Shown in pieces: positions 1 through 64,000 of a stretch of DNA of 64,000 bases. Origin of the DNA: Candidatus Mediterraneibacter merdipullorum (GTDB lineage Bacteria; Bacillota; Clostridia; Lachnospirales; Lachnospiraceae); the NCBI GenBank assembly GCA_019117125.1, contig DXAL01000021.1, forward strand, positions 62,001 through 126,000. Reading direction: 5' to 3'. Numbering within the stretch: the first letter of the stretch is position 1; each line of letters opens with the position of its first letter. The translations under genes and the position numbers were made by a program. Under the pieces are notes generated by a model, which saw nothing but the letters and a program-made list of their open reading frames with translations, was not told the origin of the DNA and did not search any database.

Positions 1-852
1 GACCAGGAGGAAGCGCTGACCATGTCGGACAAGGTCGTTGTTATGTCAGACGGCATGATCCAGCAGACAGGCACGCCGGAGGAAATCTACAACGAGCCGA
101 CTAACGCGTTCGTGGCGGACTTTATCGGAGAGAGCAATATCTTTGAGGGGCGTATGACTGCCTCCAAGACGGTGGGATTCTGCCATGCACAGTTCCCGTG
201 TGTGGACAATGTGCCTAGGGATACCAGGGTGGACGTCGTCATCCGTCCGGAGGATGTACTCATCACGAGACCGGGGGACGGACAGATAACCGGCGTCGTG
301 GACTCGACGGTATTTAAAGGCATGTATTATGAGATTACCGCGCTGTGCGGGGACAATGAGATTGTCATACAGACGACAAAAAATGTGCGTCCGGGTGAAG
401 AAATCGGGATGTGCATTGAGCCGGACGGCATCCATGTCATGCCGGCGGGCGTCCTTGTCAATGTTTTTGACGGGGTTATCACAAAAGACGGACGTGTGGC
501 GTTCGCAGGCGGCGAATATCTGTGCGACCTGACCCAGCTCGTGGAGGGCGCGGGGCAGCAGGAAGACAGTTCTGTAGTCACAGCGGACGGCGGCAGCATC
601 GACCTTGCAGGCACTCCCGTGACCGTGGAGATTCCGGTAAAGGCGGTGTCCATGAGCGATGAGCAGAGGGAGTACCGGGCGTCCGGAAATATCATCTCGT
701 TCATTTATAAAGGAAACCACTACAACTACACGGTGCGCACGGATACGGAAGAAGATTTCGTGCTGGATGAGGACGACCTGTGGAACGAAGGCGACCATGT
801 CAGCCTGATGATTCCCAGGGAAGAGATACGATTGAAGAGAAAGCAGGTATGA
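1..852 (+). CDS. potA: Spermidine/putrescine ABC transporter ATP-binding protein PotA, 3' part only
   Basis: The gene enters from the left edge in frame 1. The first residues, DQEEALTMSDKVVVM, lie just after the H-loop histidine of an ABC ATPase, so Walker A, signature and Walker B are outside the window. What remains is the end of the nucleotide-binding domain followed by a long C-terminal TOBE-type regulatory domain, which contains the family-typical run IRPEDVLI. PotA powers polyamine import at the inner face of the membrane. The three following genes encode two permeases and a binding protein, which settles the assignment. The stop codon lies 2 bases before the PotB start preferred here, so the two genes are probably translationally coupled. 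Confidence 0.9.
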   Translation, partial: DQEEALTMSDKVVVMSDGMIQQTGTPEEIYNEPTNAFVADFIGESNIFEGRMTASKTVGFCHAQFPCVDNVPRDTRVDVVIRPEDVLITRPGDGQITGVVDSTVFKGMYYEITALCGDNEIVIQTTKNVRPGEEIGMCIEPDGIHVMPAGVLVNVFDGVITKDGRVAFAGGEYLCDLTQLVEGAGQQEDSSVVTADGGSIDLAGTPVTVEIPVKAVSMSDEQREYRASGNIISFIYKGNHYNYTVRTDTEEDFVLDEDDLWNEGDHVSLMIPREEIRLKRKQV

Positions 853-854
853 CT

Positions 855-1652
855 ATGAAGAGATTGCGTTTCAGCAGGAAACAGCTTTGCATCCCCTATG
901 CCCTGTTCCTGTTCTGCTTTGTGATACTGCCTCTCGCAGTCATCATTTATTACGCGTTTACAGACGGGAGCGGAAGGCTCTCCCTGGACAATCTCGTCCG
1001 GTTCTTTACGAACGGGAACACCATCGGGACGCTCTGCTACAGTCTGGCGGTGGCGGTGGCGGTGACGGCTGTCTGTCTGCTCATCGCCTATCCGACGGCA
1101 TATGTGCTGGCCAGGAGCGGACTGAAGAAAGGTCCGGTCCTTCTGATGCTCTTTATCATGCCCATGTGGATTAACTTTACATTGAGGCTGACGGCTCTGA
1201 AGGAAATCCTGACGATACTGGAGGGCAATCTGTCCCTGCATCCGTTCCTGAACACGGTGATTGCGATGACCTATGATTTCCTTCCGTTTATGATACTGCC
1301 GCTCTATACCACGCTGCTGCAGCTGGACCAGAGCCTGGTCGAGGCGGCTGCGGATTTGGGAGCGGGACCGGTCCAGGTCTTCCTCCGGGTCACCCTGCCG
1401 CTGTCCATGCCGGGCATCGCCAGCGGCATTACGATGACGTTCCTTCCTGCCATGACGAACTATGTCATCCTGGATATGATGTACAACAGTACCTACATCA
1501 TGGGCTCGCTCATCGGCAGTTACTTCAATATCTATGACTGGAACAACGGTTCCATGATATCCCTCATCCTGTTCGCGCTCATCTGCATTGTATCGCTTGT
1601 GACGGACAGAGAGGACGGGGACGGAGCCGGGAACAGGGGGGCAGTGCTGTGA
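855..1652 (+). CDS. potB: Spermidine/putrescine ABC transporter permease PotB
   Basis: Integral membrane permease of about 265 residues with roughly six hydrophobic segments. The cytoplasmic EAA loop that docks on the ATPase is visible near residue 165 (EAAADLGAGP...LPLSMPG). It forms the polyamine channel with PotC. I chose the ATG at 855 because AGCAGG ends 7 bases upstream; an ATG at 849, overlapping the potA stop as ATGA, is the alternative. The C-terminal tail after the last membrane segment is short, charged and ends by overlapping the start of potC. Confidence 0.9.
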   Translation: MKRLRFSRKQLCIPYALFLFCFVILPLAVIIYYAFTDGSGRLSLDNLVRFFTNGNTIGTLCYSLAVAVAVTAVCLLIAYPTAYVLARSGLKKGPVLLMLFIMPMWINFTLRLTALKEILTILEGNLSLHPFLNTVIAMTYDFLPFMILPLYTTLLQLDQSLVEAAADLGAGPVQVFLRVTLPLSMPGIASGITMTFLPAMTNYVILDMMYNSTYIMGSLIGSYFNIYDWNNGSMISLILFALICIVSLVTDREDGDGAGNRGAVL

Positions 1653-2476
1653 TGAAAAAAGGAATGTCTTATCTGTGGCTTATACTGGTCGCGATGTTTA
1701 TGTATGTGCCGGTCCTCGTGCTGGCGTTCTACAGCTTTACGGATTCCACGACCATCGGTGCGGTGCGCGGGTTCTCGATGCAGAATTATGTGACGCTCTT
1801 TACGCTCGACGAACTGAAGTCCATGATTGCGGGCACCCTGCTCCTTGCCGTAGGCGCTGCGCTCATTGCGTCTCTGCTCGGGACGCTGGGGGCTGTGGGA
1901 GCTTTTTATTCCGGCGCTTTTTCGCGGAAGGTGATAGAGACGGCGAACCGCGTCCCCGTGGTGAATGCGGATGTGGTGACCGCGTTTTCCATCTGCATCC
2001 TGCTCATCGTCGTCTTCGGCATTGAGAAGGACAGTTACATCCCACTCGTCATCGGGCACGTGGTGCTGTGTACGCCCTTTGTCTATCTTGCCGTGATACC
2101 CCGGCTCAAACAGATGGACAGCGGACTCTACGAGGCGGCGATGGACCTGGGGGCGTCGCCCTTCCAGGCGCTTTACAAAGTGGTGATTCCCCAGCTGATT
2201 CCGGGCATCGTGTCGGGCTTTCTTCTGTCCATCACGCTGTCGCTGGACGATTATTTCATCTCCACGTACACGAAGCCTGCCACATTTGACACCATCAGCA
2301 CCTATGTGGTCAATGCCACGAAAGGCGCCCAGACCGAGATCAAGACGGCGCTGTGGGCGCTGTCCACGGTGATATTCCTCATCGTGATACTGGCGGTCGT
2401 GCTGATGAACGCGGCGTCTGCCGGACCGGTGAAAAAGAAAGAGGTGAGCGCATATGAGAGCAGGGAAAAGAATTAA
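1652..2476 (+). CDS. potC: Spermidine/putrescine ABC transporter permease PotC
   Basis: Second permease subunit, about 274 residues, with six predicted membrane segments and an EAA loop near residue 160 (EAAMDLGASPFQAL...IPQLIPG). It pairs with PotB to form the translocation path. Start and stop overlap the neighbours: TGATG at potB, and the 3' end runs 23 bases into potD. A GTG one codon upstream is possible. In several Clostridia PotC and PotD are fused; here they are separate but overlapping, which fits a recent or potential fusion. Confidence 0.9.
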   Translation: MKKGMSYLWLILVAMFMYVPVLVLAFYSFTDSTTIGAVRGFSMQNYVTLFTLDELKSMIAGTLLLAVGAALIASLLGTLGAVGAFYSGAFSRKVIETANRVPVVNADVVTAFSICILLIVVFGIEKDSYIPLVIGHVVLCTPFVYLAVIPRLKQMDSGLYEAAMDLGASPFQALYKVVIPQLIPGIVSGFLLSITLSLDDYFISTYTKPATFDTISTYVVNATKGAQTEIKTALWALSTVIFLIVILAVVLMNAASAGPVKKKEVSAYESREKN

Positions 2477-4049
2477 TTACCCCGCCCTGGCAGCAGTCCT
2501 GATGCTGGGGATGACAGCAGTGCTTCCGGCGTTTTCCGGCGGGATGGAGCGCGTGTCCGCAGCAGGGGAAGAGAAGACGCCGGCTGCGGGGGAAGTGAAA
2601 GAGCCGGCTGCGGATGAGGTGAAAGCGCCTGCGGCAGGGAAAGAAAAGGTCACGCTGCGCATCGCCAACTGGGAAGAGTACATCGACGAAGGCGACTGGG
2701 ACGAAGAAGAGGCGATCGACCTGGACGATGAGAACGGCACGGTGATTTTCGGGGAAAATTCCATGGTGGATGATTTTACCGAGTGGTATCAGGATACTTA
2801 CGGGACAGAAGTGGAGGTAGAGTATTCCACCTTCGGGACGAATGAGGACCTTTACAACCAGCTCACTCTCGGCAACGAATTCGACCTGGTCTGTCCTTCG
2901 GAATATATGTTCATGAAACTCATCGCCGAGGACCGGCTCCAGCCCCTTTCGGAGGCGTTCTTTGACGAAGGGACCGAGGAAAATTACTACGTGCGCGGCG
3001 TCTCGGACTACATCCGGGATATCTTTGATACGAACACGATAAAAGGAGAGCCCTGGAGCAGATATGCGGCGGGCTATATGTGGGGAACCACGGGCATCGT
3101 CTATAACCCGGAGGAGATATCCAAAGAGGAGGCTTCCCACTGGGCGCTCCTGGCTGACCCGGCGTATAAGGGTCAGGTCACGGTCAAAGACAATGTGCGG
3201 GACAGTTATTTTGCTGCCCTTGGCATCCTGTTTGAAGAGGAACTGATGGAACCGGAATTCGTTTCCTCGCCGGACCGCCTGGAGCAGATTGCGGAGCGGA
3301 TGAACCGGACAGACGAGACCACGGTGGAAGCTGCGGAAGACATTTTAAAAGATATCCGGAAAAACGCCTATTCCTTTGAATCTGACAGCGGGAAGGCGGA
3401 TATGGTGACCGGGAAGGTTCTGGCGAACTACCAGTGGTCCGGAGATGCGGTTTACACGCTGGACCAGGCGGAAATCGATGATTACTATCTGGCATATGCC
3501 GTGCCGGAAGAGTGCACGAATGTGTGGTTTGACGGATGGGTGATGCTAAAGGACGGCATCGGAGGCGACGAGGCGAAGCAGCATGCGGCGGAAGCCTTTA
3601 TCAATTTTATGTCCCGTCCCGACAATGCAGTGAGAAATATGTATTATATCGGCTACACTTCCGTCATTGCCGGGGGAGACAGCGATATCATGTATGCATA
3701 CGCCGACTGGTGCTATGGCGCGGAAGACGATGCGGAAGATACCATCGAGTATCCGGTGGGCTTTTTCTTCAGCGGGGATGACGGGGATGAAGACTATATC
3801 ATCACCGCCGAATCCGACCAGGCGGACCGGCAGCTTTTCGCCCAGTATCCGCCCGGGGAAGTGCTGGAGCGGGCGGTGGTCATGCAGTATTTCGACCAGG
3901 AGGCGAACCGGCGCATCAACCAGATGTGGGTGAACGTCCGCTGCTTCAACCTGACGGACCTGACGACAGGGGAATGGGCAGGCATCGCAGCGGCAGCGGT
4001 GGTCCTGCTGGCAGCGGCAGGGTTTGCCCTGAAAAGCCGCAAACGGTAA
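2454..4049 (+). CDS. potD: Polyamine-binding protein PotD, long form with C-terminal membrane anchor
   Basis: A 531-residue PotD-like solute-binding protein, longer than the usual roughly 350. Residues 1 to about 36 form a signal peptide without a lipobox cysteine. They are followed by an Ala/Pro/Glu/Lys repeat (TPAAGEVKEPAADEVKAPAA). The binding fold begins at about residue 63 (VTLRIANWEEYID), with an acidic insert before MVDDFTEWYQ, and carries the family-typical NVWFDGWVMLK. The protein ends with a hydrophobic helix (about residues 506-526) and the basic tail KSRKR, so it appears tethered by its C-terminus instead of by lipid. It captures polyamines outside the membrane and hands them to PotBC. 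SD AGAGGTGAG lies inside the end of potC. Confidence 0.88.
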   Translation: MRAGKRINYPALAAVLMLGMTAVLPAFSGGMERVSAAGEEKTPAAGEVKEPAADEVKAPAAGKEKVTLRIANWEEYIDEGDWDEEEAIDLDDENGTVIFGENSMVDDFTEWYQDTYGTEVEVEYSTFGTNEDLYNQLTLGNEFDLVCPSEYMFMKLIAEDRLQPLSEAFFDEGTEENYYVRGVSDYIRDIFDTNTIKGEPWSRYAAGYMWGTTGIVYNPEEISKEEASHWALLADPAYKGQVTVKDNVRDSYFAALGILFEEELMEPEFVSSPDRLEQIAERMNRTDETTVEAAEDILKDIRKNAYSFESDSGKADMVTGKVLANYQWSGDAVYTLDQAEIDDYYLAYAVPEECTNVWFDGWVMLKDGIGGDEAKQHAAEAFINFMSRPDNAVRNMYYIGYTSVIAGGDSDIMYAYADWCYGAEDDAEDTIEYPVGFFFSGDDGDEDYIITAESDQADRQLFAQYPPGEVLERAVVMQYFDQEANRRINQMWVNVRCFNLTDLTTGEWAGIAAAAVVLLAAAGFALKSRKR

Positions 4050-4086
4050 ATACAGAAAGAGCAGCTCGCTCAGGTGCAGTGCCGGC

Positions 4087-5415
4087 TCAGGTGCAGTGCC
4101 GGAAGGAGCGGTCCGTCAGAATCCTCGCAAAGATGAGTCCCAGCGGCAGCGAGATGATAATGAGAAGCGCGGAGACGAGCCAGGGAGCGGAAAGGGTCAG
4201 CGACATCTCGCCCATGTTGTAGACGGCGCGGTAGAGATACAGCCCCGGCACCATGATGACGATGGACGGCACGGTGACGGAGATGCGCGGATATCCCAGC
4301 CGGTTCATGAGGAAGGATGCCAGCAGTCCTGCGGTCAGCGCGCCGAGGAAGGATGCGATGGCAGCAGGGCAGGAGAATGCTCCGGCAAGCTCCAGGCGGA
4401 GTGTGTTGGCGATGGCCCCGATGACCGCGGCAGAGGCGGCGATGGGGACCGGGCTGTTGAACATGATGGAGAACCCGAACACGCCGGTAAAGCTGGCGAG
4501 CAGCCGGAATAAAAGGAGCAGCGCCGGATGGAGCCCCAGGTCGGAAAAGTCGGCAGGGTGCAGGTTCAGGACCATTGCCATCACCCATGCGGTGACCGTC
4601 GAGATGAGGACGATGATGATGGCGTAGGCAAGGCGCTCCAGCCCGGAGCGCATATCCAGCTTGGCAAGGTCGATGCCGCTGGTGATGAACGGGAATCCGG
4701 GAATGATAAAGAGCATGGCACAGATGTACCCTGCCTCGTGTCCGCGCGGGATGGACAGGAGTATCTGGGCAAGCCGCAGGGAACCGATGTAGGCAAGGCA
4801 CGCCAGCGCCACGGAAGTCACGACGCACAGATACAGGGTGTAGTGGCGCCCGATGAGCCGGCAGCGCACATAGTTCCCGATTCCGGCGCCGATGAAGGCG
4901 CAGACCATCTCAATGGGTCCGCCCCCCAGGAGGAAGGTGAAAGCCGCGCAGGCAAAAGCCGCCGCCAGCCCCAGCTTCCCGGGGGTGTACAGACCGCGTA
5001 TCTTCTCAATCTCATCCAGTTCCAGATGGAGCTGTTCCCCGGAACGGTCGATGCCTTCTGTGGGGAATTTCTTTACAAACCGCTCCAGCCGGTCCAGCTT
5101 GGAGGTGTTTACCCCGGTGTTGTTCAGACAGAGGGAGTTGGTGAACGTCTTATGCCCGTCAAAGCAGGTATAGACGATGGTCATCAGCCCGATGCTCGAC
5201 GTACAGGTGATGCCGAGCTGCTCGGAGAGCGCGTTCATGGAGCTGCGGACGCGCCACGCCCCGGTGCCGCAGGAGAGCAGCATCAGCCCCACGCGCCCGA
5301 TGAGCGCCGCCTTTACGGGAAGGCTTGCATCCCGGATGGGCTTGTCTTTTACATGTCCGGTATAATCATGCCAGTAGATATTCATGTGATTGGGAATGAT
5401 ATTATTCTGTGACAT
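4087..5415 (-). CDS. ThrE-type threonine/serine exporter family membrane protein (fused two-domain form)
   Basis: About 442 residues with a soluble N-terminal part and about ten membrane segments. This matches the ThrE family in which the DUF1212-like N-terminal half and the DUF3815-like C-terminal half are fused in one chain. Members export threonine/serine or related small molecules; the substrate here is inferred. I chose the ATG at 5415 (MSQNNIIPN) because GAAAGGA lies 7 bases upstream; the open frame extends further but without family sequence. A good promoter lies at 5504-5532. The last codons lie in a tandem 17-base duplication (4069-4102). It is convergent with potD. Confidence 0.82.
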   Translation of the reverse strand: MSQNNIIPNHMNIYWHDYTGHVKDKPIRDASLPVKAALIGRVGLMLLSCGTGAWRVRSSMNALSEQLGITCTSSIGLMTIVYTCFDGHKTFTNSLCLNNTGVNTSKLDRLERFVKKFPTEGIDRSGEQLHLELDEIEKIRGLYTPGKLGLAAAFACAAFTFLLGGGPIEMVCAFIGAGIGNYVRCRLIGRHYTLYLCVVTSVALACLAYIGSLRLAQILLSIPRGHEAGYICAMLFIIPGFPFITSGIDLAKLDMRSGLERLAYAIIIVLISTVTAWVMAMVLNLHPADFSDLGLHPALLLLFRLLASFTGVFGFSIMFNSPVPIAASAAVIGAIANTLRLELAGAFSCPAAIASFLGALTAGLLASFLMNRLGYPRISVTVPSIVIMVPGLYLYRAVYNMGEMSLTLSAPWLVSALLIIISLPLGLIFARILTDRSFRHCT

Positions 5416-5503
5416 TCGTTTATTCCTTTCTTTATCTTTATCGTCCTGTCTGTGCCGGATGCGGTCTGCATCAGATGAAGATGTTCTCCTGATATCACAT
5501 AAC

Positions 5504-5532
5504 AGTATAGAGAGAATCCAAAAAAAGGTCAA
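5504..5532 (-). promoter_or_regulatory. Promoter of the ThrE-type exporter
   Basis: On the minus strand TTGACC (5527-5532) and TATACT (5504-5509) are separated by 17 bases, close to the vegetative sigma-A consensus. It lies about 90 bases upstream of the ATG at 5415. The match is by eye only. Confidence 0.7.
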
Positions 5533-5560
5533 TACTATCTGGATATCCGGCGGGAGTTGA

Positions 5561-5569
5561 TGTTATAAT
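5561..5569 (+). promoter_or_regulatory. Extended -10 promoter of pyk
   Basis: TGTTATAAT, a perfect -10 hexamer (5564-5569) with an upstream TGn. The -35 position holds no good hexamer, as is usual for extended -10 promoters. It lies about 100 bases before pyk and diverges from the thrE-type promoter. Confidence 0.55.
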
Positions 5570-5665
5570 GACTTTAACGGTTCACTGAGATAAAGAGAGG
5601 GACCGGACGATACATCGTTTTATGGAGGCAAGGGAGAAAAGGGATTCATCCGGAAAGGAAAGGTT

Positions 5666-7087
5666 ATGAGAAAGACAAAGATTATCTGCACACTTGGACC
5701 GGCGACAGACAGGGAAGGCGTCCTGGAGGCACTCATCCGGGAAGGCATGGATGTGGCGCGGTTTAATTTTTCACACGGGACCCATGAAGAGCAGAAGGTC
5801 CGGCTTGAGAAGCTGATGACGCTGCGCAGGCAGTTTGACAGGCCCATCGCGGCGCTTCTCGATACAAAGGGACCGGAAATCCGCATCGGCTGCTTCAAAG
5901 ACCATAAGATTACGCTGGAGGAAGGTCAGGAATTCACCCTCGCAAATGAGGACACAGACGGGACACAGGAGCGGGTGTCCATCACGTACAAGGACCTTTA
6001 CAAAGACGTGCAGGTCGGAGATTCCATACTCATCGACGACGGTCTGGTCGGGATGGAAGTGGTGGATATCATCGACAAAGATATCGTGTGCATCGTGAAA
6101 AACGGCGGCGACATCTCGGACCACAAGGGCGTGAACGTCCCGGGCGTGGAGCTGAAGATGCCGTTTATCAGCCCGAAAGACCGGGACGACCTTCTTTTCG
6201 GCATCCGGGAGGATTTTGACTTTGTGGCTGCGTCGTTTACAAGGACTGCGGATGATGTCCGGGAGATGAGGAAGCTTCTGAACGACAACGGAGGACAGGG
6301 CATCAATATCATCGCCAAGATTGAGAACCAGCAGGGCGTGGACAATATCGATGAGATTATCAGCGAGGCGGACGGCATTATGATTGCCAGGGGAGACATG
6401 GGCGTGGAGATTCCGCTGGAGCATGTGCCCATCATCCAGCAGCGCATCATCGAAAAAGTATACGAAGCGGGAAAAGTAGTCATCACGGCGACCCAGATGC
6501 TGGACTCCATGATGATACATCCCCGTCCCACCCGCGCGGAGACGACGGATGTGGCGAATGCCATCGCCCAGGGGACGAGCGCCATCATGCTCTCCGGGGA
6601 GACTGCAGCCGGAAAATATCCGGTGGAGGCGGTGAAGATGATGGTCAAGATTGCGGTGCACATGGAAAAGAATATCGATTACAATGCCATCTTCCGCAGA
6701 AGGGAGCGCAGTGAAGACCCGGATATCACGAACGCCATCTCGCATGCGACCTGCATGACAGCCATCGACCTGAAGGCAAATGCCATACTGGCGGTGAGCA
6801 AGACCGGGAATACGGCGCGGATGATATCCAAATACCGCCCGGACTGCCTCATCGCAGGCTGCTCGAGCTCGGAAAAGGTATACCGGCAGCTGAATCTTTC
6901 CTGGGGCATCCTGCCTCTGCAGGTCCGGGAGGAGTACAGCTCCGAGATACTCTGCCTGCGCTCCATCGAAGCAGCCCAGGCGCACGGCATCATAAAAGAA
7001 GGGGACAAGGTCGTATTTACCGGAGGCATCCCTCTTGGAATCCCCGGGCGGACCAACCTCATCCGCGTGTGCATCGTGGGAGAATAG
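5666..7087 (+). CDS. pyk: Pyruvate kinase
   Basis: 473 residues. Catalyses phosphoenolpyruvate + ADP to pyruvate + ATP, the last step of glycolysis, in the cytosol. The N-terminus KTKIICTLGPAT, the metal and substrate loop MIARGDMGVEIP and the segment TATQMLDSM are diagnostic. The chain ends after the normal C-terminal allosteric domain and lacks the extra PEP-utilising-like domain found in some Firmicutes enzymes of about 585 residues. SD AGGAAAGG precedes the ATG. The AEC transporter starts 7 bases after the stop and is probably co-transcribed. Confidence 0.96.
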   Translation: MRKTKIICTLGPATDREGVLEALIREGMDVARFNFSHGTHEEQKVRLEKLMTLRRQFDRPIAALLDTKGPEIRIGCFKDHKITLEEGQEFTLANEDTDGTQERVSITYKDLYKDVQVGDSILIDDGLVGMEVVDIIDKDIVCIVKNGGDISDHKGVNVPGVELKMPFISPKDRDDLLFGIREDFDFVAASFTRTADDVREMRKLLNDNGGQGINIIAKIENQQGVDNIDEIISEADGIMIARGDMGVEIPLEHVPIIQQRIIEKVYEAGKVVITATQMLDSMMIHPRPTRAETTDVANAIAQGTSAIMLSGETAAGKYPVEAVKMMVKIAVHMEKNIDYNAIFRRRERSEDPDITNAISHATCMTAIDLKANAILAVSKTGNTARMISKYRPDCLIAGCSSSEKVYRQLNLSWGILPLQVREEYSSEILCLRSIEAAQAHGIIKEGDKVVFTGGIPLGIPGRTNLIRVCIVGE

Positions 7088-7093
7088 CCGGGC

Positions 7094-8068
7094 ATGGAGA
7101 ATCTGATTTTCAGCCTGAACGCGACGGTTCCGGTCTTTCTCCTGATGGTGCTCGGGTTTGTACTGAGAAAGACTGGACTTATCGACGACGGCTTTGCGGC
7201 AAAGATGAACCGGTTCGTATTCCTGGTGCCGCTGCCGGTGCTGGTGTTTGAAGACCTTGCGACGGTGGACTTTTCCCGGGTGTGGAATGCCGGATTCGTG
7301 CTGTTCTGCTTCGCTGCCACGCTTGTCAGCATCGCCCTTGCAGCTGCAGTGTCCTTTCTCTGGAAGGATAAGAGCATCCGGGGCGAGTTCATCCAGGCTT
7401 CCTACCGGAGCAGCGCCGCCATACTGGGCATTGCCTTTATCCAGAATATCTACGGGGATGCGGGGATGGCGCCGCTGATGATTATCGGGAGCGTGCCCCT
7501 CTATAATATCATGGCAGTGGTGGTGCTCTCCTTTTTTCAACCGGAGCATGGGGAACCGGAGCACGGGAAGCCGGAGCACGGGAAGCCGGACCGGGCAGTC
7601 TGGAAGAAGACCGCCCTGGGCATCGTCACGAACCCCATCATCCTCGGCATTGCAGCGGGGCTTGTCTGGTCGGCGCTGCGGATGCCGATGCCCCATATCC
7701 TGGAAAAGCTGATCTCAGATGTGGGGAGTACTGCCACGCCCCTCGGTCTGATGGCGATGGGCGCGACTTTTGACGGGAAGAAGGCGCTGGGCAGGGCGAA
7801 ACCGGCGGTAACGGCGTCGGCCATGAAGCTGGTGCTTTTTGCCGCGCTGTTCCTCCCGGCTGCCGTGTGGCTGGGATTTCGCCGGGAAGAGCTGGTGGCG
7901 CTCCTCGTCATGCTCAGTTCGGCGACAACGGTAAGCTGCTATGTGATGGCGAGGAACATGGGGCATGAAGGCGTGTTGACGTCCAGCGTCGTCATGCTGA
8001 CGACCCTGTTCAGCGCATTCACGATGACGGGATGGCTCTTCCTCCTGCGGAGCATGGGGCTTATCTGA
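7094..8068 (+). CDS. AEC (auxin efflux carrier) family transporter
   Basis: 324 residues with about ten membrane segments in the two-half arrangement of AEC permeases. Characterised bacterial members move malate or other organic acids; the substrate here is unknown, though co-transcription with pyk would suit an organic acid. The central cytoplasmic loop contains three near-identical 15-base repeats at 7541-7585, giving PEHGE, PEHGK, PEHGK. The 3' end overlaps the convergent acetyltransferase gene by 8 bases. A second, unrelated-looking AEC gene lies at 39087-40004. Confidence 0.82.
   Translation: MENLIFSLNATVPVFLLMVLGFVLRKTGLIDDGFAAKMNRFVFLVPLPVLVFEDLATVDFSRVWNAGFVLFCFAATLVSIALAAAVSFLWKDKSIRGEFIQASYRSSAAILGIAFIQNIYGDAGMAPLMIIGSVPLYNIMAVVVLSFFQPEHGEPEHGKPEHGKPDRAVWKKTALGIVTNPIILGIAAGLVWSALRMPMPHILEKLISDVGSTATPLGLMAMGATFDGKKALGRAKPAVTASAMKLVLFAALFLPAAVWLGFRREELVALLVMLSSATTVSCYVMARNMGHEGVLTSSVVMLTTLFSAFTMTGWLFLLRSMGLI
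7541..7585 (+). repeat. Three tandem 15-base repeats in the AEC gene
   Basis: Units CCGGAGCAYGGGRAR at 7541-7555, 7556-7570 and 7571-7585; the last two are identical. They encode a PEHG(E/K) pentapeptide in the loop between the two halves of the transporter. Length variation by slippage would stay in frame. Confidence 0.85.
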
Positions 8069-8684
8069 GGTCCCGGACGGCTTCCCATGCCTCGCTGTCA
8101 AATTCCCGGTCTCTGTAATAGTATTTCCGGTCTGCTTCCGTGATGCGGCGTATCACCCGGCAGGGGTTGCCCGCGGCAACGGTCCAGTCCGGGATATTTT
8201 TTGTCACCACGCTCCCGGCGCCGATGACCGTGTTGCTGCCGATGTGCACGCCCGGCAGTATGACGGTATTCCCGCCAATCCAGACGTTGTCGCCGATGGA
8301 TACGGAGATGCCGTACTCATACATGGAATTCCGGGAGGCGGGGTGGACGGGATGTCCGGCGGTGTAGATTGCCACATTGGGGGCGAGCATACAGTTGTCG
8401 CCGATGGTGACCTTCGCCACATCGATGATGGTACAGTTGTAGTTTGCATAGAAATTCTTTCCCACTTCGATGTGGGAGCCGTAATCACAGTAAAAAGGCG
8501 GGTTGATGAAGGCGTTTTCCGATTTCCCCAGCAGTTCTTTTACGATAGCCGCAAGGGTGTCAAAATCCGACCGGTCTGCAAAGTTGAGCCGCTGCAGAAT
8601 CTTCCGGCATGCTTTCTGCTGTTCCATTACAGCGCTGTCCGAGATGTACGCCATTTCCCGGTCTCTTCGTTCCAGATTATCCAT
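8061..8684 (-). CDS. Maltose/galactoside O-acetyltransferase-like sugar acetyltransferase
   Basis: 207 residues. An N-terminal maltose-acetyltransferase cap is followed by left-handed beta-helix hexapeptide repeats (IEVGKNFYANYNC, VTIGDNCMLAPN, VSIGDNVWIGGN, VHIGSNTVIGAG). The catalytic histidine sits in YTAGHPVHP. It transfers acetyl from acetyl-CoA to a sugar hydroxyl; the family is often described as detoxifying non-metabolisable sugars. SD AAAGGAG lies 10 bases before the ATG. It is the last gene of a minus-strand run behind sdpR-sdpI, 5 bases after sdpI. Confidence 0.88.
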   Translation of the reverse strand: MDNLERRDREMAYISDSAVMEQQKACRKILQRLNFADRSDFDTLAAIVKELLGKSENAFINPPFYCDYGSHIEVGKNFYANYNCTIIDVAKVTIGDNCMLAPNVAIYTAGHPVHPASRNSMYEYGISVSIGDNVWIGGNTVILPGVHIGSNTVIGAGSVVTKNIPDWTVAAGNPCRVIRRITEADRKYYYRDREFDSEAWEAVRDLR

Positions 8685-8689
8685 AGTTG

Positions 8690-9349
8690 TCAGACTCCTT
8701 TCTTGTAAAGACAGAATGAATAGATTGCGGGGATACCGGAGCAGATCAGGGCGATGGCGATCAGGGCGGCGAACACTCCGAAATCTCCCAGCATGCGTCC
8801 CAGAAAACCGGTGATGATGAGCAGGAAGCCTCCGGCGATGAAGAGCTTTCCTCCCAACCGGTGGGTCCGCCGCCAGTTTTCCTCGCTGTTGAGCGTCCAG
8901 GGGACGCGGATGCCTACGGTGTAGTTCTGCCGGAGCTTCGGCATATAGTTCCCCAGGATGATGAACAGGATGCCAATCAGCAGGGAGGCGCCGATGCCTA
9001 CGTCAATCTTCATTCCAAGAGCGATGGCATAGGTGATGCCGCACATCACGATGGAGAGCACCGGCATCATCCAGAAGACCAGCAACAGTGGCTTTTTGTG
9101 AATGTTGCGCTTCTTCGGGTCCGCCAGCGTGAACAGCACGCAGAACAGGTGCAGCGCGGCAAGCATGCACGGCAGGGCGAATACGGCGAAAGGCTTGCCC
9201 GCCCATCCGTTCGCCTGCCCGTCCGCGCCCCAGTGGATGGCGATGCGCTCAGGGAGCTGATTCCACAGGAGCAGTCCGGGGAGGATGGGGAGCAGGGTGA
9301 GCAGCAGGGTGATGAGTAAGAGTTTTTTGTAGTTTTTGATATTTTCCAT
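8690..9349 (-). CDS. sdpI: SdpI-family (DUF1648) membrane protein
   Basis: 219 residues. The start carries the DUF1648 signature (LPERIAIHWGADGQANGWAGKPF) between membrane segments; the C-terminal half has the SdpI pattern NYTVGIRVPWTLNSEENWRRTHRLGG and three further hydrophobic segments. In Bacillus SdpI gives immunity to the toxin SdpC and sequesters SdpR at the membrane. No SdpC-like gene is visible in the window, so the protein may answer another membrane-active peptide or stress. It follows the ArsR-type gene by 3 bases, so the two form one operon. Confidence 0.85.
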   Translation of the reverse strand: MENIKNYKKLLLITLLLTLLPILPGLLLWNQLPERIAIHWGADGQANGWAGKPFAVFALPCMLAALHLFCVLFTLADPKKRNIHKKPLLLVFWMMPVLSIVMCGITYAIALGMKIDVGIGASLLIGILFIILGNYMPKLRQNYTVGIRVPWTLNSEENWRRTHRLGGKLFIAGGFLLIITGFLGRMLGDFGVFAALIAIALICSGIPAIYSFCLYKKGV

Positions 9350-9352
9350 GAT

Positions 9353-9619
9353 TCAGTCGACTCCTTTCAGCTCTGACAGCCACATCATGATTTCCTCCAG
9401 GACCGTCAGGTTCAGTTCATAATAGATGAAATTCTTTTCCCGCGTTTCACTTATCAGGTCTGCTTTTTTGAGGACCTTCAGATGATAGGAGACAGTCGCC
9501 TGGGTCATGTCGAAATTCGAGGCGATATCTCCGGCAGAGAGTCTGCCTGCTTTTAAAAGCTCCAGTATCTCCCTTCTTACAGGGTCTGAGAGCGCTTTAA
9601 ATGTTTCTGCAAAACTCAA
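9353..9619 (-). CDS. sdpR: ArsR/SdpR-family winged-helix autorepressor
   Basis: 88 residues, a compact ArsR-type winged helix (ALSDPVRREILELL, then the recognition region DMTQATVSYHLKVL and wing). No metal-binding cysteine pair is present, which fits the SdpR subgroup. It very likely represses its own promoter: two perfect palindromes sharing TTTAGAA/TTCTAAA flank the promoter immediately upstream. With sdpI it makes a two-gene module in which the membrane protein can titrate the repressor. Confidence 0.87.
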   Translation of the reverse strand: MSFAETFKALSDPVRREILELLKAGRLSAGDIASNFDMTQATVSYHLKVLKKADLISETREKNFIYYELNLTVLEEIMMWLSELKGVD

Positions 9620-9642
9620 TCCCTCACTTCCTTCCAGATGAC

Positions 9643-9662
9643 ATTTAGAAAAGTTTCTAAAT
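9643..9662. promoter_or_regulatory. Palindromic operator 1 of sdpRI
   Basis: ATTTAGAAA-AG-TTTCTAAAT, a perfect 9+9 palindrome just downstream of the sdpR -10, where it would cover the transcription start. It shares its core with operator 2. Confidence 0.75.
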
Positions 9663-9664
9663 AC

Positions 9665-9693
9665 TATATATCACCGGGAAAAAGAAAAGTCAA
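9665..9693 (-). promoter_or_regulatory. Promoter of the sdpR-sdpI operon
   Basis: TTGACT (9688-9693) and TATATA (9665-9670), 17-base spacer, on the minus strand. It lies exactly between two palindromes, the layout expected for tight autorepression. Confidence 0.72.
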
Positions 9694-9696
9694 CAA

Positions 9697-9720
9697 GTAT
9701 TTAGAAGAAATTCTAAATAC
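9697..9720. promoter_or_regulatory. Palindromic operator 2 of sdpRI
   Basis: GTATTTAGAA-GAAA-TTCTAAATAC, a perfect 10+10 palindrome immediately upstream of the sdpR -35. It also borders the recJ promoter region, so binding here could affect recJ. Confidence 0.75.
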
Positions 9721-9749
9721 TTTCCAAAAAGCCGGGAGTTTGCTATCCT
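9721..9749 (+). promoter_or_regulatory. Weak promoter candidate for recJ
   Basis: TTTCCA (9721-9726), 17 bases, TATCCT (9744-9749) with TGC just upstream. It diverges from the sdpR promoter and sits next to operator 2. Confidence 0.4.
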
Positions 9750-9786
9750 GTAAGAAAAGGGCTGAGGCGCGGGAGGAGCATCACAT

Positions 9787-11499
9787 ATGGAACGATGGTT
9801 TATTACGATGAAGAAAGCGGATTTCAACGGGATTGCAGAAAAATACCACATCTCTCCCATCCTGGCGCGGCTCATCCGCAACCGGGACATCCTGGGGGAC
9901 GATGCGGTGGAGCTGTACCTGAACGGGACCATTGCGGACCTCTCGGACGGGATGCTGATGAAGGACATGGACCGGGCAGTGGAGATTCTGGCGGAGAAGA
10001 TACGGGAGGAAAAGCCTGTCCGCATCATCGGGGATTATGACATCGACGGAGTGAACGCCACTTATATCCTGCAGCAGGGACTCTCCGGGCTGGGGGCGGA
10101 TGTGGATACCGATATCCCGGACCGCATCCGGGACGGCTACGGACTCAATATCGACCTCATCGACCGCGCGGTCCGGGACGGCATTGACACCATCATTACA
10201 TGTGACAACGGCATCGCGGCGGCGGAAGAGATTGCCTATGGAAAGGACCACGGACTGACCATCATCGTCACGGACCACCATAAGGTGCCATATACTGAGA
10301 TGAACGGGGAGAGAAAATATATACTGCCACGGGCGGACGCGGTGGTTGACCCGCATCAGCCGGACTGCCCCTATCCGTTCAAAGGGCTGTGCGGCGCGGC
10401 GGTAGCCTACAAGCTGGTGGAAGCGCTCTACAATGTGATGCAGCAGGACCCGGAAGACGTGGATTATCTGATGGAAAATGTCGCCATCGCCACGGTGGGG
10501 GATGTGATGGACCTGACCGGGGAGAACCGCATCTTCGTCAAGCAGGGGCTGGAGATGCTCAGGCGCACCCGGAATCCGGGGCTGAAAGCCCTCATTGAGT
10601 GCACGGGCATCGATGCGGAACGGCTGAACGCCTATCACATCGGCTTCATCCTCGGACCCTGCATCAATGCCAGCGGCAGGCTGGATACGGCGAAACGGGC
10701 GCTGGAGCTGTTAAACGCCCGCACCAGACGGGACGCCGTGATGCTGGCGGAGGACTTGAAGGCGCTCAATGACAGCCGCAAAGAGATGACGGAGCGGGGT
10801 GTGGAAGAAGCCGTGCAGATGATAGAGACGACTTCCCTGAAAGAGGATAAGGTGCTGGTCGTCTACCTGCCGGACTGCCACGAGAGCATCGCGGGCATCA
10901 TCGCCGGGCGCATCCGTGAGCGGTATTACCGTCCGGCTTTCGTGCTCACCCGGGCGGAGGACGGCGTCAAGGGCTCCGGGCGTTCCATCGAGACGTATGA
11001 TATGTTCGCCCAGATGTGTATGTGCCGGGCGCTCTTTACAAAGTTCGGCGGACATAAGCTGGCGGCGGGGCTCTCACTGAAAGAGGAAAATGTAGAGCGT
11101 TTCCGCAGGACCATCAATGAACTGTGCAATCTGAGCGAAGAGGACCTGCTGGAGAAAGTATCCATCGATATGCTGCTGCCCTTCCCCTATATCACGGAAG
11201 GGCTTGTGGAGGAGCTGGAGCTTCTGGAGCCGTTTGGCAAGGGCAACCAAAGACCCCTCTTTGCAGGAAAGGACCTGCGGGTCATCAGCCCCCGCATTTT
11301 CGGGAAAAACCGCAGTGTCTTAAAGTGCAGGCTGAAAGATTCCCAGGGAAATCAGATGGACGCGGTGTACTTCGGGGATGTGGAGGACTGCCTGCGGGAG
11401 ATGGAGCGAAAGCAGGTGATGTCCTTTACCTATTATCCCTCTGTGAACGAATATATGGGGAGAAGGACCGTCCAGGTCACGATCGTAAATTATCAGTAA
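9787..11499 (+). CDS. recJ: RecJ-like single-strand-specific DHH exonuclease
   Basis: 570 residues. The DHH phosphoesterase motifs are in order: IIGDYDIDG, TCDNG, VTDHHK and VDPHQPDCPYPF, then the DHHA1 part (GRIRERYYRPAFVL, GSGRSIETYDMF, KFGGHKLAAGLSL). RecJ degrades single-stranded DNA 5' to 3' in recombination and repair. At 570 residues it is a short form without long C-terminal additions. SD GGGAGGAG precedes the ATG. Directly after its stop lies a truncated foreign-looking gene, so the 3' border is a rearrangement point. Confidence 0.9.
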   Translation: MERWFITMKKADFNGIAEKYHISPILARLIRNRDILGDDAVELYLNGTIADLSDGMLMKDMDRAVEILAEKIREEKPVRIIGDYDIDGVNATYILQQGLSGLGADVDTDIPDRIRDGYGLNIDLIDRAVRDGIDTIITCDNGIAAAEEIAYGKDHGLTIIVTDHHKVPYTEMNGERKYILPRADAVVDPHQPDCPYPFKGLCGAAVAYKLVEALYNVMQQDPEDVDYLMENVAIATVGDVMDLTGENRIFVKQGLEMLRRTRNPGLKALIECTGIDAERLNAYHIGFILGPCINASGRLDTAKRALELLNARTRRDAVMLAEDLKALNDSRKEMTERGVEEAVQMIETTSLKEDKVLVVYLPDCHESIAGIIAGRIRERYYRPAFVLTRAEDGVKGSGRSIETYDMFAQMCMCRALFTKFGGHKLAAGLSLKEENVERFRRTINELCNLSEEDLLEKVSIDMLLPFPYITEGLVEELELLEPFGKGNQRPLFAGKDLRVISPRIFGKNRSVLKCRLKDSQGNQMDAVYFGDVEDCLREMERKQVMSFTYYPSVNEYMGRRTVQVTIVNYQ

Positions 11500-11500
11500 C

Positions 11501-12055
11501 GAGCCTTGCCGAAGTATTTTTACCGGGCTTAATAATTTCAAAGTGCATACATTGTCGGATGTACAGTATGATGAATATTTCGGGTTTACGGATGCTGAAG
11601 TCTGCAGACTGCTTGCAGATTATGACATGACTGAAAAATACAGCGAGGTGAAAGAATGGTATAACGGGTATCGGTTCGGTCAGGAGGATATATACTGCCC
11701 GTGGGATGTGCTGAATTATGTATCTGATCATCTGGCAGACCCGGATGTGGAACCAAAACTCTACTGGGTAAACAGCAGCGGGTATAGTGATATTCTTGTT
11801 GAAATGCCGCGGGAAAGGATGGGCTGCATCTTTGAAGTAAAGTATGCAGAAAGCGGTCCGCTGGATGCGGCATGCGGGGACGCGCTGGCGCAGATACACG
11901 AAAAGGATTATGCGGAAAAACTGAGACGGGACGGAATGAAAGAAATACATCTGTATGCAGTGGCGTGCCGGTTGAAGGAAAGCCGGATTGTGTATGAAAG
12001 AGGAGAAGAAGCTGAAAACCGAAACAAAGAAACAAATCCGATGATGCAAATGTAA
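11501..12055 (+). pseudogene. Remnant of an AAA-ATPase-like / PD-(D/E)XK nuclease family gene (DUF1703 type)
   Basis: Homology-like sequence starts 2 bases after the recJ stop with CRSIFTGLNNFKVHTLSDVQ, in frame but without a start codon, and continues through YDEYFGFTDAEV and KEWYNGYRFGQEDIYCPWDV, typical of the AAA-ATPase-like domain. After SSGYSDILVEM it jumps directly to MGCIFEVKYAESGPLDAACG...QIHEKDY, the end of the PD-(D/E)XK domain that normally lies about 200 residues further on. So the N-terminal half and a central block are missing. The first in-frame ATG is at 11543. The stretch is visibly richer in A/T than its neighbours, in keeping with transfer and decay. Confidence 0.75.
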
Positions 12056-12093
12056 AGCAAATCATCGGTTTACGCACTTGTTACAGAAAATAT

Positions 12094-12121
12094 TTGAAAT
12101 TCGACAAATAAGTGATATACT
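12094..12121 (+). promoter_or_regulatory. Promoter upstream of rel
   Basis: TTGAAA (12094-12099), 16 bases, TATACT (12116-12121). It would start a leader of about 100 bases before the rel ATG, and that leader contains an intrinsic terminator. Confidence 0.65.
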
Positions 12122-12154
12122 ATGAATATTATAGAGATATCACATAGTCGTCGG

Positions 12155-12192
12155 GGATGCCCCACATTGAAAAGAGGCATCCTTTTTTCTTT
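12155..12192 (+). terminator. Intrinsic terminator in the rel leader (possible attenuator or small RNA end)
   Basis: GGATGCC (12155-12161) pairs with GGCATCC (12176-12182), followed by TTTTTTCTTT. It lies between the promoter at 12094-12121 and the rel start at 12231, so transcripts from that promoter must pass it. It either attenuates rel or ends a small RNA of about 65 nt. No T-box or tRNA-like element was recognised. Confidence 0.65.
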
Positions 12193-12230
12193 AGACATTT
12201 TGCGGGAAATACTTTGAAGGGGGAACGGTC

Positions 12231-14534
12231 ATGGCAGCAACGCCCGAGTACGAACAGCTGAATAAGAATCTGGAGATCGTGGACGGCCATGCCGTCAAGG
12301 CGCCCGAAGATTATCAGGACCCGGAACAGCTCTACCAGGCGCTTGTCGCCCGGGTCAGGAAATACCACCCTTCCGCGGACATCACGATGATAGAGAAAGC
12401 GTATCAGACTGCGCGGAAAGCACATAAGGACCAGGTGAGGAAATCCGGGGAGCCCTACATCATCCATCCCCTCTGGGTAGGCATCATCCTGGCGGACCTG
12501 GAGATGGACAAAGAGACCATTGTGGCAGGGATGCTCCACGACGCTGTGGAAGACACCGAGATGACGCTGGACGATGTCACCGAAGGATTCGGGGAGGAAG
12601 TCGCCCTTCTGGTGGACGGCGTGACAAAGCTCGGTCAGCTGAGCTATTCCCAGGATAAACTGGAAGTGCAGGCGGAGAACCTGAGGAAGATGTTCCTCGC
12701 CATGGCGAAGGATATCCGCGTCATCATCATCAAGCTCGCCGACCGACTCCACAATATGCGGACGCTGGAATTCATGACGCCGGCAAAGCAGCAGGAGAAG
12801 GCGCGGGAGACGATGGACATCTATGCGCCCATCGCACAGAGGCTCGGTATCTCCAAAATAAAGACCGAGCTCGACGACCTGTCGCTCAAATACTGGAAGC
12901 CGGAAGTCTACTACCAGCTCGTCAAAGACCTCAATGAGCGGAAGACCCAGCGGGAGGAATTTGTCCAGCAGATTGTGGCGGAAGTATCGAAACATATGAA
13001 GAACGCCCACATCAAGGCCAAAGTGTACGGGCGCGTCAAGCATTTCTTCAGCATCTATAAGAAGATGGTGAATCAGAACAAGACGCTGGACCAGGTGTAT
13101 GACCTGTTCGCGGTGCGCATCATCGTGGACTCGGTCAAGGACTGCTACGGTGCGCTGGGCGTCATCCATGAGATGTATACGCCCATCCCGGGAAGGTTCA
13201 AGGACTATATCGCCATGCCCAAGCCGAACATGTACCAGTCGCTGCACACGACGCTGATGGGACCGTCCGGTCAGCCCTTTGAGATACAGATACGCACGGA
13301 AGAGATGCACAAGACGGCGGAATACGGTATCGCGGCGCACTGGAAGTACAAGGAAGGCGCGGACGCGGCGAAGAGCATGGCTTCCCAGGAGGAGAAGCTC
13401 AACTGGCTGCGCCAGATTCTGGAATGGCAGAGGGACATGTCCGACAACCGGGAGTTCTTAAGCCTCTTAAAGGGCGACCTGGACCTGTTTGCAGAGGACG
13501 TCTACTGCTTCACGCCAAACGGCGATGTGAAGAACCTGCCGAACGGCTCCACTCCGGTGGATTTCGCCTATGCGATACACAGTGCAGTGGGCAACAAGAT
13601 GGTGGGCGCCAGGGTAAACGGCAAACTGGTCAATATCGACTACAAGATACAGAACGGGGACAGGATTGAGATACTGACATCCCAGAACTCCAGGGGACCG
13701 AGCCGGGACTGGCTGAACATTGTCAAGAGCACTCAGGCGAAGAACAAAATCAACCAGTGGTTCAAGAAAGAATTTAAAGAAGACAATATCATCCGGGGCA
13801 AGGAACTTATCAGCTCCTACTGCCGCGGCAAGAATATCGAACTTTTGAACATCCTGCGGCCCAAATACCAGCAGATTGTCCAGAAGAAATACGGGTTCCG
13901 CGACTGGGATGCCGTGCTGGCGGCAATCGGACACGGCGGGCTCAAAGAGGGGCAGGTCGTCAACCGCCTCCTGGAAGAATACGAAAAAGAACACAAGAAA
14001 GAAATCACGGATGAGACCATCCTGGAGAAGATATCCGAGGCAAACCAGCAGAAGGTGCACATTGCCAAGTCCAAGAGCGGCATCGTCGTCAAAGGCATCA
14101 ACGATATGGCGGTGCGCTTCTCCAAGTGCTGCAACCCGGTGCCCGGAGATGAAATCGTGGGATTCGTCACCCGCGGACGGGGCATGTCCATCCACCGGAC
14201 GGACTGCGTGAACATGCTCCATCTCTCGGCGGCGGAGCGGGAGCGGCTCATCGACGCGGAGTGGGAGGACACCACCGAGACAGACGGCGGCGGACAGTAT
14301 CTGGCGGAACTCAAGATGTACGCGGCGGACCGTCAGGGACTCCTTATGGATGTGACGAAGGTCTTTACCGAGGAAAAGATCGATGTGAAGTCCGTCAACA
14401 TCCGAACGAGCAAGAAGGGGACGGCGACCCTTGACATGGGATTTATCGTTCAGGGGCGCGAGCAGCTTGACACAGTGATAAAGAAGCTCCGGCAGATTGA
14501 GAGCGTCATCGACATCGAGAGGACGACGGGCTGA
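12231..14534 (+). CDS. rel: Bifunctional (p)ppGpp synthetase/hydrolase Rel
   Basis: 767 residues with full Rel/SpoT architecture: HD hydrolase domain (MLHDAVEDTEMT near residue 100), synthetase domain (NMYQSLHTTLMGPSG near 330, then RTEEMHKTAEYGIAAHW), TGS domain (VYCFTPNGDVKNLPNGSTP), a cysteine-containing CC/zinc-finger region (FSKCCNPVPGDEIVGF) and a C-terminal ACT domain. It makes and degrades the stringent-response alarmones. SD GAAGGGGG precedes the ATG. It opens a run with an MBL hydrolase, hemZ, hisS and aspS, an order common in Lachnospiraceae. The leader holds an intrinsic terminator. Confidence 0.96.
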   Translation: MAATPEYEQLNKNLEIVDGHAVKAPEDYQDPEQLYQALVARVRKYHPSADITMIEKAYQTARKAHKDQVRKSGEPYIIHPLWVGIILADLEMDKETIVAGMLHDAVEDTEMTLDDVTEGFGEEVALLVDGVTKLGQLSYSQDKLEVQAENLRKMFLAMAKDIRVIIIKLADRLHNMRTLEFMTPAKQQEKARETMDIYAPIAQRLGISKIKTELDDLSLKYWKPEVYYQLVKDLNERKTQREEFVQQIVAEVSKHMKNAHIKAKVYGRVKHFFSIYKKMVNQNKTLDQVYDLFAVRIIVDSVKDCYGALGVIHEMYTPIPGRFKDYIAMPKPNMYQSLHTTLMGPSGQPFEIQIRTEEMHKTAEYGIAAHWKYKEGADAAKSMASQEEKLNWLRQILEWQRDMSDNREFLSLLKGDLDLFAEDVYCFTPNGDVKNLPNGSTPVDFAYAIHSAVGNKMVGARVNGKLVNIDYKIQNGDRIEILTSQNSRGPSRDWLNIVKSTQAKNKINQWFKKEFKEDNIIRGKELISSYCRGKNIELLNILRPKYQQIVQKKYGFRDWDAVLAAIGHGGLKEGQVVNRLLEEYEKEHKKEITDETILEKISEANQQKVHIAKSKSGIVVKGINDMAVRFSKCCNPVPGDEIVGFVTRGRGMSIHRTDCVNMLHLSAAERERLIDAEWEDTTETDGGGQYLAELKMYAADRQGLLMDVTKVFTEEKIDVKSVNIRTSKKGTATLDMGFIVQGREQLDTVIKKLRQIESVIDIERTTG

Positions 14535-14577
14535 TGAACGGATTGGCGCGGACGGAAGAAACAGGAGAGACAGGAAG

Positions 14578-15201
14578 ATGAAGATAGAAAAATTTGTGCT
14601 CGGACCGGTATCTACAAACTGCTACATTGTGAGCAATGAAGAGACAAAAGAATGTTTTCTCGTGGACATGGCGGACTGCCCGCCGGAACTGGAAGGACAT
14701 ATCCGAAAGAGCGGGCTGTCAGTGAAGGCGGTCCTCCTCACCCACGGGCATTTTGACCATATCATGGGACTGGACCGGTTCCTTGCAGAATTTCCGGTTC
14801 CGGTATATGCCTGCGCGGCGGAGAAGGAACTGCTGGGCGATGCCCGGCTCAACTCATCCGGCGGCATGTTCGGACATCCGTATACATTTTCCGGTGCGGA
14901 ATATGTAAAAGACAACGACCTGCTGCAGATTGCGGGGATGCAGATACAGGTGCTCCAGACGCCGGGACATACGGTCGGGGGATGCTGCTACTATATCCCG
15001 GAAGAAGGCGTCCTGTTCAGCGGGGATACGCTGTTCTGTGAATCCGTCGGGCGGACGGACCTCCCAACGGGCAGTATGGGAAGCCTCATCCGTTCCATCC
15101 GGGAAAAGCTGCTGGTGCTCCCGGATGAGACGAAAGTCTACCCGGGACACATGGGCTGGACGACGGTCGGGAACGAGAAGAAATTCAATCCGTTTCTGTA
15201 A
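14578..15201 (+). CDS. MBL-fold (glyoxalase II-like) metallohydrolase
   Basis: 207 residues. The metal ligands are in the motif THGHFDH, followed by TPGHTVGG, FSGDTLF and YPGHMGWTTVGNEK, the pattern of glyoxalase II-like hydrolases. The substrate is not known; family members hydrolyse thioesters or act on related small molecules in the cytosol. I chose the ATG at 14578 (MKIEKFVLG) since AGGAGAGACAGGA lies just upstream; the frame is open further 5' but that part overlaps rel. It sits between rel and hemZ. Confidence 0.88.
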   Translation: MKIEKFVLGPVSTNCYIVSNEETKECFLVDMADCPPELEGHIRKSGLSVKAVLLTHGHFDHIMGLDRFLAEFPVPVYACAAEKELLGDARLNSSGGMFGHPYTFSGAEYVKDNDLLQIAGMQIQVLQTPGHTVGGCCYYIPEEGVLFSGDTLFCESVGRTDLPTGSMGSLIRSIREKLLVLPDETKVYPGHMGWTTVGNEKKFNPFL

Positions 15202-15218
15202 AGGAGCATATCTGGCAG

Positions 15219-16685
15219 ATGATAAAGATATCGTGCAAAAGCAAGAAATACACGTACAATGTATACCATATCGTGAAATCCTTTTTCCCTGCCGGGGATA
15301 TCATACAGAATGTAGATGAAAAGCAGGACTCTCTCGTGGAGGTGGAACTTCCGGGAGCGTCTTGCTTTTCCCTTGCGCCGGAAGAGGCGGAAGCCGCCCT
15401 GGCGGAGAAAGGGCAGGCGGGATATCCCACGGAGGAAGCCCGCCTGCAGGCGGTGAAGCGGGAAGTCACGCGTCAGCTCTACCGGCATCTGGAAGCGGTC
15501 ACCGGCCGGTCCCTCGCCTGGGGAATCCTGACCGGCGTTCGTCCCACGAAGATTCCCATGGACCGGCTGGAACAGGGCGCTTCCAGGGAAGAGGCGGCGG
15601 ACTTCATGATGGAACGGTATGCGGTAAGTCCGGAAAAAGCAGCCCTCGCCGCGGAGGTGGCTGAGCGGGAAAATGCGCTGCTCTCCCGGCTGGACTGCGA
15701 GAACGGGTTCAGCCTCTACGCGGGCATTCCGTTCTGTCCCAGTGTGTGCTCCTACTGTTCTTTCAGCTCCTCGCCCATCGGGGAGTGGAAGGAGCGTGTG
15801 GACGCCTACCTGGACGCATTAATCCGGGAGCTGCGCTATCTGGGCTCCCGTGCGGAAGGGCGGAAGCCCGATACAGTTTATATCGGCGGCGGCACGCCGA
15901 CCACCCTGGAGCCGGAGCAGCTTCAGCGGCTCCTGGGTGTGATAGCGGATTCCTTTGACCTGTCCGGTCTTCTGGAATTTACGGTGGAGGCGGGGCGGCC
16001 GGACAGCATCACGGAAGAGAAGCTGAAAGTGCTGAAAGATTTCCCGGTGAGCCGCATTTCCGTCAATCCCCAGACCATGCAGCAGAAGACCCTGGACCGG
16101 GTGGGGCGGCGGCACACGGTGGAGCAGACGGTGGAGGCGTTTGAGCTGGCAAGGCGGCTCGGATTTGACAATATCAATATGGACCTCATCGCCGGACTGC
16201 CCGGGGAGCGGATTGCGGATATGGAGGATACGCTCCGGCAGATCGAGGCTCTTGCGCCAGACAGCCTGACAGTCCACGCACTTGCCATCAAGCGGGCGGC
16301 GCGGTATGGGCAGGAAGGGCGCACGGCGGACCTTCACGGGGAGATTACCGGCATGGTGGAGGCGGCATATGCCGCTGCCCGCCGGATGGGGCTTTCCCCC
16401 TATTATCTCTACCGGCAGAAAAATATCGCCGGAAATTTTGAGAATACGGGCTATGCAAAACTTGACAAAGCCGGAATATACAATATACTGATTATGGAAG
16501 AAAAACAGACCATCCTTGCTGCGGGGGCAGGCGCTTCCACGAAAATCCTGCTGAAGACCCCGATACAGAAGGAAGGCGGCAAAAAGGCAGACCTGGTGCG
16601 TGCCGAGAACGTGAAGAACATCAACGACTATATCGACCGCATCGATGAAATGATAGAACGAAAGGAAAAGTGGTTATGGCGCTGA
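15219..16685 (+). CDS. hemZ: HemZ-type oxygen-independent coproporphyrinogen oxidase-like radical SAM protein
   Basis: 488 residues. The radical SAM cluster motif CPSVCSYC is at about residues 174-181, within GIPFCPSVCSYCSFSS, followed by the HemN/HemZ pattern YIGGGTPTTLEPEQL. A HemZ-specific N-terminal region of about 165 residues precedes it. HemN enzymes convert coproporphyrinogen III to protoporphyrinogen IX; many HemZ homologues in heme-poor anaerobes have not been tested and could have another role. No other heme gene is nearby. The 3' end overlaps hisS by 10 bases. Confidence 0.88.
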   Translation: MIKISCKSKKYTYNVYHIVKSFFPAGDIIQNVDEKQDSLVEVELPGASCFSLAPEEAEAALAEKGQAGYPTEEARLQAVKREVTRQLYRHLEAVTGRSLAWGILTGVRPTKIPMDRLEQGASREEAADFMMERYAVSPEKAALAAEVAERENALLSRLDCENGFSLYAGIPFCPSVCSYCSFSSSPIGEWKERVDAYLDALIRELRYLGSRAEGRKPDTVYIGGGTPTTLEPEQLQRLLGVIADSFDLSGLLEFTVEAGRPDSITEEKLKVLKDFPVSRISVNPQTMQQKTLDRVGRRHTVEQTVEAFELARRLGFDNINMDLIAGLPGERIADMEDTLRQIEALAPDSLTVHALAIKRAARYGQEGRTADLHGEITGMVEAAYAAARRMGLSPYYLYRQKNIAGNFENTGYAKLDKAGIYNILIMEEKQTILAAGAGASTKILLKTPIQKEGGKKADLVRAENVKNINDYIDRIDEMIERKEKWLWR

Positions 16686-17926
16686 AAAAGAAACCGGTCA
16701 CCGGCATGAGGGACATCACACCGGAGGAGATGGAAATCAGGGACTACTGCATCAGCCTGATTAAAGATACGTACAGGAAGTTCGGATTTTCCTCGATCGA
16801 GACGCCCTGCGTGGAGCATATCGAAAATCTGTGCAGCAAACAGGGAGGAGACAACGAGAAGCTCATCTTCAAGATACTCAAGCGGGGAGAGAAGCTGAAG
16901 ATTGACGAGGCGAAGGAGGAAGCGGACCTGGTGGACGGCGGTCTGCGCTACGACCTGACCGTTCCCCTTTCCAGGTATTATGCGAACCATGCAAACGAGC
17001 TGCCGTCGCCGTTCAAGGCGCTGCAGATGGGCAATGTGTGGAGGGCGGACCGTCCCCAGAGGATGCGCTTCCGCCAGTTCATGCAGTGCGACATTGATAT
17101 TCTCGGCGAGCCGTCCAACCTGGCGGAGATCGAGCTCATCCTTGCGACAACGTCGGTACTTGGAAAACTGGATTTCCACAACTTCACCATCCGCATCAAC
17201 GACCGCCGGTTCTTAAAGGCGATGGCGGCATACAGCGGGTTTGAGGAGAAGGATTACGACAGTGTGTTCATCACCCTGGACAAGATGGACAAGATCGGTC
17301 TGGACGGCGTGGCGGCGGAGCTGAAGGAGAATGGCTATGCGGAAGAATCGGTGGAGAAGTATCTCAGGCTTTTTGAGGAGATTACGGGCGATATTGAAGG
17401 CGTCCGCATGTGCAAAGAGAAATTACAGGGCTTTCTGCCGGCTGAGGCGGCGGATGGGCTGGAAATGATTATCCGGTGCGTGGAACAGGAGAAGGAAGCG
17501 GATTTCCGCATGAAATTCGACCCCACGCTGGTGCGCGGCATGTCTTACTACACCGGCACCATCTTTGAGATTTCCATGGACGAGTTCGGCGGTTCCGTGG
17601 GAGGCGGCGGACGCTACGATGAGATGATCGGGAAGTTCACCGGGCAGGATACCCCGGCGGTGGGATTCTCCATCGGCTTCGAGCGCATCGTCACACTGCT
17701 TCTGGAGCGCGGCTATCAGGTGCCGGGCGTCCGGGAAAAGAAAGCCTATCTTCTGGAGAAGAAGATATCACAGGAGAAGCTGCTGGAAGTGCTCGCTCAG
17801 GCAAGAGCCGAACGCGCGGAAGGCAGACAGGTGATGGTCGTGAACATGAAGAAGAACAAGAAGTTCCAGAAGGAGCAGCTTGCAGAACAGGGATATACAG
17901 ATATCACGGAGGTGTACAATGGCTGA
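16676..17926 (+). CDS. hisS: Histidine--tRNA ligase
   Basis: 416 residues. Class II synthetase motifs: motif 2 region VWRADRPQRMRFRQFMQCDIDI, the histidine-specific LVRGMSYYTGTIFEI, motif 3 GFSIGFERIV, and a C-terminal anticodon-binding domain. It charges tRNA-His. ATG at 16676 is preferred over the GTG at 16670: AAAGGA lies 9 bases upstream and MALKKKPVTGMRDI matches the usual N-terminus. Its end overlaps the aspS start by 8 bases; adjacency of hisS and aspS is widespread in Firmicutes. Confidence 0.95.
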   Translation: MALKKKPVTGMRDITPEEMEIRDYCISLIKDTYRKFGFSSIETPCVEHIENLCSKQGGDNEKLIFKILKRGEKLKIDEAKEEADLVDGGLRYDLTVPLSRYYANHANELPSPFKALQMGNVWRADRPQRMRFRQFMQCDIDILGEPSNLAEIELILATTSVLGKLDFHNFTIRINDRRFLKAMAAYSGFEEKDYDSVFITLDKMDKIGLDGVAAELKENGYAEESVEKYLRLFEEITGDIEGVRMCKEKLQGFLPAEAADGLEMIIRCVEQEKEADFRMKFDPTLVRGMSYYTGTIFEISMDEFGGSVGGGGRYDEMIGKFTGQDTPAVGFSIGFERIVTLLLERGYQVPGVREKKAYLLEKKISQEKLLEVLAQARAERAEGRQVMVVNMKKNKKFQKEQLAEQGYTDITEVYNG

Positions 17927-19721
17927 ATCAATGCATGGATTAAAGAGGACCCACCGGTGCGGGGAGCTGTCCGCTGCCAATGTGGGGCAGACAGTGACTG
18001 TCATGGGATGGGTGCAGAAGAACCGGAATAAGGGCGGACTGGTATTTCTCGATGTGCGCGACCGGTCCGGCATCATCCAGGTGGTGTGCGAGGAAGGGAA
18101 GACCGACCCGGCGCTTCTTGAGAAAGCTGCGTCCCTGCGCTCCGAGTATGTGGTCGCCATCGTGGGAGAAGTGGCGAAGCGTTCCGGCGCGGTCAACGAG
18201 AAGATTGCCACCGGAGAAATCGAGGTGCTGCCAAAAGAACTCCGTATCCTCTCCGAGTCCCAGACGCCGCCGTTCCAGGTGGAAGAGGACAGCAGGACAA
18301 GAGAAGAAGTGCGTCTGAAATACCGTTATCTTGACCTGAGAAGACCGGATATCCAGAGGAACCTGATGATGAAGAGCCAGGTCATGACGCTGACCCGTCA
18401 GTTCTTCGCGGAAGAGGGCTTCCTTGAGATTGAGACGCCGATGCTGGGCAAGACGACGCCGGAAGGGGCGAGGGATTATCTGGTGCCCAGCCGCATCCAT
18501 CCGGGATGCTTCTACGGACTGCCCCAGTCGCCCCAGCTCTATAAACAGCTGCTGATGTGTTCCGGATTCGACCGCTACATCCAGATCGCGAGATGCTTCC
18601 GGGATGAGGACCTGCGCGCGGACCGTCAGCCGGAGTTCACCCAGATCGATATGGAGCTTTCCTTCGTGGACGTAGACGATGTCATCGATGTGAATGAGCG
18701 CTATCTTGCAAGATTGTTTAAAGACGTGCTGGATGTGAATGTACAGCTTCCAATCCGGCGGATGACCTGGCAGGAGGCCATGGACCGCTTCGGTTCCGAC
18801 AAGCCGGACCTGCGGTTCGGTATGGAGCTCACGGATGTGACGGACGTTGTGAAAGGCTGCGGTTTCGGCGTATTTACCGGCGCCATTGAGAACGACGGCA
18901 GCGTGCGCGGCATCAACGCCAAAGGGCAGGGCAGCATGCCAAGAAAGAAGATTGACAAGCTCACCGCATTTGTAAAAGATTACGGCGCAAAGGGACTCGC
19001 ATACATTGCCATCCAGGAGGACGGCACGGTGAAGTCTTCCTTTGCAAAATTCATGAGCGAAGAAGAGATGGACGCGCTGGTGAAAGCCATGGATGGACAG
19101 CCTGGCGACCTGCTCCTCTTTGCGGCGGACAAGAATAAAGTCGTCTGGGATTCCCTGGGAGCTCTCCGTGTGGAGCTGGCAAAACAGCTGGAACTTCTGG
19201 ACAGGAATGAATACTGCTTTGTGTGGATTACCGAGTTCCCGCAGTTCGAGTGGAGCGATGAGCAGGGGAGGTTCCTTGCCATGCACCATCCCTTCACCAT
19301 GCCGATGGAAGAGGACCTTCCTCTCCTCGAGAAAGGAGAACTCGGCAAAGTGCGCGCGAAAGCCTACGACATCGTCCTCAATGGAAATGAGATCGGCGGA
19401 GGAAGCGTCCGAATCCATCAGGACGACATCCAGGAGAAAATGTTCGAGGCGCTGGGCTTCACGAAGGAGCAGGCACACAGCCAGTTCGGGTTCCTGCTCG
19501 AGGCATTCAAATACGGAGTGCCGCCGCACGCGGGACTTGCCTACGGTCTGGACCGCCTCGTCATGCTGATGGCAAAACAGGACAGCATCCGTGACGTCAT
19601 CGCATTCCCGAAGATCAAGGACGCATCCTGCCTGATGACAGAGGCGCCCACGCCGGCGGACGACAAACAGCTGGAAGAGCTGGGACTCCTTGTAAGAGAG
19701 CAGGAGACAGCAGAAGCCTGA
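17919..19721 (+). CDS. aspS: Aspartate--tRNA ligase
   Basis: 600 residues, full bacterial-type AspRS: N-terminal OB-fold anticodon-binding domain (VMGWVQKNRNKGGLVFLDVRD), motif 2 (RCFRDEDLRADRQPEFTQ), the bacterial GAD insertion domain (about residues 290-420) and motif 3 (AYGLDRLVML). It charges tRNA-Asp in the cytosol. CGGAGGT precedes the ATG inside the end of hisS. Between this gene and the next is a small direct repeat of AGACGCTGCGG. Confidence 0.96.
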   Translation: MAESMHGLKRTHRCGELSAANVGQTVTVMGWVQKNRNKGGLVFLDVRDRSGIIQVVCEEGKTDPALLEKAASLRSEYVVAIVGEVAKRSGAVNEKIATGEIEVLPKELRILSESQTPPFQVEEDSRTREEVRLKYRYLDLRRPDIQRNLMMKSQVMTLTRQFFAEEGFLEIETPMLGKTTPEGARDYLVPSRIHPGCFYGLPQSPQLYKQLLMCSGFDRYIQIARCFRDEDLRADRQPEFTQIDMELSFVDVDDVIDVNERYLARLFKDVLDVNVQLPIRRMTWQEAMDRFGSDKPDLRFGMELTDVTDVVKGCGFGVFTGAIENDGSVRGINAKGQGSMPRKKIDKLTAFVKDYGAKGLAYIAIQEDGTVKSSFAKFMSEEEMDALVKAMDGQPGDLLLFAADKNKVVWDSLGALRVELAKQLELLDRNEYCFVWITEFPQFEWSDEQGRFLAMHHPFTMPMEEDLPLLEKGELGKVRAKAYDIVLNGNEIGGGSVRIHQDDIQEKMFEALGFTKEQAHSQFGFLLEAFKYGVPPHAGLAYGLDRLVMLMAKQDSIRDVIAFPKIKDASCLMTEAPTPADDKQLEELGLLVREQETAEA

Positions 19722-19788
19722 GATACAGACGCTGCGGCGGGAGACAGACGCTGCGGTGAAGAACAGATACAGCAGGAGCAGATGGTCC

Positions 19789-20619
19789 ATGAAGATTCTA
19801 CAGCTGCAGCTGCATGTCCATGAGGATAAGAAGAAAAACATGGAGCAGCTCGCCCGGTATATGGAAGAGGTCAGAGGGGAAAACGCCGGTCTCATCATGG
19901 TCGGCGAAATGTTCAACTGTCCTTATCAGACGGAATATTTCCCGCGTTATGCGGAGAAAGAAGGCGGAGAGTGCTGGCAGATGCTCAGCGCCCTTGCCCG
20001 GAAGCATCAGGTGTACCTGGCGGCAGGTTCCATGCCGGAGTCCGATGACGCAGGCAATGTGTACAACACGGCGTATGTCTTTGACCGGCAGGGAAGGCAG
20101 ATTGCAAAACACAGGAAAGTACATCTCTTTGATGTGGACATCGAGGGTGGGCAGTATTTTCGGGAATCCGATACGCTGACGGCGGGGAACGGCTGCACAG
20201 TCTTTGATACGGAGTTCGGAAGGATGGGGCTGTGCATCTGTTTTGACCTGCGCTTTCCGGAACTGAGCCTTGAGATGGCGCGCCGGGGTGCGAAGCTTAT
20301 TCTGGTGCCGGCAGCCTTCAACATGACTACCGGACCTGCCCACTGGGAACTGCTCTTTCGCGCCCGGGCAGCGGACAGCCAGTGTTTCTTTGCCGGGACG
20401 TCCGCCGCAAGGGATGCAGGGAGCGGATACACTGCCTGGGGGCACAGCATCCTCACCTCTCCCTGGGGTGAAGTCATCGCACAGATGGAGGAAAAAGAAG
20501 GGTATCAGGTCAGTGAGATTCATCTGGAGGATGCGGACAAAGTCCGCAGGGAGCTGCCCCTGATACAGACGGCCTCCGGAAACCCTGTAAGACAGAATGG
20601 CAGCGTCAGTGTACACTGA
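19789..20619 (+). CDS. Nitrilase-superfamily (omega-amidase-like) carbon-nitrogen hydrolase
   Basis: 276 residues. The catalytic triad positions of the superfamily are present: Glu in VGEMFN, Lys in KHRKVHLFD and Cys in LCICFDLRFPE. The spacing and the HLFDVDI segment resemble omega-amidases, which hydrolyse 2-oxoglutaramate or 2-oxosuccinamate; the exact substrate is inferred. I chose the ATG at 19789 (MKILQLQLHV); AGGAG lies 11 bases upstream. Its last codons (GSVSVH) are written in a perfect 22-base palindrome that recurs beside hicB, so the original C-terminus may have been altered by insertion of that element. Confidence 0.83.
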   Translation: MKILQLQLHVHEDKKKNMEQLARYMEEVRGENAGLIMVGEMFNCPYQTEYFPRYAEKEGGECWQMLSALARKHQVYLAAGSMPESDDAGNVYNTAYVFDRQGRQIAKHRKVHLFDVDIEGGQYFRESDTLTAGNGCTVFDTEFGRMGLCICFDLRFPELSLEMARRGAKLILVPAAFNMTTGPAHWELLFRARAADSQCFFAGTSAARDAGSGYTAWGHSILTSPWGEVIAQMEEKEGYQVSEIHLEDADKVRRELPLIQTASGNPVRQNGSVSVH

Positions 20620-20624
20620 CGCTA
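20602..20624. repeat. Palindromic repeat, copy 4 (perfect 22-base palindrome)
   Basis: AGCGTCAGT-GTAC-ACTGACGCT plus a trailing A. It overlaps the 3' end of the amidase-like gene. The same half-site TGTACACTGACGCTA recurs at 20974-21047, on the other side of hicB. Confidence 0.85.
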
Positions 20625-20647
20625 AAAGATAACGTGGGAAAAGACAA

Positions 20648-20680
20648 TGAAAAAAGGACGGGACATCATTCGTCCCATCC
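20648..20680 (-). terminator. Intrinsic terminator of hicB
   Basis: On the minus strand GGATGGGAC and GTCCCGTCC (20656-20664 and 20672-20680 on plus; one mismatch) form a stem followed by seven T. The stem includes the last hicB codons and stop. Confidence 0.75.
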
Positions 20681-20944
20681 TTCATAGAAGCGGATATTCA
20701 CGGAGATATTTCTGACGATATCTCCGTCTTTTTTTTCGATATCCTCGATATCGGATACATACGGCATATTCGGCTCGTCTTCCTCAAGCTCCACCGAAAT
20801 CCAGTTCCGGCAGGCTTCGTTGGCGTTCTCGATGGCGTCGTCCAGTGTGTCGCCGTCCGCCTCGCAGCATTCCAGGTCCGGGAAGAATGCGTGGTAGCCG
20901 CCGTTTTCTGTTTTGCGGAAAACCGCAGGATAGATAAATTTCAT
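20666..20944 (-). CDS. HicB-family antitoxin-like protein, orphan
   Basis: 92 residues. It has the HicB partial RNase H-like fold: YPAVFRKTENGGYHAFFPDLECCEADGDTLDDAIENANEACRNWI. HicB normally neutralises the mRNA-cleaving toxin HicA encoded next to it. No HicA-like gene is found on either side, so this is an orphan antitoxin or an independent regulator. There is no clear DNA-binding C-terminal domain. The ATG at 20944 has AGAAGGAGA upstream; the longer open frame is not family sequence. The gene is bracketed by palindromic repeats and ends in its own terminator. Confidence 0.82.
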   Translation of the reverse strand: MKFIYPAVFRKTENGGYHAFFPDLECCEADGDTLDDAIENANEACRNWISVELEEDEPNMPYVSDIEDIEKKDGDIVRNISVNIRFYEGWDE

Positions 20945-20973
20945 ACGGGTCGTCTCCTTCTCTGTTATCATGG

Positions 20974-21047
20974 TAGCATCATTGTACAAGGGGCAGCCAT
21001 AGCGTCGTTGTACACTGACGCTATTGTTCCCCTGTATACTGACGCTA
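20974..21047. repeat. Cluster of three palindrome-related repeats upstream of hicB
   Basis: Copy 1, TAGCATCATTGTACAAGGGG (20974-20993). Copy 2, an imperfect palindrome at 21000-21023 (TAGCGTCGTTGTACA then CTGACGCTA). Copy 3, inverted, CCCCTGTATACTGACGCTA (21029-21047). Copies 1 and 3 point at each other around copy 2, with centres about 25-26 bases apart, so the block is roughly dyad-symmetric. This could be a regulator cluster in the hicB control region, or the multiple terminal repeats of a lost mobile element. Confidence 0.8.
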
Positions 21048-21119
21048 AGTATAGTATATAATGCCGCGGATGACAAGGTCCGGAGAGTGATTCTGTCAGG
21101 AAATCCGGGCAGTGCGTGC

Positions 21120-22319
21120 TCAGATATGCTCTTTTGCGCGGGCGTCCTGTATCTTCTGTACCAGCAGTACGCCCACAGCCAGCAGAAGCGGGAATATCAC
21201 CGCCCACTGGATGCCGGCTTTCAAGTTGTTTCCCGCGTGTTCGGAGAGAAATCCCACCAGTGTGGGTCCGCCCGAGCAGCCCAGGTCTCCTGCAAGTGCG
21301 AAGAGTGCGAACATGAGCGTCCCGCCGCCTTTTAAGACTGCGGCGCCGATGCTGAAGGCTCCGGGCCACATGATGCCCACGGAGAAACCACAGATTCCGC
21401 ACCCGGCAAAGCTCAGTGCAGGCACGGGGGAGAGGGATATCATGCAGTAAGCGATGACGCACAGGATGCCGCTTGCAGTCATTGCCCGGCGCAGGTCCAG
21501 GAGATGTCCGTACAGACCGTAGAGCAGCCGGGAAGTACCCATGCAGACGGCAAAGAGCATGGGACCGGCAAGGTCGCCGATGGTCTTGCTCACGCCCAGA
21601 CCCTGCTCGGCAAATGTGGACGCCCACTGGCTGACCGCCTGTTCACTTGCTCCGGCGCATGCCATGAGCAGCAGGATGACCCAGAAGGCGGGACGGCGTA
21701 TCAGTTCCCGGAATGAAAACCCCTTTTCCCCGTCTCCTTCCAGCGTACACAGGGGCGCTCTGAGGAAGGCAAAGAGATTACACAGCGGCACAAGTGCCCA
21801 GAGCAGCGCCATGAGCTTCCAGTGTTCCAGACCAAATACGGCGAAGAACAGTGTAGATATCAAGACTGTGGCTACATGCCCCCAGCAGTAGAAGGAGTGG
21901 AGCATGCTCATGGTCTTTTCTTTGTTCCCGGTGGGCAGCGCTTCCACCACCGGGCTGAGCATGACTTCCAGCAGCCCTCCGCCTACCGCACATATCACGA
22001 CCGATAGGAGCAGCCCGGCGTAAGGGGTTGGGAAGACTTCCGGCAGGACGGTCAGGCAAACAAGCCCCAGTGCGGCTCCCGCATGGGCGAGGACCAGGGA
22101 TGTCCGGTATCCGATGCGGTTGATGAGACCGGCGGAGAACGCGTCTATCAGCAGCTGAATCAGGAAGTTGATGGTGATGAGCAGGGTGATGCTGCCCATG
22201 GATATCTGATAGGCGTTGTGGAATGTCAGGAATAAAAGGGGTGTAAAATTATTGATGACCGCCTGTACAACATAGCCGGTGTAGCAGGCTGTAAGCGTGC
22301 GTGTGTAAGTCTGTTTCAT
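21120..22319 (-). CDS. MFS transporter
   Basis: 399 residues with about twelve hydrophobic segments in the major facilitator pattern; the loop after the second segment reads INRIGYRTSLVLAH, and a charged central loop (TLEGDGEKGFSFRELIRRP) separates the halves. It resembles sugar-type MFS permeases by eye, but the substrate cannot be read. SD ACGGAGG lies about 8 bases before the ATG. It has its own promoter (22355-22383) and stands alone, divergent from tRNA-Gly and brnQ. Confidence 0.82.
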   Translation of the reverse strand: MKQTYTRTLTACYTGYVVQAVINNFTPLLFLTFHNAYQISMGSITLLITINFLIQLLIDAFSAGLINRIGYRTSLVLAHAGAALGLVCLTVLPEVFPTPYAGLLLSVVICAVGGGLLEVMLSPVVEALPTGNKEKTMSMLHSFYCWGHVATVLISTLFFAVFGLEHWKLMALLWALVPLCNLFAFLRAPLCTLEGDGEKGFSFRELIRRPAFWVILLLMACAGASEQAVSQWASTFAEQGLGVSKTIGDLAGPMLFAVCMGTSRLLYGLYGHLLDLRRAMTASGILCVIAYCMISLSPVPALSFAGCGICGFSVGIMWPGAFSIGAAVLKGGGTLMFALFALAGDLGCSGGPTLVGFLSEHAGNNLKAGIQWAVIFPLLLAVGVLLVQKIQDARAKEHI

Positions 22320-22354
22320 AGCAGATGCCTCCGTAGAAAAATCCCAGTCAGACT

Positions 22355-22383
22355 ATTATAAAAGAAGACAGGAGATTTGTACA
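22355..22383 (-). promoter_or_regulatory. Promoter of the MFS transporter
   Basis: Minus strand TGTACA (22378-22383), 17 bases, TATAAT (22355-22360), about 36 bases before the ATG at 22319. Confidence 0.68.
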
Positions 22384-22415
22384 GAGTGAAAAAATGCGAA
22401 AAGTAAAAAAAGTGG

Positions 22416-22444
22416 TTGACATTTAAAACCACTTATAGTATAGT
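22416..22444 (+). promoter_or_regulatory. Promoter of tRNA-Gly
   Basis: TTGACA (22416-22421), 17-base spacer, TATAGT (22439-22444): near consensus, as expected for a stable RNA. The start would be about 35 bases before the mature tRNA. Confidence 0.78.
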
Positions 22445-22486
22445 ATCTATTGTTCCGGTCAGGAAACGCCGGAAACAGAAATAAAT

Positions 22487-22559
22487 GCGACAGTGGCTCA
22501 GTTGGTAGAGTACGACCTTGCCAAGGTCGGGGTCGCGGGTTCGAGCCCCGTCTGTCGCT
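22487..22559 (+). tRNA. tRNA-Gly (anticodon GCC)
   Basis: Cloverleaf of 73 bases: acceptor GCGACAG/CTGTCGC, anticodon stem CGACC/GGTCG with loop TTGCCAA, T arm GCGGG-TTCGAGC-CCCGT (one G·T pair). The discriminator is T. CCA is not encoded. It is a single-gene unit with its own promoter and a strong terminator. Confidence 0.96.
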
Positions 22560-22565
22560 CTTCAG

Positions 22566-22625
22566 AAAAGCTGTTAAAATAAGAATCCATATGTATGGGT
22601 GATTATTTTAACAGCTTTTTTGTTT
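22566..22625 (+). terminator. Intrinsic terminator after tRNA-Gly
   Basis: AAAAGCTGTTAAAATAA (22566-22582) pairs perfectly with TTATTTTAACAGCTTTT (22603-22619), then a T-rich run. brnQ starts 42 bases later, and a TATAAT at 22636-22641 may provide its -10. Confidence 0.85.
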
Positions 22626-22660
22626 CTTCTTTTTTTATAATACACAGGAGAGAGATAGTG

Positions 22661-24010
22661 ATGAAGAAACTGAGTATGAAAGAAATCCTGCTGGTCGCCA
22701 GCATGCTGTTCGGGATGTTTTTCGGAGCGGGCAACCTGATTTTCCCGGCATCCATGGGACAGCTTGCCGGCAGTCACATGTGGCAGGCTGTGGCAGGCTT
22801 TCTCATCACGGGAGTGGGACTGCCCCTTTTGGGGGTCGCGGCGCTGGGCATCAGCAGGCAGAACGGGCTTCTGGAGCTGAGCAGCCGGGTGGGAGCGCGG
22901 TACGGACTGTTCTTCACCTGCATCCTCTATCTGACCATCGGACCGTTCTTCGCGATACCGAGATGCGCAACGGTCTCCTACACTGTCGGGATAGAGGGAA
23001 TCGCGGCAGGGACGGAGCATGGTCCCGGTCTGGCTGTGTTCTCATTTCTCTTTTTTGCGCTGGTGCTGTTCTTTTCCCTCAGACCAGGACAGATCATGAC
23101 CTGGATCGGGAAGGTGCTCACGCCCCTCTTCCTCGTCTGTCTCGGCGTGCTCCTTGTGCGTGCGCTGGCAGCTCCGGCGGGGGATATCGCACAGGTCGCG
23201 CCGCAGGCAGGTTATGTGGACGATGCGTTTTTTACCGGGCTCCTGGAAGGATATAATACGATGGACGCTCTTGCCGGGCTGGCGTTCGGCATCGTAGTCG
23301 TGGAGGCGGTCCGGAGTCTGGGCGCGGAAGAACCGGGGGAGATCGCGAAGAATACAGTCAAAGCAGGCGTGTTCAGTTCCATTCTCATGGCGCTCATCTA
23401 TGTGCTGGTAACGGTCGCGGGAGCCCAGAGCAGAGGGGTGTTCGAGGCGGCGCCAAACGGCGGCGAGGCGCTCTCCCAGATTGCCGGGTACTATTTCGGC
23501 ACAGCCGGTGCGGTCATTCTTGCGGCTACCGTGACCGTGGCGTGCTTAAAGACAGCGGTGGGGCTTGTCACGAGCTGTGCGAAGACATTCGTGTCCCTTT
23601 TCCCGAATGGTCCGTCCTACCCGGTGTGGGCAGTGGGATTTGGCGTGCTGTCCTTTCTCATTGCCAACCTGGGACTGGACGCCATCATCGCCTATACCGT
23701 GCCGATGCTGATGTTCCTGTATCCGCTGGCAGTAGTGCTCATCATCCTGACATTCTGCCATCGGTTCTTTGACGGCAGCCGGTGTGTCTATCAGTGGACC
23801 ATCGCGTTTACTGCCGTGGGCGCTCTCTGCGATGCTGTGAGACAGCTGCCGGAAGTGGTGAGCGGTACCGCCCTTGTCCGGACGGTCACGGATGCGGCTG
23901 CGGCATTCCTCCCCTTTTCGCGTCAGGGATTCGGCTGGGTATGCCCTGCCCTTGCGGGAGCAGTCGCCGGACTTATCGTGTGGCGCATCTCTCGGCGCAG
24001 GTCTGTGTGA
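22661..24010 (+). CDS. brnQ: Branched-chain amino acid:cation symporter BrnQ
   Basis: 449 residues, about twelve membrane segments, LIVCS family: the start KEILLVASMLFGMFFGAGNLIFP is the family signature, and GPFFAIPRCATVSYTVG follows near residue 105. Imports leucine, isoleucine or valine with Na+ or H+. I chose the ATG at 22661 because ACAGGAGAGAGA lies just upstream; the open frame begins earlier, inside the tRNA terminator. A marR-type regulator follows after its own promoter. Confidence 0.93.
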   Translation: MKKLSMKEILLVASMLFGMFFGAGNLIFPASMGQLAGSHMWQAVAGFLITGVGLPLLGVAALGISRQNGLLELSSRVGARYGLFFTCILYLTIGPFFAIPRCATVSYTVGIEGIAAGTEHGPGLAVFSFLFFALVLFFSLRPGQIMTWIGKVLTPLFLVCLGVLLVRALAAPAGDIAQVAPQAGYVDDAFFTGLLEGYNTMDALAGLAFGIVVVEAVRSLGAEEPGEIAKNTVKAGVFSSILMALIYVLVTVAGAQSRGVFEAAPNGGEALSQIAGYYFGTAGAVILAATVTVACLKTAVGLVTSCAKTFVSLFPNGPSYPVWAVGFGVLSFLIANLGLDAIIAYTVPMLMFLYPLAVVLIILTFCHRFFDGSRCVYQWTIAFTAVGALCDAVRQLPEVVSGTALVRTVTDAAAAFLPFSRQGFGWVCPALAGAVAGLIVWRISRRRSV

Positions 24011-24051
24011 GAAGACAGTCTGTGCGAGAAGGCATCTATGTCAGAAGGCAG

Positions 24052-24080
24052 TTGCAGGATGATACATCGCATGCTATACT
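24052..24080 (+). promoter_or_regulatory. Promoter of the MarR-type regulator
   Basis: TTGCAG (24052-24057), 17 bases, TATACT (24075-24080) with TGC just before the -10. About 65 bases upstream of the ATG at 24147. Confidence 0.65.
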
Positions 24081-24146
24081 ATCTGGGACAGCAGGGGCAT
24101 ACGCGGCATGCGTCGGTATCTGCCGGACAGGAAATGGAGGCTGCAG

Positions 24147-24581
24147 ATGGAAAAGAGAAATCAGCCCATTGGTTTTATGATTAAAAAAATCAATAACGTA
24201 TACGAAAAAGACCTGAATGAACGTCTGAAGAAGATTGGGCTTACGTCATCCCAGTGCGCGGTGCTGGATTATCTCTTCCGCACGAGCAAGGAGGAAGTCA
24301 GCCAGCGGGATGTGGAGAAGAACCTGAACCTCAAGAACCCTACGGTCACCGGAATCCTGAAGCGGCTGGAGGAGAAGGGGTATCTCCTCTGCGTGCCGAA
24401 TGCCCATGACCGGCGGAAGAAGAATATCTACCTCACGGAGAAAGCCTATGATATCCAGCGCCGCATGGACGCGGACCGGAGGAAGCTGGACCGGGAGCTG
24501 ACCCGCGGCATGAGCCGCCGGGAGACGGAGGCGCTCCGGAAAAACCTGGAGAAGCTGCTCTATAATATCGCGGACCCGTAA
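24147..24581 (+). CDS. MarR-family winged-helix transcriptional regulator
   Basis: 144 residues with the MarR fold: dimerisation helices, helix-turn-helix (VSQRDVEKNLNLKNPTVTGILKRLEEKGYL) and the wing with the conserved DRRKKNIYLTEKA. GGAGG lies 6 bases before the ATG. It may regulate the adjacent brnQ or itself; no palindromic operator was recognised. Ligand unknown. Confidence 0.88.
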   Translation: MEKRNQPIGFMIKKINNVYEKDLNERLKKIGLTSSQCAVLDYLFRTSKEEVSQRDVEKNLNLKNPTVTGILKRLEEKGYLLCVPNAHDRRKKNIYLTEKAYDIQRRMDADRRKLDRELTRGMSRRETEALRKNLEKLLYNIADP

Positions 24582-24678
24582 AAAGCGGAGATAACAGTCC
24601 GGCGTGAAGGGACCACAGAGCCGGAGTTCCTGCGGAATGATTTTTGATGAATGATTTCTATAAAAAAGGAGAAGACTT

Positions 24679-25527
24679 ATGAGCTGTGCAGATCAGATTT
24701 TTATCGATATGTGCCGGGACATCATCGACAACGGCACCAGTACGGAAGGCGAGAAGGTACGCCCGGTGTGGGAGGACGGCACTCCTGCGTACACGGTCAA
24801 GAAATTCGGGGTGGTCAACCGCTATGACCTGTCGAAAGAATTTCCGGCGCTGACGCTGCGCCGCACAGCCATCAAAAGCTGTGTGGATGAGATGCTCTGG
24901 ATCTGGCAGAAGAAGTCTAATAATGTACATGAACTCCGCAGCCATATCTGGGACAGCTGGGCGGACGAGACAGGCTCCATCGGCAAGGCGTACGGCTATC
25001 AGATGGGCGTGAAACATCAGTACAAAGAAGGTATGATGGACCAGACGGACCGGGTCATCTTCGACCTGAAGAACAACCCCTACAGCCGCCGCATCATGAC
25101 GAACATCTACGTGCATCAGGACCTCCACGAGATGCATCTGTATCCGTGCGCGTACAGTATGACGTTCAATGTGACGAAAGAAAAGGACAGCGATGTGCTG
25201 ACATTAAACGGGATACTCAACCAGCGCTCCCAGGATGTGCTTGCGGCAAATAACTGGAATGTGTGTCAGTATGCGGTGCTTATCTATATGCTGGCGCAGG
25301 TGTGCGGCATGAAGCCGGGCGAGCTGGTGCATGTGATTGCGGACGCGCATATTTATGACCGGCATATTCCGATGATAGAGGAACTGATATCCAGAGAGCC
25401 TTATCCGGCGCCGAAATTCTGGCTGAACCCGGAAGTGAAGGACTTCTATGACTTTACGCCGGACGACGTAAGACTCGATGATTACCAGACACATCCGCAG
25501 ATCAAAGATATTCCGATCGCGGTGTAG
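24679..25527 (+). CDS. thyA: Thymidylate synthase ThyA, divergent branch
   Basis: 282 residues. Converts dUMP and methylene-tetrahydrofolate to dTMP and dihydrofolate. Core features are kept: catalytic Cys in LYPCAYSMTF, NQRSQDV binding phosphate and Asp, the nucleotide Asn in NNWNVCQY, and ADAHIYDRH for the ribose. But the His that usually follows the catalytic Cys is Ala here, and LGLPFN is AANNWN. So this is a divergent type, yet the folA gene directly after it supports the function, since dihydrofolate must be recycled. SD AAAAAGGAG precedes the ATG. Confidence 0.92.
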   Translation: MSCADQIFIDMCRDIIDNGTSTEGEKVRPVWEDGTPAYTVKKFGVVNRYDLSKEFPALTLRRTAIKSCVDEMLWIWQKKSNNVHELRSHIWDSWADETGSIGKAYGYQMGVKHQYKEGMMDQTDRVIFDLKNNPYSRRIMTNIYVHQDLHEMHLYPCAYSMTFNVTKEKDSDVLTLNGILNQRSQDVLAANNWNVCQYAVLIYMLAQVCGMKPGELVHVIADAHIYDRHIPMIEELISREPYPAPKFWLNPEVKDFYDFTPDDVRLDDYQTHPQIKDIPIAV

Positions 25528-25545
25528 CGGAAAGGAGCAGGAATC

Positions 25546-26040
25546 ATGAAAGCAATCGCATCAGCAGATAAAAACTGGGGCATCGGTTACCGGAACCGTC
25601 TGCTCGTGAGCATCCCGTCGGATATGAAGTTTTTCCGTCAGACGACCACGGGCAAAGTCGTGGTGATGGGCAGGAAGACGCTGGAAAGCTTCCCCAACGG
25701 GATGCCGCTGAAAAACCGGACGAACATCGTACTGACGTCCAACAGGGATTATCAGGCAAAGGGCGCGGTCATCGTCCATACGGAAGAGGAACTTCTGGAA
25801 GAACTGAAGAACTATGACAGTGACGACATCTATATCATTGGAGGCGAAAGCGTCTACCGCATGATGCTGCCGTACTGCGACACGGCGCTTGTCACAAAGA
25901 TTGACCACGCCTTTCAGGCGGATGCTTATTTCCCGGACCTGGACGCCATGGACGACTGGGAGATGACAGAAGAAAGTGAGGAGCAGACCTGTTTTGACCT
26001 GGAATTCTGTTTTACGAAATATGAACGGAAAACATCATAA
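25546..26040 (+). CDS. folA: Dihydrofolate reductase
   Basis: 164 residues. Reduces dihydrofolate to tetrahydrofolate with NADPH, closing the cycle opened by ThyA 18 bases upstream. Visible motifs: N-terminal ASADKNWGIGYRNRLLVSIPSDMKFF with the active-site acid in IPSDMKFFR, VVMGRKTLESFP for NADPH, and IYIIGGESVYR. AAAGGAGCAGG precedes the ATG. The end overlaps the zinc-binding protein gene by 20 bases. Confidence 0.95.
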   Translation: MKAIASADKNWGIGYRNRLLVSIPSDMKFFRQTTTGKVVVMGRKTLESFPNGMPLKNRTNIVLTSNRDYQAKGAVIVHTEEELLEELKNYDSDDIYIIGGESVYRMMLPYCDTALVTKIDHAFQADAYFPDLDAMDDWEMTEESEEQTCFDLEFCFTKYERKTS

Positions 26041-27112
26041 GCCGTCGGTTAGAAAGCGGGCAGCAGTCGTGCTGTCCGTTCTGTCTGTCGTGTGTGCTGT
26101 CCTGTTCTGCGGCGGATGCGCGGAACAGGGAAAGGGTGCAGAGGACAGCGCACAGAGTGCTCCGGGAGAGAGCGCATCTGTAGAGGGCAAAGAGACACGG
26201 GAGCCTGCCGGGGGCGACAGACTCCGCGTGGTCACCACCATCTTTCCACCCTATGATTTTGTGCGGGAAGTGGCAGGGGAGCAGGCGGACCTGCAGATGC
26301 TTTTAAAGCCCGGGGAGGAGAGCCATTCCTATGAACCGACGCCCCGGGACATCATCGCCATCCAGGAGTGTGATGCCTTCATCTACACCGGCGGGGAGAA
26401 CGATGTGTGGGTGGAGGATATCTTAAGCTCCATGCCCGACGGAGACCGTCTGACCCTGCGGCTGACGGACTGTGTGGAGACGGTGGAAGAAGAACATGTG
26501 GAAGGCATGAAAGAGTCCGGCGGGCACGGGCACGAGGAAGATGCGTCGGATGCAGGTCATGGGGATGAGCCCGAGTCGGTCCATGAGATCGACGAGCATG
26601 TGTGGACTTCGCCGGTCAATGCCTCAGAGATCGTAGGGGAAATCTGCGCACTGCTCTGCCGGGCAGACCCGGAGAACAGCGGGATATACCAGGAAAATGC
26701 CGCTGCTTATCAGGAAGAGCTGTCTGCGCTGGACGGGCAGTTCCGGGACGTGGTGTCCCATGCAGAGCGCCATGTGCTCATCTTTGGCGACCGGTTCCCC
26801 TTCCGGTATTTTGCCGATGAATACGGTCTTGATTATTATGCCGCGTTTCCGGGCTGTGCGGGGGATACCGAACCGAGCGCCGCGACCATGGCCTTCCTGA
26901 TACAGAAGGCGGAGGAAGAACATGTGCCCGCAGTGCTGAAGATGGAGCTGAGCAATGATGACATCGCAGATGCCATCGCCGAGGCGGCAGGCACCAAAGT
27001 GCGGGTATTTTACAGCTGCCACAATCTGTCGGCAGATGATTTTGAACAGGGTGAGACCTATCTGTCCATGATGCAGAAAAATGTTGAGACACTCAAGGAG
27101 GTCCTGAACTGA
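26021..27112 (+). CDS. znuA: Zinc (or manganese) ABC transporter substrate-binding lipoprotein
   Basis: 363 residues. Lipoprotein signal with lipobox LFCGGC, a low-complexity linker, then a cluster A-I metal-binding protein (RVVTTIFPPYDFVREVAGEQADLQMLLKPGEESHSYEPTPRDI). A His/Asp/Glu-rich loop (about residues 166-190: HGHEEDASDAGHGDE) is typical of zinc rather than manganese binders. Further ligand candidates are in EIDEHVWTSP and FGDRFPFRYF. No strong SD precedes the ATG, which lies within folA, so translation is probably coupled. Zinc specificity is inferred. Confidence 0.88.
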   Translation: MNGKHHKPSVRKRAAVVLSVLSVVCAVLFCGGCAEQGKGAEDSAQSAPGESASVEGKETREPAGGDRLRVVTTIFPPYDFVREVAGEQADLQMLLKPGEESHSYEPTPRDIIAIQECDAFIYTGGENDVWVEDILSSMPDGDRLTLRLTDCVETVEEEHVEGMKESGGHGHEEDASDAGHGDEPESVHEIDEHVWTSPVNASEIVGEICALLCRADPENSGIYQENAAAYQEELSALDGQFRDVVSHAERHVLIFGDRFPFRYFADEYGLDYYAAFPGCAGDTEPSAATMAFLIQKAEEEHVPAVLKMELSNDDIADAIAEAAGTKVRVFYSCHNLSADDFEQGETYLSMMQKNVETLKEVLN

Positions 27113-27816
27113 TGGCTCTGATAAAATGTGAACATGTATCCATTGGCTACGAAGGGCAGATGGTGGTAAAAGACCTGGATTTCCAGATTGAGCAGGGGGA
27201 CTATCTCTGTATCGTGGGGGAAAACGGTTCCGGCAAAAGCACGCTGGTGCGCAGCCTTCTCGGGCTGAAACATACGGAGAAAGGGCGCATCCTGTACGGA
27301 GACGGGCTGAAGCGGACGGAGATTGGCTATCTGCCCCAGCAGACAGAGGTGCAGAAAGATTTCCCTGCCAGCGTCTATGAAGTGGTGCGCTCCGGCAGAC
27401 TCAACAGCCGTGGATTTCATCCCTTTTACACAGCGGCGGACAAGAAAGCCGCCATCGAAAAGATGGAGCTGCTGGGAATCCGGGAATTGTCCCGGCAGTG
27501 TTTCCGGGACCTTTCCGGGGGACAGAAGCAGCGGGTGCTCCTGGCGCGGGCGCTGTGCGCGACGAAGAGCCTTCTGCTCCTGGACGAGCCGGTGACCGGT
27601 CTGGACCCCATCGTGACCGGAGAGTTCTATCAGCTTATCCGGCGCATCAACCGGGAGTCCGGTATCGCGGTGGTGATGGTGTCCCACGACATCGGAAGCG
27701 CGGTAAAAGATGCCAGCCACATCCTGCATCTGCAGGAGACGGCGCTTTTCTTCGGGACGACGGAAGCATATAAGAAGAGCCCGGTGGGCAGAAGATTTCT
27801 GGGAGGTGCGGACTGA
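27112..27816 (+). CDS. znuC: Zinc/manganese ABC transporter ATP-binding protein
   Basis: 234 residues. Walker A GENGSGKS, Q-loop YLPQQTEVQKDFPASVYEVV, signature DLSGGQKQRVLLARAL, Walker B LLLLDEPVTGLDP and H-loop VSHD. The Q-loop sequence is typical of metal (ZnuC/MntB) ATPases. It drives uptake with the binding protein and permease encoded on either side. Start and stop overlap both neighbours (TGATG). Confidence 0.93.
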   Translation: MALIKCEHVSIGYEGQMVVKDLDFQIEQGDYLCIVGENGSGKSTLVRSLLGLKHTEKGRILYGDGLKRTEIGYLPQQTEVQKDFPASVYEVVRSGRLNSRGFHPFYTAADKKAAIEKMELLGIRELSRQCFRDLSGGQKQRVLLARALCATKSLLLLDEPVTGLDPIVTGEFYQLIRRINRESGIAVVMVSHDIGSAVKDASHILHLQETALFFGTTEAYKKSPVGRRFLGGAD

Positions 27817-28640
27817 TGGATACGATCATGGAAATGCTTTCCTATCCCTTCATGGTGCGCGCCTTCGTGGTGGGCTCTCTGGTGGCGCTCTGTTCCGCCC
27901 TCCTTGGTGTGAGCCTGGTGCTCAAGCGGTACTCCATGATCGGAGACGGTCTATCCCATGTGGGGTTCGGCGCTCTGGCAGTGGCTGCGGCTCTGAACCT
28001 GGCGCCTCTTACGGCGGCGATACCGGTAGTCATCCTGGCAGCGGTGCTGCTCCTGCGCATCCGAAGCAGCAGCCGGATCAAAGGGGACGCGGCAATCGCC
28101 CTGATATCCACCAGCTCCCTGGCGGTGGGCGTGATGGTCATCTCCATGACGACCGGGATGAACACGGATGTGTATAATTATATGTTCGGCAGCATCCTCG
28201 CCATGAGCGATGAGGATTTGGTCTTAAGCGCGGTGATGGCAGTGCTGGTGCTCATGCTCTTTGTGTTTTCCTATCACAAGATATTTGCCATCACATTCGA
28301 CGAAACGTTTGCCCGGGCAACGGGCGTGAAGGCGGATTTTTACAATACGCTCATCGCGGTGCTCACGGCGGTGACGATCGTGCTGGGGATGCGGATGATG
28401 GGAGCCCTCCTTATCTCCAGCCTCATCATCTTCCCGGCGTTGACATCCATGCGGGTGTGCCGGACATTCCGGGGCGTGATGGTAAGCGCGGCAGTAGTCT
28501 CTGTCGTCTGCCTGACTGTCGGCATCACAGTCTCCTATGTATGGGCGACGCCGGCTGGGGCGAGCGTTGTCATGGCGAACATCGCGGCGCTCATTGTCTA
28601 CTCGTTCATCGGATGGCTGAAAAACAGGGGCGCGGTATGA
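27816..28640 (+). CDS. znuB: Zinc/manganese ABC transporter permease
   Basis: 274 residues, about eight membrane segments, ABC-3 metal permease family: KRYSMIGDGLSHVGFGALAV near residue 32 and ARATGVKADFYN are characteristic. It forms the membrane channel for the metal. Last gene of the thyA-folA-znuACB run; the following symporter starts 34 bases on with its own SD. Confidence 0.93.
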   Translation: MDTIMEMLSYPFMVRAFVVGSLVALCSALLGVSLVLKRYSMIGDGLSHVGFGALAVAAALNLAPLTAAIPVVILAAVLLLRIRSSSRIKGDAAIALISTSSLAVGVMVISMTTGMNTDVYNYMFGSILAMSDEDLVLSAVMAVLVLMLFVFSYHKIFAITFDETFARATGVKADFYNTLIAVLTAVTIVLGMRMMGALLISSLIIFPALTSMRVCRTFRGVMVSAAVVSVVCLTVGITVSYVWATPAGASVVMANIAALIVYSFIGWLKNRGAV

Positions 28641-28674
28641 CGGGTGCCTGCCCTTAAAATGAAAGGATAAAGAA

Positions 28675-30153
28675 ATGGCGTTATTTCGTACAGTTTACAA
28701 TATACTCTGGGGCGACCTCATCACAATTCCCCTGCCGGGCGGCAGCAACCTTGGCATTTCCCTCCTGGTGCTCATCCTGATCCCGGCGGGACTTTACTTC
28801 ACGGTACGGACCCGGTTCCTTCCGTTCCGGCTCTTCCCGGAGATGATAAAGGTCACATTGGAGAATAACAGGAAAACAGGAGAAAAAGAGCGGGACAGCA
28901 TCTCCGGTGTCCAGGCGCTTATCGTCTCCACGGCATGCCGCGTGGGCATGGGAAATCTGGTGGGCGTGGTGGCAGCTATCTCAGCCGGCGGAGCAGGCGC
29001 GGTGTTCTGGATGTGGGAGATCGCCCTTGTGGGCTCCTCCACCGCGTTTATCGAGGCGACGCTTGCCCAGCTCTACAAGGAGAAAGACCCGCTCTACGGA
29101 GGATACCGGGGCGGTCCGGCGTATTATATCCATGCATTTTACAACGAGCGCAGAGCGAAGAAACAAAGAGACAGGGAGCAGGATGCCGGAGCGTCTGCGA
29201 CGGCTTCCTCTGCCGGAAACGGCGCCGGCAGGGGCAGGAAATCCATCCTTGCCATTCTCTTTGCCATCTCCGGTCTCATCTGCTGGTGCGGCATCAGCCA
29301 GGTCATCAGCAATTCCATATCCTCATCCTTTGAAAATGCATTCCATGTGCCGCCGCTTTACTCTACCATTGTCCTTGTCGTGGTGGCAGCCATCATCGTG
29401 CTGCGGAAAAATGCGACAGTAAAAGTACTGGATATCATGGTGCCGGTCATGGCCGCCTGCTATTTCTTTATCACGCTGTTCATCATTGTGAAAAATGCAG
29501 GTCAGCTTCCGGATGTGTTCGAGCGCATCTTCGCCGAGGCGTTTGGCATCCGTCAGGTCGTGGGCGGCGGCATCGGGGCGGTCATCATGAACGGCGCAAA
29601 GCGCGGGCTCTTCTCCAATGAGGCGGGCTCCGGTTCCGCGCCCTGTGCGGCTGCTGCAGCGGACATCAGCCATCCGGCAAAAGAAGGACTTTTGCAGGCA
29701 CTGGGCGTCTTTATCGATACGCTGCTCATCTGTACCTGCTCGGCAATGATCATGCTGCTGACGCCGGAGGCGCTGACGAAAGGACTGGAAGGCATGGACC
29801 TTCTGCAGACTGCCATGCAGTATCATCTTGGTGAATTCGGCGTGGTTTTCATCGCGGTCATCCTGTGGCTGTTCAGCTTTTCCACCTTCCTGGGCATCCT
29901 CTTTTATGCCCGCCCGAATGTGGCGTATCTCTTTGGCGATAACTGGCTTTCCCAGACGCTCTATAAGGTGCTGGCGCTTGTCATGCTCTTTATCGGCGGT
30001 CTGGCGGCGTACCAGTTCGTCTGGGACCTGGGCGACGTGGGCGTGGGTCTGATGACGGTCTTCAATATGATCGCGCTCATCCCGCTGGCGCCGAGAGCGC
30101 TGGCAGCGCTCAGAGACTATGAGCGGAATGGCATGAAAAAAAGTAAAAAATAA
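28675..30153 (+). CDS. Alanine/glycine:cation symporter (AGCS family)
   Basis: 492 residues with about eleven membrane segments. Family signatures: VSTACRVGMGNLVGVVAAISAGGAGAVFWMW and GAKRGLFSNEAGSGSAPCAAAAADISHP. Takes up alanine or glycine with Na+ or H+. A loop at about residues 160-185 is a Lys/Arg then Ala/Gly-rich insertion (KKQRDREQDAGASATASSAG) not needed for the fold. AAAGGA precedes the ATG. Confidence 0.92.
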   Translation: MALFRTVYNILWGDLITIPLPGGSNLGISLLVLILIPAGLYFTVRTRFLPFRLFPEMIKVTLENNRKTGEKERDSISGVQALIVSTACRVGMGNLVGVVAAISAGGAGAVFWMWEIALVGSSTAFIEATLAQLYKEKDPLYGGYRGGPAYYIHAFYNERRAKKQRDREQDAGASATASSAGNGAGRGRKSILAILFAISGLICWCGISQVISNSISSSFENAFHVPPLYSTIVLVVVAAIIVLRKNATVKVLDIMVPVMAACYFFITLFIIVKNAGQLPDVFERIFAEAFGIRQVVGGGIGAVIMNGAKRGLFSNEAGSGSAPCAAAAADISHPAKEGLLQALGVFIDTLLICTCSAMIMLLTPEALTKGLEGMDLLQTAMQYHLGEFGVVFIAVILWLFSFSTFLGILFYARPNVAYLFGDNWLSQTLYKVLALVMLFIGGLAAYQFVWDLGDVGVGLMTVFNMIALIPLAPRALAALRDYERNGMKKSKK

Positions 30154-30171
30154 GAAGTGGGGAATGAGGAA

Positions 30172-30342
30172 ATGGAAAGAAGAGGAAGTAAACATTTGAG
30201 AATTGCAGCAATATTGGAACTCCTGCTGGGAGCGGTTCTGATCGCAGGGACGTTTCTGGGGATCGCGGTCAATGTAGTGCTGCTGGTGATCCCGTATTAC
30301 TATTTACATAATGCGTGGCTGAACTTCAAAGATAAAAAATAA
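30172..30342 (+). CDS. Small membrane protein of unknown function
   Basis: 56 residues from the ATG at 30172; a GTG at 30157 would add five. A basic N-terminus (ERRGSKHLR) is followed by one long or two short hydrophobic helices (IAAILELLLGAVLIAG, NVVLLVIPYYYL) and a Lys-rich end. It follows the AGCS symporter by 18 bases with GGGGA about 9 bases upstream, so it is probably translated with it. I do not recognise the family. It could be a small subunit or modulator of the symporter. Confidence 0.55.
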   Translation: MERRGSKHLRIAAILELLLGAVLIAGTFLGIAVNVVLLVIPYYYLHNAWLNFKDKK

Positions 30343-30376
30343 AGCGGTCGATTGTAACAGTCGATGGAACAAAAGG

Positions 30377-30405
30377 TTGTCAATGGCAGGAAAAAGTGGT
30401 ATACT
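30377..30405 (+). promoter_or_regulatory. Promoter of tRNA-Ala
   Basis: TTGTCA (30377-30382), 17 bases, TATACT (30400-30405). It ends 8 bases before the mature tRNA, so the 5' leader would be very short. Confidence 0.72.
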
Positions 30406-30413
30406 CTCCGCAT

Positions 30414-30486
30414 GGGGTATTAGCGCAGCTGGGAGCGCGCCACATTCGCATTGTGGAGGTCACGGGTTCAAATCCCGTATACTCCA
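30414..30486 (+). tRNA. tRNA-Ala (anticodon CGC)
   Basis: 73 bases: acceptor GGGGTAT/ATACTCC with the G3·U70 wobble that marks alanine tRNAs, D stem GCGC/GCGC, anticodon stem CCACA/TGTGG with loop TTCGCAT, T arm ACGGG-TTCAAAT-CCCGT, discriminator A. CCA is not encoded. It reads GCG, a codon abundant in this GC-rich window. Confidence 0.95.
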
Positions 30487-30498
30487 TACATTATGGGG

Positions 30499-30530
30499 AA
30501 TCCGGACTTGTCAAGTCCGGATTTTCTGTT
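30499..30530 (+). terminator. Intrinsic terminator after tRNA-Ala
   Basis: AATCCGGACTT (30499-30509) pairs with AAGTCCGGATT (30513-30523) around a three-base loop, followed by TTCTGTTTCT. Confidence 0.8.
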
Positions 30531-30558
30531 TCTGATTGGTTTTTCTTCTGTTTCCTTC

Positions 30559-30587
30559 TTGAACTGCCCCTGAAAAATATTTATAAT
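30559..30587 (+). promoter_or_regulatory. Promoter of the diguanylate cyclase gene
   Basis: TTGAAC (30559-30564), 17 bases, TATAAT (30582-30587). It leaves a 5' leader of about 100 bases before the ATG at 30693 with GC-rich inverted pieces (GGAGC...GCTCC). No c-di-GMP riboswitch consensus was recognised in it. Confidence 0.72.
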
Positions 30588-30692
30588 ATACCAAAAGGGA
30601 GATTGAAACCCCATTGGGATATAAAACCGCAGCCAGAGCGGGTGAACGGAGCGGCCGCATGCCGGACTGCTCCTGGGAAAGGGGGCGCAGAC

Positions 30693-32069
30693 ATGGAGGG
30701 AACAGGATTTTCCGGGTTTGAGAGTGAAGACGGACGGGAGATGTATCCCGTGCTCGACCGGTTTTTCCACGCATACCTGACAGAACGGGATGTGGAGAAG
30801 ACGCTGTCGCTTGTCTCGGAGAATATCTACAGTCTCGGTACCGGGGAAGAGGAAGTGGCGGTAGACAAGGAAGGATTCGAGCGGCTGCTCCGCATGGAGA
30901 TGTCAGTCATTCCCGGTCCTATCCGGTACCGCATCATGGATTACACAGAGAAGCAGGTGAGGGAAGGTCTGTGGCAGTGCTTCTGCCGGATGGAGACCGC
31001 AGTGGCGCAGAGGCTGGAGGAGCCGGTGTTCTACATGACCCGGCTGACGGCTGTGTTCCGGGAGGAGGAAGGACGGTATCTCGCAGAGTCTCTCCACATG
31101 TCGGAGGCGAGCCGGAACCAGGAGGGCGAGGAGTTCTTCCCGCTCCGGTTCATATCCGGTCAGGCGGCGAAGCTGCAGGCAGAGGCGCAGAGAGGGCTTC
31201 TGGATATCCTGTGCGGGATCATGCCCGGCGGCATCATCGGCGGTTATATCGAGGAAGGATTTCCGCTCTATGTGGTAAATGACACCATGCTTGACATGAT
31301 GGGATATACTTACGAAGAGTTTGTGGAGGATGTGGCCGGGATGGTGATAAATACCATCCACGAGGACGACCGGGAGCGGGTGACAAGAGACGTGTTCCGG
31401 CGCATGGAGGCGGGAAAGGACTATGCCATCGAGTACCGCGTCCGGAGAAAGGACGGGAGCTCCTTCTGGGTCTACGATGTGGGACGCAAAATTACGGCGG
31501 CGGACGGCAGGAGCGCCATCATCAGCGTGCTTTTGGATATCTCCGGCGACGTTCAGAGAAGGAAAAAGCTGGAGGAAGAGTCCGAGACCGATTTCCTGAC
31601 CGGAGTGTACAATCGGAAGGGAGGGGAGACCCTCATCACCCGGCGGCTGGAGAAGGCGGTGCCCTATGTGTTTTTCATGATGGACCTGGACAATTTCAAG
31701 CAGGTAAATGATGTCTACGGTCACGATGAGGGCGACAATATGCTCCACTTCGTCGGACAGCTCCTGAAGAAGTCTTTCCGCCAGACCGATATCGTGACCC
31801 GTGTGGGCGGGGACGAATTCGCGGTGCTCGCATGTCCCTGCGGTGATGTGGACGCCGTCCGGAAGAAGGCGGATCTCATCATCCGGGAGTATGCGGCAGA
31901 GGCGGAAGCGAAATGCCCGAGGAGCCGGACCAGCATCTCCGTGGGCGGCATATACGGGAGCGCTCCGCGGGATTTTCAGGAACTGTACCGGCTGGCGGAT
32001 GAAGTGCTCTACGAGGTGAAGCAGAAAGGGAAAGGACAGTGCAGGATACACCGGCATGACGCGGAGTGA
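30693..32069 (+). CDS. Diguanylate cyclase with SnoaL-like and PAS sensor domains
   Basis: 458 residues. Residues about 15-145 look like a SnoaL/NTF2-type domain (FHAYLTERDVEKTLSLVSENI), about 175-300 form a PAS domain (GGYIEEGFPLYVVNDTMLDMMGY...YRVRRKDGSSFWVYDVGRKI), and the rest is GGDEF with an intact active site (VTRVGGDEFAVLA) preceded by SETDFLTGVYNRKGG and DLDNFKQVNDVYGHDEGD. It should make c-di-GMP in response to an unknown signal. No membrane segment, so probably cytosolic. The ATG at 30693 has GGGGG upstream; the open frame further 5' crosses tRNA-Ala and is not coding. Confidence 0.9.
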   Translation: MEGTGFSGFESEDGREMYPVLDRFFHAYLTERDVEKTLSLVSENIYSLGTGEEEVAVDKEGFERLLRMEMSVIPGPIRYRIMDYTEKQVREGLWQCFCRMETAVAQRLEEPVFYMTRLTAVFREEEGRYLAESLHMSEASRNQEGEEFFPLRFISGQAAKLQAEAQRGLLDILCGIMPGGIIGGYIEEGFPLYVVNDTMLDMMGYTYEEFVEDVAGMVINTIHEDDRERVTRDVFRRMEAGKDYAIEYRVRRKDGSSFWVYDVGRKITAADGRSAIISVLLDISGDVQRRKKLEEESETDFLTGVYNRKGGETLITRRLEKAVPYVFFMMDLDNFKQVNDVYGHDEGDNMLHFVGQLLKKSFRQTDIVTRVGGDEFAVLACPCGDVDAVRKKADLIIREYAAEAEAKCPRSRTSISVGGIYGSAPRDFQELYRLADEVLYEVKQKGKGQCRIHRHDAE

Positions 32070-32085
32070 CGCCCGGCATCGTGAT

Positions 32086-32145
32086 AAAAGACCGGCAGGC
32101 AGATACATCAGAGGGTTTCTGATGTATCTGCCTGCCGGCTTTTCT
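32086..32145. terminator. Bidirectional intrinsic terminator, perfect 21-bp stem
   Basis: The arms at 32092-32112 and 32118-32138 are exactly complementary (beginning CCGGCAGGCAGATACATC), loop of 5. CTTTT follows on plus and CTTTT on minus, so it can end both the cyclase gene and the tmRNA/tRNA-Val transcript. Confidence 0.85.
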
Positions 32146-32154
32146 GACTTCTGA

Positions 32155-32227
32155 TGGAAACAACGGGGCTCGAACCCATGACCTCCCGCTAGTCAGGCGA
32201 GCGCTCTCCCAGCTGAGCTATGTTTCC
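32155..32227 (-). tRNA. tRNA-Val (anticodon GAC)
   Basis: 73 bases on the minus strand: acceptor GGAAACA/TGTTTCC, anticodon stem CTCGC/GCGGG (one T·G pair) with loop CTGACTA, T arm TGGG-TTCGAGC-CCC, discriminator A, CCA not encoded. It lies 77 bases downstream of tmRNA on the same strand and has no obvious promoter of its own, so it is probably cut from the tmRNA transcript. Confidence 0.94.
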
Positions 32228-32246
32228 AAATAGGAAAGAATCTGCT

Positions 32247-32301
32247 GCGGTATCCGGCTGTCCTGCCGCTGTCCGGTGCCGGAGCGGCGGGGAGATACCG
32301 C
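32247..32301 (-). other. GC-rich hairpin between tmRNA and tRNA-Val
   Basis: GCGGTATC (32247-32254) pairs with GATACCGC (32294-32301), and inside it CCTGCCGCT pairs with most of AGCGGCGG. No T-tract follows on the minus strand, so it looks like a processing or stability structure between the two RNAs instead of a full terminator. Confidence 0.5.
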
Positions 32302-32304
32302 GAG

Positions 32305-32646
32305 TGGACCTGGCGGGAATCGAACCCGCGTCCAAAAACCCATCCCATGTACTTCTACTATCATAGTCCGTTCTTTGTCATTCCCTCTGCCGCACGGAAA
32401 CGAACATCCCTGCGGGGTCAGTAGCTTCATGATACGCCTGGCGGCTCAAAGCTTTGCCGTCATCGTTTCTCACATTTTTGATACCGGGTTCCCGACGTGT
32501 GAGTGCATCAGGATCGGTATGCAGCATTTAGGCTGCAGCTAATTCGTAATTATCGTTAGCGTTTAATTTTAAGTTTGCGATTTGACGCATCAGCCTGCGG
32601 ATAGCTTCTCCATCTTCAGAGTCCCTGTCGAAACCAGTACAAGCCC
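32305..32646 (-). ncRNA. ssrA: tmRNA (transfer-messenger RNA)
   Basis: Minus strand. The 5' end GGGCTTGTACTGGTTTCGAC and the 3' end with T arm GCGGG-TTCGATT-CCCGC are typical. Acceptor GGGCTTG (32640-32646) pairs in all seven positions with CAGGTCC (32306-32312), with the G3·U70 alanine identity pair. The tag reading frame runs from the resume codon GCA at 32578 to TAA at 32528 and encodes ANLKLNANDNYELAAA, 16 residues, ending in a protease-recognised Ala-rich tail. It rescues stalled ribosomes with SmpB. CCA is not encoded. Confidence 0.95.
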
Positions 32647-32702
32647 CGGATAAATCAATGCTGTGCAGGGAATGCACGGGTATACCAACGATGTACCTTA
32701 TC

Positions 32703-32731
32703 ATCTTAGTGCCTGGCATGGAAAAAGTCAA
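32703..32731 (-). promoter_or_regulatory. Promoter of tmRNA
   Basis: Minus strand TTGACT (32726-32731), 17 bases, TAAGAT (32703-32708). It would start about 50 bases before the mature 5' end, which RNase P would trim. Confidence 0.65.
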
Positions 32732-32845
32732 GGGAAAAATGTATTTGGACTTTACAATTTTAACATGCTCCTGTCTGGATTTTTCGCACCGGTCTGTGGT
32801 AAGATGGTACAGGAATACACAAGACTTGAGAAAAGAGGGATATCT

Positions 32846-33667
32846 ATGCCTACGACATATGCACATTACCGGTTCGGAAAGGAAGTACTTGACGCCCTTC
32901 CGCGGCCGCTCCGGAACGCGGTGGAGAACCACAGGGAGCTGTACGATATCGGACTGCACGGACCGGACATTCTGTTTTATTATAAAGCGCTGAAGAAAAA
33001 TCCGGTCAGCGCCCAGGGGTACGGGCTGCACGGGAAGATGGCGGACGGGTTCTTCCGGGATGCCCTTGAGACGCTGAAGAAGTCGGAGGACCCCGCTGCG
33101 GCGAGGGCTTACATCTACGGCTTTATCTGCCACTTCGCCCTGGACAGCGAGTGCCATCCCTATGTGGAGAAGATGATCCATGACAGCGGCATCGGACATT
33201 CGGAGATTGAGATGGAGTTTGACCGTTTTCTCCTGAAAGAAGATTATATCAATCCGGTGCGCTATCTGGCGACTGGGCATATCCATCCGACCCTGGAAAA
33301 TGCTGCCGTCATCGCACCGTTTTTTCAGGACCTGACGCCGGAGCTTGTGAGAAAGTCCCTCCGGGGGATGGTCTTCTGCCACCGGATGCTGCACGCGCCC
33401 CAGAGGGCGAAGCGCAGGCTGCTCTTCGCGGGCATGAAGCTCGCCGGGCATTATGAGGACAAGCGCGGCATGGTGATGAGCATGGAGCCCAATCCGGCGT
33501 GCCGGGAGTACTGCCGCATCCTGAAGCGGCAGTATGCAGGGGCAGTGCCGCTGGCTGCCGGTCTGATCCTCCAGTACCAGAAAGCGCTGTTCGAGGGAGA
33601 GCCGCTCCCGGAGCGCTTCCACCGCACCTTCGGAGAGGGTGATGACTGGGAAAGTCTGCGGCTGTAA
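32846..33667 (+). CDS. Zinc-dependent phospholipase C family protein
   Basis: 273 residues. The His/Asp-rich pattern of the zinc phospholipase C / S1-P1 nuclease fold is visible: PTTYAHYRFG at the start, DIGLHGPDILFYY, ICHFALDSECHPYVEKMIHD. Many clostridial members are intracellular proteins without a signal peptide and without known substrate, as here. I chose the ATG at 32846 (AGAGGGA upstream); upstream in-frame sequence overlaps the tmRNA promoter region. A TAAGAT -10 (32800-32805) with a poor -35 is a weak promoter candidate. The MFS gene follows after 42 bases. Confidence 0.85.
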   Translation: MPTTYAHYRFGKEVLDALPRPLRNAVENHRELYDIGLHGPDILFYYKALKKNPVSAQGYGLHGKMADGFFRDALETLKKSEDPAAARAYIYGFICHFALDSECHPYVEKMIHDSGIGHSEIEMEFDRFLLKEDYINPVRYLATGHIHPTLENAAVIAPFFQDLTPELVRKSLRGMVFCHRMLHAPQRAKRRLLFAGMKLAGHYEDKRGMVMSMEPNPACREYCRILKRQYAGAVPLAAGLILQYQKALFEGEPLPERFHRTFGEGDDWESLRL

Positions 33668-33709
33668 ACGGGCAGGAACGAAAGCAGTATGAGAGAAGGG
33701 GGAACTTCC

Positions 33710-34960
33710 ATGAAATTTAAACTGACATCTCTGGAAAAGAAATGGGTGCTCTATGATGTAGGCAACTCGGCATTTACACTCCTGGTATCCACCATTTTTC
33801 CAATCTATTTTAATACCCTTGCGGAAAGCGCGGGCATCTCGGATGTGGATTACCTGGCATACTGGGGCTATGCCACTTCGGTCTGCACGCTCATCGTGGC
33901 GATACTCGGACCGACGCTTGGCGCGGTCGCTGATACAAAGAATTACAAGAAAGTCATCTTTACGGTCTGCATGGGCATCGGCGTGCTGGGCTGCGTGGTC
34001 CTGGGCTTTCTGTCTTCCTGGCTGTGGTTCCTGGGCATCTTCGTGCTGGCGAAGACCGGATATTCCGCCAGCCTTGTCTTCTACGATGCGATGCTCACCG
34101 ATGTGACGGAACCGGGCAGGATGGATGCGGTCTCTTCCTACGGATATGCCTGGGGCTATATCGGGAGCTGCATCCCCTTTCTCGCGTGTCTGGGGCTCTA
34201 TATCGGGTCCGGAGCGCTGGGGCTGGGGACCCAGACGGCGCTCCTGATTGGGTTCATCATCACGGCAGTGTGGTGGCTCGGTTCCTCCCTGCCGCTTTTG
34301 TTTGCCTACCGGCAGCGGTATTTCTCTGAAGCGGGCGCCCATGTGGTCCGGGACAGTTTCCGGAGGCTGGGGCGTACCTTTGTGGAACTGACAAAAGAAA
34401 AGCACATCTTTGTCTTCCTCCTGGCGTTCTTCTTTTATATTGACGGCGTCTATACGGTCATCGATATGGCGACCGCATACGGGCAGGCGCTGGGGCTGGA
34501 TACCAATGCGCTCCTTGTGGCGCTTCTTGTGACGCAGATTGTGGCGTTCCCGTCGGTGCTCATTTTCAGCCGCATCGTGAGGAAGGTCAGCGCGGGGACG
34601 GTCATCACCGTCTGCATCGCGGCATATTTCTGCATCGCCGTGTACGCGTACTGGCTGGACAGCGAGGCGGATTTCTGGATACTGGCTGTGGCGGTGGGCA
34701 TGTTCCAGGGAACCATCCAGGCGCTTTCCCGCTCCTGGTTCGCGAAAATCATACCGGCGGAGAAGGCGGGGGAGTTCTTCGGCATATATGATATCTGCGG
34801 GAAAGGAGCTTCTGTCCTTGGAACCGCCCTGGTATCCTTCTTAAGCCAGGCGACCGGGAGCATCAATATCGGAGTCAGCGCGCTCTCGGTCATGTTCCTC
34901 ATCGGTCTGGTCCTGTTCCGGTTCTCTGCAAAGCTGAACGCGCAGCGGGAAAAAATATGA
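33710..34960 (+). CDS. UMF1/Atg22-like MFS transporter
   Basis: 416 residues, about twelve membrane segments. The start EKKWVLYDVGNSAFTLLVSTIFPIYF and the middle GYAWGYIGSCIPFL are typical of the UMF1 family related to vacuolar amino-acid effluxer Atg22. RSWFAKIIPAEKAGEFFGIYDI is the conserved late loop. Substrate unknown, perhaps amino acids. GAAGGGGGAA precedes the ATG. Probably co-transcribed with the phospholipase C-like gene. Confidence 0.88.
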   Translation: MKFKLTSLEKKWVLYDVGNSAFTLLVSTIFPIYFNTLAESAGISDVDYLAYWGYATSVCTLIVAILGPTLGAVADTKNYKKVIFTVCMGIGVLGCVVLGFLSSWLWFLGIFVLAKTGYSASLVFYDAMLTDVTEPGRMDAVSSYGYAWGYIGSCIPFLACLGLYIGSGALGLGTQTALLIGFIITAVWWLGSSLPLLFAYRQRYFSEAGAHVVRDSFRRLGRTFVELTKEKHIFVFLLAFFFYIDGVYTVIDMATAYGQALGLDTNALLVALLVTQIVAFPSVLIFSRIVRKVSAGTVITVCIAAYFCIAVYAYWLDSEADFWILAVAVGMFQGTIQALSRSWFAKIIPAEKAGEFFGIYDICGKGASVLGTALVSFLSQATGSINIGVSALSVMFLIGLVLFRFSAKLNAQREKI

Positions 34961-35007
34961 AATAAATCTGAAATTCTTGAGAAATCACTCAAAATCCACA
35001 GCAGTCA

Positions 35008-35016
35008 TGTTATAAT
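35008..35016 (+). promoter_or_regulatory. Extended -10 promoter of the ABC transporter genes
   Basis: TGTTATAAT with perfect -10 hexamer at 35011-35016. No convincing -35. About 108 bases before the ABC ATPase start. Confidence 0.5.
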
Positions 35017-35124
35017 CAGACAAGAAGAAAAAACAGAGCGGACAGCGCCGCCCGGGAAGGATGGATACTCCGGGAGGCGCTGTATCTCCGCATTGTTTCC
35101 AGTGCGCAAGGAGCGGAAGACAGG

Positions 35125-35829
35125 ATGAAAGATTTCGTCAGGATGGAAGATATCACGAAAATCTACAGGATGGGCGAGGTGGAGATACGGGCTGCGGACC
35201 GCATCAGCTTTTCTGTGGAGAAAGGAGAGCTGGTCGTCATCGTGGGTCCCAGCGGCGCGGGCAAGACGACCGTGCTCAATATCCTGGGCGGCATGGATAC
35301 GGCGACGGACGGGAAGCTCACCGTGGACGGGGAGGACATCACCGCATACAATGCCAGACAGCTCACGGAGTACCGCCGGGAGGACATTGGATTCGTCTTC
35401 CAGTTCTACAACCTGGTGCCGAATCTTACCGCGCTGGAAAATGTGGAGCTGGCGCTGCAGATATGCCGGGACCCGCTGGACGCGGAAGAGGTCCTGGAGG
35501 AAGTGGGGCTGGGCGACCGGCTGAACAACTTTCCGGCACAGCTCTCCGGCGGCGAGCAGCAGCGGGTGTCCATCGCCAGGGCGCTGGCAAAGAATCCCAA
35601 GCTCCTTCTGTGCGACGAGCCGACGGGGGCGCTGGACTACAATACCGGGAAATCCATCCTCAAACTCCTCCAGAACATGTGCAGGGAGAGAGGCATGACG
35701 GTCATCATCATCACCCACAATCAGGCGCTTGCGCCGATGGCGGACCGTCTCATCCACATCAAGAACGGTCATGTATCGAAGATGGAGAGAAACGGACACC
35801 CGGTGTCCATCGATGAGATAGAGTGGTAG
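35125..35829 (+). CDS. MacB/LolD-type ABC transporter ATP-binding protein
   Basis: 234 residues. Walker [11 protein letters not shown]-loop [20 protein letters not shown], signature [15 protein letters not shown], Walker [14 protein letters not shown]-loop ITHNQ. The Q-loop sequence and EPTGALD are typical of mechanotransmission-type ABC systems paired with FtsX-like permeases. The next gene, 67 bases on, encodes such a permease. In Firmicutes such pairs handle peptide antibiotics, lipoproteins or envelope signals; the role here is unknown. No linked two-component system. Confidence 0.92.
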
Positions 35830-35896
35830 GATAAGCAAGACAGAGAGAAAGGACAGCCGGCAGGGCGACGCAGGACCAGGGCGGCAGGGCAGACAG

Positions 35897-38800
35897 ATGA
35901 GGAAGAAAGCGCTTCGGAAAGACTTTTTTATGGAGATACGCAGAAGTCTGGGGCGCTTTCTGTCCATTTTTTTCATTGTTGCCATCGGCTGCGCGTTCTT
36001 TTCCGGGATACGCGCCTCGGAACCGGATATGCGCTACTCGGGCGACGCCTATTTTGACGGGAAGGACCTGATGGATATCCAGGTCATCAGCACCATGGGG
36101 CTGACGGATGACGACGTGGCTGCCCTGGAGGCGGTAGACGGCGTCGGGAAAGCAGAGGGAAGGTACTCTGCGGATGTGCTCTGCTCCGAGGGGGACAATC
36201 AGATCGTGGTGCATGTGATGTCCCGGATGCCGGATATGAACCAGGTGCAGCTGGAAGAGGGAGCGCTTCCGGAGGCGGCGGACGAGTGCGCCCTGGATGT
36301 GGATTATCTGGCTGAGAGCAGCCTGGAGATTGGGGATACGGTCACATTTGCCAGCGGCACGGAGGATGACATCACGGACACGCTGGCGACGGATACCTTT
36401 ACGATAACCGGCGCAGTCAGCAGCCCGGAGTACATTTCGTTCCAGCGGGGCAGCGCCACGATCGGAAACGGCAGCGTGAACGCCTTTGCCGTGGTGCCGG
36501 CAGAGAGTTTCGCCCTGGACGTCTATACGGAAATCTGCATCCAGGTACAGGGCGCGAAAGAGCTGACCGCGTTTACCGATGTGTATGATGAGCGGATTGA
36601 GGAAGTGCTGGACCGCGTGGAAGGAATACAAAAAGGGCGGCAGCAGGCGCGGTATGACGAGATACAGGAAGAGGCGGACGGGCAGCTGGAAGAGGCAAGG
36701 CAGGAGCTTTCCGATGCGGAGACGGAGCTTGCGGAAGGGAAGGCGGAAGCGGAAGCCGAGCTGGCCGATGCGAAGCAGCAGCTGGAGGACGCCCAGGCGG
36801 AAGTGGACAGCGGGAAGGAACAGCTGGAGGACTCGAGGCAGGAACTGGAGACAGCGAGACAGGAGATTCAGGACTCCCGGCAGGACCTGACAGACGGACA
36901 GGAACAGGTGGACCAGGGGACGGAAGAGCTGAATGCAAATATCGATGCGCTGAATGCCCAGATTGAGGAACTCAATGCAGCGAAGGAGCAGTACAACGCG
37001 CTGGCGGCATCGGGGCAGGACGACGATGTCACCAATGCCACGCTGAGCGCCATGTACGGGGAGATACAAAAAGGCGAGGCGGCAGTTGAGGCTGCCCAGG
37101 CGCAGATTGAGTCCGCGAAGGCGGAGCTTTCTTCCTCCCAGGAACAGATAAATGACGGCTGGGCGCAGATTGAAGCGGGCGAACAGCAGATTGCGGACGG
37201 GGAGCAGCAGATCGCGGACGCCGAGGCGGAGCTCGCGGATGCCCAGGCTGAGATAGACGACGGCTGGGAAGAGTACAAGGAAGGAAAAGCCGAGGCTGAG
37301 GCGGAGATCGCGGACGGGGAGCAGCAGATTGAAGATGCGAAGGAAGAGCTTGCGGATGCGGAAGCAGAGCTTGCGGACCTGGAGATGCCGGAGTGGTTCA
37401 TCTATGACCGGGACAATCTGCCGGACCATACCGGGTACGGGGAGAATGCGGACCGGATGCGCGCCATCGGGGAAGTGTTCCCCGCCATCTTCTTCCTTGT
37501 GGCGGCGCTCATCAGCCTGACGACCATGACGCGCATGGTGGAGGAGCAGAGGACCCAGATAGGGACTCTGAAAGCCCTGGGATACGAACGCCATTCCATC
37601 GCGGGGAAATACCTGGGGTACGCGCTGCTTGCCACAGTGACGGGCAGTGTGGCGGGCATCCTCTTCGGGGAGAAGGTGTTCCCCTGGATTATCATCAATG
37701 CCTACGGCATCATGTACCAGCATATGCACGACATCGTCCTTCCCTATAATCTCCAGTACGGGCTGGGAGCGGCGGGAGCAGCGCTGGCAAGTACGCTGCT
37801 GGCTACATTCCTTGCATGCTATAAGGAACTGCGGGAGCAGGCGGCGGAACTGATGCGTCCTCCGACGCCCAAACAGGGGCAGCGGGTGATGCTGGAGCGC
37901 GTCGGCTTTCTGTGGAAACGCCTGAACTTTTCCTGGAAGGCGAGCGTGCGCAATCTCGTCCGGTACAAGAAGCGGCTCTTTATGACCGTGTTCGGCATCG
38001 GGGGATGTATGGCGCTGATGCTGGTGGGGTTCGGTCTGAAGGATTCCATCTTTGCCATCGTGGATATCCAGTATGCACAGATCCAGCTTTATGACGGCAA
38101 TATCATTTTAAGCGACGATGCTTCGGATGAGGAGAAAGCCCATATTCTCGCGGAGCTGGATAAGGACCGGTACATGACCGGCGCGATGGAGGGGCTGCTC
38201 ACACAGGTCTCCGTGGGGAACGGGGATGAGTGGCATGACGTGTACGTGAATGTGCCGAAAGAAGTGGAGCAGTTTCCCGAATTTGTCGTCCTTCAGGACC
38301 GGACGACAGACGGTACATACAGCCTGGAAGATTCCGGCGCCGTCCTGACGGAAAAGATGGCGTCGGAACTGGATGTGGAACCGGGGGATAGGGTCACGAT
38401 ACGGGATGAGGAGAAAGGCGACCTGGAAGTGGAAGTCGGCGCGGTGTGCGAGAACTATATGGGACATTATCTTTACCTGACGCCGGACGTCTATGAGGAA
38501 GTGTACGGGGAAGCGCCGGATTACAACTGCATCTTCTACAAGACGGCGGACCGCATCACAGAGGAGGCGGAGCGCATCGGCGAGGAGGCGCTGGCGCTGC
38601 CGGGAGCCCTGAGCGTGAGCTATACCACAGACTTGAGGGAGCAGGTGGACCATATGCTGGGAGCGCTGGACTCGGTCATCGCAGTCCTTATCATCTCCGC
38701 GGGCATGCTGGCTTTCGTGGTCCTCTACAATCTGAACAATATCAGCATCACGGAGCGCAAGAGAGAGCTCGCCACGCTGAAAGTGCTTGGCTTTTACAAC

Positions 38801-39067
38801 AGTGAAGTGTCCATGTACGTGTACCGGGAGAATATCGTGCTGACCGTGCTCGGCGCGCTGTTCGGCATCGTCCTTGGAAAGATACTCCACCGGTTCATCA
38901 TCGTGACAGTGGAGATTGAGTCTGTGATGTTCGGGAGAAATATCGACCTGAGCAGCTTTGTATACGGCTTCCTTCTGACCTGCCTGTTCTCCATGCTGGT
39001 GAACGGGGCGATGTACTTTAAGCTCCGGAAGATTGATATGGTCGAATCGCTGAAGAGTGTGGAGTGA
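35897..39067 (+). CDS. FtsX/MacB-type ABC permease with large extracytoplasmic coiled coil
   Basis: 1056 residues. One N-terminal membrane helix (FLSIFFIVAIGCAFFSGIRA), a folded extracytoplasmic domain to about residue 240, then about 260 residues of Glu/Ala/Gln-rich heptad-like sequence (repeats such as ADGEQQIADAEAELADAQ). Next comes the first FtsX core with three helices (PAIFFLVAALISLTTMTRMVEEQRTQIGTLKALGYE), a second linked half and extracytoplasmic domain, and a final FtsX core (LAFVVLYNLNNISITERKRELATLKVLGFY). It pairs with the ATPase upstream. The long coiled coil could reach through the wall. The start ATG has only a poor SD. Confidence 0.9.
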   Translation: MRKKALRKDFFMEIRRSLGRFLSIFFIVAIGCAFFSGIRASEPDMRYSGDAYFDGKDLMDIQVISTMGLTDDDVAALEAVDGVGKAEGRYSADVLCSEGDNQIVVHVMSRMPDMNQVQLEEGALPEAADECALDVDYLAESSLEIGDTVTFASGTEDDITDTLATDTFTITGAVSSPEYISFQRGSATIGNGSVNAFAVVPAESFALDVYTEICIQVQGAKELTAFTDVYDERIEEVLDRVEGIQKGRQQARYDEIQEEADGQLEEARQELSDAETELAEGKAEAEAELADAKQQLEDAQAEVDSGKEQLEDSRQELETARQEIQDSRQDLTDGQEQVDQGTEELNANIDALNAQIEELNAAKEQYNALAASGQDDDVTNATLSAMYGEIQKGEAAVEAAQAQIESAKAELSSSQEQINDGWAQIEAGEQQIADGEQQIADAEAELADAQAEIDDGWEEYKEGKAEAEAEIADGEQQIEDAKEELADAEAELADLEMPEWFIYDRDNLPDHTGYGENADRMRAIGEVFPAIFFLVAALISLTTMTRMVEEQRTQIGTLKALGYERHSIAGKYLGYALLATVTGSVAGILFGEKVFPWIIINAYGIMYQHMHDIVLPYNLQYGLGAAGAALASTLLATFLACYKELREQAAELMRPPTPKQGQRVMLERVGFLWKRLNFSWKASVRNLVRYKKRLFMTVFGIGGCMALMLVGFGLKDSIFAIVDIQYAQIQLYDGNIILSDDASDEEKAHILAELDKDRYMTGAMEGLLTQVSVGNGDEWHDVYVNVPKEVEQFPEFVVLQDRTTDGTYSLEDSGAVLTEKMASELDVEPGDRVTIRDEEKGDLEVEVGAVCENYMGHYLYLTPDVYEEVYGEAPDYNCIFYKTADRITEEAERIGEEALALPGALSVSYTTDLREQVDHMLGALDSVIAVLIISAGMLAFVVLYNLNNISITERKRELATLKVLGFYNSEVSMYVYRENIVLTVLGALFGIVLGKILHRFIIVTVEIESVMFGRNIDLSSFVYGFLLTCLFSMLVNGAMYFKLRKIDMVESLKSVE

Positions 39068-39086
39068 GAGCGGATTGAGTCTGGTA

Positions 39087-40004
39087 TCACAGCGCCAGTT
39101 CTCCGATGAATACCATCACCGGAAGTGTGATGAGCGACAGTATGGTCGAGAGGGCGAACATCTCTGATGCATAGGTGTAGTTCTGCCGGTAGCGGATTGC
39201 CATCATGGTTCCAAGCGTCGCGGTGGGGCATGCCGCTGCGATGAGGACGGTCATGGAGACATCCGTCGGCAGACGGAGGAGCATGAGCATCGGAACCGTG
39301 CAGAGCGGGAGGATGACGAGCTTGATGGCGGAGTTAAAGTAAATGTGCAGATTGCGGCACATTTTTCCGATATCAGCCTGGGCGACGGAAAAGCCCGCCA
39401 CCATCATGGCAAGGGGCGTGTTCATATCTGCGATGTAGTTCATGGAGTCCAGAAGGACTGCCGGGATGCGGATTTTCAGGAAGAACAGGACGACCGCCAG
39501 GATCGTGGAGAGGACCATGGGGGAGAGAAAGCCTTCCCGGAGGTTTTTCAGGGAAAGCCGCTTCTCCATCAGGATGATGCCGTGGGTCCAGGAAAACAGA
39601 TTGAACATGACCATGTATGCGGTGAGGAAAAAGATTCCCGTATCGCCGAGCACACTCCCGAGCAGAGGAATGCCGATGAACCCGCAGTTGGAGTACATGG
39701 CGCAGAACCGCTCGATGCAGTAGTCATCCCCGCTTTTCGGGCGGATGAGTACGGTCGACAGGATGATGCCGAGGATATGGGCGGCGGCAGCGGCTGCAAA
39801 AGAGAGCAGGAGGCTGCGCACCAGTTCCGGGCGGTATTCGGTCTGGTAGACTGTGATGATAAGGACCGGGTTGACGACCATGAGGAGCAGGTTTGATACG
39901 CTCTTATTGCCCTCCTGGGTCACAAGCCCGATGCGGTAGCATAAAAATGCGAGCAGCAGGATGAGGAACATTTTCACCAGCTGCTCAAAAATAAGGATAA
40001 ACAT
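39087..40004 (-). CDS. AEC family transporter (second copy)
   Basis: 305 residues, about ten membrane segments, AEC type: MVVNPVLIITVYQTE, YSNCGFIGIPLLGSVLG and the C-terminal AAACPTATLGTMMAIRY are typical. Probably exports or imports an organic acid; substrate unknown. ATG at 40004 has CGGAG about 11 bases upstream; further upstream in-frame sequence is a run through the terminator and is not coding. Convergent with the giant permease, 19 bases apart. Confidence 0.85.
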   Translation of the reverse strand: MFILIFEQLVKMFLILLLAFLCYRIGLVTQEGNKSVSNLLLMVVNPVLIITVYQTEYRPELVRSLLLSFAAAAAAHILGIILSTVLIRPKSGDDYCIERFCAMYSNCGFIGIPLLGSVLGDTGIFFLTAYMVMFNLFSWTHGIILMEKRLSLKNLREGFLSPMVLSTILAVVLFFLKIRIPAVLLDSMNYIADMNTPLAMMVAGFSVAQADIGKMCRNLHIYFNSAIKLVILPLCTVPMLMLLRLPTDVSMTVLIAAACPTATLGTMMAIRYRQNYTYASEMFALSTILSLITLPVMVFIGELAL

Positions 40005-40074
40005 GATGATTCGACTCCGTCTTCTGTTTTGTGTGTCTGCAAAGTTATTATGTGCGGCATCCGCGAAAATATGA

Positions 40075-40103
40075 CCGTCCTCCTGCTTTCTGCGGGAGGA
40101 CGG
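40075..40103 (-). terminator. Intrinsic terminator of pduL
   Basis: CCGTCCTCC (40075-40083) and GGAGGACGG (40095-40103) are exactly complementary. On the minus strand TCATATTTT follows. It separates pduL from the AEC gene. Confidence 0.65.
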
Positions 40104-40122
40104 CATTTTTGACCGTACAGGA

Positions 40123-40764
40123 TTACCGGTGGATGCCGGCCTGCAGTTCGTCCGCCCATGTCTGCAGGCTGTATGTATGTCCGTTAAAGAGCTTGAGGAT
40201 GACGCCGGTGGGATTTTCCTCGTTGGCAAACGCGTTTGCCTCATCGGTATCTACGTGCATTGCGAGGGAAAAGGACGGGCTGACGCGCACCACTACATCG
40301 GAAAAGATGAGGGAGCGCTCATAGCTGGTGGTGATGACGAATACGATGTCATTGTCCTTTACGCGGGCGCGGAGCGCATCCACGGGAGTCATGTGGATAT
40401 GACGTTTGGCGACGATGACGCCGCGCTTAAGTTCCAGACTGCCCTTCGGTCCGATGAGCGTGCAGCCCGGTGTGTCCTCCAGGTCCCCCGACTGGCGGAT
40501 GACGCTTTTTATCCCCAGCTTCCTTGCGTCGGTAACCGAAATCTCCACCTGGGTCTCCTTGCGGAATGGACCGAGGATGACGACTTTCTCGAACCTTCCT
40601 CTTGGACCGACGACGGTGAGGCGCTCCCTGCACGCGAACTGACCGGGCTGGCTCAGCTCTTTGGCGAAGGTGATCTTCGCCCCTTTGCCGTACAGGATTT
40701 CAAAATCTTCCTGCGTGATGTGGATATGTCTTGCCGACGTCTCGATGGGTATCGTTAAACTCAT
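40123..40764 (-). CDS. pduL: PduL-type phosphotransacylase
   Basis: 213 residues, two similar PduL beta-barrel halves, each with a metal-binding HIH motif: ARHIHIT near the start and KRHIHMTP in the middle. Interconverts acyl-CoA and acyl phosphate. No microcompartment shell or diol dehydratase genes are near, and no N-terminal encapsulation peptide is evident, so it probably acts as a housekeeping acetyl phosphate enzyme with acetate kinase. ATG at 40764 preferred (AAAGGAG about 11 bases upstream); a GTG at 40776 directly abuts the SD. Strong promoter at 40793-40821. Confidence 0.9.
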   Translation of the reverse strand: MSLTIPIETSARHIHITQEDFEILYGKGAKITFAKELSQPGQFACRERLTVVGPRGRFEKVVILGPFRKETQVEISVTDARKLGIKSVIRQSGDLEDTPGCTLIGPKGSLELKRGVIVAKRHIHMTPVDALRARVKDNDIVFVITTSYERSLIFSDVVVRVSPSFSLAMHVDTDEANAFANEENPTGVILKLFNGHTYSLQTWADELQAGIHR

Positions 40765-40792
40765 AGCTCTTTTCACTCCTTTACCACACTAA

Positions 40793-40821
40793 ATTGTAGC
40801 AGACCGGGAACGGTATTGCAA
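40793..40821 (-). promoter_or_regulatory. Promoter of pduL
   Basis: Minus strand TTGCAA (40816-40821), 17 bases, TACAAT (40793-40798), about 29 bases before the ATG. Confidence 0.72.
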
Positions 40822-40866
40822 TCTTAAATATAAGTAAAAATAATGAAAAGTCCGTGTAAAATTTCG

Positions 40867-40895
40867 TTGACATCCGGTAATCCGGCATGATAAGT
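40867..40895 (+). promoter_or_regulatory. Promoter candidate of the Na/Pi symporter gene
   Basis: Perfect TTGACA (40867-40872), 17 bases, ATAAGT (40890-40895; GATAAG with a 16-base spacer is the alternative). An A/T-rich stretch precedes the -35. No Pho box was recognised. Confidence 0.5.
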
Positions 40896-40968
40896 TTAAG
40901 ACAGCGCGCGGGCAGAAAAAAGATACATCACATGTACTGCGCAGGGCTGTATGCAAAGGAGAAAAGGA

Positions 40969-42597
40969 ATGGGAATTACAGACGTACTTTCACTGTTCGG
41001 CGGTCTTGCTCTTTTCCTGTACGGAATGCAGATGATGAGCAATGGTCTCGAGGCGGCTGCCGGAAATAAAATGAAATCAATCCTCGAGAAACTGACGTCC
41101 AACCGCATCAAGGGCGTCATCGTGGGTGCGGCTATCACGGCGGTGATACAGTCTTCATCTGCGACAACGGTCATGGTCGTCGGATTTGTAAACTCGGGTC
41201 TGATGACGCTGCAGCAGGCAGTCTGGATTATCATGGGCGCCAACATCGGTACGACCATCACAGGTCAGCTCATCGCCCTGGATATCGGCGCCATCGCGCC
41301 GCTGTTTGCCATCCTCGGCGTCGGCGCCATCATGTTCTCAAAGAACGAGAAGGTGCATCACATCAGCAGCATCATAGCCGGACTCGGCATCCTGTTCATC
41401 GGTATGGACATGATGGGCGCGGCGATGGAGCCGCTCCAGGAGTCTGAGGCATTCATCAACCTGATGACCCAGTTCAGCAACCCGCTGCTCGGCATCCTGG
41501 TTGGCGCGGTCTTTACGGCGGTCATCCAGTCCTCTTCCGCATCGGTGGGCATCCTGCAGGCGCTGGCGGCGACGGGCATGATCCCGCTCTCCAGCGCGGT
41601 ATATGTGCTCTTCGGACAGAATATCGGCACCTGCATCACAGCGGTGCTGGCATCCATTGGAACAAAGGTGAACGCGAGACGGACCACCGTCATCCATCTG
41701 ATGTTCAATATCATCGGTACAGCGATATTTACGGTCATCTGCATGGTGACCCCGTATGTGGCGCTGGTGGAGTCCATCACACCGGGCGACCCGGTGGCGC
41801 AGATCGCCAACGCCCACACAATATTCAACATCGTGACAACGCTCATCCTGCTTCCCTTCGGGACGTACATGGCGAAAGCGGCGGAGAAGATACTTCCCGA
41901 CAGCAAGAAGGCGGACGACGAGGAGCTGCGCCTGCGCTACATCCGTCCCTTTGATTCTTCCTATGCGGTGGGAAACAGCGCCATCGCCATCACCCAGGTA
42001 AAGGAAGAAGTGGACCGGATGCTCGACATGGTGTCAAAGAATATCGTGGATTCCTTCAACACGCTTATCAGCTATGACGAGAAAGCCCGCAAAAAGGTGA
42101 TAGAACGGGAGGAATACATCGATTACCTCAACAAGGGAATCTCCGAATACATCGTGTCCCTGATGTCCGGGGAGATGAATGCAAATGATTCCCGTAAGAT
42201 AAACGGCTACTATGCCATCATCAGCAATCTCGAGCGCATCGGGGACCATGCGACGAACATCGCGGGGTATGCGGACGATATGAAGAAGTGGGACCTGAAA
42301 TTCTCGGATATGGTGCTGGAAGAACTGGAAGAGATGAAGCAGCAGTGTGTAGCCGCGCTGGATAATCTCCGGAACCCTGTGCCGGAGAATGCAGTGGTGG
42401 TGCTCGAGCGCGCCGCAGTTATCGAGCAGCAGACAGACGATATGCGGGAGAAATATTTCAAGAAACAGATGCAGCGCCTCAAGAAGGGCAAATGCAAGCC
42501 CCAGAGCGGCATCGTATTCTCCGAAGTGCTGACGGATTTTGAGCGTATGGGCGACCACGCGCTGAATATCGCGGAGCAGTATAAAGAGATGGCGTGA
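40969..42597 (+). CDS. Na+/phosphate cotransporter with C-terminal PhoU-like domain
   Basis: 542 residues. Two inverted-repeat halves each carry the QSSSA signature (AVIQSSSATTVMVVGF near residue 60; AVIQSSSASVGILQAL near residue 185), as in NptA/SLC34-type symporters. Membrane part ends near residue 310; residues about 350-542 form a PhoU-like helical domain (ERIGDHATNIAGYA and ERMGDHALNIAEQY). It imports phosphate with Na+, the PhoU part probably sensing or gating. ATG at 40969 follows AAAGGAG by 6 bases. Expression may read into the terminator before spoVT. Confidence 0.92.
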   Translation: MGITDVLSLFGGLALFLYGMQMMSNGLEAAAGNKMKSILEKLTSNRIKGVIVGAAITAVIQSSSATTVMVVGFVNSGLMTLQQAVWIIMGANIGTTITGQLIALDIGAIAPLFAILGVGAIMFSKNEKVHHISSIIAGLGILFIGMDMMGAAMEPLQESEAFINLMTQFSNPLLGILVGAVFTAVIQSSSASVGILQALAATGMIPLSSAVYVLFGQNIGTCITAVLASIGTKVNARRTTVIHLMFNIIGTAIFTVICMVTPYVALVESITPGDPVAQIANAHTIFNIVTTLILLPFGTYMAKAAEKILPDSKKADDEELRLRYIRPFDSSYAVGNSAIAITQVKEEVDRMLDMVSKNIVDSFNTLISYDEKARKKVIEREEYIDYLNKGISEYIVSLMSGEMNANDSRKINGYYAIISNLERIGDHATNIAGYADDMKKWDLKFSDMVLEELEEMKQQCVAALDNLRNPVPENAVVVLERAAVIEQQTDDMREKYFKKQMQRLKKGKCKPQSGIVFSEVLTDFERMGDHALNIAEQYKEMA

Positions 42598-42660
42598 TCC
42601 CGTCAGAAGAGGGAAACGCCGACCCGGCGAAAAGGAAAACGCGGGGTCCGGCAGGCGAAT

Positions 42661-42741
42661 AAAATCCTCTGTTTTACAGATACTACAAGTACTGACAGAA
42701 AAAAGTATTTTTGCAGATATCTGTAAAACGGAGGATTTTTT
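42661..42741 (+). terminator. 22-bp hairpin: terminator that also covers the spoVT ribosome binding site
   Basis: The left arm (42661-42682, AAAATCCTCTGTTTTACAG then ATA) pairs with the right arm (42718-42739) over 22 bases with a single G·U, loop of 35, followed by T residues to 42741. The right arm contains GGAGG of the spoVT SD. So it terminates transcripts from the symporter gene, and any read-through RNA would have the spoVT SD locked. The loop holds CTGACA (42692-42697), a possible -35 of a promoter whose transcript would lack the left arm. Confidence 0.75.
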
Positions 42742-42743
42742 GT

Positions 42744-43286
42744 ATGAAAGCGACAGGGATAGTAAGGCGGATTGACGACCTGGGGCGCGTTGTCATCCCG
42801 AAAGAAATCAGGAAGACGCTCCGCATCCGGGAGGGCGACCCGCTGGAGATATTTACGGACCGGGAGGGCGAAGTCATCTTAAAGAAGTACTCCCCCATCG
42901 GGGAAATGGGAACCCTTGCAAAGCTCTATGCGGAAAGCCTCTCCCAGACGCTGGGCTGCACGGTGTGCATCACGGATACGGACCAGGTGGTGGCGGTCTC
43001 CGGCAGCGGAAAGAAGGAACTCCAGGACCAGTTCATCGGGCGGGAGATGGACCGCCTGCTCCGGGAGCGCGGTCAGCTCCTGGCGGAGAGCGGCGATCCT
43101 TCCTATATTAAAGTCGTGCCGGATATGAGGGAGTTCTTCGGGGAGGTGATCAGCCCCATCATAAGCGAGGGGGACGTCATCGGCGCTGTGGTGCTCCTCC
43201 AAAAAGACCAGAAGAAGAAACTCGGGGAAGTGGAGCAGCGGGTGGCGGAGAGCGCCGCGGACTTCCTCGGCAGGCAGATGGGATGA
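42744..43286 (+). CDS. spoVT: Stage V sporulation regulator SpoVT
   Basis: 180 residues, the usual length. N-terminal AbrB swapped-hairpin DNA-binding domain (MKATGIVRRIDDLGRVVIPKEI) followed by a GAF-like domain (about 55-178). In spore formers it adjusts sigma-G-dependent gene expression in the forespore. ATG at 42744 has ACGGAGG upstream, inside the right arm of the long hairpin, so translation depends on where the transcript starts. Its presence marks the organism as a spore former by descent. Confidence 0.94.
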   Translation: MKATGIVRRIDDLGRVVIPKEIRKTLRIREGDPLEIFTDREGEVILKKYSPIGEMGTLAKLYAESLSQTLGCTVCITDTDQVVAVSGSGKKELQDQFIGREMDRLLRERGQLLAESGDPSYIKVVPDMREFFGEVISPIISEGDVIGAVVLLQKDQKKKLGEVEQRVAESAADFLGRQMG

Positions 43287-43382
43287 GAGCAGGATAGCGT
43301 GTCATATTTTCCGCCCGGGGACATAGGATAGTATCAGAAGGACAAAGACTGAGAGGTCCTGTCGGAAGCGGAGGGAAGAAAG

Positions 43383-43835
43383 ATGGAAAAGAAAGCGGGA
43401 AGCAGCTTGAAGACCGGGAGCAGACCAAAGACCGGAAGCAGATCGAAGACCGGGAACAGCCCGAAGTCCGGGGGAGAAATCAGGGGAACGGCGCTGAACA
43501 TGCTCCGGGCGCTCCTCTGTTCGTACATCGTGACGGGGGTCCTGCTCCTCATCCTGACGCTCCTCCTCTATAAGGCGGGACTCAGTGAGGGAAATGTGAA
43601 TGCAGGCATCATCCTCATCTACCTGCTGTCCACGTTTGCAGGCGGATTCGCCGCCGGGAAAATGGCGGGGCGCAGGAAGTTCCTGTGGGGTCTTCTGCTG
43701 GGCGTTCTCTATTTCCTGCTCCTGGTGCTTATATCCGCCGGCGTCTATCATTCCCTGGAGTCCGACGGGGGACAGCTGCTCACCACATTCCTCCTGTGCG
43801 CGGGCGGCGGGATGCTGGGCGGAATGCTTGCATAA
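43383..43835 (+). CDS. TIGR04086-type four-helix membrane protein
   Basis: 150 residues. A soluble N-terminus of about 37 residues made of hexapeptide repeats (KTGSRP, KTGSRS, KTGNSP) precedes four hydrophobic segments with LSTFAGGFAAGKMAGRRKFLWGLLLGVLYF and a Gly-rich end (CAGGGMLGGMLA). This matches the clostridial TIGR04086 membrane family, often near the SCIFF peptide as here. Function unknown. CGGAGGG precedes the ATG. Confidence 0.8.
   Translation: MEKKAGSSLKTGSRPKTGSRSKTGNSPKSGGEIRGTALNMLRALLCSYIVTGVLLLILTLLLYKAGLSEGNVNAGIILIYLLSTFAGGFAAGKMAGRRKFLWGLLLGVLYFLLLVLISAGVYHSLESDGGQLLTTFLLCAGGGMLGGMLA
43410..43463 (+). repeat. Three tandem 18-base repeats in the TIGR04086-type gene
   Basis: Units at 43410-43427, 43428-43445 and 43446-43463 of the form AAGACCGGRARCAGNNCN, coding KTG(S/N)(R/S)(P/S); a decayed unit precedes and a partial one follows. 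They lie in the soluble N-terminus. Confidence 0.82.
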
Positions 43836-43856
43836 ATCCGTCTCCTGTGTTATAAT
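43828..43856 (+). promoter_or_regulatory. Promoter of the SCIFF peptide gene
   Basis: TTGCAT (43828-43833), 17 bases, TATAAT (43851-43856) with TGT before the -10. It overlaps the end of the preceding gene and lies 44 bases before the SCIFF ATG. Confidence 0.78.
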
Positions 43857-43900
43857 GTGACGAGCAAAACGAGATTGCAGAAGAAACAGGAGGATATCAG

Positions 43901-44044
43901 ATGAAACACATCAAGACATTAAATACACAGACATTGAACAATACAGTGAAAAAAGGCGGATGCGGAGAGTGCCAGACATCCTGCCAGTCAGCGTGCAAGA
44001 CATCCTGTACAGTAGGGAACCAGACCTGCGAGAACAGAAAGTAA
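43901..44044 (+). CDS. scfA: SCIFF ribosomal peptide precursor (six cysteines in forty-five residues)
   Basis: 47 residues, too short for most gene callers. The leader MKHIKTLNTQTLNNTVKKGG is followed by a core with six cysteines at positions 21, 24, 28, 32, 36 and 43 (CGECQTSCQSACKTSCTVGN). This is the nearly invariant clostridial SCIFF peptide. Its radical SAM maturase, encoded 82 bases downstream, installs a thioether between a core Cys and the alpha carbon of a Thr in studied homologues. SD ACAGGAGGA. It has its own strong promoter and a hairpin after the stop. The biological role of SCIFF is still open. Confidence 0.95.
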   Translation: MKHIKTLNTQTLNNTVKKGGCGECQTSCQSACKTSCTVGNQTCENRK

Positions 44045-44069
44045 GGCACAAAAAAACGAACATGGGGAA

Positions 44070-44098
44070 AAGGCAGCGGTCACAAAAGCCGCTGCCTT
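44070..44098 (+). other. Hairpin between SCIFF and its maturase (possible attenuator)
   Basis: AAGGCAGCGG (44070-44079) pairs exactly with CCGCTGCCTT (44089-44098) around a nine-base loop. No T-tract follows (ATGCATG), so it is more likely a 3' stabiliser for the abundant peptide mRNA, or partial attenuator, than a full stop. Confidence 0.65.
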
Positions 44099-44126
44099 AT
44101 GCATGTATGAAAGAGAGGTACTTTTC

Positions 44127-45539
44127 GTGATACATCTGTATCAGAACAACGGATATAATATCGTCCTTGACGTAAACAGCGGCGCCGTCCATGTGGTGGA
44201 CCAGGCAGCCTACGATGTCATCGGCGTCCTGGAGGAGCAGAACGACGCCCACACGCCGGAGACCCTGAGAGCGCCGGAAACCCTGGACGCTCTGTGCGTC
44301 CGGCTGGGAGACCGGTATCCGAAGGAGGATATCAGCGACATCCTGGATGCGGTGGTGACCCTGACAGAGGAGGGGCGGCTGTTCACCCGGGACATCTATG
44401 AAGACTATATCGATGCGGTGAAGCAGCGGAAGACGGTGGTAAAGGCGCTGTGCCTGCACATCGCCCACGACTGCAACCTTGCCTGCCGGTACTGCTTTGC
44501 GGAAGAAGGAGAATACCACGGGCGCCGGGCGCTCATGTCCTGTGAGGTGGGAAAGAAGGCGCTGGATTTCCTGATTGCGAACTCCGGGAAGCGGAGGAAC
44601 CTGGAAGTGGACTTCTTCGGCGGGGAGCCGCTGATGAACTGGGATGTGGTCAAGAAGCTCGTCGCTTACGGAAGAGAGCAGGAAAAGATTTATGACAAGC
44701 ATTTCCGCTTTACGCTCACGACCAACGGCGTGCTCTTGAACGACGAGGTCCAGGAGTTCGTGAACCGGGAGATGGACAACGTCGTCTTAAGCCTGGACGG
44801 CAGGAAGGAAGTCAACGACCGGATGCGTCCGTTCCGGAACGGGAAAGGAAGCTACGACCTCATCGTGCCCAAGTTCCAGAAGCTGGCAGAGAGCAGGCAT
44901 CAGCAGAAATACTACATACGGGGGACCTTTACGAGGGAGAACCTGGATTTCTCCAATGATGTCCTCCACTTTGCGGACCTGGGATTCGAGCAGATATCCA
45001 TCGAGCCGGTGGTCGGAGAGGACACGGACCCCTATGCCATACGAAAAGAAGACCTGCCGGTCATTTTTGAGGAATACGACAGGCTGGCAAAAATCATGGT
45101 GGAACGGGAGCGCGGAGGAAAGGGCTTTACCTTCTTCCACTTTATGATAGACCTGGAGGGCGGACCATGCGTCTCCAAGCGGCTTTCCGGATGCGGCTCG
45201 GGTACGGAGTACCTGGCGGTGACCCCGTGGGGAGACTTATATCCCTGCCATCAGTTCGTGGGGCAGGAGGAGTTCCTGATGGGCAATGTGGACGAGGGCA
45301 TCACGAAGCCGGAAATCGCGGATGCATTCCGCGGGTGCAGCGTCTACTCCAAAGAAAGCTGCAGGAAGTGCTTTGCAAGATTTTACTGCAGCGGCGGCTG
45401 CATGGCAAACTCCTACAAGTTCCACCACACCATAAACGACACCTACGAGGTGAGCTGTGAGATGGAGCGAAAGAGAGTGGAATGCGCCATCATGATAAAA
45501 GCCGCGCTGGCAGATGCAGAAGGGGCACAGGAAGCATAG
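44127..45539 (+). CDS. scfB: SCIFF radical SAM maturase (SPASM domain)
   Basis: 470 residues. An N-terminal peptide-binding RRE-like region (YNIVLDVNSGAVHVVDQAAYDVI) precedes the radical SAM motif CNLACRYC (Cys 116, 120, 123). The C-terminal SPASM part carries the cysteines for auxiliary clusters (CGSGTEYLAVTPWGDLYPCHQFVG, SCRKCFARFYCSGGC). It makes thioether links in the SCIFF peptide. I chose GTG at 44127, with AGAGGT 7 bases upstream and the family-like start MIHLYQNNGYNIVLD, over the ATG at 44103. Confidence 0.94.
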   Translation: MIHLYQNNGYNIVLDVNSGAVHVVDQAAYDVIGVLEEQNDAHTPETLRAPETLDALCVRLGDRYPKEDISDILDAVVTLTEEGRLFTRDIYEDYIDAVKQRKTVVKALCLHIAHDCNLACRYCFAEEGEYHGRRALMSCEVGKKALDFLIANSGKRRNLEVDFFGGEPLMNWDVVKKLVAYGREQEKIYDKHFRFTLTTNGVLLNDEVQEFVNREMDNVVLSLDGRKEVNDRMRPFRNGKGSYDLIVPKFQKLAESRHQQKYYIRGTFTRENLDFSNDVLHFADLGFEQISIEPVVGEDTDPYAIRKEDLPVIFEEYDRLAKIMVERERGGKGFTFFHFMIDLEGGPCVSKRLSGCGSGTEYLAVTPWGDLYPCHQFVGQEEFLMGNVDEGITKPEIADAFRGCSVYSKESCRKCFARFYCSGGCMANSYKFHHTINDTYEVSCEMERKRVECAIMIKAALADAEGAQEA

Positions 45540-45596
45540 AGAGCACAGCTGCAGACATGGACAGATAAAATGAAACAGGAAAGGAATGCGTAAGTC

Positions 45597-47978
45597 ATGA
45601 AAAAGAGCAGAGGCATATTCAGCCTGGTCATCATCGCCGCCGTCATGGTATTCCTCGGGGTGACGACCATCCACGGGCTGAATTCCAAAGGAATGGGAGC
45701 GGCGAAGAACATCAATCTGGGACTGGACCTGGAAGGCGGTGTGAGCATCACCTATCAGGCGGTTGGCGAGACGCCTTCGGACGAGGATATGAAGGATACC
45801 GTGTACAAACTCCAGAGACGTGTGGAGGAGTACAGCACGGAGGCGCAGGCATACCAGGTTGGCGACAACCGCGTGGGCATCGAGATACCGGGCGTCCAGG
45901 ACGCCAATGAGATACTGGAGGAACTGGGTCAGCCGGGTTCCCTGTACTTCATCCGTCATCTGGACAGCGAGGGCAATGAAAACTACACCGTGAATGCGGA
46001 GGGGACGGGCTATGAGCTGACAAAGACCATCGACGAGCTTCAGGAGGACGGCTCCATCGTCCTGACCGGGACCGAGGTGGAGAGCGCGTCCGCAGGCGCC
46101 ATGTCGGAATCCACCACAGGCGCCACCGAGTACGGCGTGCAGCTCTCCCTGAACGAAGAGGGGACAAAGGCATTTGCAAAAGCTACGGAAGAAGCGGTGG
46201 CAAACGGCAATGACACCATCGCCATCTACTACGACGGCGAACTTATCAGCGTTCCGAGCGTCAATGACGCCATCGAGAACGGACAGGCATCGATTACCGG
46301 AAATATGTCCTATGAGGAGGCGGACAATATCGCGTCCACCATCCGCATCGGCGGTCTGAACGTGGAACTGGAAGAGCTCAGCTCCGAGGTCGTGGGAGCG
46401 CAGCTGGGACAGGAAGCAGTGAGCACCAGCCTGCTGGCAGGCGTCATCGGTCTTGTCATCGTGTGCCTCTTCATGTGCTTTGTCTATCTGCTCCCGGGAT
46501 TTGCATCCAGCATCGCCCTTGTCATCTACACCGGGCTCATCCTGGTGCTTTTGAACGCCTTTGACATCACGCTGACGCTGCCCGGCATCGCGGGTATCAT
46601 CCTGGGCATCGGCATGGCGGTGGACGCCAACGTCATCATCTTTGCCCGCGTGAAGGAAGAGCTGGCGGAAGGCGCATCCGTGCACGCAGCGCTGAGAGCG
46701 GGATTCCACAAGGCGATGTCTGCCATCATCGACGGCAATGTGACGACGCTTATCGCGGCGGCAGTGCTGTGGCTGAGAGGGAGCGGGAGCGTCCGGGGCT
46801 TTGCGCAGACCCTGGCACTGGGCATCGTGGTGTCCATGTTCACCGCCCTTGTCATCACAAGGCTCATCATCTACTCCTTCTACGCCATCGGGCTGCGGAG
46901 CGAGAAGATTTATGCAAAGAAACTGAAAAAACGCGCGCCCATTGACTTCCTCGGGAAGCGGAAAGTGTTCTTCGCACTTTCCATCGTCCTGTGCCTGAGC
47001 GGCTTTGTGGGAATGGGCATCAACCACGCGAGAGGCATCGGCGCCATGAACTACAGTCTGGATTTCGTGGGCGGTATGTCGACAAACGTGACATTCGACA
47101 AAGCATATACGCTGGATGAGATTGACAGTATGATGATCCCCGACCTGGAAGACATCACAGGGGACCCGAACATTCAGGTGCAGACCGTGCAGGACAGCAC
47201 CCAGGTCGTATTCAAGACCCAGACCCTGGACCTGGAGGAGCGGGAGGCGTTCGCGCAGTACATGGCGGACAATTACGGCGTCTCTTCCGATGACATCACG
47301 ACCAAGAGCATCAGCTCCACAGTAAGTTCCGAGATGCGCGCGGATGCGGCTGTTGCCGTCATCATCGCCACCATCTGCATGCTGCTCTACATCTGGCTGC
47401 GGTTCAAGGATATCCGGTTCGCCTCCAGCGCGGTCATCGCGCTGGTCCACGACGTGCTCGTGGTGCTGGCGTTCTATGTCATCGCAAGGGTGTCTGTCGG
47501 AAATACATTTATTGCATGTATGCTGACTATTGTGGGATATTCCATCAATGCAACCATCGTCATCTTCGACCGCATCCGTGAGGAACGGAAGCTGCACAGC
47601 AGGGAAGATTTAAAAGAACTGGTGAACCGGTGCATCACCCAGACGCTCACCCGGAGCATCTATACGAACCTGACGACCTTCATTATGGTCGTGGCGCTCT
47701 ATGTGCTGGGCGTGAGCTCCATCCGGGAGTTCGCAGCGCCCCTGATGGTGGGCATCGCCTGCGGCGCGTACACTTCCGTTTGCATCACCGGCGCTCTCTG
47801 GTATGTGATGAAGAAGCGCATGGACGCTCCGGCAGCGCCCGCCCTGAAAGCGGCGGCAGGAACTGTTTCCGCGGACGCATCGGGCAGTGCGCCGGAAGCG
47901 GCGGGCAAAGCGGCGGGAGAGGCTTCCGCGGCTGCACCGCGTGCCGGAAAGAAGAAAAAACGTAAGAAGAGACGGTAA
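45597..47978 (+). CDS. secDF: SecD-SecF fused protein translocase subunit
   Basis: 793 residues combining SecD and SecF. SecD half: N-terminal helix, NLGLDLEGGVSITYQ, large extracytoplasmic P1 domain, then LPGIAGIILGIGMAVDANVIIFARVKEE. SecF half from about residue 450: YSLDFVGGMSTNVTFD and GYSINATIVIFDRIREER. It uses the proton gradient to help pull proteins through SecYEG. The C-terminus is an Ala-rich linker ending in KKKKRKKRR, probably cytosolic. Neighbourhood with SCIFF is typical of Clostridia. Confidence 0.95.
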   Translation: MKKSRGIFSLVIIAAVMVFLGVTTIHGLNSKGMGAAKNINLGLDLEGGVSITYQAVGETPSDEDMKDTVYKLQRRVEEYSTEAQAYQVGDNRVGIEIPGVQDANEILEELGQPGSLYFIRHLDSEGNENYTVNAEGTGYELTKTIDELQEDGSIVLTGTEVESASAGAMSESTTGATEYGVQLSLNEEGTKAFAKATEEAVANGNDTIAIYYDGELISVPSVNDAIENGQASITGNMSYEEADNIASTIRIGGLNVELEELSSEVVGAQLGQEAVSTSLLAGVIGLVIVCLFMCFVYLLPGFASSIALVIYTGLILVLLNAFDITLTLPGIAGIILGIGMAVDANVIIFARVKEELAEGASVHAALRAGFHKAMSAIIDGNVTTLIAAAVLWLRGSGSVRGFAQTLALGIVVSMFTALVITRLIIYSFYAIGLRSEKIYAKKLKKRAPIDFLGKRKVFFALSIVLCLSGFVGMGINHARGIGAMNYSLDFVGGMSTNVTFDKAYTLDEIDSMMIPDLEDITGDPNIQVQTVQDSTQVVFKTQTLDLEEREAFAQYMADNYGVSSDDITTKSISSTVSSEMRADAAVAVIIATICMLLYIWLRFKDIRFASSAVIALVHDVLVVLAFYVIARVSVGNTFIACMLTIVGYSINATIVIFDRIREERKLHSREDLKELVNRCITQTLTRSIYTNLTTFIMVVALYVLGVSSIREFAAPLMVGIACGAYTSVCITGALWYVMKKRMDAPAAPALKAAAGTVSADASGSAPEAAGKAAGEASAAAPRAGKKKKRKKRR

Positions 47979-48003
47979 ATTCAGGGAAAATAGCGGCTTT
48001 TTC

Positions 48004-48032
48004 TTGAACAAACAGGAAAAAGATAGTAAACT
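48004..48032 (+). promoter_or_regulatory. Promoter candidate heading the divIVA-envelope run
   Basis: TTGAAC (48004-48009), 17 bases, TAAACT (48027-48032), 33 bases before the DivIVA-like ATG. It is the last clear promoter seen before a 15-kb unidirectional run of thirteen genes. Confidence 0.5.
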
Positions 48033-48064
48033 TTACACATCTGAAGGAAAAGGATGAGTTGGAT

Positions 48065-48826
48065 ATGGATATCAGGAAGCTGTTCCGAAGAAATATTTTC
48101 GGTGGATTCAATAAGAAAGATGTAGAAGAATATGTCCGGTCTCTCGAGGAAGAACTGGAAAAGTCGAAAAGCGAAGCTGCAGGCGGCCTCACAGAGGAAG
48201 ACCGGAGCATCATCGACGAGTCCATCCGTGAGATACAGAACTTAAAGACCGAGCGGGACAGCCTGACCGCGCAGATCGGGGAGCTGAACCGGAAGCTGGA
48301 AGAACAGCAGCACAGCCCGGAACACGCATCGGATGCGGAAAACGCGGAACTGCTCATCCGCCTTCTCGCAGAGAACAAACAGCTCAAAGAAGAGAAGCAG
48401 AAGACAGAGACGCTTGCCAAAGAGCAGGAAAAGGACCGGGAAGCCATCAAGAAGATATTGAGCGATGCAAAGGAGCAGGCGCAGACCCTGCTTGTCAATG
48501 CGGAGCAGGCGGCGCAGGAGCGTCGCCGCCGCGCGGACAAAGAGCTGAGGAACGAGCTGGAAAACCGGGTCCTCGACTTTATCACCGTCAATTACCGCAT
48601 GACGGATTTCGTAAAAGGCATCGATACCATATGCGACCAGCTCCGCAGTGTCTCTGATTCCCTGAAAAAGGTCTCGGAAGAAGTGCCTGCCAGGGTCATC
48701 GACTTGGTGGATGAATCCGAGCGGCGCATCATCGAGCCGGAACAGGAAGCGCAGCTGCTCCCGGAAGAACCCGGGAACGGACATCCGGAAGAGGAGGAAA
48801 GCCCCTCAGGCGCAGAGAACAGATGA
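48065..48826 (+). CDS. DivIVA-domain coiled-coil protein
   Basis: 253 residues. Residues 1-30 match the DivIVA membrane-curvature-binding start (IRKLFRRNIFGGFNKKDVEEYVRSLEEEL), followed by a long coiled coil (about 20-165), a segment with ENRVLDFITVNYRMTDFVKG and an acidic Pro/Glu tail. DivIVA-type proteins scaffold division or polar growth. ATG at 48065 chosen (AAAAGGA upstream); a TTG two codons earlier is possible. It overlaps the phosphoesterase gene as ATGA and appears to lead the envelope-polymer run, which suggests it may place that machinery in the cell. Confidence 0.82.
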   Translation: MDIRKLFRRNIFGGFNKKDVEEYVRSLEEELEKSKSEAAGGLTEEDRSIIDESIREIQNLKTERDSLTAQIGELNRKLEEQQHSPEHASDAENAELLIRLLAENKQLKEEKQKTETLAKEQEKDREAIKKILSDAKEQAQTLLVNAEQAAQERRRRADKELRNELENRVLDFITVNYRMTDFVKGIDTICDQLRSVSDSLKKVSEEVPARVIDLVDESERRIIEPEQEAQLLPEEPGNGHPEEEESPSGAENR

Positions 48827-49722
48827 TGATTCAGGAGCTCAGAGAGAAACAGGTCAGGAACATCCGGAACAAAAGAAGAAAGAGAAGAATATTCTCACTG
48901 CTTATCCTGCTGGCTGTCTCAGCAGGTCTTGCAGCTGTGTACCTATGGCTGCAGGGAGAAAACGGCTCAATAGGGATTACAACGTATCACATCGGGACGG
49001 ACAAGGTGGACGGAGCGTACCGCATCGTCCTGATGTCCGACCTGCACAACAGCGAATTCGGGGACCACAATGCCGACCTGGTACAGGCAGTAAAGGAGCA
49101 GGAACCGGATATGATACTGATGTGCGGGGATATGGTGAATAAAGACGACCCGGACGTCAGTGTGGTGACTGAACTCTGCGGACAGCTCACAGAGACGGCG
49201 GATATCTATTATATCCTCGGGAACCACGAGGGCGTGCTGATGTACGAGGAAGGCGGATACAAAGTGCCGCTGGATGCGTATCTGACAGAGCTCGGCGTAA
49301 CCGTGTGCTACAACGGAGAATACACGATTGAAAACGGCGATACGCCCCTGCACCTCTTCGCGGTCTCGATGGAAGAGGAGAGCTATGAGGCGAAGCCGGA
49401 CCTGCAGAAAGCATTTGAGCTGTTTACCGAAGAAGAGGGTTTCAAGATTGTGGCGTCCCACTATCCGGCAATCCTGTACGGTACGCTCCGGGGGAAAGAA
49501 TATGACCTCGCAGTGGCGGGGCATTACCACGGCGGTCTTGTGAACATACCGGGAAAAGGAGGCTTGTACCATACGGATACAGGATTTTTCCCGGAGTATT
49601 ACGGGGGGATATACCGGCTGGATCATGCGCAGCTGATTGTGACGAGGGGGCTTGGGAACAGCTCTTTTATACCGCGCATCAACAATCAGCCGGAACTGGT
49701 GCTCATTGATATCAACAGCTGA
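48823..49722 (+). CDS. Membrane-anchored calcineurin-like metallophosphoesterase
   Basis: 299 residues. A basic start and one membrane helix (about 23-44, FSLLILLAVSAGLAAVYLWL) place the catalytic domain outside. Metallophosphoesterase motifs in order: LMSDLHNSEFG, CGDMVNKDD, LGNHEGV, ASHYPAI and AGHYHGG. Relatives act on phospho-mono- or diesters, including lipid and teichoic acid intermediates; substrate unknown. The gene overlaps the DivIVA-like gene by 4 bases and is 32 bases before the polymer cluster. Confidence 0.87.
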   Translation: MMIQELREKQVRNIRNKRRKRRIFSLLILLAVSAGLAAVYLWLQGENGSIGITTYHIGTDKVDGAYRIVLMSDLHNSEFGDHNADLVQAVKEQEPDMILMCGDMVNKDDPDVSVVTELCGQLTETADIYYILGNHEGVLMYEEGGYKVPLDAYLTELGVTVCYNGEYTIENGDTPLHLFAVSMEEESYEAKPDLQKAFELFTEEEGFKIVASHYPAILYGTLRGKEYDLAVAGHYHGGLVNIPGKGGLYHTDTGFFPEYYGGIYRLDHAQLIVTRGLGNSSFIPRINNQPELVLIDINS

Positions 49723-49754
49723 GAAAATAAGGTTCAGTAAGGGGAGAGATACAT

Positions 49755-51155
49755 ATGGATATTGCTGCCATCATCAGGCTCTGCCGCTATGGTCTGATCC
49801 TGCTGCCCGTCCTGCTTTTGTTTGCAGCGGCGGCGTTCTTTGTCCAGATTCCGAATCTGGGGAAAAAACGGACGGTCAGGGAGAGACTGCGCAATCTCAA
49901 AAAACACGGAAAAATGTGGGTCATGGTATGCGTTCTGTATGCCGCCTGCTTTGCCCTTGTCAGCATCCTGCAGGCGCGTGTGGAAAACGACATCACCATT
50001 GGTCTGAACTATGCCGGGGCGTCCGGCGGACTGACGCCGAACAATACCAGGTTCAACTCCTATGACATCATCGGCGACGAAGTGCTGGAGCAGGCGATCG
50101 AGGACGGGGGACTGGATGGGATTACGGCAAAGGAGCTGCAGGCAACGCTCTCTGTAGACCCGCTTCAGGCGGAGGATGACGATGAGGCGCTGGCGGAAGA
50201 ACAGTATTATATTTCTACCGAGTATGTGCTCCGCTATGAGGCGTCCTTAAAGACTCTGTTCCTGGATGGGAACCAGGTGGTCGAGAGTGTGGCGCAGGCA
50301 TTCGCCGGGCAGTTTTACGACCGGTATTCCAGAAAGACAGACGCCCTGGAACTGGATGAAGCGAAAGTGGATGAAGCGGATTATCTGGACAAAGTCAATA
50401 TCCTGGACCGGCAGATATCCGGCGTGCAGAATTTCCTGTGGAAATGCAGCGCGGAAGGCGAAAACTATGTGAGTGAAGACGGGGAGACCTTCGCCTCCCT
50501 TGCAAAAAAGATATCGGATTACCAGACGGTTGAACTGGAACGCATCAGAGCCTATATCCTGACAAAGGGACTGAGCAGCGATGAAGACCGGCAGCTGGCG
50601 AAGCTGGAGTACGAGAACCTCATCAAGGACCTGAACTATCAGAAGAATACAGCGGATTACGAAGTGCGTCTGGAAACGATTGAGATGTATGAGCGGGATA
50701 TGGCGACCATCGTGCTGGTCCCGACGACGGACGAGGAAGGCGAATTCTATATGAGCCGGACGAAGATCGCGGTGGATGATTTCGCAGACGAGGCGGATGT
50801 ATCCAGCCAGACTGCGGCGAAGACGCTCAATGAGATTGAGAATAACCGGTATGCCATAAGCCAGCTTGCGGGGACAGAGGCGTCGGAGACGGATTTTGAG
50901 ACGGCGGACGGCATGATCGCATCGTTTCAGGAGACCCTTTCCGGGTATGCGGACCAGGCGATGAAGATGGCGGTGGATTTCGACGCAAAGACGAAGGGAA
51001 ACTACATCGTCCTGACTTCGGACCAGGATAAATTTTTTAAAGGTCTTGTCCGGAGAGGGGGAATGCTGACAGGAGCGATGCTCTTTTCCACCGCGCTCGT
51101 CATCATGGCGTTCCCCGTGTCGAAAAAGAAAAGGACAGGGAGGGTTTCTGAATGA
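49755..51155 (+). CDS. Wzz-like polysaccharide co-polymerase, first of two
   Basis: 466 residues. Two N-terminal helices (about 13-30 and 54-74), an external helical domain of about 350 residues and a C-terminal helix (about 435-455). Just after the second helix comes ITIGLNYAGASGGLTPNNTRFN, which resembles the start of the external domain in chain-length determinants (Wzz). Such proteins set polymer length for Wzy. It has one more N-terminal helix than classical Wzz. No tyrosine kinase gene or domain follows. SD AAGGGGAGAG. It overlaps the next gene by 4 bases. Confidence 0.6.
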   Translation: MDIAAIIRLCRYGLILLPVLLLFAAAAFFVQIPNLGKKRTVRERLRNLKKHGKMWVMVCVLYAACFALVSILQARVENDITIGLNYAGASGGLTPNNTRFNSYDIIGDEVLEQAIEDGGLDGITAKELQATLSVDPLQAEDDDEALAEEQYYISTEYVLRYEASLKTLFLDGNQVVESVAQAFAGQFYDRYSRKTDALELDEAKVDEADYLDKVNILDRQISGVQNFLWKCSAEGENYVSEDGETFASLAKKISDYQTVELERIRAYILTKGLSSDEDRQLAKLEYENLIKDLNYQKNTADYEVRLETIEMYERDMATIVLVPTTDEEGEFYMSRTKIAVDDFADEADVSSQTAAKTLNEIENNRYAISQLAGTEASETDFETADGMIASFQETLSGYADQAMKMAVDFDAKTKGNYIVLTSDQDKFFKGLVRRGGMLTGAMLFSTALVIMAFPVSKKKRTGRVSE

Positions 51156-53233
51156 AGAAGTTCAGTCCGCTGGCGCTGATAAAAAAATACCGGCTGTTCA
51201 TCCTGGCGGCGGCAGTGCTCTCAGGTCTTGGCGCCATGTTCCTCTTTACGTGGATGCAGAGCTATACTGCCACAACGGTGATAGAGTATACCAATGACAC
51301 GGCGGAGCAGGGGCTCGCCCCTGACGGGACGGAGATCGACACGTCGGAAATCTATTCTGCGGATGTGATGAAAGAGGTCTTCACAAGGATGGACCTGGAT
51401 TACGACGATTACAATATGGATGAGTTCCGCTCCAAAGTCGAGATTGTCCCGCTCCAGACAAGCGAGGAGGAAGCGGTCCAGGAGGCGATGAACGAGGAAG
51501 GCGAGGAAGTGGAGGAAGAACCGGTCAGATACCAGGTGTCCATCACCCTTTCCAGAAATGACGCGTCGGACCCGGGGACATTTTCCCGTCAGCTCCTGGA
51601 CAACATGCTGGATGTGTTCCTGGAAAAATACGGGGAGACGCATGTCAACGGGACATCCTTTGTCAATCAGATATCGGAGATAAATACGGCGGACCACGAT
51701 TATCTCGAAATCATCGAGCTCATCGAGACATCGGTGAGCACAACGGTGGAATCGCTGGCAGGTTATGTTGAGAACAACGTGGACTTCACTTCCTCTGCGA
51801 ACGGATATTCCTTCAACGACATCTACCGGGACCTGGGGCTGTTCCAGTCCAACGAGATTCCGGATATCTACGCGTACATCCTGAACAACCGCATCACGAA
51901 AGACCCGGATATCCTGGTCTCAAAATACAGAAACCGGATAGAAGAGTACGGGATAAACAACAGCAGTTATGAGGAACAGATTGACGACATCCTGGAAATC
52001 ATCGACGCATATGTAAAGATGATGCGGGAGTCCGGGAATACGGACATTACCTATGAATACATCCTGGACCAGGTGTACGACGACTATTACTATGAGCAGC
52101 AGGCAGCCGCCCAGGCAGGCGCTCAGTCGGAGTCAGAGGACGGGAGCGCGCAGGACCTCCCGGACTGGCAGGCGCCGGACGAGACGGTCCAGTATGACGT
52201 GCTCCTGGAAAATTATGTGTCCAACCGGTCTGCCTGTGAGTACGCGCTGATCGATTCTGCCTACTGCCAGTATATCCTGGATTTGTACGGCGATGCCGGG
52301 AGCGCCTCCGCAGAGGAGGAACAGCAGCACGTCTCCCGGATGCTGGATGAGCTGGTGGGAGAGCTGAATGTGGTCTATGGCAGGCTGGATGAGATAAGCA
52401 GTGAATTTAACGAATACGCGGGAGCGATGAATGTGACTCTGAACAGCGACATCATCGTAAAGCCCAATATACAGATTCTGCTCTACTCCATGCTTGTTGT
52501 CGTTGTGTTTGCCATGGCTGCCGTCGCAGCAGTGCTTGTGGCAGGCAGAACCGGCGATATTCTGGATTACTACATGTATACGGACAGAAAGCTGCTGCTC
52601 CCGAACAGGACGGCATGCGACCGGTATCTGAACCGGAATGAAAAAGCCATGCTGGACAATGACTTTGTCTGTATCGCGCTGCTCTTTACCGGGCTGTCGG
52701 AGAAGAACCGGCAGTTCGGAAGGGAGAGATGCGACGCGATGCTCGTCCGGTTTGCAGGATTTCTGAAACAGATATTCCTGTCTTCCGGCGGGAATATGAC
52801 GGCGGTCAACGGATTCGGACAGTTCGTGGTCTTCCTGGACAAGGTGACAGAGGAGCAGGCACAAGCCTATCTGGAATATCTGGCGGATGAGGCGGAAGAG
52901 TATAACAAGTCTGAGAAATGCAGGATGGAATACCGCAGCGGCATCGCCCACGCAAAGACCGAACACATCTTCCGGCTACGGGACCTGATGGTGCGCGCCA
53001 TCCATAAGGCGGGCGGCAGCCAGAAGAAAGACACGCCTCCGGAAGCAGAAGCCGTCCGGGAGCCTGTGCAGGCGCCTGTTCAGGAATCTGTGCAGGAGCC
53101 CGTCCGGGAGCCTGCCAGGGAGTCCGTTCAGCAATCCGCGCAGGAGCCCGTCCGGGAATCCGGCGGGGGCGACCGCACAGACGAGCGGCTCACAGAGCTG
53201 CTCCGGCGGCTGGAAGAGATGCGGCGCGGATAG
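51152..53233 (+). CDS. Wzz-like co-polymerase fused to a degenerate GGDEF-like domain
   Basis: 693 residues. N-terminal helix (about 14-33), then TATTVIEYTNDTAEQGLAPDG as in Wzz-type proteins, an external domain to about 435, a second helix (about 440-470) and a cytosolic domain. That domain looks like a GGDEF remnant: LLLPNRTACDRYL near residue 480 resembles the LTGLPNR start, and VNGFGQFVVFLD near 550 stands where GGDEFVVLL would be, without the catalytic residues. A tail of PVQE/PVRE repeats ends the chain. The cytosolic part could bind a nucleotide such as c-di-GMP and control polymer length; this is inference. Confidence 0.6.
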   Translation: MKKFSPLALIKKYRLFILAAAVLSGLGAMFLFTWMQSYTATTVIEYTNDTAEQGLAPDGTEIDTSEIYSADVMKEVFTRMDLDYDDYNMDEFRSKVEIVPLQTSEEEAVQEAMNEEGEEVEEEPVRYQVSITLSRNDASDPGTFSRQLLDNMLDVFLEKYGETHVNGTSFVNQISEINTADHDYLEIIELIETSVSTTVESLAGYVENNVDFTSSANGYSFNDIYRDLGLFQSNEIPDIYAYILNNRITKDPDILVSKYRNRIEEYGINNSSYEEQIDDILEIIDAYVKMMRESGNTDITYEYILDQVYDDYYYEQQAAAQAGAQSESEDGSAQDLPDWQAPDETVQYDVLLENYVSNRSACEYALIDSAYCQYILDLYGDAGSASAEEEQQHVSRMLDELVGELNVVYGRLDEISSEFNEYAGAMNVTLNSDIIVKPNIQILLYSMLVVVVFAMAAVAAVLVAGRTGDILDYYMYTDRKLLLPNRTACDRYLNRNEKAMLDNDFVCIALLFTGLSEKNRQFGRERCDAMLVRFAGFLKQIFLSSGGNMTAVNGFGQFVVFLDKVTEEQAQAYLEYLADEAEEYNKSEKCRMEYRSGIAHAKTEHIFRLRDLMVRAIHKAGGSQKKDTPPEAEAVREPVQAPVQESVQEPVREPARESVQQSAQEPVRESGGGDRTDERLTELLRRLEEMRRG
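53060..53163 (+). repeat. Degenerate 12-base repeats coding (P/S)V(Q/R)E
   Basis: Imperfect units such as GAGCCTGTGCAG and GAGCCCGTCCGG give a Pro/Val/Gln/Glu tail (EPVQAPVQESVQEPVREP...). It lies at the cytosolic C-terminus of the Wzz/GGDEF-like protein. Confidence 0.75.
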
Positions 53234-53257
53234 ACCATACTCCGGGGGGAACGAACA

Positions 53258-54538
53258 GTGAAGCATGCAAAAAAAATCCTGCTGGCGGCGGTATATCTCG
53301 CACTGGCTGTACCGATGTTCTATTTTACAGAGGAAGGGGTCGCCGTCGGCAGCTTCAGTTTCATGTATATGTACCTTTTCGGCATCGGCATCGTGGCGTT
53401 CGCTGTGCTCGTGTTCTTTGTCTCACCGGATATCAGGCGGGGGATACTGAGCGTGCGGTACATGACGGTCATGTCCTTCCCGTATCTCTGGACAATCCTG
53501 TACTCCCTTCTGTTCTGGATTCTTACCCTGGCGGAATTCCGGGTCATCACGAGAGGGTTTTTCTATGTCGTATATCAGCTCATCGCGGTGTCGGCAGCGG
53601 CGGCGACGCTGTACCTGTTCGGAAACAACGGGATATATTATCAGTTCTTCGCTCTTGCGGCGGCGAACGCCATTGTCATCGTCCAGACCGTCCGCCAGTT
53701 CGGAGCCGGGGAGTTTGTGTCCGAATATATCGATGTCATCACGTCGTTTACTTCGGAGACCGGCGTTATCATGAAGCTGTTTGAATCCATGGAGCACGGG
53801 TTTGCCATCGGGTTTTTCCTGATTTTCTTTCTGCTGGATTTCCGGAAAAACAAAAAGAGGCTGTTCTGGCTCCCGCTGGCGGTGTTCCTCTTCCTGCTGG
53901 GGCTCAAGAGAATCATCCTGGCGGCGGCAGCGGCAGGCATCCTGCTGGGGGTCTTCGGGATGCGCTTCCTGAAAAAGAATGCGAAGCGGAACATCCTCAT
54001 CCTCCTGACCGGGGTGGGCATCCTGGGATTTGCCTATATCGTCGCCGTGCGCATGGGGCTTTATGAGTGGCTGGAGGCCAGAGGAATGGACAGCATGGGA
54101 AGGCGCTGGATTTACGACATGGTCCGCGACTGGTACGAGATCGGTCCCGGATATTTCGGGAAAGGCGCAGGCTATATATCCGGTTCCATCTCCATCGGGG
54201 AGCTGGACCTGACCCGCTCTGACGGATATGCGGTGGCGGACATCCACAATGACCTGCTGCGCCAGTACATTGAGCTGGGGTTCCTGGGATATTTCATCTG
54301 GACCTGGCTGTTTTTAAACCGCCGCGCGGGATATTTCTTCCACGCGCAGGCGACGGAAGACGACAGGCGGCACGGCATACTTGCCGCGGCTGTACTTGCC
54401 GCGCTGTTTTTTACGTTTATGACGGACAACACCATCTATTACTATTATACGACGATTTTTTCGTCCATCGCTATCATGGGGTTCCGGTATGAGGAATATG
54501 CGGAACAGGTAAAACTGCCGGGGGATGACGGTTCGTGA
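53258..54538 (+). CDS. Wzy/O-antigen-ligase-like polymerase
   Basis: 426 residues, about ten membrane segments, with a large loop before the last segments containing DSMGRRWIYDMVRDW, GPGYFGKGAGYISG and VADIHNDLLRQYIELGFLGYFIWTWL. The HND...E.G.LG pattern is typical of the Wzy/WaaL ligase superfamily. It would join lipid-linked repeat units outside the membrane. GTG start at 53258 with GGGGGGA 7 bases upstream. It overlaps the following glycosyltransferase gene. Confidence 0.78.
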   Translation: MKHAKKILLAAVYLALAVPMFYFTEEGVAVGSFSFMYMYLFGIGIVAFAVLVFFVSPDIRRGILSVRYMTVMSFPYLWTILYSLLFWILTLAEFRVITRGFFYVVYQLIAVSAAAATLYLFGNNGIYYQFFALAAANAIVIVQTVRQFGAGEFVSEYIDVITSFTSETGVIMKLFESMEHGFAIGFFLIFFLLDFRKNKKRLFWLPLAVFLFLLGLKRIILAAAAAGILLGVFGMRFLKKNAKRNILILLTGVGILGFAYIVAVRMGLYEWLEARGMDSMGRRWIYDMVRDWYEIGPGYFGKGAGYISGSISIGELDLTRSDGYAVADIHNDLLRQYIELGFLGYFIWTWLFLNRRAGYFFHAQATEDDRRHGILAAAVLAALFFTFMTDNTIYYYYTTIFSSIAIMGFRYEEYAEQVKLPGDDGS

Positions 54539-55665
54539 GGATAGGTATCTTTTTTCACAGATTTGACGACGGGGGCGCGGAGAAGACTACCGTGCGCCTG
54601 GCAAATGAACTGGCAAAGCGCGGTCATGCGGTCACCATTGCCGTACGGTACGACAGAGGACCCGCAAGGGCGCTTGTCAGCAGTGCGGTCCGGGTCGTGG
54701 ACATGAAGCTCCCGGAAAAGGGGAAGCTGGTGAAAAATATCCGGAATGTCCGCATCCTGAAAGGGATGATGGGTTCCGGGGACTATGACGTACTGATGGC
54801 GGTCACTTCGGAGATGGCGGAGGTCGCCGCTGTTTCCTGCGCCTTTGGCGGGAAGAAAATTCCGCTCGTCTGTGTGCTCCACAGCACGCTGTCCGTGGAG
54901 CAGACAAGCTTCCGTGCGCTCCGGCACATGCTGCACGGGTTTTTCGACCGGCAGTACGACCGGGTCATCGCCGTATCGGAAGCCGTGCGGCTGGATTATC
55001 TGAAAAGCTGCGGGGCAGAACCGGGCAAAGCGGTGACCATCTATAATCCCCTGGTGGATGAGCGGGTGATGCGTCTTTCCGGAATCCGTCCGGACCATCC
55101 GTGGCTTGTACCGGACCGGACATTCCGGACGCTTTTGATGGTGGGAAGGCTGTCTTACCCCAAGAACCATGCACTCATGTTCCGGGTGCTGAAAAAGCTG
55201 CTCCGGGAAGGGGATTACCGGCTGGTCCTGCTGGGGGAAGGGGAGCTTCGCGAAGAGCTGGAGACGCTGGCAGAGGACATGGGCATCCGGGCGCAGGTGG
55301 ATTTTGCAGGCTATACGGACAACCCCTTCGGTTATATGGCGTACTGCGACTGTCTGGTCCTCTCTTCCCACTATGAAGGACTTCCGTCGGTCCTTGTGGA
55401 AGGGCTTGCCTGCGCAGGCACCATCGTGAGCGTCGACTGCCCTTCCGGTCCCGCAGAGATACTGGAAGGGGACACATACGGCGTGCTCGTCAAAAGCGGG
55501 GATGAAAAGGCGCTGAAAGAGGGAATCCTGGAAGCGCTCCAAAGGAGGACGGACCCGGAGCTGCTGCGAAGGCGGTCGGAAGATTTCTCGGTCAGCGGTT
55601 CCGTGGACCGGTATGAGTCGGTACTTTTGCAGACTGTGGAGGATTTCAGGAAAGGGCGGACATGA
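54535..55665 (+). CDS. GT4-family glycosyltransferase
   Basis: 376 residues with two Rossmann-like halves: FHRFDDGGAEKTTVRLANELAKRGH at the start, VGRLSYPKNHALMFRVLKKL in the middle and SSHYEGLPSVLVEGLACAGTIVS near the end, the GT4 retaining pattern (E...E). Transfers a sugar from a nucleotide donor to a lipid-linked acceptor on the cytosolic face. GTG start overlapping the polymerase stop. Confidence 0.9.
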   Translation: MRIGIFFHRFDDGGAEKTTVRLANELAKRGHAVTIAVRYDRGPARALVSSAVRVVDMKLPEKGKLVKNIRNVRILKGMMGSGDYDVLMAVTSEMAEVAAVSCAFGGKKIPLVCVLHSTLSVEQTSFRALRHMLHGFFDRQYDRVIAVSEAVRLDYLKSCGAEPGKAVTIYNPLVDERVMRLSGIRPDHPWLVPDRTFRTLLMVGRLSYPKNHALMFRVLKKLLREGDYRLVLLGEGELREELETLAEDMGIRAQVDFAGYTDNPFGYMAYCDCLVLSSHYEGLPSVLVEGLACAGTIVSVDCPSGPAEILEGDTYGVLVKSGDEKALKEGILEALQRRTDPELLRRRSEDFSVSGSVDRYESVLLQTVEDFRKGRT

Positions 55666-56867
55666 CAGAGCTTAAGATAAAACATATCATGGATAAATGC
55701 CGGTTCGCATGGTATCTCCTGCAGTATGCCGCAGCGTGCCTTGTGGCGCCGCTTTTCCGGCGCCGGAAAGAGTATGACCGGCTCTGGCTCATCGCGGAGC
55801 GGGGCGTGGATGCAGGGGACAACGGGTATCATCTGTTCCGGTATATCCGCACCCGTCATCCGGAAATCAATATCCGGTATGTCATCTCGGACGATTCTCC
55901 GGACCGGGCAAAAGTAAGCGCCCTTGGGGAGACGGTCTCCTACAGGAGCTTCCGGCACATGCTGGCATTCGTACTGTCCGGAGTCAAGATAAGCACCCAT
56001 GTCATGGGATATTCTCATGACGCTTATTTCTTCAAAATGCTGGACGGGAAGCTTCGGATAAAGGGAAAGAAAATTTTCCTGCAGCACGGCATCATCAAGG
56101 ACGACATCCCTTACCTCTATGCGGATTCCACCCGTCTGGATTTGTTTGTCTGCGGGGCGAAGCGGGAGTACGAATACATCCGCAGCACATACGGCTATCC
56201 GGAAGGGATTGTCCGCTTCCTGGGCCTGTGCCGCTATGACGCGCTGCCTGCCGGAAGGGAGCGAAAACAGAGCCGGACCGTCCTTGTCATGCCCACTTGG
56301 CGGACTTATCTGGAGCGGGTTTCAGGGCAGACCTTCTGCGGCACCGCATTTTACAGGGCGTACCAGAGCCTGCTCTCAAGTCCGCGGCTTCGGGAGATAC
56401 TGGAACAATATGGCTATCGCCTGGAATTTTTCCCCCATCATGAGATGCTGCCGTATCTGGACTGCTTCCGGACGGACGCCCGGCAGGTGCGCCTGTCCGG
56501 AAAAGGAGAAGAGGTGCAGCAGGCGCTCATCGGTGCGGACATCCTGATAACGGATTATTCGTCGGTGTATTTTGACTTCGGATATATGGGCAAGCCGGTC
56601 ATCTATTATCAGTTCGACCGGGAAGCGTACCGCGCGGGACACTATCAGGAAGGGTATTTTTCCTATGAAAGGGACGGGTTCGGTCCGGTGGTGGAGACGG
56701 AAGAGGAACTGCTTTCGGAGCTGGAAAAGGCTCTGGCGCGCGGCTGCATTTTGGAACCGGTCTATGAAGAGCGGGCGGAGCGCTTTTTTGAGCGGAGGGA
56801 CCGGAAGAACTGTGAGCGGAATTTTGACGCGATCATGCAGGCGGCAGGAGAGGAGAAGGACGGATGA
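55662..56867 (+). CDS. CDP-glycerol/polyol-phosphate glycerophosphotransferase (TagB/TagF type)
   Basis: 401 residues. Family motifs: FLQHGIIKDDIPYLY, a TWR motif, EFFPHHEMLPYL and the C-terminal ILITDYSSVYFDFGYMGKPVIYYQFDREAY. These enzymes move glycerol phosphate or ribitol phosphate from the CDP form onto a teichoic acid or capsular acceptor. At 401 residues it is a single catalytic unit like TagB, so it may add one or a few units and not a long chain. No gene for CDP-glycerol synthesis is in the window. ATGA overlaps on both sides. Confidence 0.9.
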   Translation: MTELKIKHIMDKCRFAWYLLQYAAACLVAPLFRRRKEYDRLWLIAERGVDAGDNGYHLFRYIRTRHPEINIRYVISDDSPDRAKVSALGETVSYRSFRHMLAFVLSGVKISTHVMGYSHDAYFFKMLDGKLRIKGKKIFLQHGIIKDDIPYLYADSTRLDLFVCGAKREYEYIRSTYGYPEGIVRFLGLCRYDALPAGRERKQSRTVLVMPTWRTYLERVSGQTFCGTAFYRAYQSLLSSPRLREILEQYGYRLEFFPHHEMLPYLDCFRTDARQVRLSGKGEEVQQALIGADILITDYSSVYFDFGYMGKPVIYYQFDREAYRAGHYQEGYFSYERDGFGPVVETEEELLSELEKALARGCILEPVYEERAERFFERRDRKNCERNFDAIMQAAGEEKDG

Positions 56868-57931
56868 GCAGGATTACCAGAAACACGATCGGAATGTTTG
56901 ACTGCCTGAAGGGCGCGGTCGTCCTGTTTGTCATCTTAAGCCACTGCTTCATCGAAGTATGGACCGTCAACCGGTGCACGGACTATACGCTTGTCTGGCG
57001 GTGCGTCCATTCGATGAGCGGGATGGCGATGGGAATCTTTTTCATCATCAGCGGCTACGGCTTCCGCCCGGTGAAAAACCTGCGGGGCGTCCGGATGCAG
57101 GCGCGCCTCCTGCTCCGGCCGGTTCTGACGGCGTATCTCTGCTTTACTCCCGCCATGATGCTCGGAAATCTGCTCACAGGCGAACCGGTTCTCTCCGGCA
57201 TCGCAGAGCGGTGGACCGGCTTTCTGCTGGGGCATATGAGGCGGACGGAAATGTTCGGGATGGAGACAGAGACTCTGGGCGTATTCTGGTACTTTATCGC
57301 ACTGTTCATCGGGTGGATGCTGCTGACGCTGATTTTCCGCATAGCGGAAAAAGAAGCGTTCCGGGGCGCGGCAGTGGCTGTATGTACTGCCGCAGGCTGC
57401 CTTCTGGCACGCTTCCTCCCGGAGCTGTGGTTCTGCATCGCCCAGGGACTGCTGTCCGTGGGCTTCCTCTACACCGGATATCTCCTGAAGAAGAAGGGAC
57501 TGGCATTCGCGAAAATACCGGTGTGGGGATACGTCCTCCTGGTGGGAGCGGCGGCATCGGTGCTGGCGTTTGGATATGTGAACCTGGGCGTCAATGAACT
57601 CAGGCTTGGACTGCTGGACTATGGGGGGACGGTATGCGGGAGCGTCCTGCTTATCCGCCTCTATCTCCGGTTCTTTGACCCGGAGCGGAAAGTGTATGCG
57701 CCCCTGATGTTTCTCGGCAGGAACTCGTCCATGTTCATCTGCATCCATGGATTTGAAGCGCTGCTCATTCTCTGGCGGTCCTGCCCGTATCTGATTTCCG
57801 GTCATGTGCAGCTGACGGCATTTGCCTTTTTCGCTTTCCGGCTTGGGCTGATTACGGTCTTATATTATATTGCCATGTACAGCAGGATGTTATGGCATCG
57901 GATGAGAACAGGGAGGGACGATGTATCATGA
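56864..57931 (+). CDS. Acyltransferase 3 family membrane protein
   Basis: 355 residues, about ten membrane segments. The AT3 start is clear: LKGAVVLFVILSHCFIEVW with the conserved His at residue 27, and FFIISGYGF after it. AT3 proteins carry acyl groups across the membrane and attach them to sugars or polymers. The next genes encode an SGNH hydrolase and an acyl carrier protein, so this may be the transfer step of a dedicated acylation route. ATGA overlaps on both sides. Confidence 0.85.
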   Translation: MSRITRNTIGMFDCLKGAVVLFVILSHCFIEVWTVNRCTDYTLVWRCVHSMSGMAMGIFFIISGYGFRPVKNLRGVRMQARLLLRPVLTAYLCFTPAMMLGNLLTGEPVLSGIAERWTGFLLGHMRRTEMFGMETETLGVFWYFIALFIGWMLLTLIFRIAEKEAFRGAAVAVCTAAGCLLARFLPELWFCIAQGLLSVGFLYTGYLLKKKGLAFAKIPVWGYVLLVGAAASVLAFGYVNLGVNELRLGLLDYGGTVCGSVLLIRLYLRFFDPERKVYAPLMFLGRNSSMFICIHGFEALLILWRSCPYLISGHVQLTAFAFFAFRLGLITVLYYIAMYSRMLWHRMRTGRDDVS

Positions 57932-58761
57932 AGCGTTTTTTTGCGGTCCTCGCCGCCGTGCTCGGGGTGCTGGTCATCGGCTGCGCCGCAGTCTTACTCG
58001 TATCAGAGATATTCTACCCGGGGCGGGGGTCGGAGGCGGTCCGTCCGGGCGGAGAAAAGGGACAGGATGACCCGGCAAAGGGCAAAGAGGAGGATGGAAG
58101 GTATTTCTCCGTCCTGGGAGACAGTGTCAGCGCCTACCGCGGGTGTGTGTCCCGGGAACTGACGCCCTACTATTCTTCCGGTGATTTCAGCGTTGAGTCG
58201 ATGTGGTGGTCTGTCCTTGGGGAAGAGACCGGGATGGAGCCGTGCGTCATCAATGCCGGCTCGGGGACGGGCGTGACCGAGCTGTTTCCGGACGAGGGGT
58301 TCCCGACAGCCGGGAACAGTGAGCGGTGTGAACAGCTCCATACGGAAGAACACACGCCGGATGTCATCTTCGTCCTGCTGGGAGGAAACGATGCGATACA
58401 GCAGGTTCCCGGAAGTGAGCTGGAAGACGCCTATGTGGAGATGCTGGAGCGGATGCAGCAGGCATATCCGGATGCGGAAATCTATGCCTGCACCTATTAT
58501 CTCATGCCCGGTTTCCTCACAGAGCCGATCCGGGATTTGAATGAACGGATACGAAGGGCTGCTTCTGAGGCGGATGTTCCGTGCATCGATGTGGAAGGGT
58601 GCGCCGTCTCAACGGGAGACCCGGAGGAGTATCTGCTGGATTATGACGCAGCGTCGGACTTCGGCGTCCATGTAAACGAGAAAGGGCAGAGAGTGCTGGG
58701 AGAGGCTGTGGCAGACGGGATGAAAGAATCGGGGAAAGCCCCCGGGATTCAGACAGAATGA
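57928..58761 (+). CDS. Membrane-anchored SGNH/GDSL hydrolase
   Basis: 277 residues. N-terminal hydrophobic helix with a possible lipobox (VIGC, Cys19), so the catalytic part is outside. SGNH blocks: SVLGDSVSAY with Ser66, a Gly in INAGSG, LGGNDA with Asn154, and SDFGVHVN with Asp244 and His248. Such proteins are esterases or, next to AT3 proteins, acyl transferases acting on surface glycans. It could complete or reverse the modification made by the AT3 protein encoded just before. SD GGGAGGG lies inside that gene. Confidence 0.85.
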   Translation: MKRFFAVLAAVLGVLVIGCAAVLLVSEIFYPGRGSEAVRPGGEKGQDDPAKGKEEDGRYFSVLGDSVSAYRGCVSRELTPYYSSGDFSVESMWWSVLGEETGMEPCVINAGSGTGVTELFPDEGFPTAGNSERCEQLHTEEHTPDVIFVLLGGNDAIQQVPGSELEDAYVEMLERMQQAYPDAEIYACTYYLMPGFLTEPIRDLNERIRRAASEADVPCIDVEGCAVSTGDPEEYLLDYDAASDFGVHVNEKGQRVLGEAVADGMKESGKAPGIQTE

Positions 58762-58784
58762 GAAAAAGCAGGAGGAGAGAAACG

Positions 58785-59018
58785 ATGAAAAAAGAAGAAC
58801 TGATGGAACAGATGATACAGCTGGTGCGGGAGAACACGGACGCGGCAGATATCAGCGGGGCGAGTTCTTTTATGGATGACCTGGAGATGTCTTCCATGGA
58901 GATATTTGCCTTCACAGGGGACCTGGAGGCGGAGCTTGGCATCCGCATTCCGGAGCGCGTGTTAAACAAAGCGGCAACACTGGATGAACTGGCGGATGAG
59001 ATACTGAAATTACTTTAG
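58785..59018 (+). CDS. Acyl carrier protein of the envelope cluster
   Basis: 77 residues, the helical carrier fold (FMDDLEMSSMEIFAFTGDLEAELGIRIPE). Ser37 in SSM is at the phosphopantetheine site; the usual DSL is replaced by SSM. It is not in a fatty acid synthesis locus; with the AMP-ligase at 60573-62048, the AT3 protein and the SGNH hydrolase it resembles the logic of DltA/DltC-type surface acylation. Start 58785 has AGGAGGAGAG upstream. Confidence 0.85.
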   Translation: MKKEELMEQMIQLVRENTDAADISGASSFMDDLEMSSMEIFAFTGDLEAELGIRIPERVLNKAATLDELADEILKLL

Positions 59019-59025
59019 GAGCGTT

Positions 59026-60576
59026 ATGAGGACCCGAAATTCTTTGATTAATCTGCTCGCCTCCGTGGGGGCGCAGGGCGTGAACATCCTGCTCCAGTTT
59101 CTGTCCCGGTTCATCTTTGTCCGCTATTTCTCCGAGGAATATCTCGGGGTAAACGGGCTTTTTACAGAAGTCCTGACGATATTTTCCCTGGCGGAGCTTG
59201 GAATCGGGATTTCCATGATGTACGGGCTTTATGACGTTATCGCGAAAAAGGATGAGCAGGCGGTGGCCTGTCTGATGAACCTGTACAGGCGGATGTATGC
59301 GGCGGTGGGCGCGGCAGTGGCAGGGATCGGATGCGCGCTGCTTCCCTTTCTGGATGTCTTTGTCAAAAGTACGGAAATCCCGCATATCCGGCTCATCTAT
59401 CTGATGTATCTGGCAAATTCGGTGCTCAGTTACTTCTTTGCGTACAAGCAGACGCTGCTGCGGGCGGACCAGAAAGAATACATTGTATCCGGTGTCACCC
59501 AGCTTGTGAAGTGCGTCCAGGTGCTGTTCCAGATCGGGATTATCCTTGTCACGGAAAATTTCTACCTGTACCTGGGAGCCCAGATGGTCTGCCAGATACT
59601 GACGAATGTGCTGCTCGCCGCTGTGGCGGACCGGAAATACCCGTATATCCGGAACCGGAGCGCAGGGCTTCCGGACAGAGCGGTGCGAAAGGATTTGTAC
59701 CGTCACATCCGCGCGATGGCGTTCCACCGGTTCGGCTCGGTGTTTGTGTTCAATACGGACAACCTGCTTATCTCCATGTTCATCGGGCTTGGTACGGTGG
59801 GGCTCTATTCCAATTATAAGCTGGTCACGAACAACCTCCGGACCGTCGCGGATTATATCTACAATGCGCTGACCGCAGGCGTGGGGAATCTGGCGGTCAC
59901 GGAGCCGGCGGAGCGGACCCTCTCGGTCTATCATACGCTGCAGATGGGGATGTCCCTTCTGTTCGGCTGGATGGCGGTATGCCTGCTGACACTGTTCAAT
60001 CCCTTTATCGAGCTTTTCTTCGGTGGGAAGTACCTGCTCCCTTTTTCGACCGTGGCGGTCATTGTGCTGGATTTTTATATCCTGGAAATGCGTCAGGTCA
60101 CGCTCTGCTTCCGCAACGCCATGGGGCTTTTCTGGTATGACAGGTACAAACCGGTGTTTGAAGTGGCGCTCAACCTGGGTCTGTCCCTGTTCCTCGTACA
60201 GAGGTACGGGATAGCGGGCGTCATCCTGGGGACGGTCATCAGCTCTCTGGCAACGAATTTCTGGGTGGAGCCTCTGGTGTTTTTCCGGTACGGGATACAG
60301 AAAGACTGGAAGAGAAACCTGGCGGGATACTTCCGGCGCTATGGGTGCTATACGGCGTTCACGGCGGTATGCGCCGTGCTCTGCCTGTATGTGTGCGGCC
60401 GGTTCGGCGAGGTGACGGTCCTTACCTTCCTGCTCAGGGGAGCGGCGGTATGTGTGATATACGCTCTGCTCGCCTTTGCCGTATTTGGCAGGAGCACTGA
60501 GTGGAAGGAACTTGCCGGGAAAGTGTCAGGGCTGGTAAAATACAGGAAAAAAGCGGAAGGAGAACAGGAGAAATGA
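59026..60576 (+). CDS. Wzx-like polysaccharide flippase
   Basis: 516 residues, about fourteen membrane segments, MOP superfamily polysaccharide type: FIFVRYFSEEYLGVNGLFTEVLTIFSLAELGIG near the start is the Firmicute RfbX/Wzx pattern, with FNTDNLLISMFIGLGTVGLYSNY in the middle. Flips lipid-linked repeat units to the outside, where the Wzy-like protein would polymerise them. TTAGGAG precedes the ATG, 7 bases after the acyl carrier gene. Confidence 0.87.
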   Translation: MRTRNSLINLLASVGAQGVNILLQFLSRFIFVRYFSEEYLGVNGLFTEVLTIFSLAELGIGISMMYGLYDVIAKKDEQAVACLMNLYRRMYAAVGAAVAGIGCALLPFLDVFVKSTEIPHIRLIYLMYLANSVLSYFFAYKQTLLRADQKEYIVSGVTQLVKCVQVLFQIGIILVTENFYLYLGAQMVCQILTNVLLAAVADRKYPYIRNRSAGLPDRAVRKDLYRHIRAMAFHRFGSVFVFNTDNLLISMFIGLGTVGLYSNYKLVTNNLRTVADYIYNALTAGVGNLAVTEPAERTLSVYHTLQMGMSLLFGWMAVCLLTLFNPFIELFFGGKYLLPFSTVAVIVLDFYILEMRQVTLCFRNAMGLFWYDRYKPVFEVALNLGLSLFLVQRYGIAGVILGTVISSLATNFWVEPLVFFRYGIQKDWKRNLAGYFRRYGCYTAFTAVCAVLCLYVCGRFGEVTVLTFLLRGAAVCVIYALLAFAVFGRSTEWKELAGKVSGLVKYRKKAEGEQEK

Positions 60577-62048
60577 CATTTTACAGCTTTATGAAACAGA
60601 TGTATGACGCAAGACCGGAGCATGTCCTGTTTTCATATGACCGTGACGGGATACAGACAAACGTCACGGTGAGGCAATGGGTGCAGGATGTGGCGGACTG
60701 TGCGGAATATATGGCGGCACAATACGGGAGAAACGGCAGGACCCACATCGCCGTGACCGGAAAGAGCAGTTATGAATGGTATGTGCTGGTGTTTGGCATC
60801 GTCCTCTCCGGAAATGTGGCTGTGTCGGTCAATACCGGTCTTGCGGAGGAGGACCTTTTGTATCAGCTCCGGAAATCGGATGCGGTCATCCTTTACCGGG
60901 AGCAGGAAGAGCGGGATTTTGAGGAACTGAAGAAAGCGCTCATTCCCCAGGAAGGGATGGACGACGTCCGGAAAAAGGCGGCGGAAAGAAGAAATGGCAG
61001 GCTGTTTCAGGAAGAGATGCTCCAGAAAGAGATGCTTCAGGAAGAATGGTCTCCGGATGACGGCGCTTCGGAGGACCGGATGTCCCTCATCCTGTTTTCT
61101 TCCGGGACGAGCGGGCTTCCCAAGGGTGTGATGCTGAGCCAAAAAAATATCCTTGCAGTGGACGATAAGATGGAGGGTGTCTTTGACGGAGGGCGTCTGA
61201 TGATGATGCTTCCTCTCCACCATGTCGCTGCCATCTACTTCAGCATCGCTCTGATGCGGCATCCGGTCACCTTGTGCATCTGCAGCAGTCCCAAATACAT
61301 GGTGCGGGATATGAAGCGGTACCGCCCCACCGTGATGACGATGGTGCCAGCCCAGCTCGCCTTCCTCGTGTCGAGGTGCACAAGGGACGAGCTGCTCAGG
61401 GAGACGGCAGCGCAGTATCTGGACTATGTGGTCTGCGGCGGCGCCATGCTGGACAATGAGTATCCGGACCTTTTTGCAGACTGGGGCATCCAGGTGCTGA
61501 ACGCCTACGGGCTCACCGAGACGTCCGGCGGGATTACCCGGTGGTTCCCCCACCGGGAACGCTCCATCGGTATGCTCTCGGACGCCAACGAGATGAAGCT
61601 GGAGGAAGGAGAGCTGCTGATAAGAGGCGGCAGCGTCATGCTGGGGTATTACAAAGACCCGGCGGAGACGGAAAAGGTATTCCGGGACGGCTGGTTCTGC
61701 ACCGGAGACCTGGTGCAGACGGATGAAGACGGCTTCCTGTATGTGACCGGGAGAAAGAAAAATATCATCATCCTTTCCAACGGGGAAAATGTAAGCCCGG
61801 AGGAACTGGAGGGCAAGATATGCCGGATACCCGGAGCGGAGGAAGTCGTGGTGACGGGAAGCGGGGAAGGACTGACGGCATCCATATATCCGGGCGAAGA
61901 GCAGGATGAGGGGAAGAGGCGCCGGATACAGGAAGGAATCCGAGCGCTGAATGAACGCCTGCCCAGATTCCAGCAGATACGGGAGGTCCGGTTCCGGGAA
62001 GAGCCCTTCCCGAAGACGGGGAGCGGAAAGATAAGGAGGAATCTCTGA
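60573..62048 (+). CDS. AMP-forming acyl (or aminoacyl) ligase of the ANL superfamily
   Basis: 491 residues. ATP-binding loop LFSSGTSGLPKG (about 174-185), substrate-pocket and adenylation motifs NAYGLTETSGG, WFCTGDLVQ, VTGRKKNIIILSNGENVSPEE, and the C-terminal lysine in KTGSGKIRRN (Lys486). It should activate an acid and load it onto the cluster's acyl carrier protein. The substrate cannot be read; the family spans acyl-CoA synthetases and DltA-like enzymes. An insertion at about 146-158 repeats EEMLQKEMLQEE. Overlaps its neighbours at both ends. Confidence 0.88.
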   Translation: MTFYSFMKQMYDARPEHVLFSYDRDGIQTNVTVRQWVQDVADCAEYMAAQYGRNGRTHIAVTGKSSYEWYVLVFGIVLSGNVAVSVNTGLAEEDLLYQLRKSDAVILYREQEERDFEELKKALIPQEGMDDVRKKAAERRNGRLFQEEMLQKEMLQEEWSPDDGASEDRMSLILFSSGTSGLPKGVMLSQKNILAVDDKMEGVFDGGRLMMMLPLHHVAAIYFSIALMRHPVTLCICSSPKYMVRDMKRYRPTVMTMVPAQLAFLVSRCTRDELLRETAAQYLDYVVCGGAMLDNEYPDLFADWGIQVLNAYGLTETSGGITRWFPHRERSIGMLSDANEMKLEEGELLIRGGSVMLGYYKDPAETEKVFRDGWFCTGDLVQTDEDGFLYVTGRKKNIIILSNGENVSPEELEGKICRIPGAEEVVVTGSGEGLTASIYPGEEQDEGKRRRIQEGIRALNERLPRFQQIREVRFREEPFPKTGSGKIRRNL

Positions 62049-63115
62049 TGGCTCAGGTGTCCGTCGTCCTGCCGGTCTTCAATATCCGGGAGGACATCCT
62101 GCACCAGTGCATGGAGTCCGTCCTGAATCAGACTTACACGGATTATGAAGTCATCCTGGTGGACGACGGCTCGGACAACGGAGCGGAAATGATATGCGAC
62201 GGGTACGCGAAGCGGGATGAGCGCTTCCGTGTAATTCATCAGGAGAACCGCGGCGTGTCTGCCGCAAGGAATGCCGGGACGGCTACGGCGAAAGGAAAAT
62301 GGCTCATCTATCTGGACCCGGATGACTGGTGGGAGGCGGATACGCTGGAAGTGCTCTGCCGCTGTATGGAGGAACAGGAGCCGGACGTCCTCATCTTTTC
62401 TTATTTTGACAATTTCCCGGACCGGCAGGTGGAGCGCAGATGCGGGAAAGACCCTGTTTCAGGCTATACGGAAGCGGACGGCGCCCTGCGGCACAATATG
62501 CAGCTCGGGCTCCTGGATGAGAGCGTCCGGATGCTCCCGGGCTACTTCGGCGCCGTGTGGCTGCAGATGATAAACCTTGAGTTCCTGCGGAGACAGCATC
62601 TGCTGTTCCCGGAAGAGATACGGAAATCGGAGGATACCGTCTTCAATCTGCGGCTGCTGGATGCCGCCGCCAGGGTCGGGATACTGGACCGGTCCCTGTA
62701 TCATTACCGGAGGTATGAAGATTCCCTCTGCAACCGGTACAGTCCGGACCTGGAACAGACCTTTGCCCCGGTGGGAAAGGAACTGTACCGCTTCTGTTCC
62801 GGAAGGTCGGAGGAATATATGCAGGCATACCGTGTCTTCCTGGTGAAGAATTATGCCGCGCTCCTGCGGCTGAACTATTTCCATCCCGATAATCCGGATA
62901 CGGAGCGGGAAAAGCGGAGGCAGTGGAACGCCTTTCTCCGTACAAAGGATGGATTCATCGGGGTGGAAAAGACCGGGACAGGCATGCTGTACCGCAGGCG
63001 GAAGATGACGGCGGTCCTGTATTTCGTGTCCTTCCGGCTCAAAAGCTACGGGCTTTTGAAACTGTTCTGGAAGCTGTTCTCCATGGGGAAGGAAGGGCAT
63101 GCCCCGGATTTATAA
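62048..63115 (+). CDS. GT2-family glycosyltransferase
   Basis: 355 residues. GT-A fold with VSVVLPVFNIREDILHQCMESVLNQTY, VILVDDGSDNG, NRGVSAARNAG and the metal-binding DPDDWW. Inverting sugar transfer, or in some teichoic acid systems polyol-phosphate transfer, to the growing repeat unit. Its start shares one base with the ligase stop. The 3' end overlaps the convergent epimerase by 6 bases. Last gene of the plus-strand run. Confidence 0.9.
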   Translation: MAQVSVVLPVFNIREDILHQCMESVLNQTYTDYEVILVDDGSDNGAEMICDGYAKRDERFRVIHQENRGVSAARNAGTATAKGKWLIYLDPDDWWEADTLEVLCRCMEEQEPDVLIFSYFDNFPDRQVERRCGKDPVSGYTEADGALRHNMQLGLLDESVRMLPGYFGAVWLQMINLEFLRRQHLLFPEEIRKSEDTVFNLRLLDAAARVGILDRSLYHYRRYEDSLCNRYSPDLEQTFAPVGKELYRFCSGRSEEYMQAYRVFLVKNYAALLRLNYFHPDNPDTEREKRRQWNAFLRTKDGFIGVEKTGTGMLYRRRKMTAVLYFVSFRLKSYGLLKLFWKLFSMGKEGHAPDL

Positions 63116-64000
63116 GAGCTCCTGTTCGAGGATGTCTGCGATGCACATGCAGGCAGTGCCGTCTCCGTACGGATTTGCGGCTCGGCTCATGCGGTCGTAC
63201 ATTTCCCGGTCGTCCAGGAGGGCAGAAAATGCCCGGTAGATTTCTTCTTCCCCGGTTCCTGTCAGGAGAAGGGTGCCGGCGGCGACGCCTTCCGGGCGTT
63301 CCGTGGTATCCCGCAGGACGAGCACCGGCTTCCCGAGAGAAGGGGCTTCCTCCTGGATGCCGCCGGAGTCCGTGAGGATGAGATAGCTGCGCTTCATGAA
63401 ATTATGGAAGTCACAGACGCCGAGGGGCTCGATGATGCGGATGTTGTCTTCTGTCCCGAATATCTCTGCCGCGGTTTCGCGGACCGCAGGGTTCATATGG
63501 ATGGGATAGACTGCCCGGACCCCGTCGTGTTCGTCCAGTACCCGCCGGATGGCCCGGAACATATTTTTCATGGGCTCGCCCAGATTCTCACGGCGGTGGG
63601 CGGTGATGAGGATCATTCGGTCCGTGCTCACCCGGTCCAGTTCCGGATGGGTGTAGTCGTCCCGTATGGTCGTCTTCAGTGCGTCGATGGCAGTATTTCC
63701 CGTCACGTAGATGGAGGAAGGATTCCTGCCCTCCCGGAGCAGGTTGTCCCGCGCGGTCTTTGTCGGTGCAAAGTGAAAGGAGGCAATCAGGGAGACGGTC
63801 TGCCTGTTAAACTCTTCCGGATAGGGAGAAGCCATATCGTAGGTCCGAAGTCCCGCTTCCACGTGTCCGACCGGTATCTTCCGGTAGAAGCATGCGAGGG
63901 CGGCGGAAAAGGTGGTCGTCGTATCTCCGTGTACGAGCACCAGGTCGGGCTGTTCTTTTTCCAGGACCGGCTCGAAGCGGCAGAGGATGCCCGCCGTGAT
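63110..64000 (-). CDS. wecB: UDP-N-acetylglucosamine 2-epimerase (non-hydrolysing), 3' part
   Basis: 297 codons in the window; the 5' end lies beyond the right edge. Motifs: VHGDTTTTFSAALACFYRKIPVGHVEAGLRT, ITAHRRENLG and TDSGGIQEEAPSLGKPVLVLRDTTERPE. Interconverts UDP-GlcNAc and UDP-ManNAc, supplying ManNAc for teichoic acid linkage units or capsule repeat units. It faces the polymer cluster convergently, and likely serves it or a further glycan cluster to the right. Confidence 0.94.
   Translation of the reverse strand: MTAGILCRFEPVLEKEQPDLVLVHGDTTTTFSAALACFYRKIPVGHVEAGLRTYDMASPYPEEFNRQTVSLIASFHFAPTKTARDNLLREGRNPSSIYVTGNTAIDALKTTIRDDYTHPELDRVSTDRMILITAHRRENLGEPMKNMFRAIRRVLDEHDGVRAVYPIHMNPAVRETAAEIFGTEDNIRIIEPLGVCDFHNFMKRSYLILTDSGGIQEEAPSLGKPVLVLRDTTERPEGVAAGTLLLTGTGEEEIYRAFSALLDDREMYDRMSRAANPYGDGTACMCIADILEQELL

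Follow-up and report, generated by a model that had tools for sequence, protein, structure and literature searches.

By what route is the acylation of a surface sugar fuelled when the membrane acyltransferase lies beside a carrier protein and a loading enzyme of its own? The question is raised by a run of genes in a stretch of 64,000 nucleotides from Candidatus Mediterraneibacter merdipullorum (contig DXAL01000021.1), which we refer to as the window. In many bacteria the acylation of surface sugars is the work of AT3 proteins, and an AT3 protein placed next to its own carrier and loading enzyme suggests that this reaction may be fuelled in a second way. For the studied AT3 proteins, the donor is described as acetyl-CoA or another acyl-CoA (PMC9558356, PMC12148441).

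Gene layout and protein families in the window

A preliminary description of this DNA placed an AT3 protein, an SGNH hydrolase, an acyl carrier protein (ACP), and an AMP-forming ligase here, and all four are present, closely packed on the forward strand within a glycan cluster (Table 1). Its account of the neighbors held for the TagB/F-type protein and the glycosyltransferases; the proposed Wzy protein matches nothing in Pfam or NCBIfam, and the proposed Wzx protein has only a weak match in NCBIfam. The Wzx-like gene stands among the module genes, which lie between glycosyltransferases, and genes for a UDP-GlcNAc 2-epimerase, a WecG/TagA protein, and an initiating sugar transferase are found downstream. 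Profile scanning of ten proteins from the run gave no MBOAT match; the PF01757 protein stands in that place.

Table 1. Features of the run and the basis of their assignment (positions in the window)
Feature	Positions	Strand	Basis
Wzy-like membrane protein	53258..54538	+	Position and hydrophobicity only; no Pfam or NCBIfam match
GT4 glycosyltransferase	54535..55665	+	PF00534, 105 bits
TagB/F-type glycerophosphotransferase family protein	55662..56867	+	PF04464, 123.5 bits
AT3 membrane acyltransferase, ACP-linked subfamily	56864..57931	+	PF01757, 27.9 bits; subfamily matches; AlphaFold model
AT3 residues 66-76, presumed cytoplasmic TM2-TM3 loop, candidate ACP docking site	57059..57091	+	Basic in subfamily
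AT3 residues 79-82 (QARL), position of RxxR in ordinary AT3 proteins	57098..57109	+	Motif comparison
SGNH protein, presumed N-terminal anchor helix	57928..58761	+	PF13472, 2.7e-20; ATGA overlap with AT3 stop
ACP, 77 residues	58785..59018	+	PF00550, 31.6 bits; AGGAGG upstream of ATG
Serine 37 of ACP, predicted phosphopantetheine attachment site	58893..58895	+	Alignment
Wzx-like flippase, within the same run	59026..60576	+	NCBIfam WZX_like, 28.9 bits (cut-off 300); no Pfam match
FadD-like AMP-forming acyl ligase, proposed ACP loader	60573..62048	+	PF00501, 177 bits
GT2 glycosyltransferase	62048..63115	+	PF00535, 121.7 bits

The AT3 protein of the window matches PF01757 with an E-value of 1.6e-6, its score being under the family cut-off of 31. 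All 16 members of the AT3 subfamily alignment A4 match the same family (best E 4.6e-23), and the AT3 portion of the protein encoded at locus L132 scores 57.1 bits, over the cut-off. The AlphaFold model (pLDDT 90.9) has 8vly, 8jkv, and 8jl4 as its best three PDB matches, with probabilities of 0.99-1.00 but E-values of only 0.035-0.067 and TM-scores of 0.44-0.48. The first is HGSNAT, as is 8jkv (PMC12423673), and 8jl4 is titled only 'membrane proteins'; a TmAT fold is possible. The K/R-x10-H motif in TM1 is represented by K16 and H27, and across the subfamily the histidine is found in 38/38 members, as is Lys or Arg at position 16.

The 77-residue carrier with SSM at its attachment site is borne out as described: its ATG at 58785 lies behind AGGAGG, and the serine is within DLEMSSMEIF. 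S37 is invariant in an alignment of nine ACPs and is also retained in the 33 module ACPs listed, and an AcpS gene is present in the genome. The ligase has FadD13 (3r44) as its nearest solved relative and a core reading PLHH, of acyl type. Histidine occupies the core in 40/40 aligned AT3-linked ligases, and the two DltA-type ligases of the genome have Phe then Asp there, a difference that we take to separate acyl-type from amino-acid-type ligases. In the ligase tree the AT3-linked enzymes are separated from the DltA-type with support of 100. A decoration with "an acyl or aminoacyl group" had been suggested; because of the acyl-type core and the separate clade, its aminoacyl half is not supported.

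The SGNH gene start is best placed where it overlaps the AT3 stop codon. The protein has one N-terminal helix (residues 2-29), presumably a membrane anchor, followed by the SGNH domain. The domain itself had been correctly recognized, and calling its blocks complete was slightly too strong because in block V (DFGVH) the Asp precedes the His by four residues, not three. The block II glycine is retained in the alignment, so the transferase-type replacement by Ser or Asn, as in PatB and OatA of S. pneumoniae (PMC12148441), is not seen here. OatA, PatB, AlgX, and DltD are absent among the 50 fold matches listed for this protein. It does not look DltD-like and is probably an accessory protein, either an esterase or an acyltransferase.

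Recurrence of the AT3-ACP-ligase module

Relatives were sought with the AT3 protein instead of the ligase because ligase similarity also retrieves another module: 40 of 150 genomes of the family match the ligase, but 23 of the ligases in the tree are assigned to that module, which combines an a/b hydrolase, a condensation domain, an ACP, and a ligase. Among 32 distinct non-seed loci selected by AT3 similarity alone, the fetched stretch contains an ACP in 29, a ligase in 29, and both in 27; neither an ACP nor a ligase occurs at any of 20 ordinary AT3 loci, and weaker AT3 relatives have the pair in 1/9. When the loci are split into groups at 60% AT3 identity, 19/24 seed-free groups have both partners. 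Two of the loci, L162 and L165, are closely related to the seed L073. Both partners lie within 2 kb of the AT3 gene at only 20/32 loci, the farthest ligase being 8.2 kb away, and the order of the module genes varies among the 36 module loci. The five of 32 loci missing a partner are L121 and L148 (no ligase), L149 and L125 (no ACP; the contig of L125 ends 50 bases after the ligase), and L124 (neither). Good AT3 matches short of the full set also include L130 and L167, with neither partner, and L237, with a ligase but no ACP.

At L132, in one genome, AT3 and ligase are fused in a single protein of 1191 residues. The three proteins have also diverged in parallel, AT3 distances being correlated with those of the ligase (r = 0.78) and of the ACP (r = 0.82) across 26 loci (permutation p = 0.0001). 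AT3, ACP, and FadD-like ligase thus form a recurring module. Many unrelated genes do accumulate in glycan clusters, which is the one consideration in favor of chance neighbors in a glycan island; that reading is contradicted by the 27/32 against 0/20, together with the fusion and the correlated divergence, and is hardly credible. As to spread beyond the family, AT3 matches at E 1e-25 occur in 2/398 genomes of the phylum, the window's own and that holding L167; at class level, 4/391 genomes match at E 1e-30, again including the window's own. The genera with the module include Faecalibacterium, Butyrivibrio, and Pseudobutyrivibrio, which are common in gut and rumen.

Co-occurrence of all four families in relatives, proposed earlier as a check, was observed for AT3, ACP, and ligase only. 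With a profile of 16 SGNH proteins, SGNH was found at 2/36 module loci, the window and L142, both of which are included in the profile. The profile replaced a pattern search because the latter missed the window protein (with its DxxxH block) and that of L142, and flagged the control locus L212, which Pfam did not confirm. An exported a/b hydrolase considered as a constant stand-in for SGNH is not general; it lies within 1.3 kb of AT3 at L124, L127, and L128 and is also found at L062. A fourth match to the a/b hydrolase pattern, 6 kb away at L152, looks spurious.

Acyl donor, acceptor, and alternative readings

We judge it likely that the three proteins make up an acylation module in which the ligase loads the ACP, acyl-ACP replaces acyl-CoA at the AT3 protein, and the acyl group is moved out onto a glycan. 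Using ATP, the ligase would activate a carboxylic acid other than an amino acid and attach it to the phosphopantetheine arm of the module's own ACP. Acyl-ACP would dock at the basic TM2-TM3 loop of AT3, and the acyl thioester would enter the membrane channel from the ACP in place of acyl-CoA, after which AT3 would carry the acyl group outward and esterify the glycan. In the window the acceptor would most likely be the polymer belonging to the Wzx/Wzy-type cluster around the module, which contains the TagB/F protein, and the SGNH protein on the outer face may complete the transfer or trim the ester.

The bearing of the AT3 sequence on the donor lies in TM3 and the loop before it. Both basic positions of RxxR are present in 0/38 members of the ACP-linked subfamily as against 13/20 controls, in a count that ignores kinship. 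Since 7/20 controls also are without it, RxxR characterizes the studied AT3 proteins but not all members of the family. In simulations of OafB, the CoA 3'-phosphate is placed on R74 of this motif, among other residues (PMC9833829; see also PMC12423673). The mean net charge of the TM2-TM3 loop, kinship again being ignored, is +3.8 in the 38 subfamily members as compared to +1.1 in the 20 controls and +1.1 in nine weaker relatives. Loss of the TMH9 Tyr was rejected as a mark of ACP use because relatives that are not ACP-linked show it too (2/9 keep the Tyr), and it is uninformative on the donor. That this AT3 branch is fed by the dedicated ACP instead of acyl-CoA, with the changes in TM3 and the basic charge of the loop as a docking adaptation, seems to us reasonably probable. 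A precedent is provided by Rhodobacteria, in which a ligase-ACP pair gives acyl-ACP to a serine palmitoyltransferase also able to use palmitoyl-CoA (PMC9386255). For AT3 proteins, acyl-CoA was favored over ACP as the donor in a 2022 review (PMC9558356).

The AT3 protein could instead take ordinary acyl-CoA, with ligase and ACP serving a second, cytoplasmic acyltransferase, so that two acylations would fall on one product. The AT3 donors described as demonstrated in vitro are acyl-CoAs (PMC9558356), a condensation-domain protein (PF00668, L044) accompanies ligase-ACP pairs in a different Lachnospiraceae module, and a protein bearing an HLLSDG/HFLTDG-type motif adjoins the module at L142, L143, and, by profile, L145. 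However, by profile this last protein is found at only 3/36 module loci and a condensation profile built from five seeds matches at 0/36, these being the two families profiled; the AT3-ligase fusion and the altered RxxR positions in 38/38 members also speak against this reading, which we consider unlikely. It is quite unlikely that the acyl group goes to a lipid or to a small molecule that is secreted, the glycan setting of the module being coincidental or secondary. Such a role is suggested by the 14/36 module loci at which the fetched stretch has no glycosyltransferase or Wzx match, by ABC-transporter genes beside the module at L119 and, judged by matching gene sizes, at L148, L159, and L163, and by the AT3 enzymes of antibiotic pathways, which act on small molecules (PMC9558356). 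Against it stand the other 22/36 loci, which do have such matches (6/20 in controls), and the interleaving seen in the window, and the home-made glycosyltransferase profiles may overlook distant members. Because of the 14 loci, a glycan acceptor is not general.

The preliminary description had proposed a Dlt-like system for acylation or aminoacylation, with AT3 for DltB and SGNH for DltD. The logic is indeed equal, with a ligase, a carrier, a membrane acyltransferase, and an outer SGNH protein, but the ligase evidence given above (core histidine, tree) does not fit. The DltD-like place for SGNH also falls away, given its rarity among the module loci, its retained glycine, and its listed fold matches. 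The genome holds two Dlt-type operons elsewhere, so the module is not a replacement for a missing Dlt pathway. Taken together, these points make an aminoacylation system very unlikely, and we retain acylation from a dedicated ACP as the preferred reading.

Relation to known systems

The earlier statement that no named system with this gene set is known agrees with the literature searched, in which the abstract openings listed gave no description of one. The nearest relatives by AT3 domain and by K/R-x10-H in TM1 are the AT3 and AT3-SGNH O-acyltransferases of PF01757 (OatA, OafA, OafB); in the window, too, an SGNH protein follows, as a separate polypeptide. Unlike these, the module has a dedicated ACP and ligase adjoining and is without RxxR, and an SGNH partner is not conserved with the module AT3. 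The Dlt system (DltA, DltB, DltC, DltD) shares a carrier protein with its own ligase, the predicted loader in the module, and a membrane protein that moves the acyl group outward; it differs in using an MBOAT protein (DltB) and an amino-acid-type ligase (DltA), and the module has no conserved SGNH partner. MBOAT-SGNH systems (PatA/PatB, AlgIJFX, WssHIFG) likewise transfer acyl groups through the membrane onto a polymer and include an SGNH protein, but are described with an MBOAT protein, an acyl-CoA donor, and no carrier protein (PMC12148441). In AasR-AcpR-SPT of Rhodobacteria, an enzyme fed by acyl-CoA in other settings comes with a dedicated ACP and an ACP-loading ligase (PMC9386255); there the enzyme is a serine palmitoyltransferase, the product is a lipid, and no transfer across a membrane takes place. 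Like the window, exosortase-A-associated EPS clusters (TIGR03098) have a FadD-like ligase in a polysaccharide cluster, and they may include an ACP. The window ligase scores 115 bits against TIGR03098 (cut-off 592), and we know of no report of an AT3 association in those clusters.

In summary, with a dedicated ACP and ligase, and one fusion to the latter, this AT3 branch makes the case for an ACP as donor testable with three genes. If true, it would be a further route for acyl groups across the membrane, beside the acyl-CoA-fed AT3 and MBOAT proteins and the Dlt system. By means of such a carrier the cell could reserve a chosen acid for its surface, sparing the shared CoA pool. With its occurrence in Faecalibacterium, Butyrivibrio, and Pseudobutyrivibrio, the module may set a surface modification that is met by hosts and phages.

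Co-occurrence of AT3, ACP and ligase genes

Sequence comparison establishes a recurring AT3-ACP-ligase module. A profile of five AT3 proteins matched 28 of 397 family genomes at E 1e-18, and its ten matches below 1e-40 outside the seeds (loci used to build search profiles) formed a first set. A second set came from scanning named genomes for the motif GMF[DN][LC][LT]KG, where 26 of 54 stretches encoded a confirmed AT3 relative, including those of Faecalibacterium prausnitzii, F. longum, F. hattorii, Butyrivibrio fibrisolvens 16/4 and several Pseudobutyrivibrio. ACP and ligase profiles, run on all reading frames of the fetched loci, found an ACP at eight, a ligase at eight and both at seven of the first ten loci, and 25, 24 and 23, respectively, of the second 26. 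Four second-set loci count as duplicates because their contigs match others in length (L151 of L121, L156 of L119, L157 and L166 of seeds), leaving 32 distinct non-seed loci, 29 with ACP, 29 with ligase and 27 with both. Both partners lie within 2 kb of AT3 at 20 of the 32; the farthest ligase is 8.2 kb off. L162 and L165 are near relatives of seed L073, and grouping at >60% AT3 identity gave 24 seed-free groups, 19 including a locus with both partners.

Among incomplete loci, L121 and L148 lack the ligase and L149 the ACP. No ACP was found in the fetched stretch of L125, whose 9032-base contig stops 50 bases past the ligase. The stretch of L124 has neither partner; another contig of its genome (L062) carries a ligase-ACP pair adjoining genes named by eye as sugar transferase and flippase-like.

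Neither ACP nor ligase was found at any of 20 ordinary PF01757 loci of the same family (fetched length 7.7-19.9 kb) or at the genome's own two other AT3 loci. Of sixteen profile rows weaker than 1e-40, nine are loci counted as weaker relatives and five were not included; the remaining two are a repeat match within L131 and the L132 fusion. One of the nine was positive, L131 (MBOAT, ligase and ACP). At this locus (L131:9242-19547), a glycan cluster, a single protein of 692 residues holds both AT3 stretches, and a ligase, a short MBOAT (61.7 bits) and an ACP follow at a distance of 6-9 kb. At a looser threshold L133 has a ligase-like frame cut at the stretch edge, about 8 kb from AT3. Three loci matching later AT3 profiles well count against the module reading: L130 and L167 with neither partner, and L237 with ligase only and no ACP.

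L132 (120-3695) is a single frame of 1191 residues that holds, in this order, AT3 (57.1 bits), a ligase-like region that Pfam does not match, and an AMP-binding domain (117.7 bits). Within 5.5 kb of AT3, the 36 module loci have sixteen gene-order patterns, incomplete ones counted, from AT3-ACP-ligase to ligase-ACP-AT3, and in the three from Faecalibacterium AT3 lies on one strand and its two partners on the other. Inter-locus distances, excluding four near-copies and loci lacking the full set, correlate for AT3-ligase (r 0.78), AT3-ACP (0.82) and ligase-ACP (0.80; permutation p 0.0001 each, 26 loci), and for pairs below 50% AT3 identity r was 0.70 (AT3-ligase) and 0.75 (AT3-ACP), all uncorrected for genome kinship. 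L060 and L146 carry additional ligase and ACP genes round a single AT3; an ABC transporter gene identified by Pfam lies upstream.

Glycan setting and the SGNH protein

Features of the window and Dlt-type operons of the genome
Feature	Position	Strand	Match or content
Radical SAM protein	44103-45539		weak SPASM match; resembles peptide maturases
Membrane protein, Wzz-like by eye	51152-53233		C-terminal GGDEF, 28.5 bits; signature motif apparently lost
TagB/F-type protein		+	Pfam 123.5 bits
AT3	56864-57931	+	PF01757 27.9 bits (Pfam cut-off 31)
SGNH protein		+	Pfam 2.7e-20
ACP	start 58785	+	Pfam 31.6 bits; AGGAGG upstream
Ligase		+	Pfam 177 bits
Dlt-type operon L084			ligase, ACP, MBOAT (54.3 bits), 354-residue protein in DltD position (no Pfam match)
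Dlt-type operon L085			ligase, ACP, MBOAT (44 bits); no DltD identified at locus

The window comprises contig bases 62001-126000 of a 2.3 Mb assembly. Its run reads TagB/F-type protein, AT3, SGNH, ACP, Wzx-like protein, ligase and GT2, with overlaps or gaps of at most 23 bases; AT3, SGNH and ligase each start in an ATGA overlap with the preceding stop. The setting is a glycan cluster because of the TagB/F, GT2 and Wzx-like neighbours and the UDP-GlcNAc 2-epimerase, GT4, WecG/TagA and initiating sugar transferase genes downstream on the opposite strand. The tight four-gene run of the preliminary description is borne out; its Wzx/Wzy naming fares less well, since profile search gave one weak match for the Wzx-like protein and none for the Wzy-like protein. 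Glycosyltransferase or Wzx matches occur at 22/36 module loci versus 6/20 controls. In L119, L148, L159 and L163 (Pseudobutyrivibrio/Butyrivibrio) the module has a similar place beside ABC-transporter genes (by Pfam in L119, by gene sizes elsewhere), with no glycan-gene matches in the fetched stretches. The L128 cluster encodes a protein similar to that at 51152-53233, with GGDEF (32 bits).

The preliminary description had grouped the SGNH hydrolase, in a DltD-like place, with AT3, carrier protein and ligase in one candidate acylation route; AT3, ACP and ligase do recur together, and SGNH drops out. We treat it as an accessory, a candidate transferase or esterase, because a profile built from 16 SGNH proteins detects such a protein at two of the 36 loci with the module (in the window and in L142, both themselves among the 16), its fold matches are mostly esterases and lipases, its block II glycine is retained and its block V reads DFGVH (DGxH in most relatives). 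In L142 it lies about 4.4 kb beyond AT3. In the model a single N-terminal helix stands apart from the SGNH domain, and the best PDB matches are uncharacterised GDSL lipases. Esterases, lipases and TesA make up most of the other matches among the 50 listed; two carry the title acyltransferase (8zbc, SsfX3), and OatA, PatB, AlgX and DltD are not among these 50.

Ligase, ACP and the Dlt operons

Among solved structures, the ligase is nearest to FadD13 and further acyl-CoA synthetases. The core was picked up by a pattern search in 32 of the 40 AT3-linked ligases and not in the other eight; by alignment the core position is His in all 40, and Phe then Asp in the genome's two DltA-type ligases. In a tree of 85 ligases the DltA type is set apart (support 100) and the AT3-linked label requires 5 changes versus 28.5 in shuffles; the window ligase has a long branch and unsure placement. 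The attachment serine is conserved in 33 module ACPs, and the genome encodes AcpS. A module standing in for a lost Dlt pathway is ruled out, since the genome has two Dlt-type operons.

A separate four-gene module, common in Lachnospiraceae (L035-L061, e.g. L044:9301-13419), encodes an a/b hydrolase (~315 residues), a stand-alone condensation domain (~467 residues; PF00668 as tested in L044), an ACP with an FTSFDFM-like site and a FadD-like ligase. Related proteins of ~400-420 residues adjoin the ACP-ligase pair at L142:12771-14042, L143:66-1271 and L145:4938-6164. They are perhaps condensation or PapA-like acyltransferases; those of L142 and L143 have an HLLSDG/HFLTDG-type motif and no such Pfam match.

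The AT3 branch and its acyl donor

The window AT3 belongs to a branch of the AT3 family, and PF01757 matched 16/16 members of its subfamily alignment (A4). Its model (38 aligned sequences; mean pLDDT 90.9, pTM 0.90) has as top three PDB matches 8vly (human HGSNAT), 8jkv (HGSNAT; PMC12423673) and 8jl4 (titled merely 'membrane proteins'), with probability 0.99-1.00, yet E 0.035-0.067. The TmAT superfamily, as described in PMC12423673, takes in both HGSNAT and AT3.

Acyl-CoA rather than ACP has been argued to be the AT3 donor (PMC9558356). In reported simulations of OafB, the CoA 3'-phosphate sits on R14, R74 of RxxR, K279 and R338 (PMC9833829), and the first RxxR arginine is described as kept in most of the superfamily (PMC12423673). 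The corresponding positions 79 and 82 are both basic in 0/38 branch members (32 non-seed, 6 seed or fusion) versus 13/20 controls (18 of 20 fetched loci, the other two having yielded no protein, and two own-genome AT3s), and in 0/9 weaker relatives. Position 79 is Gln in 28/38 of the branch, and basic in 17/20 controls and 5/9 weaker relatives. The TM2-TM3 loop has a mean net charge of +3.8 in the branch versus +1.1 in controls and +1.1 in weaker relatives, all samples related by descent. Such a basic loop would suit docking of an acidic ACP on AT3.

According to PMC12148441, Dlt uses a carrier protein that the other MBOAT/SGNH pathways described there lack. A tested precedent is reported in PMC9386255, where a ligase and an ACP accompanying serine palmitoyltransferase supply acyl-ACP; the logic would be the same here, with a ligase-ACP pair feeding acyl-ACP to its partner enzyme. 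The best reading of the module is a putative ACP-fed AT3 system.
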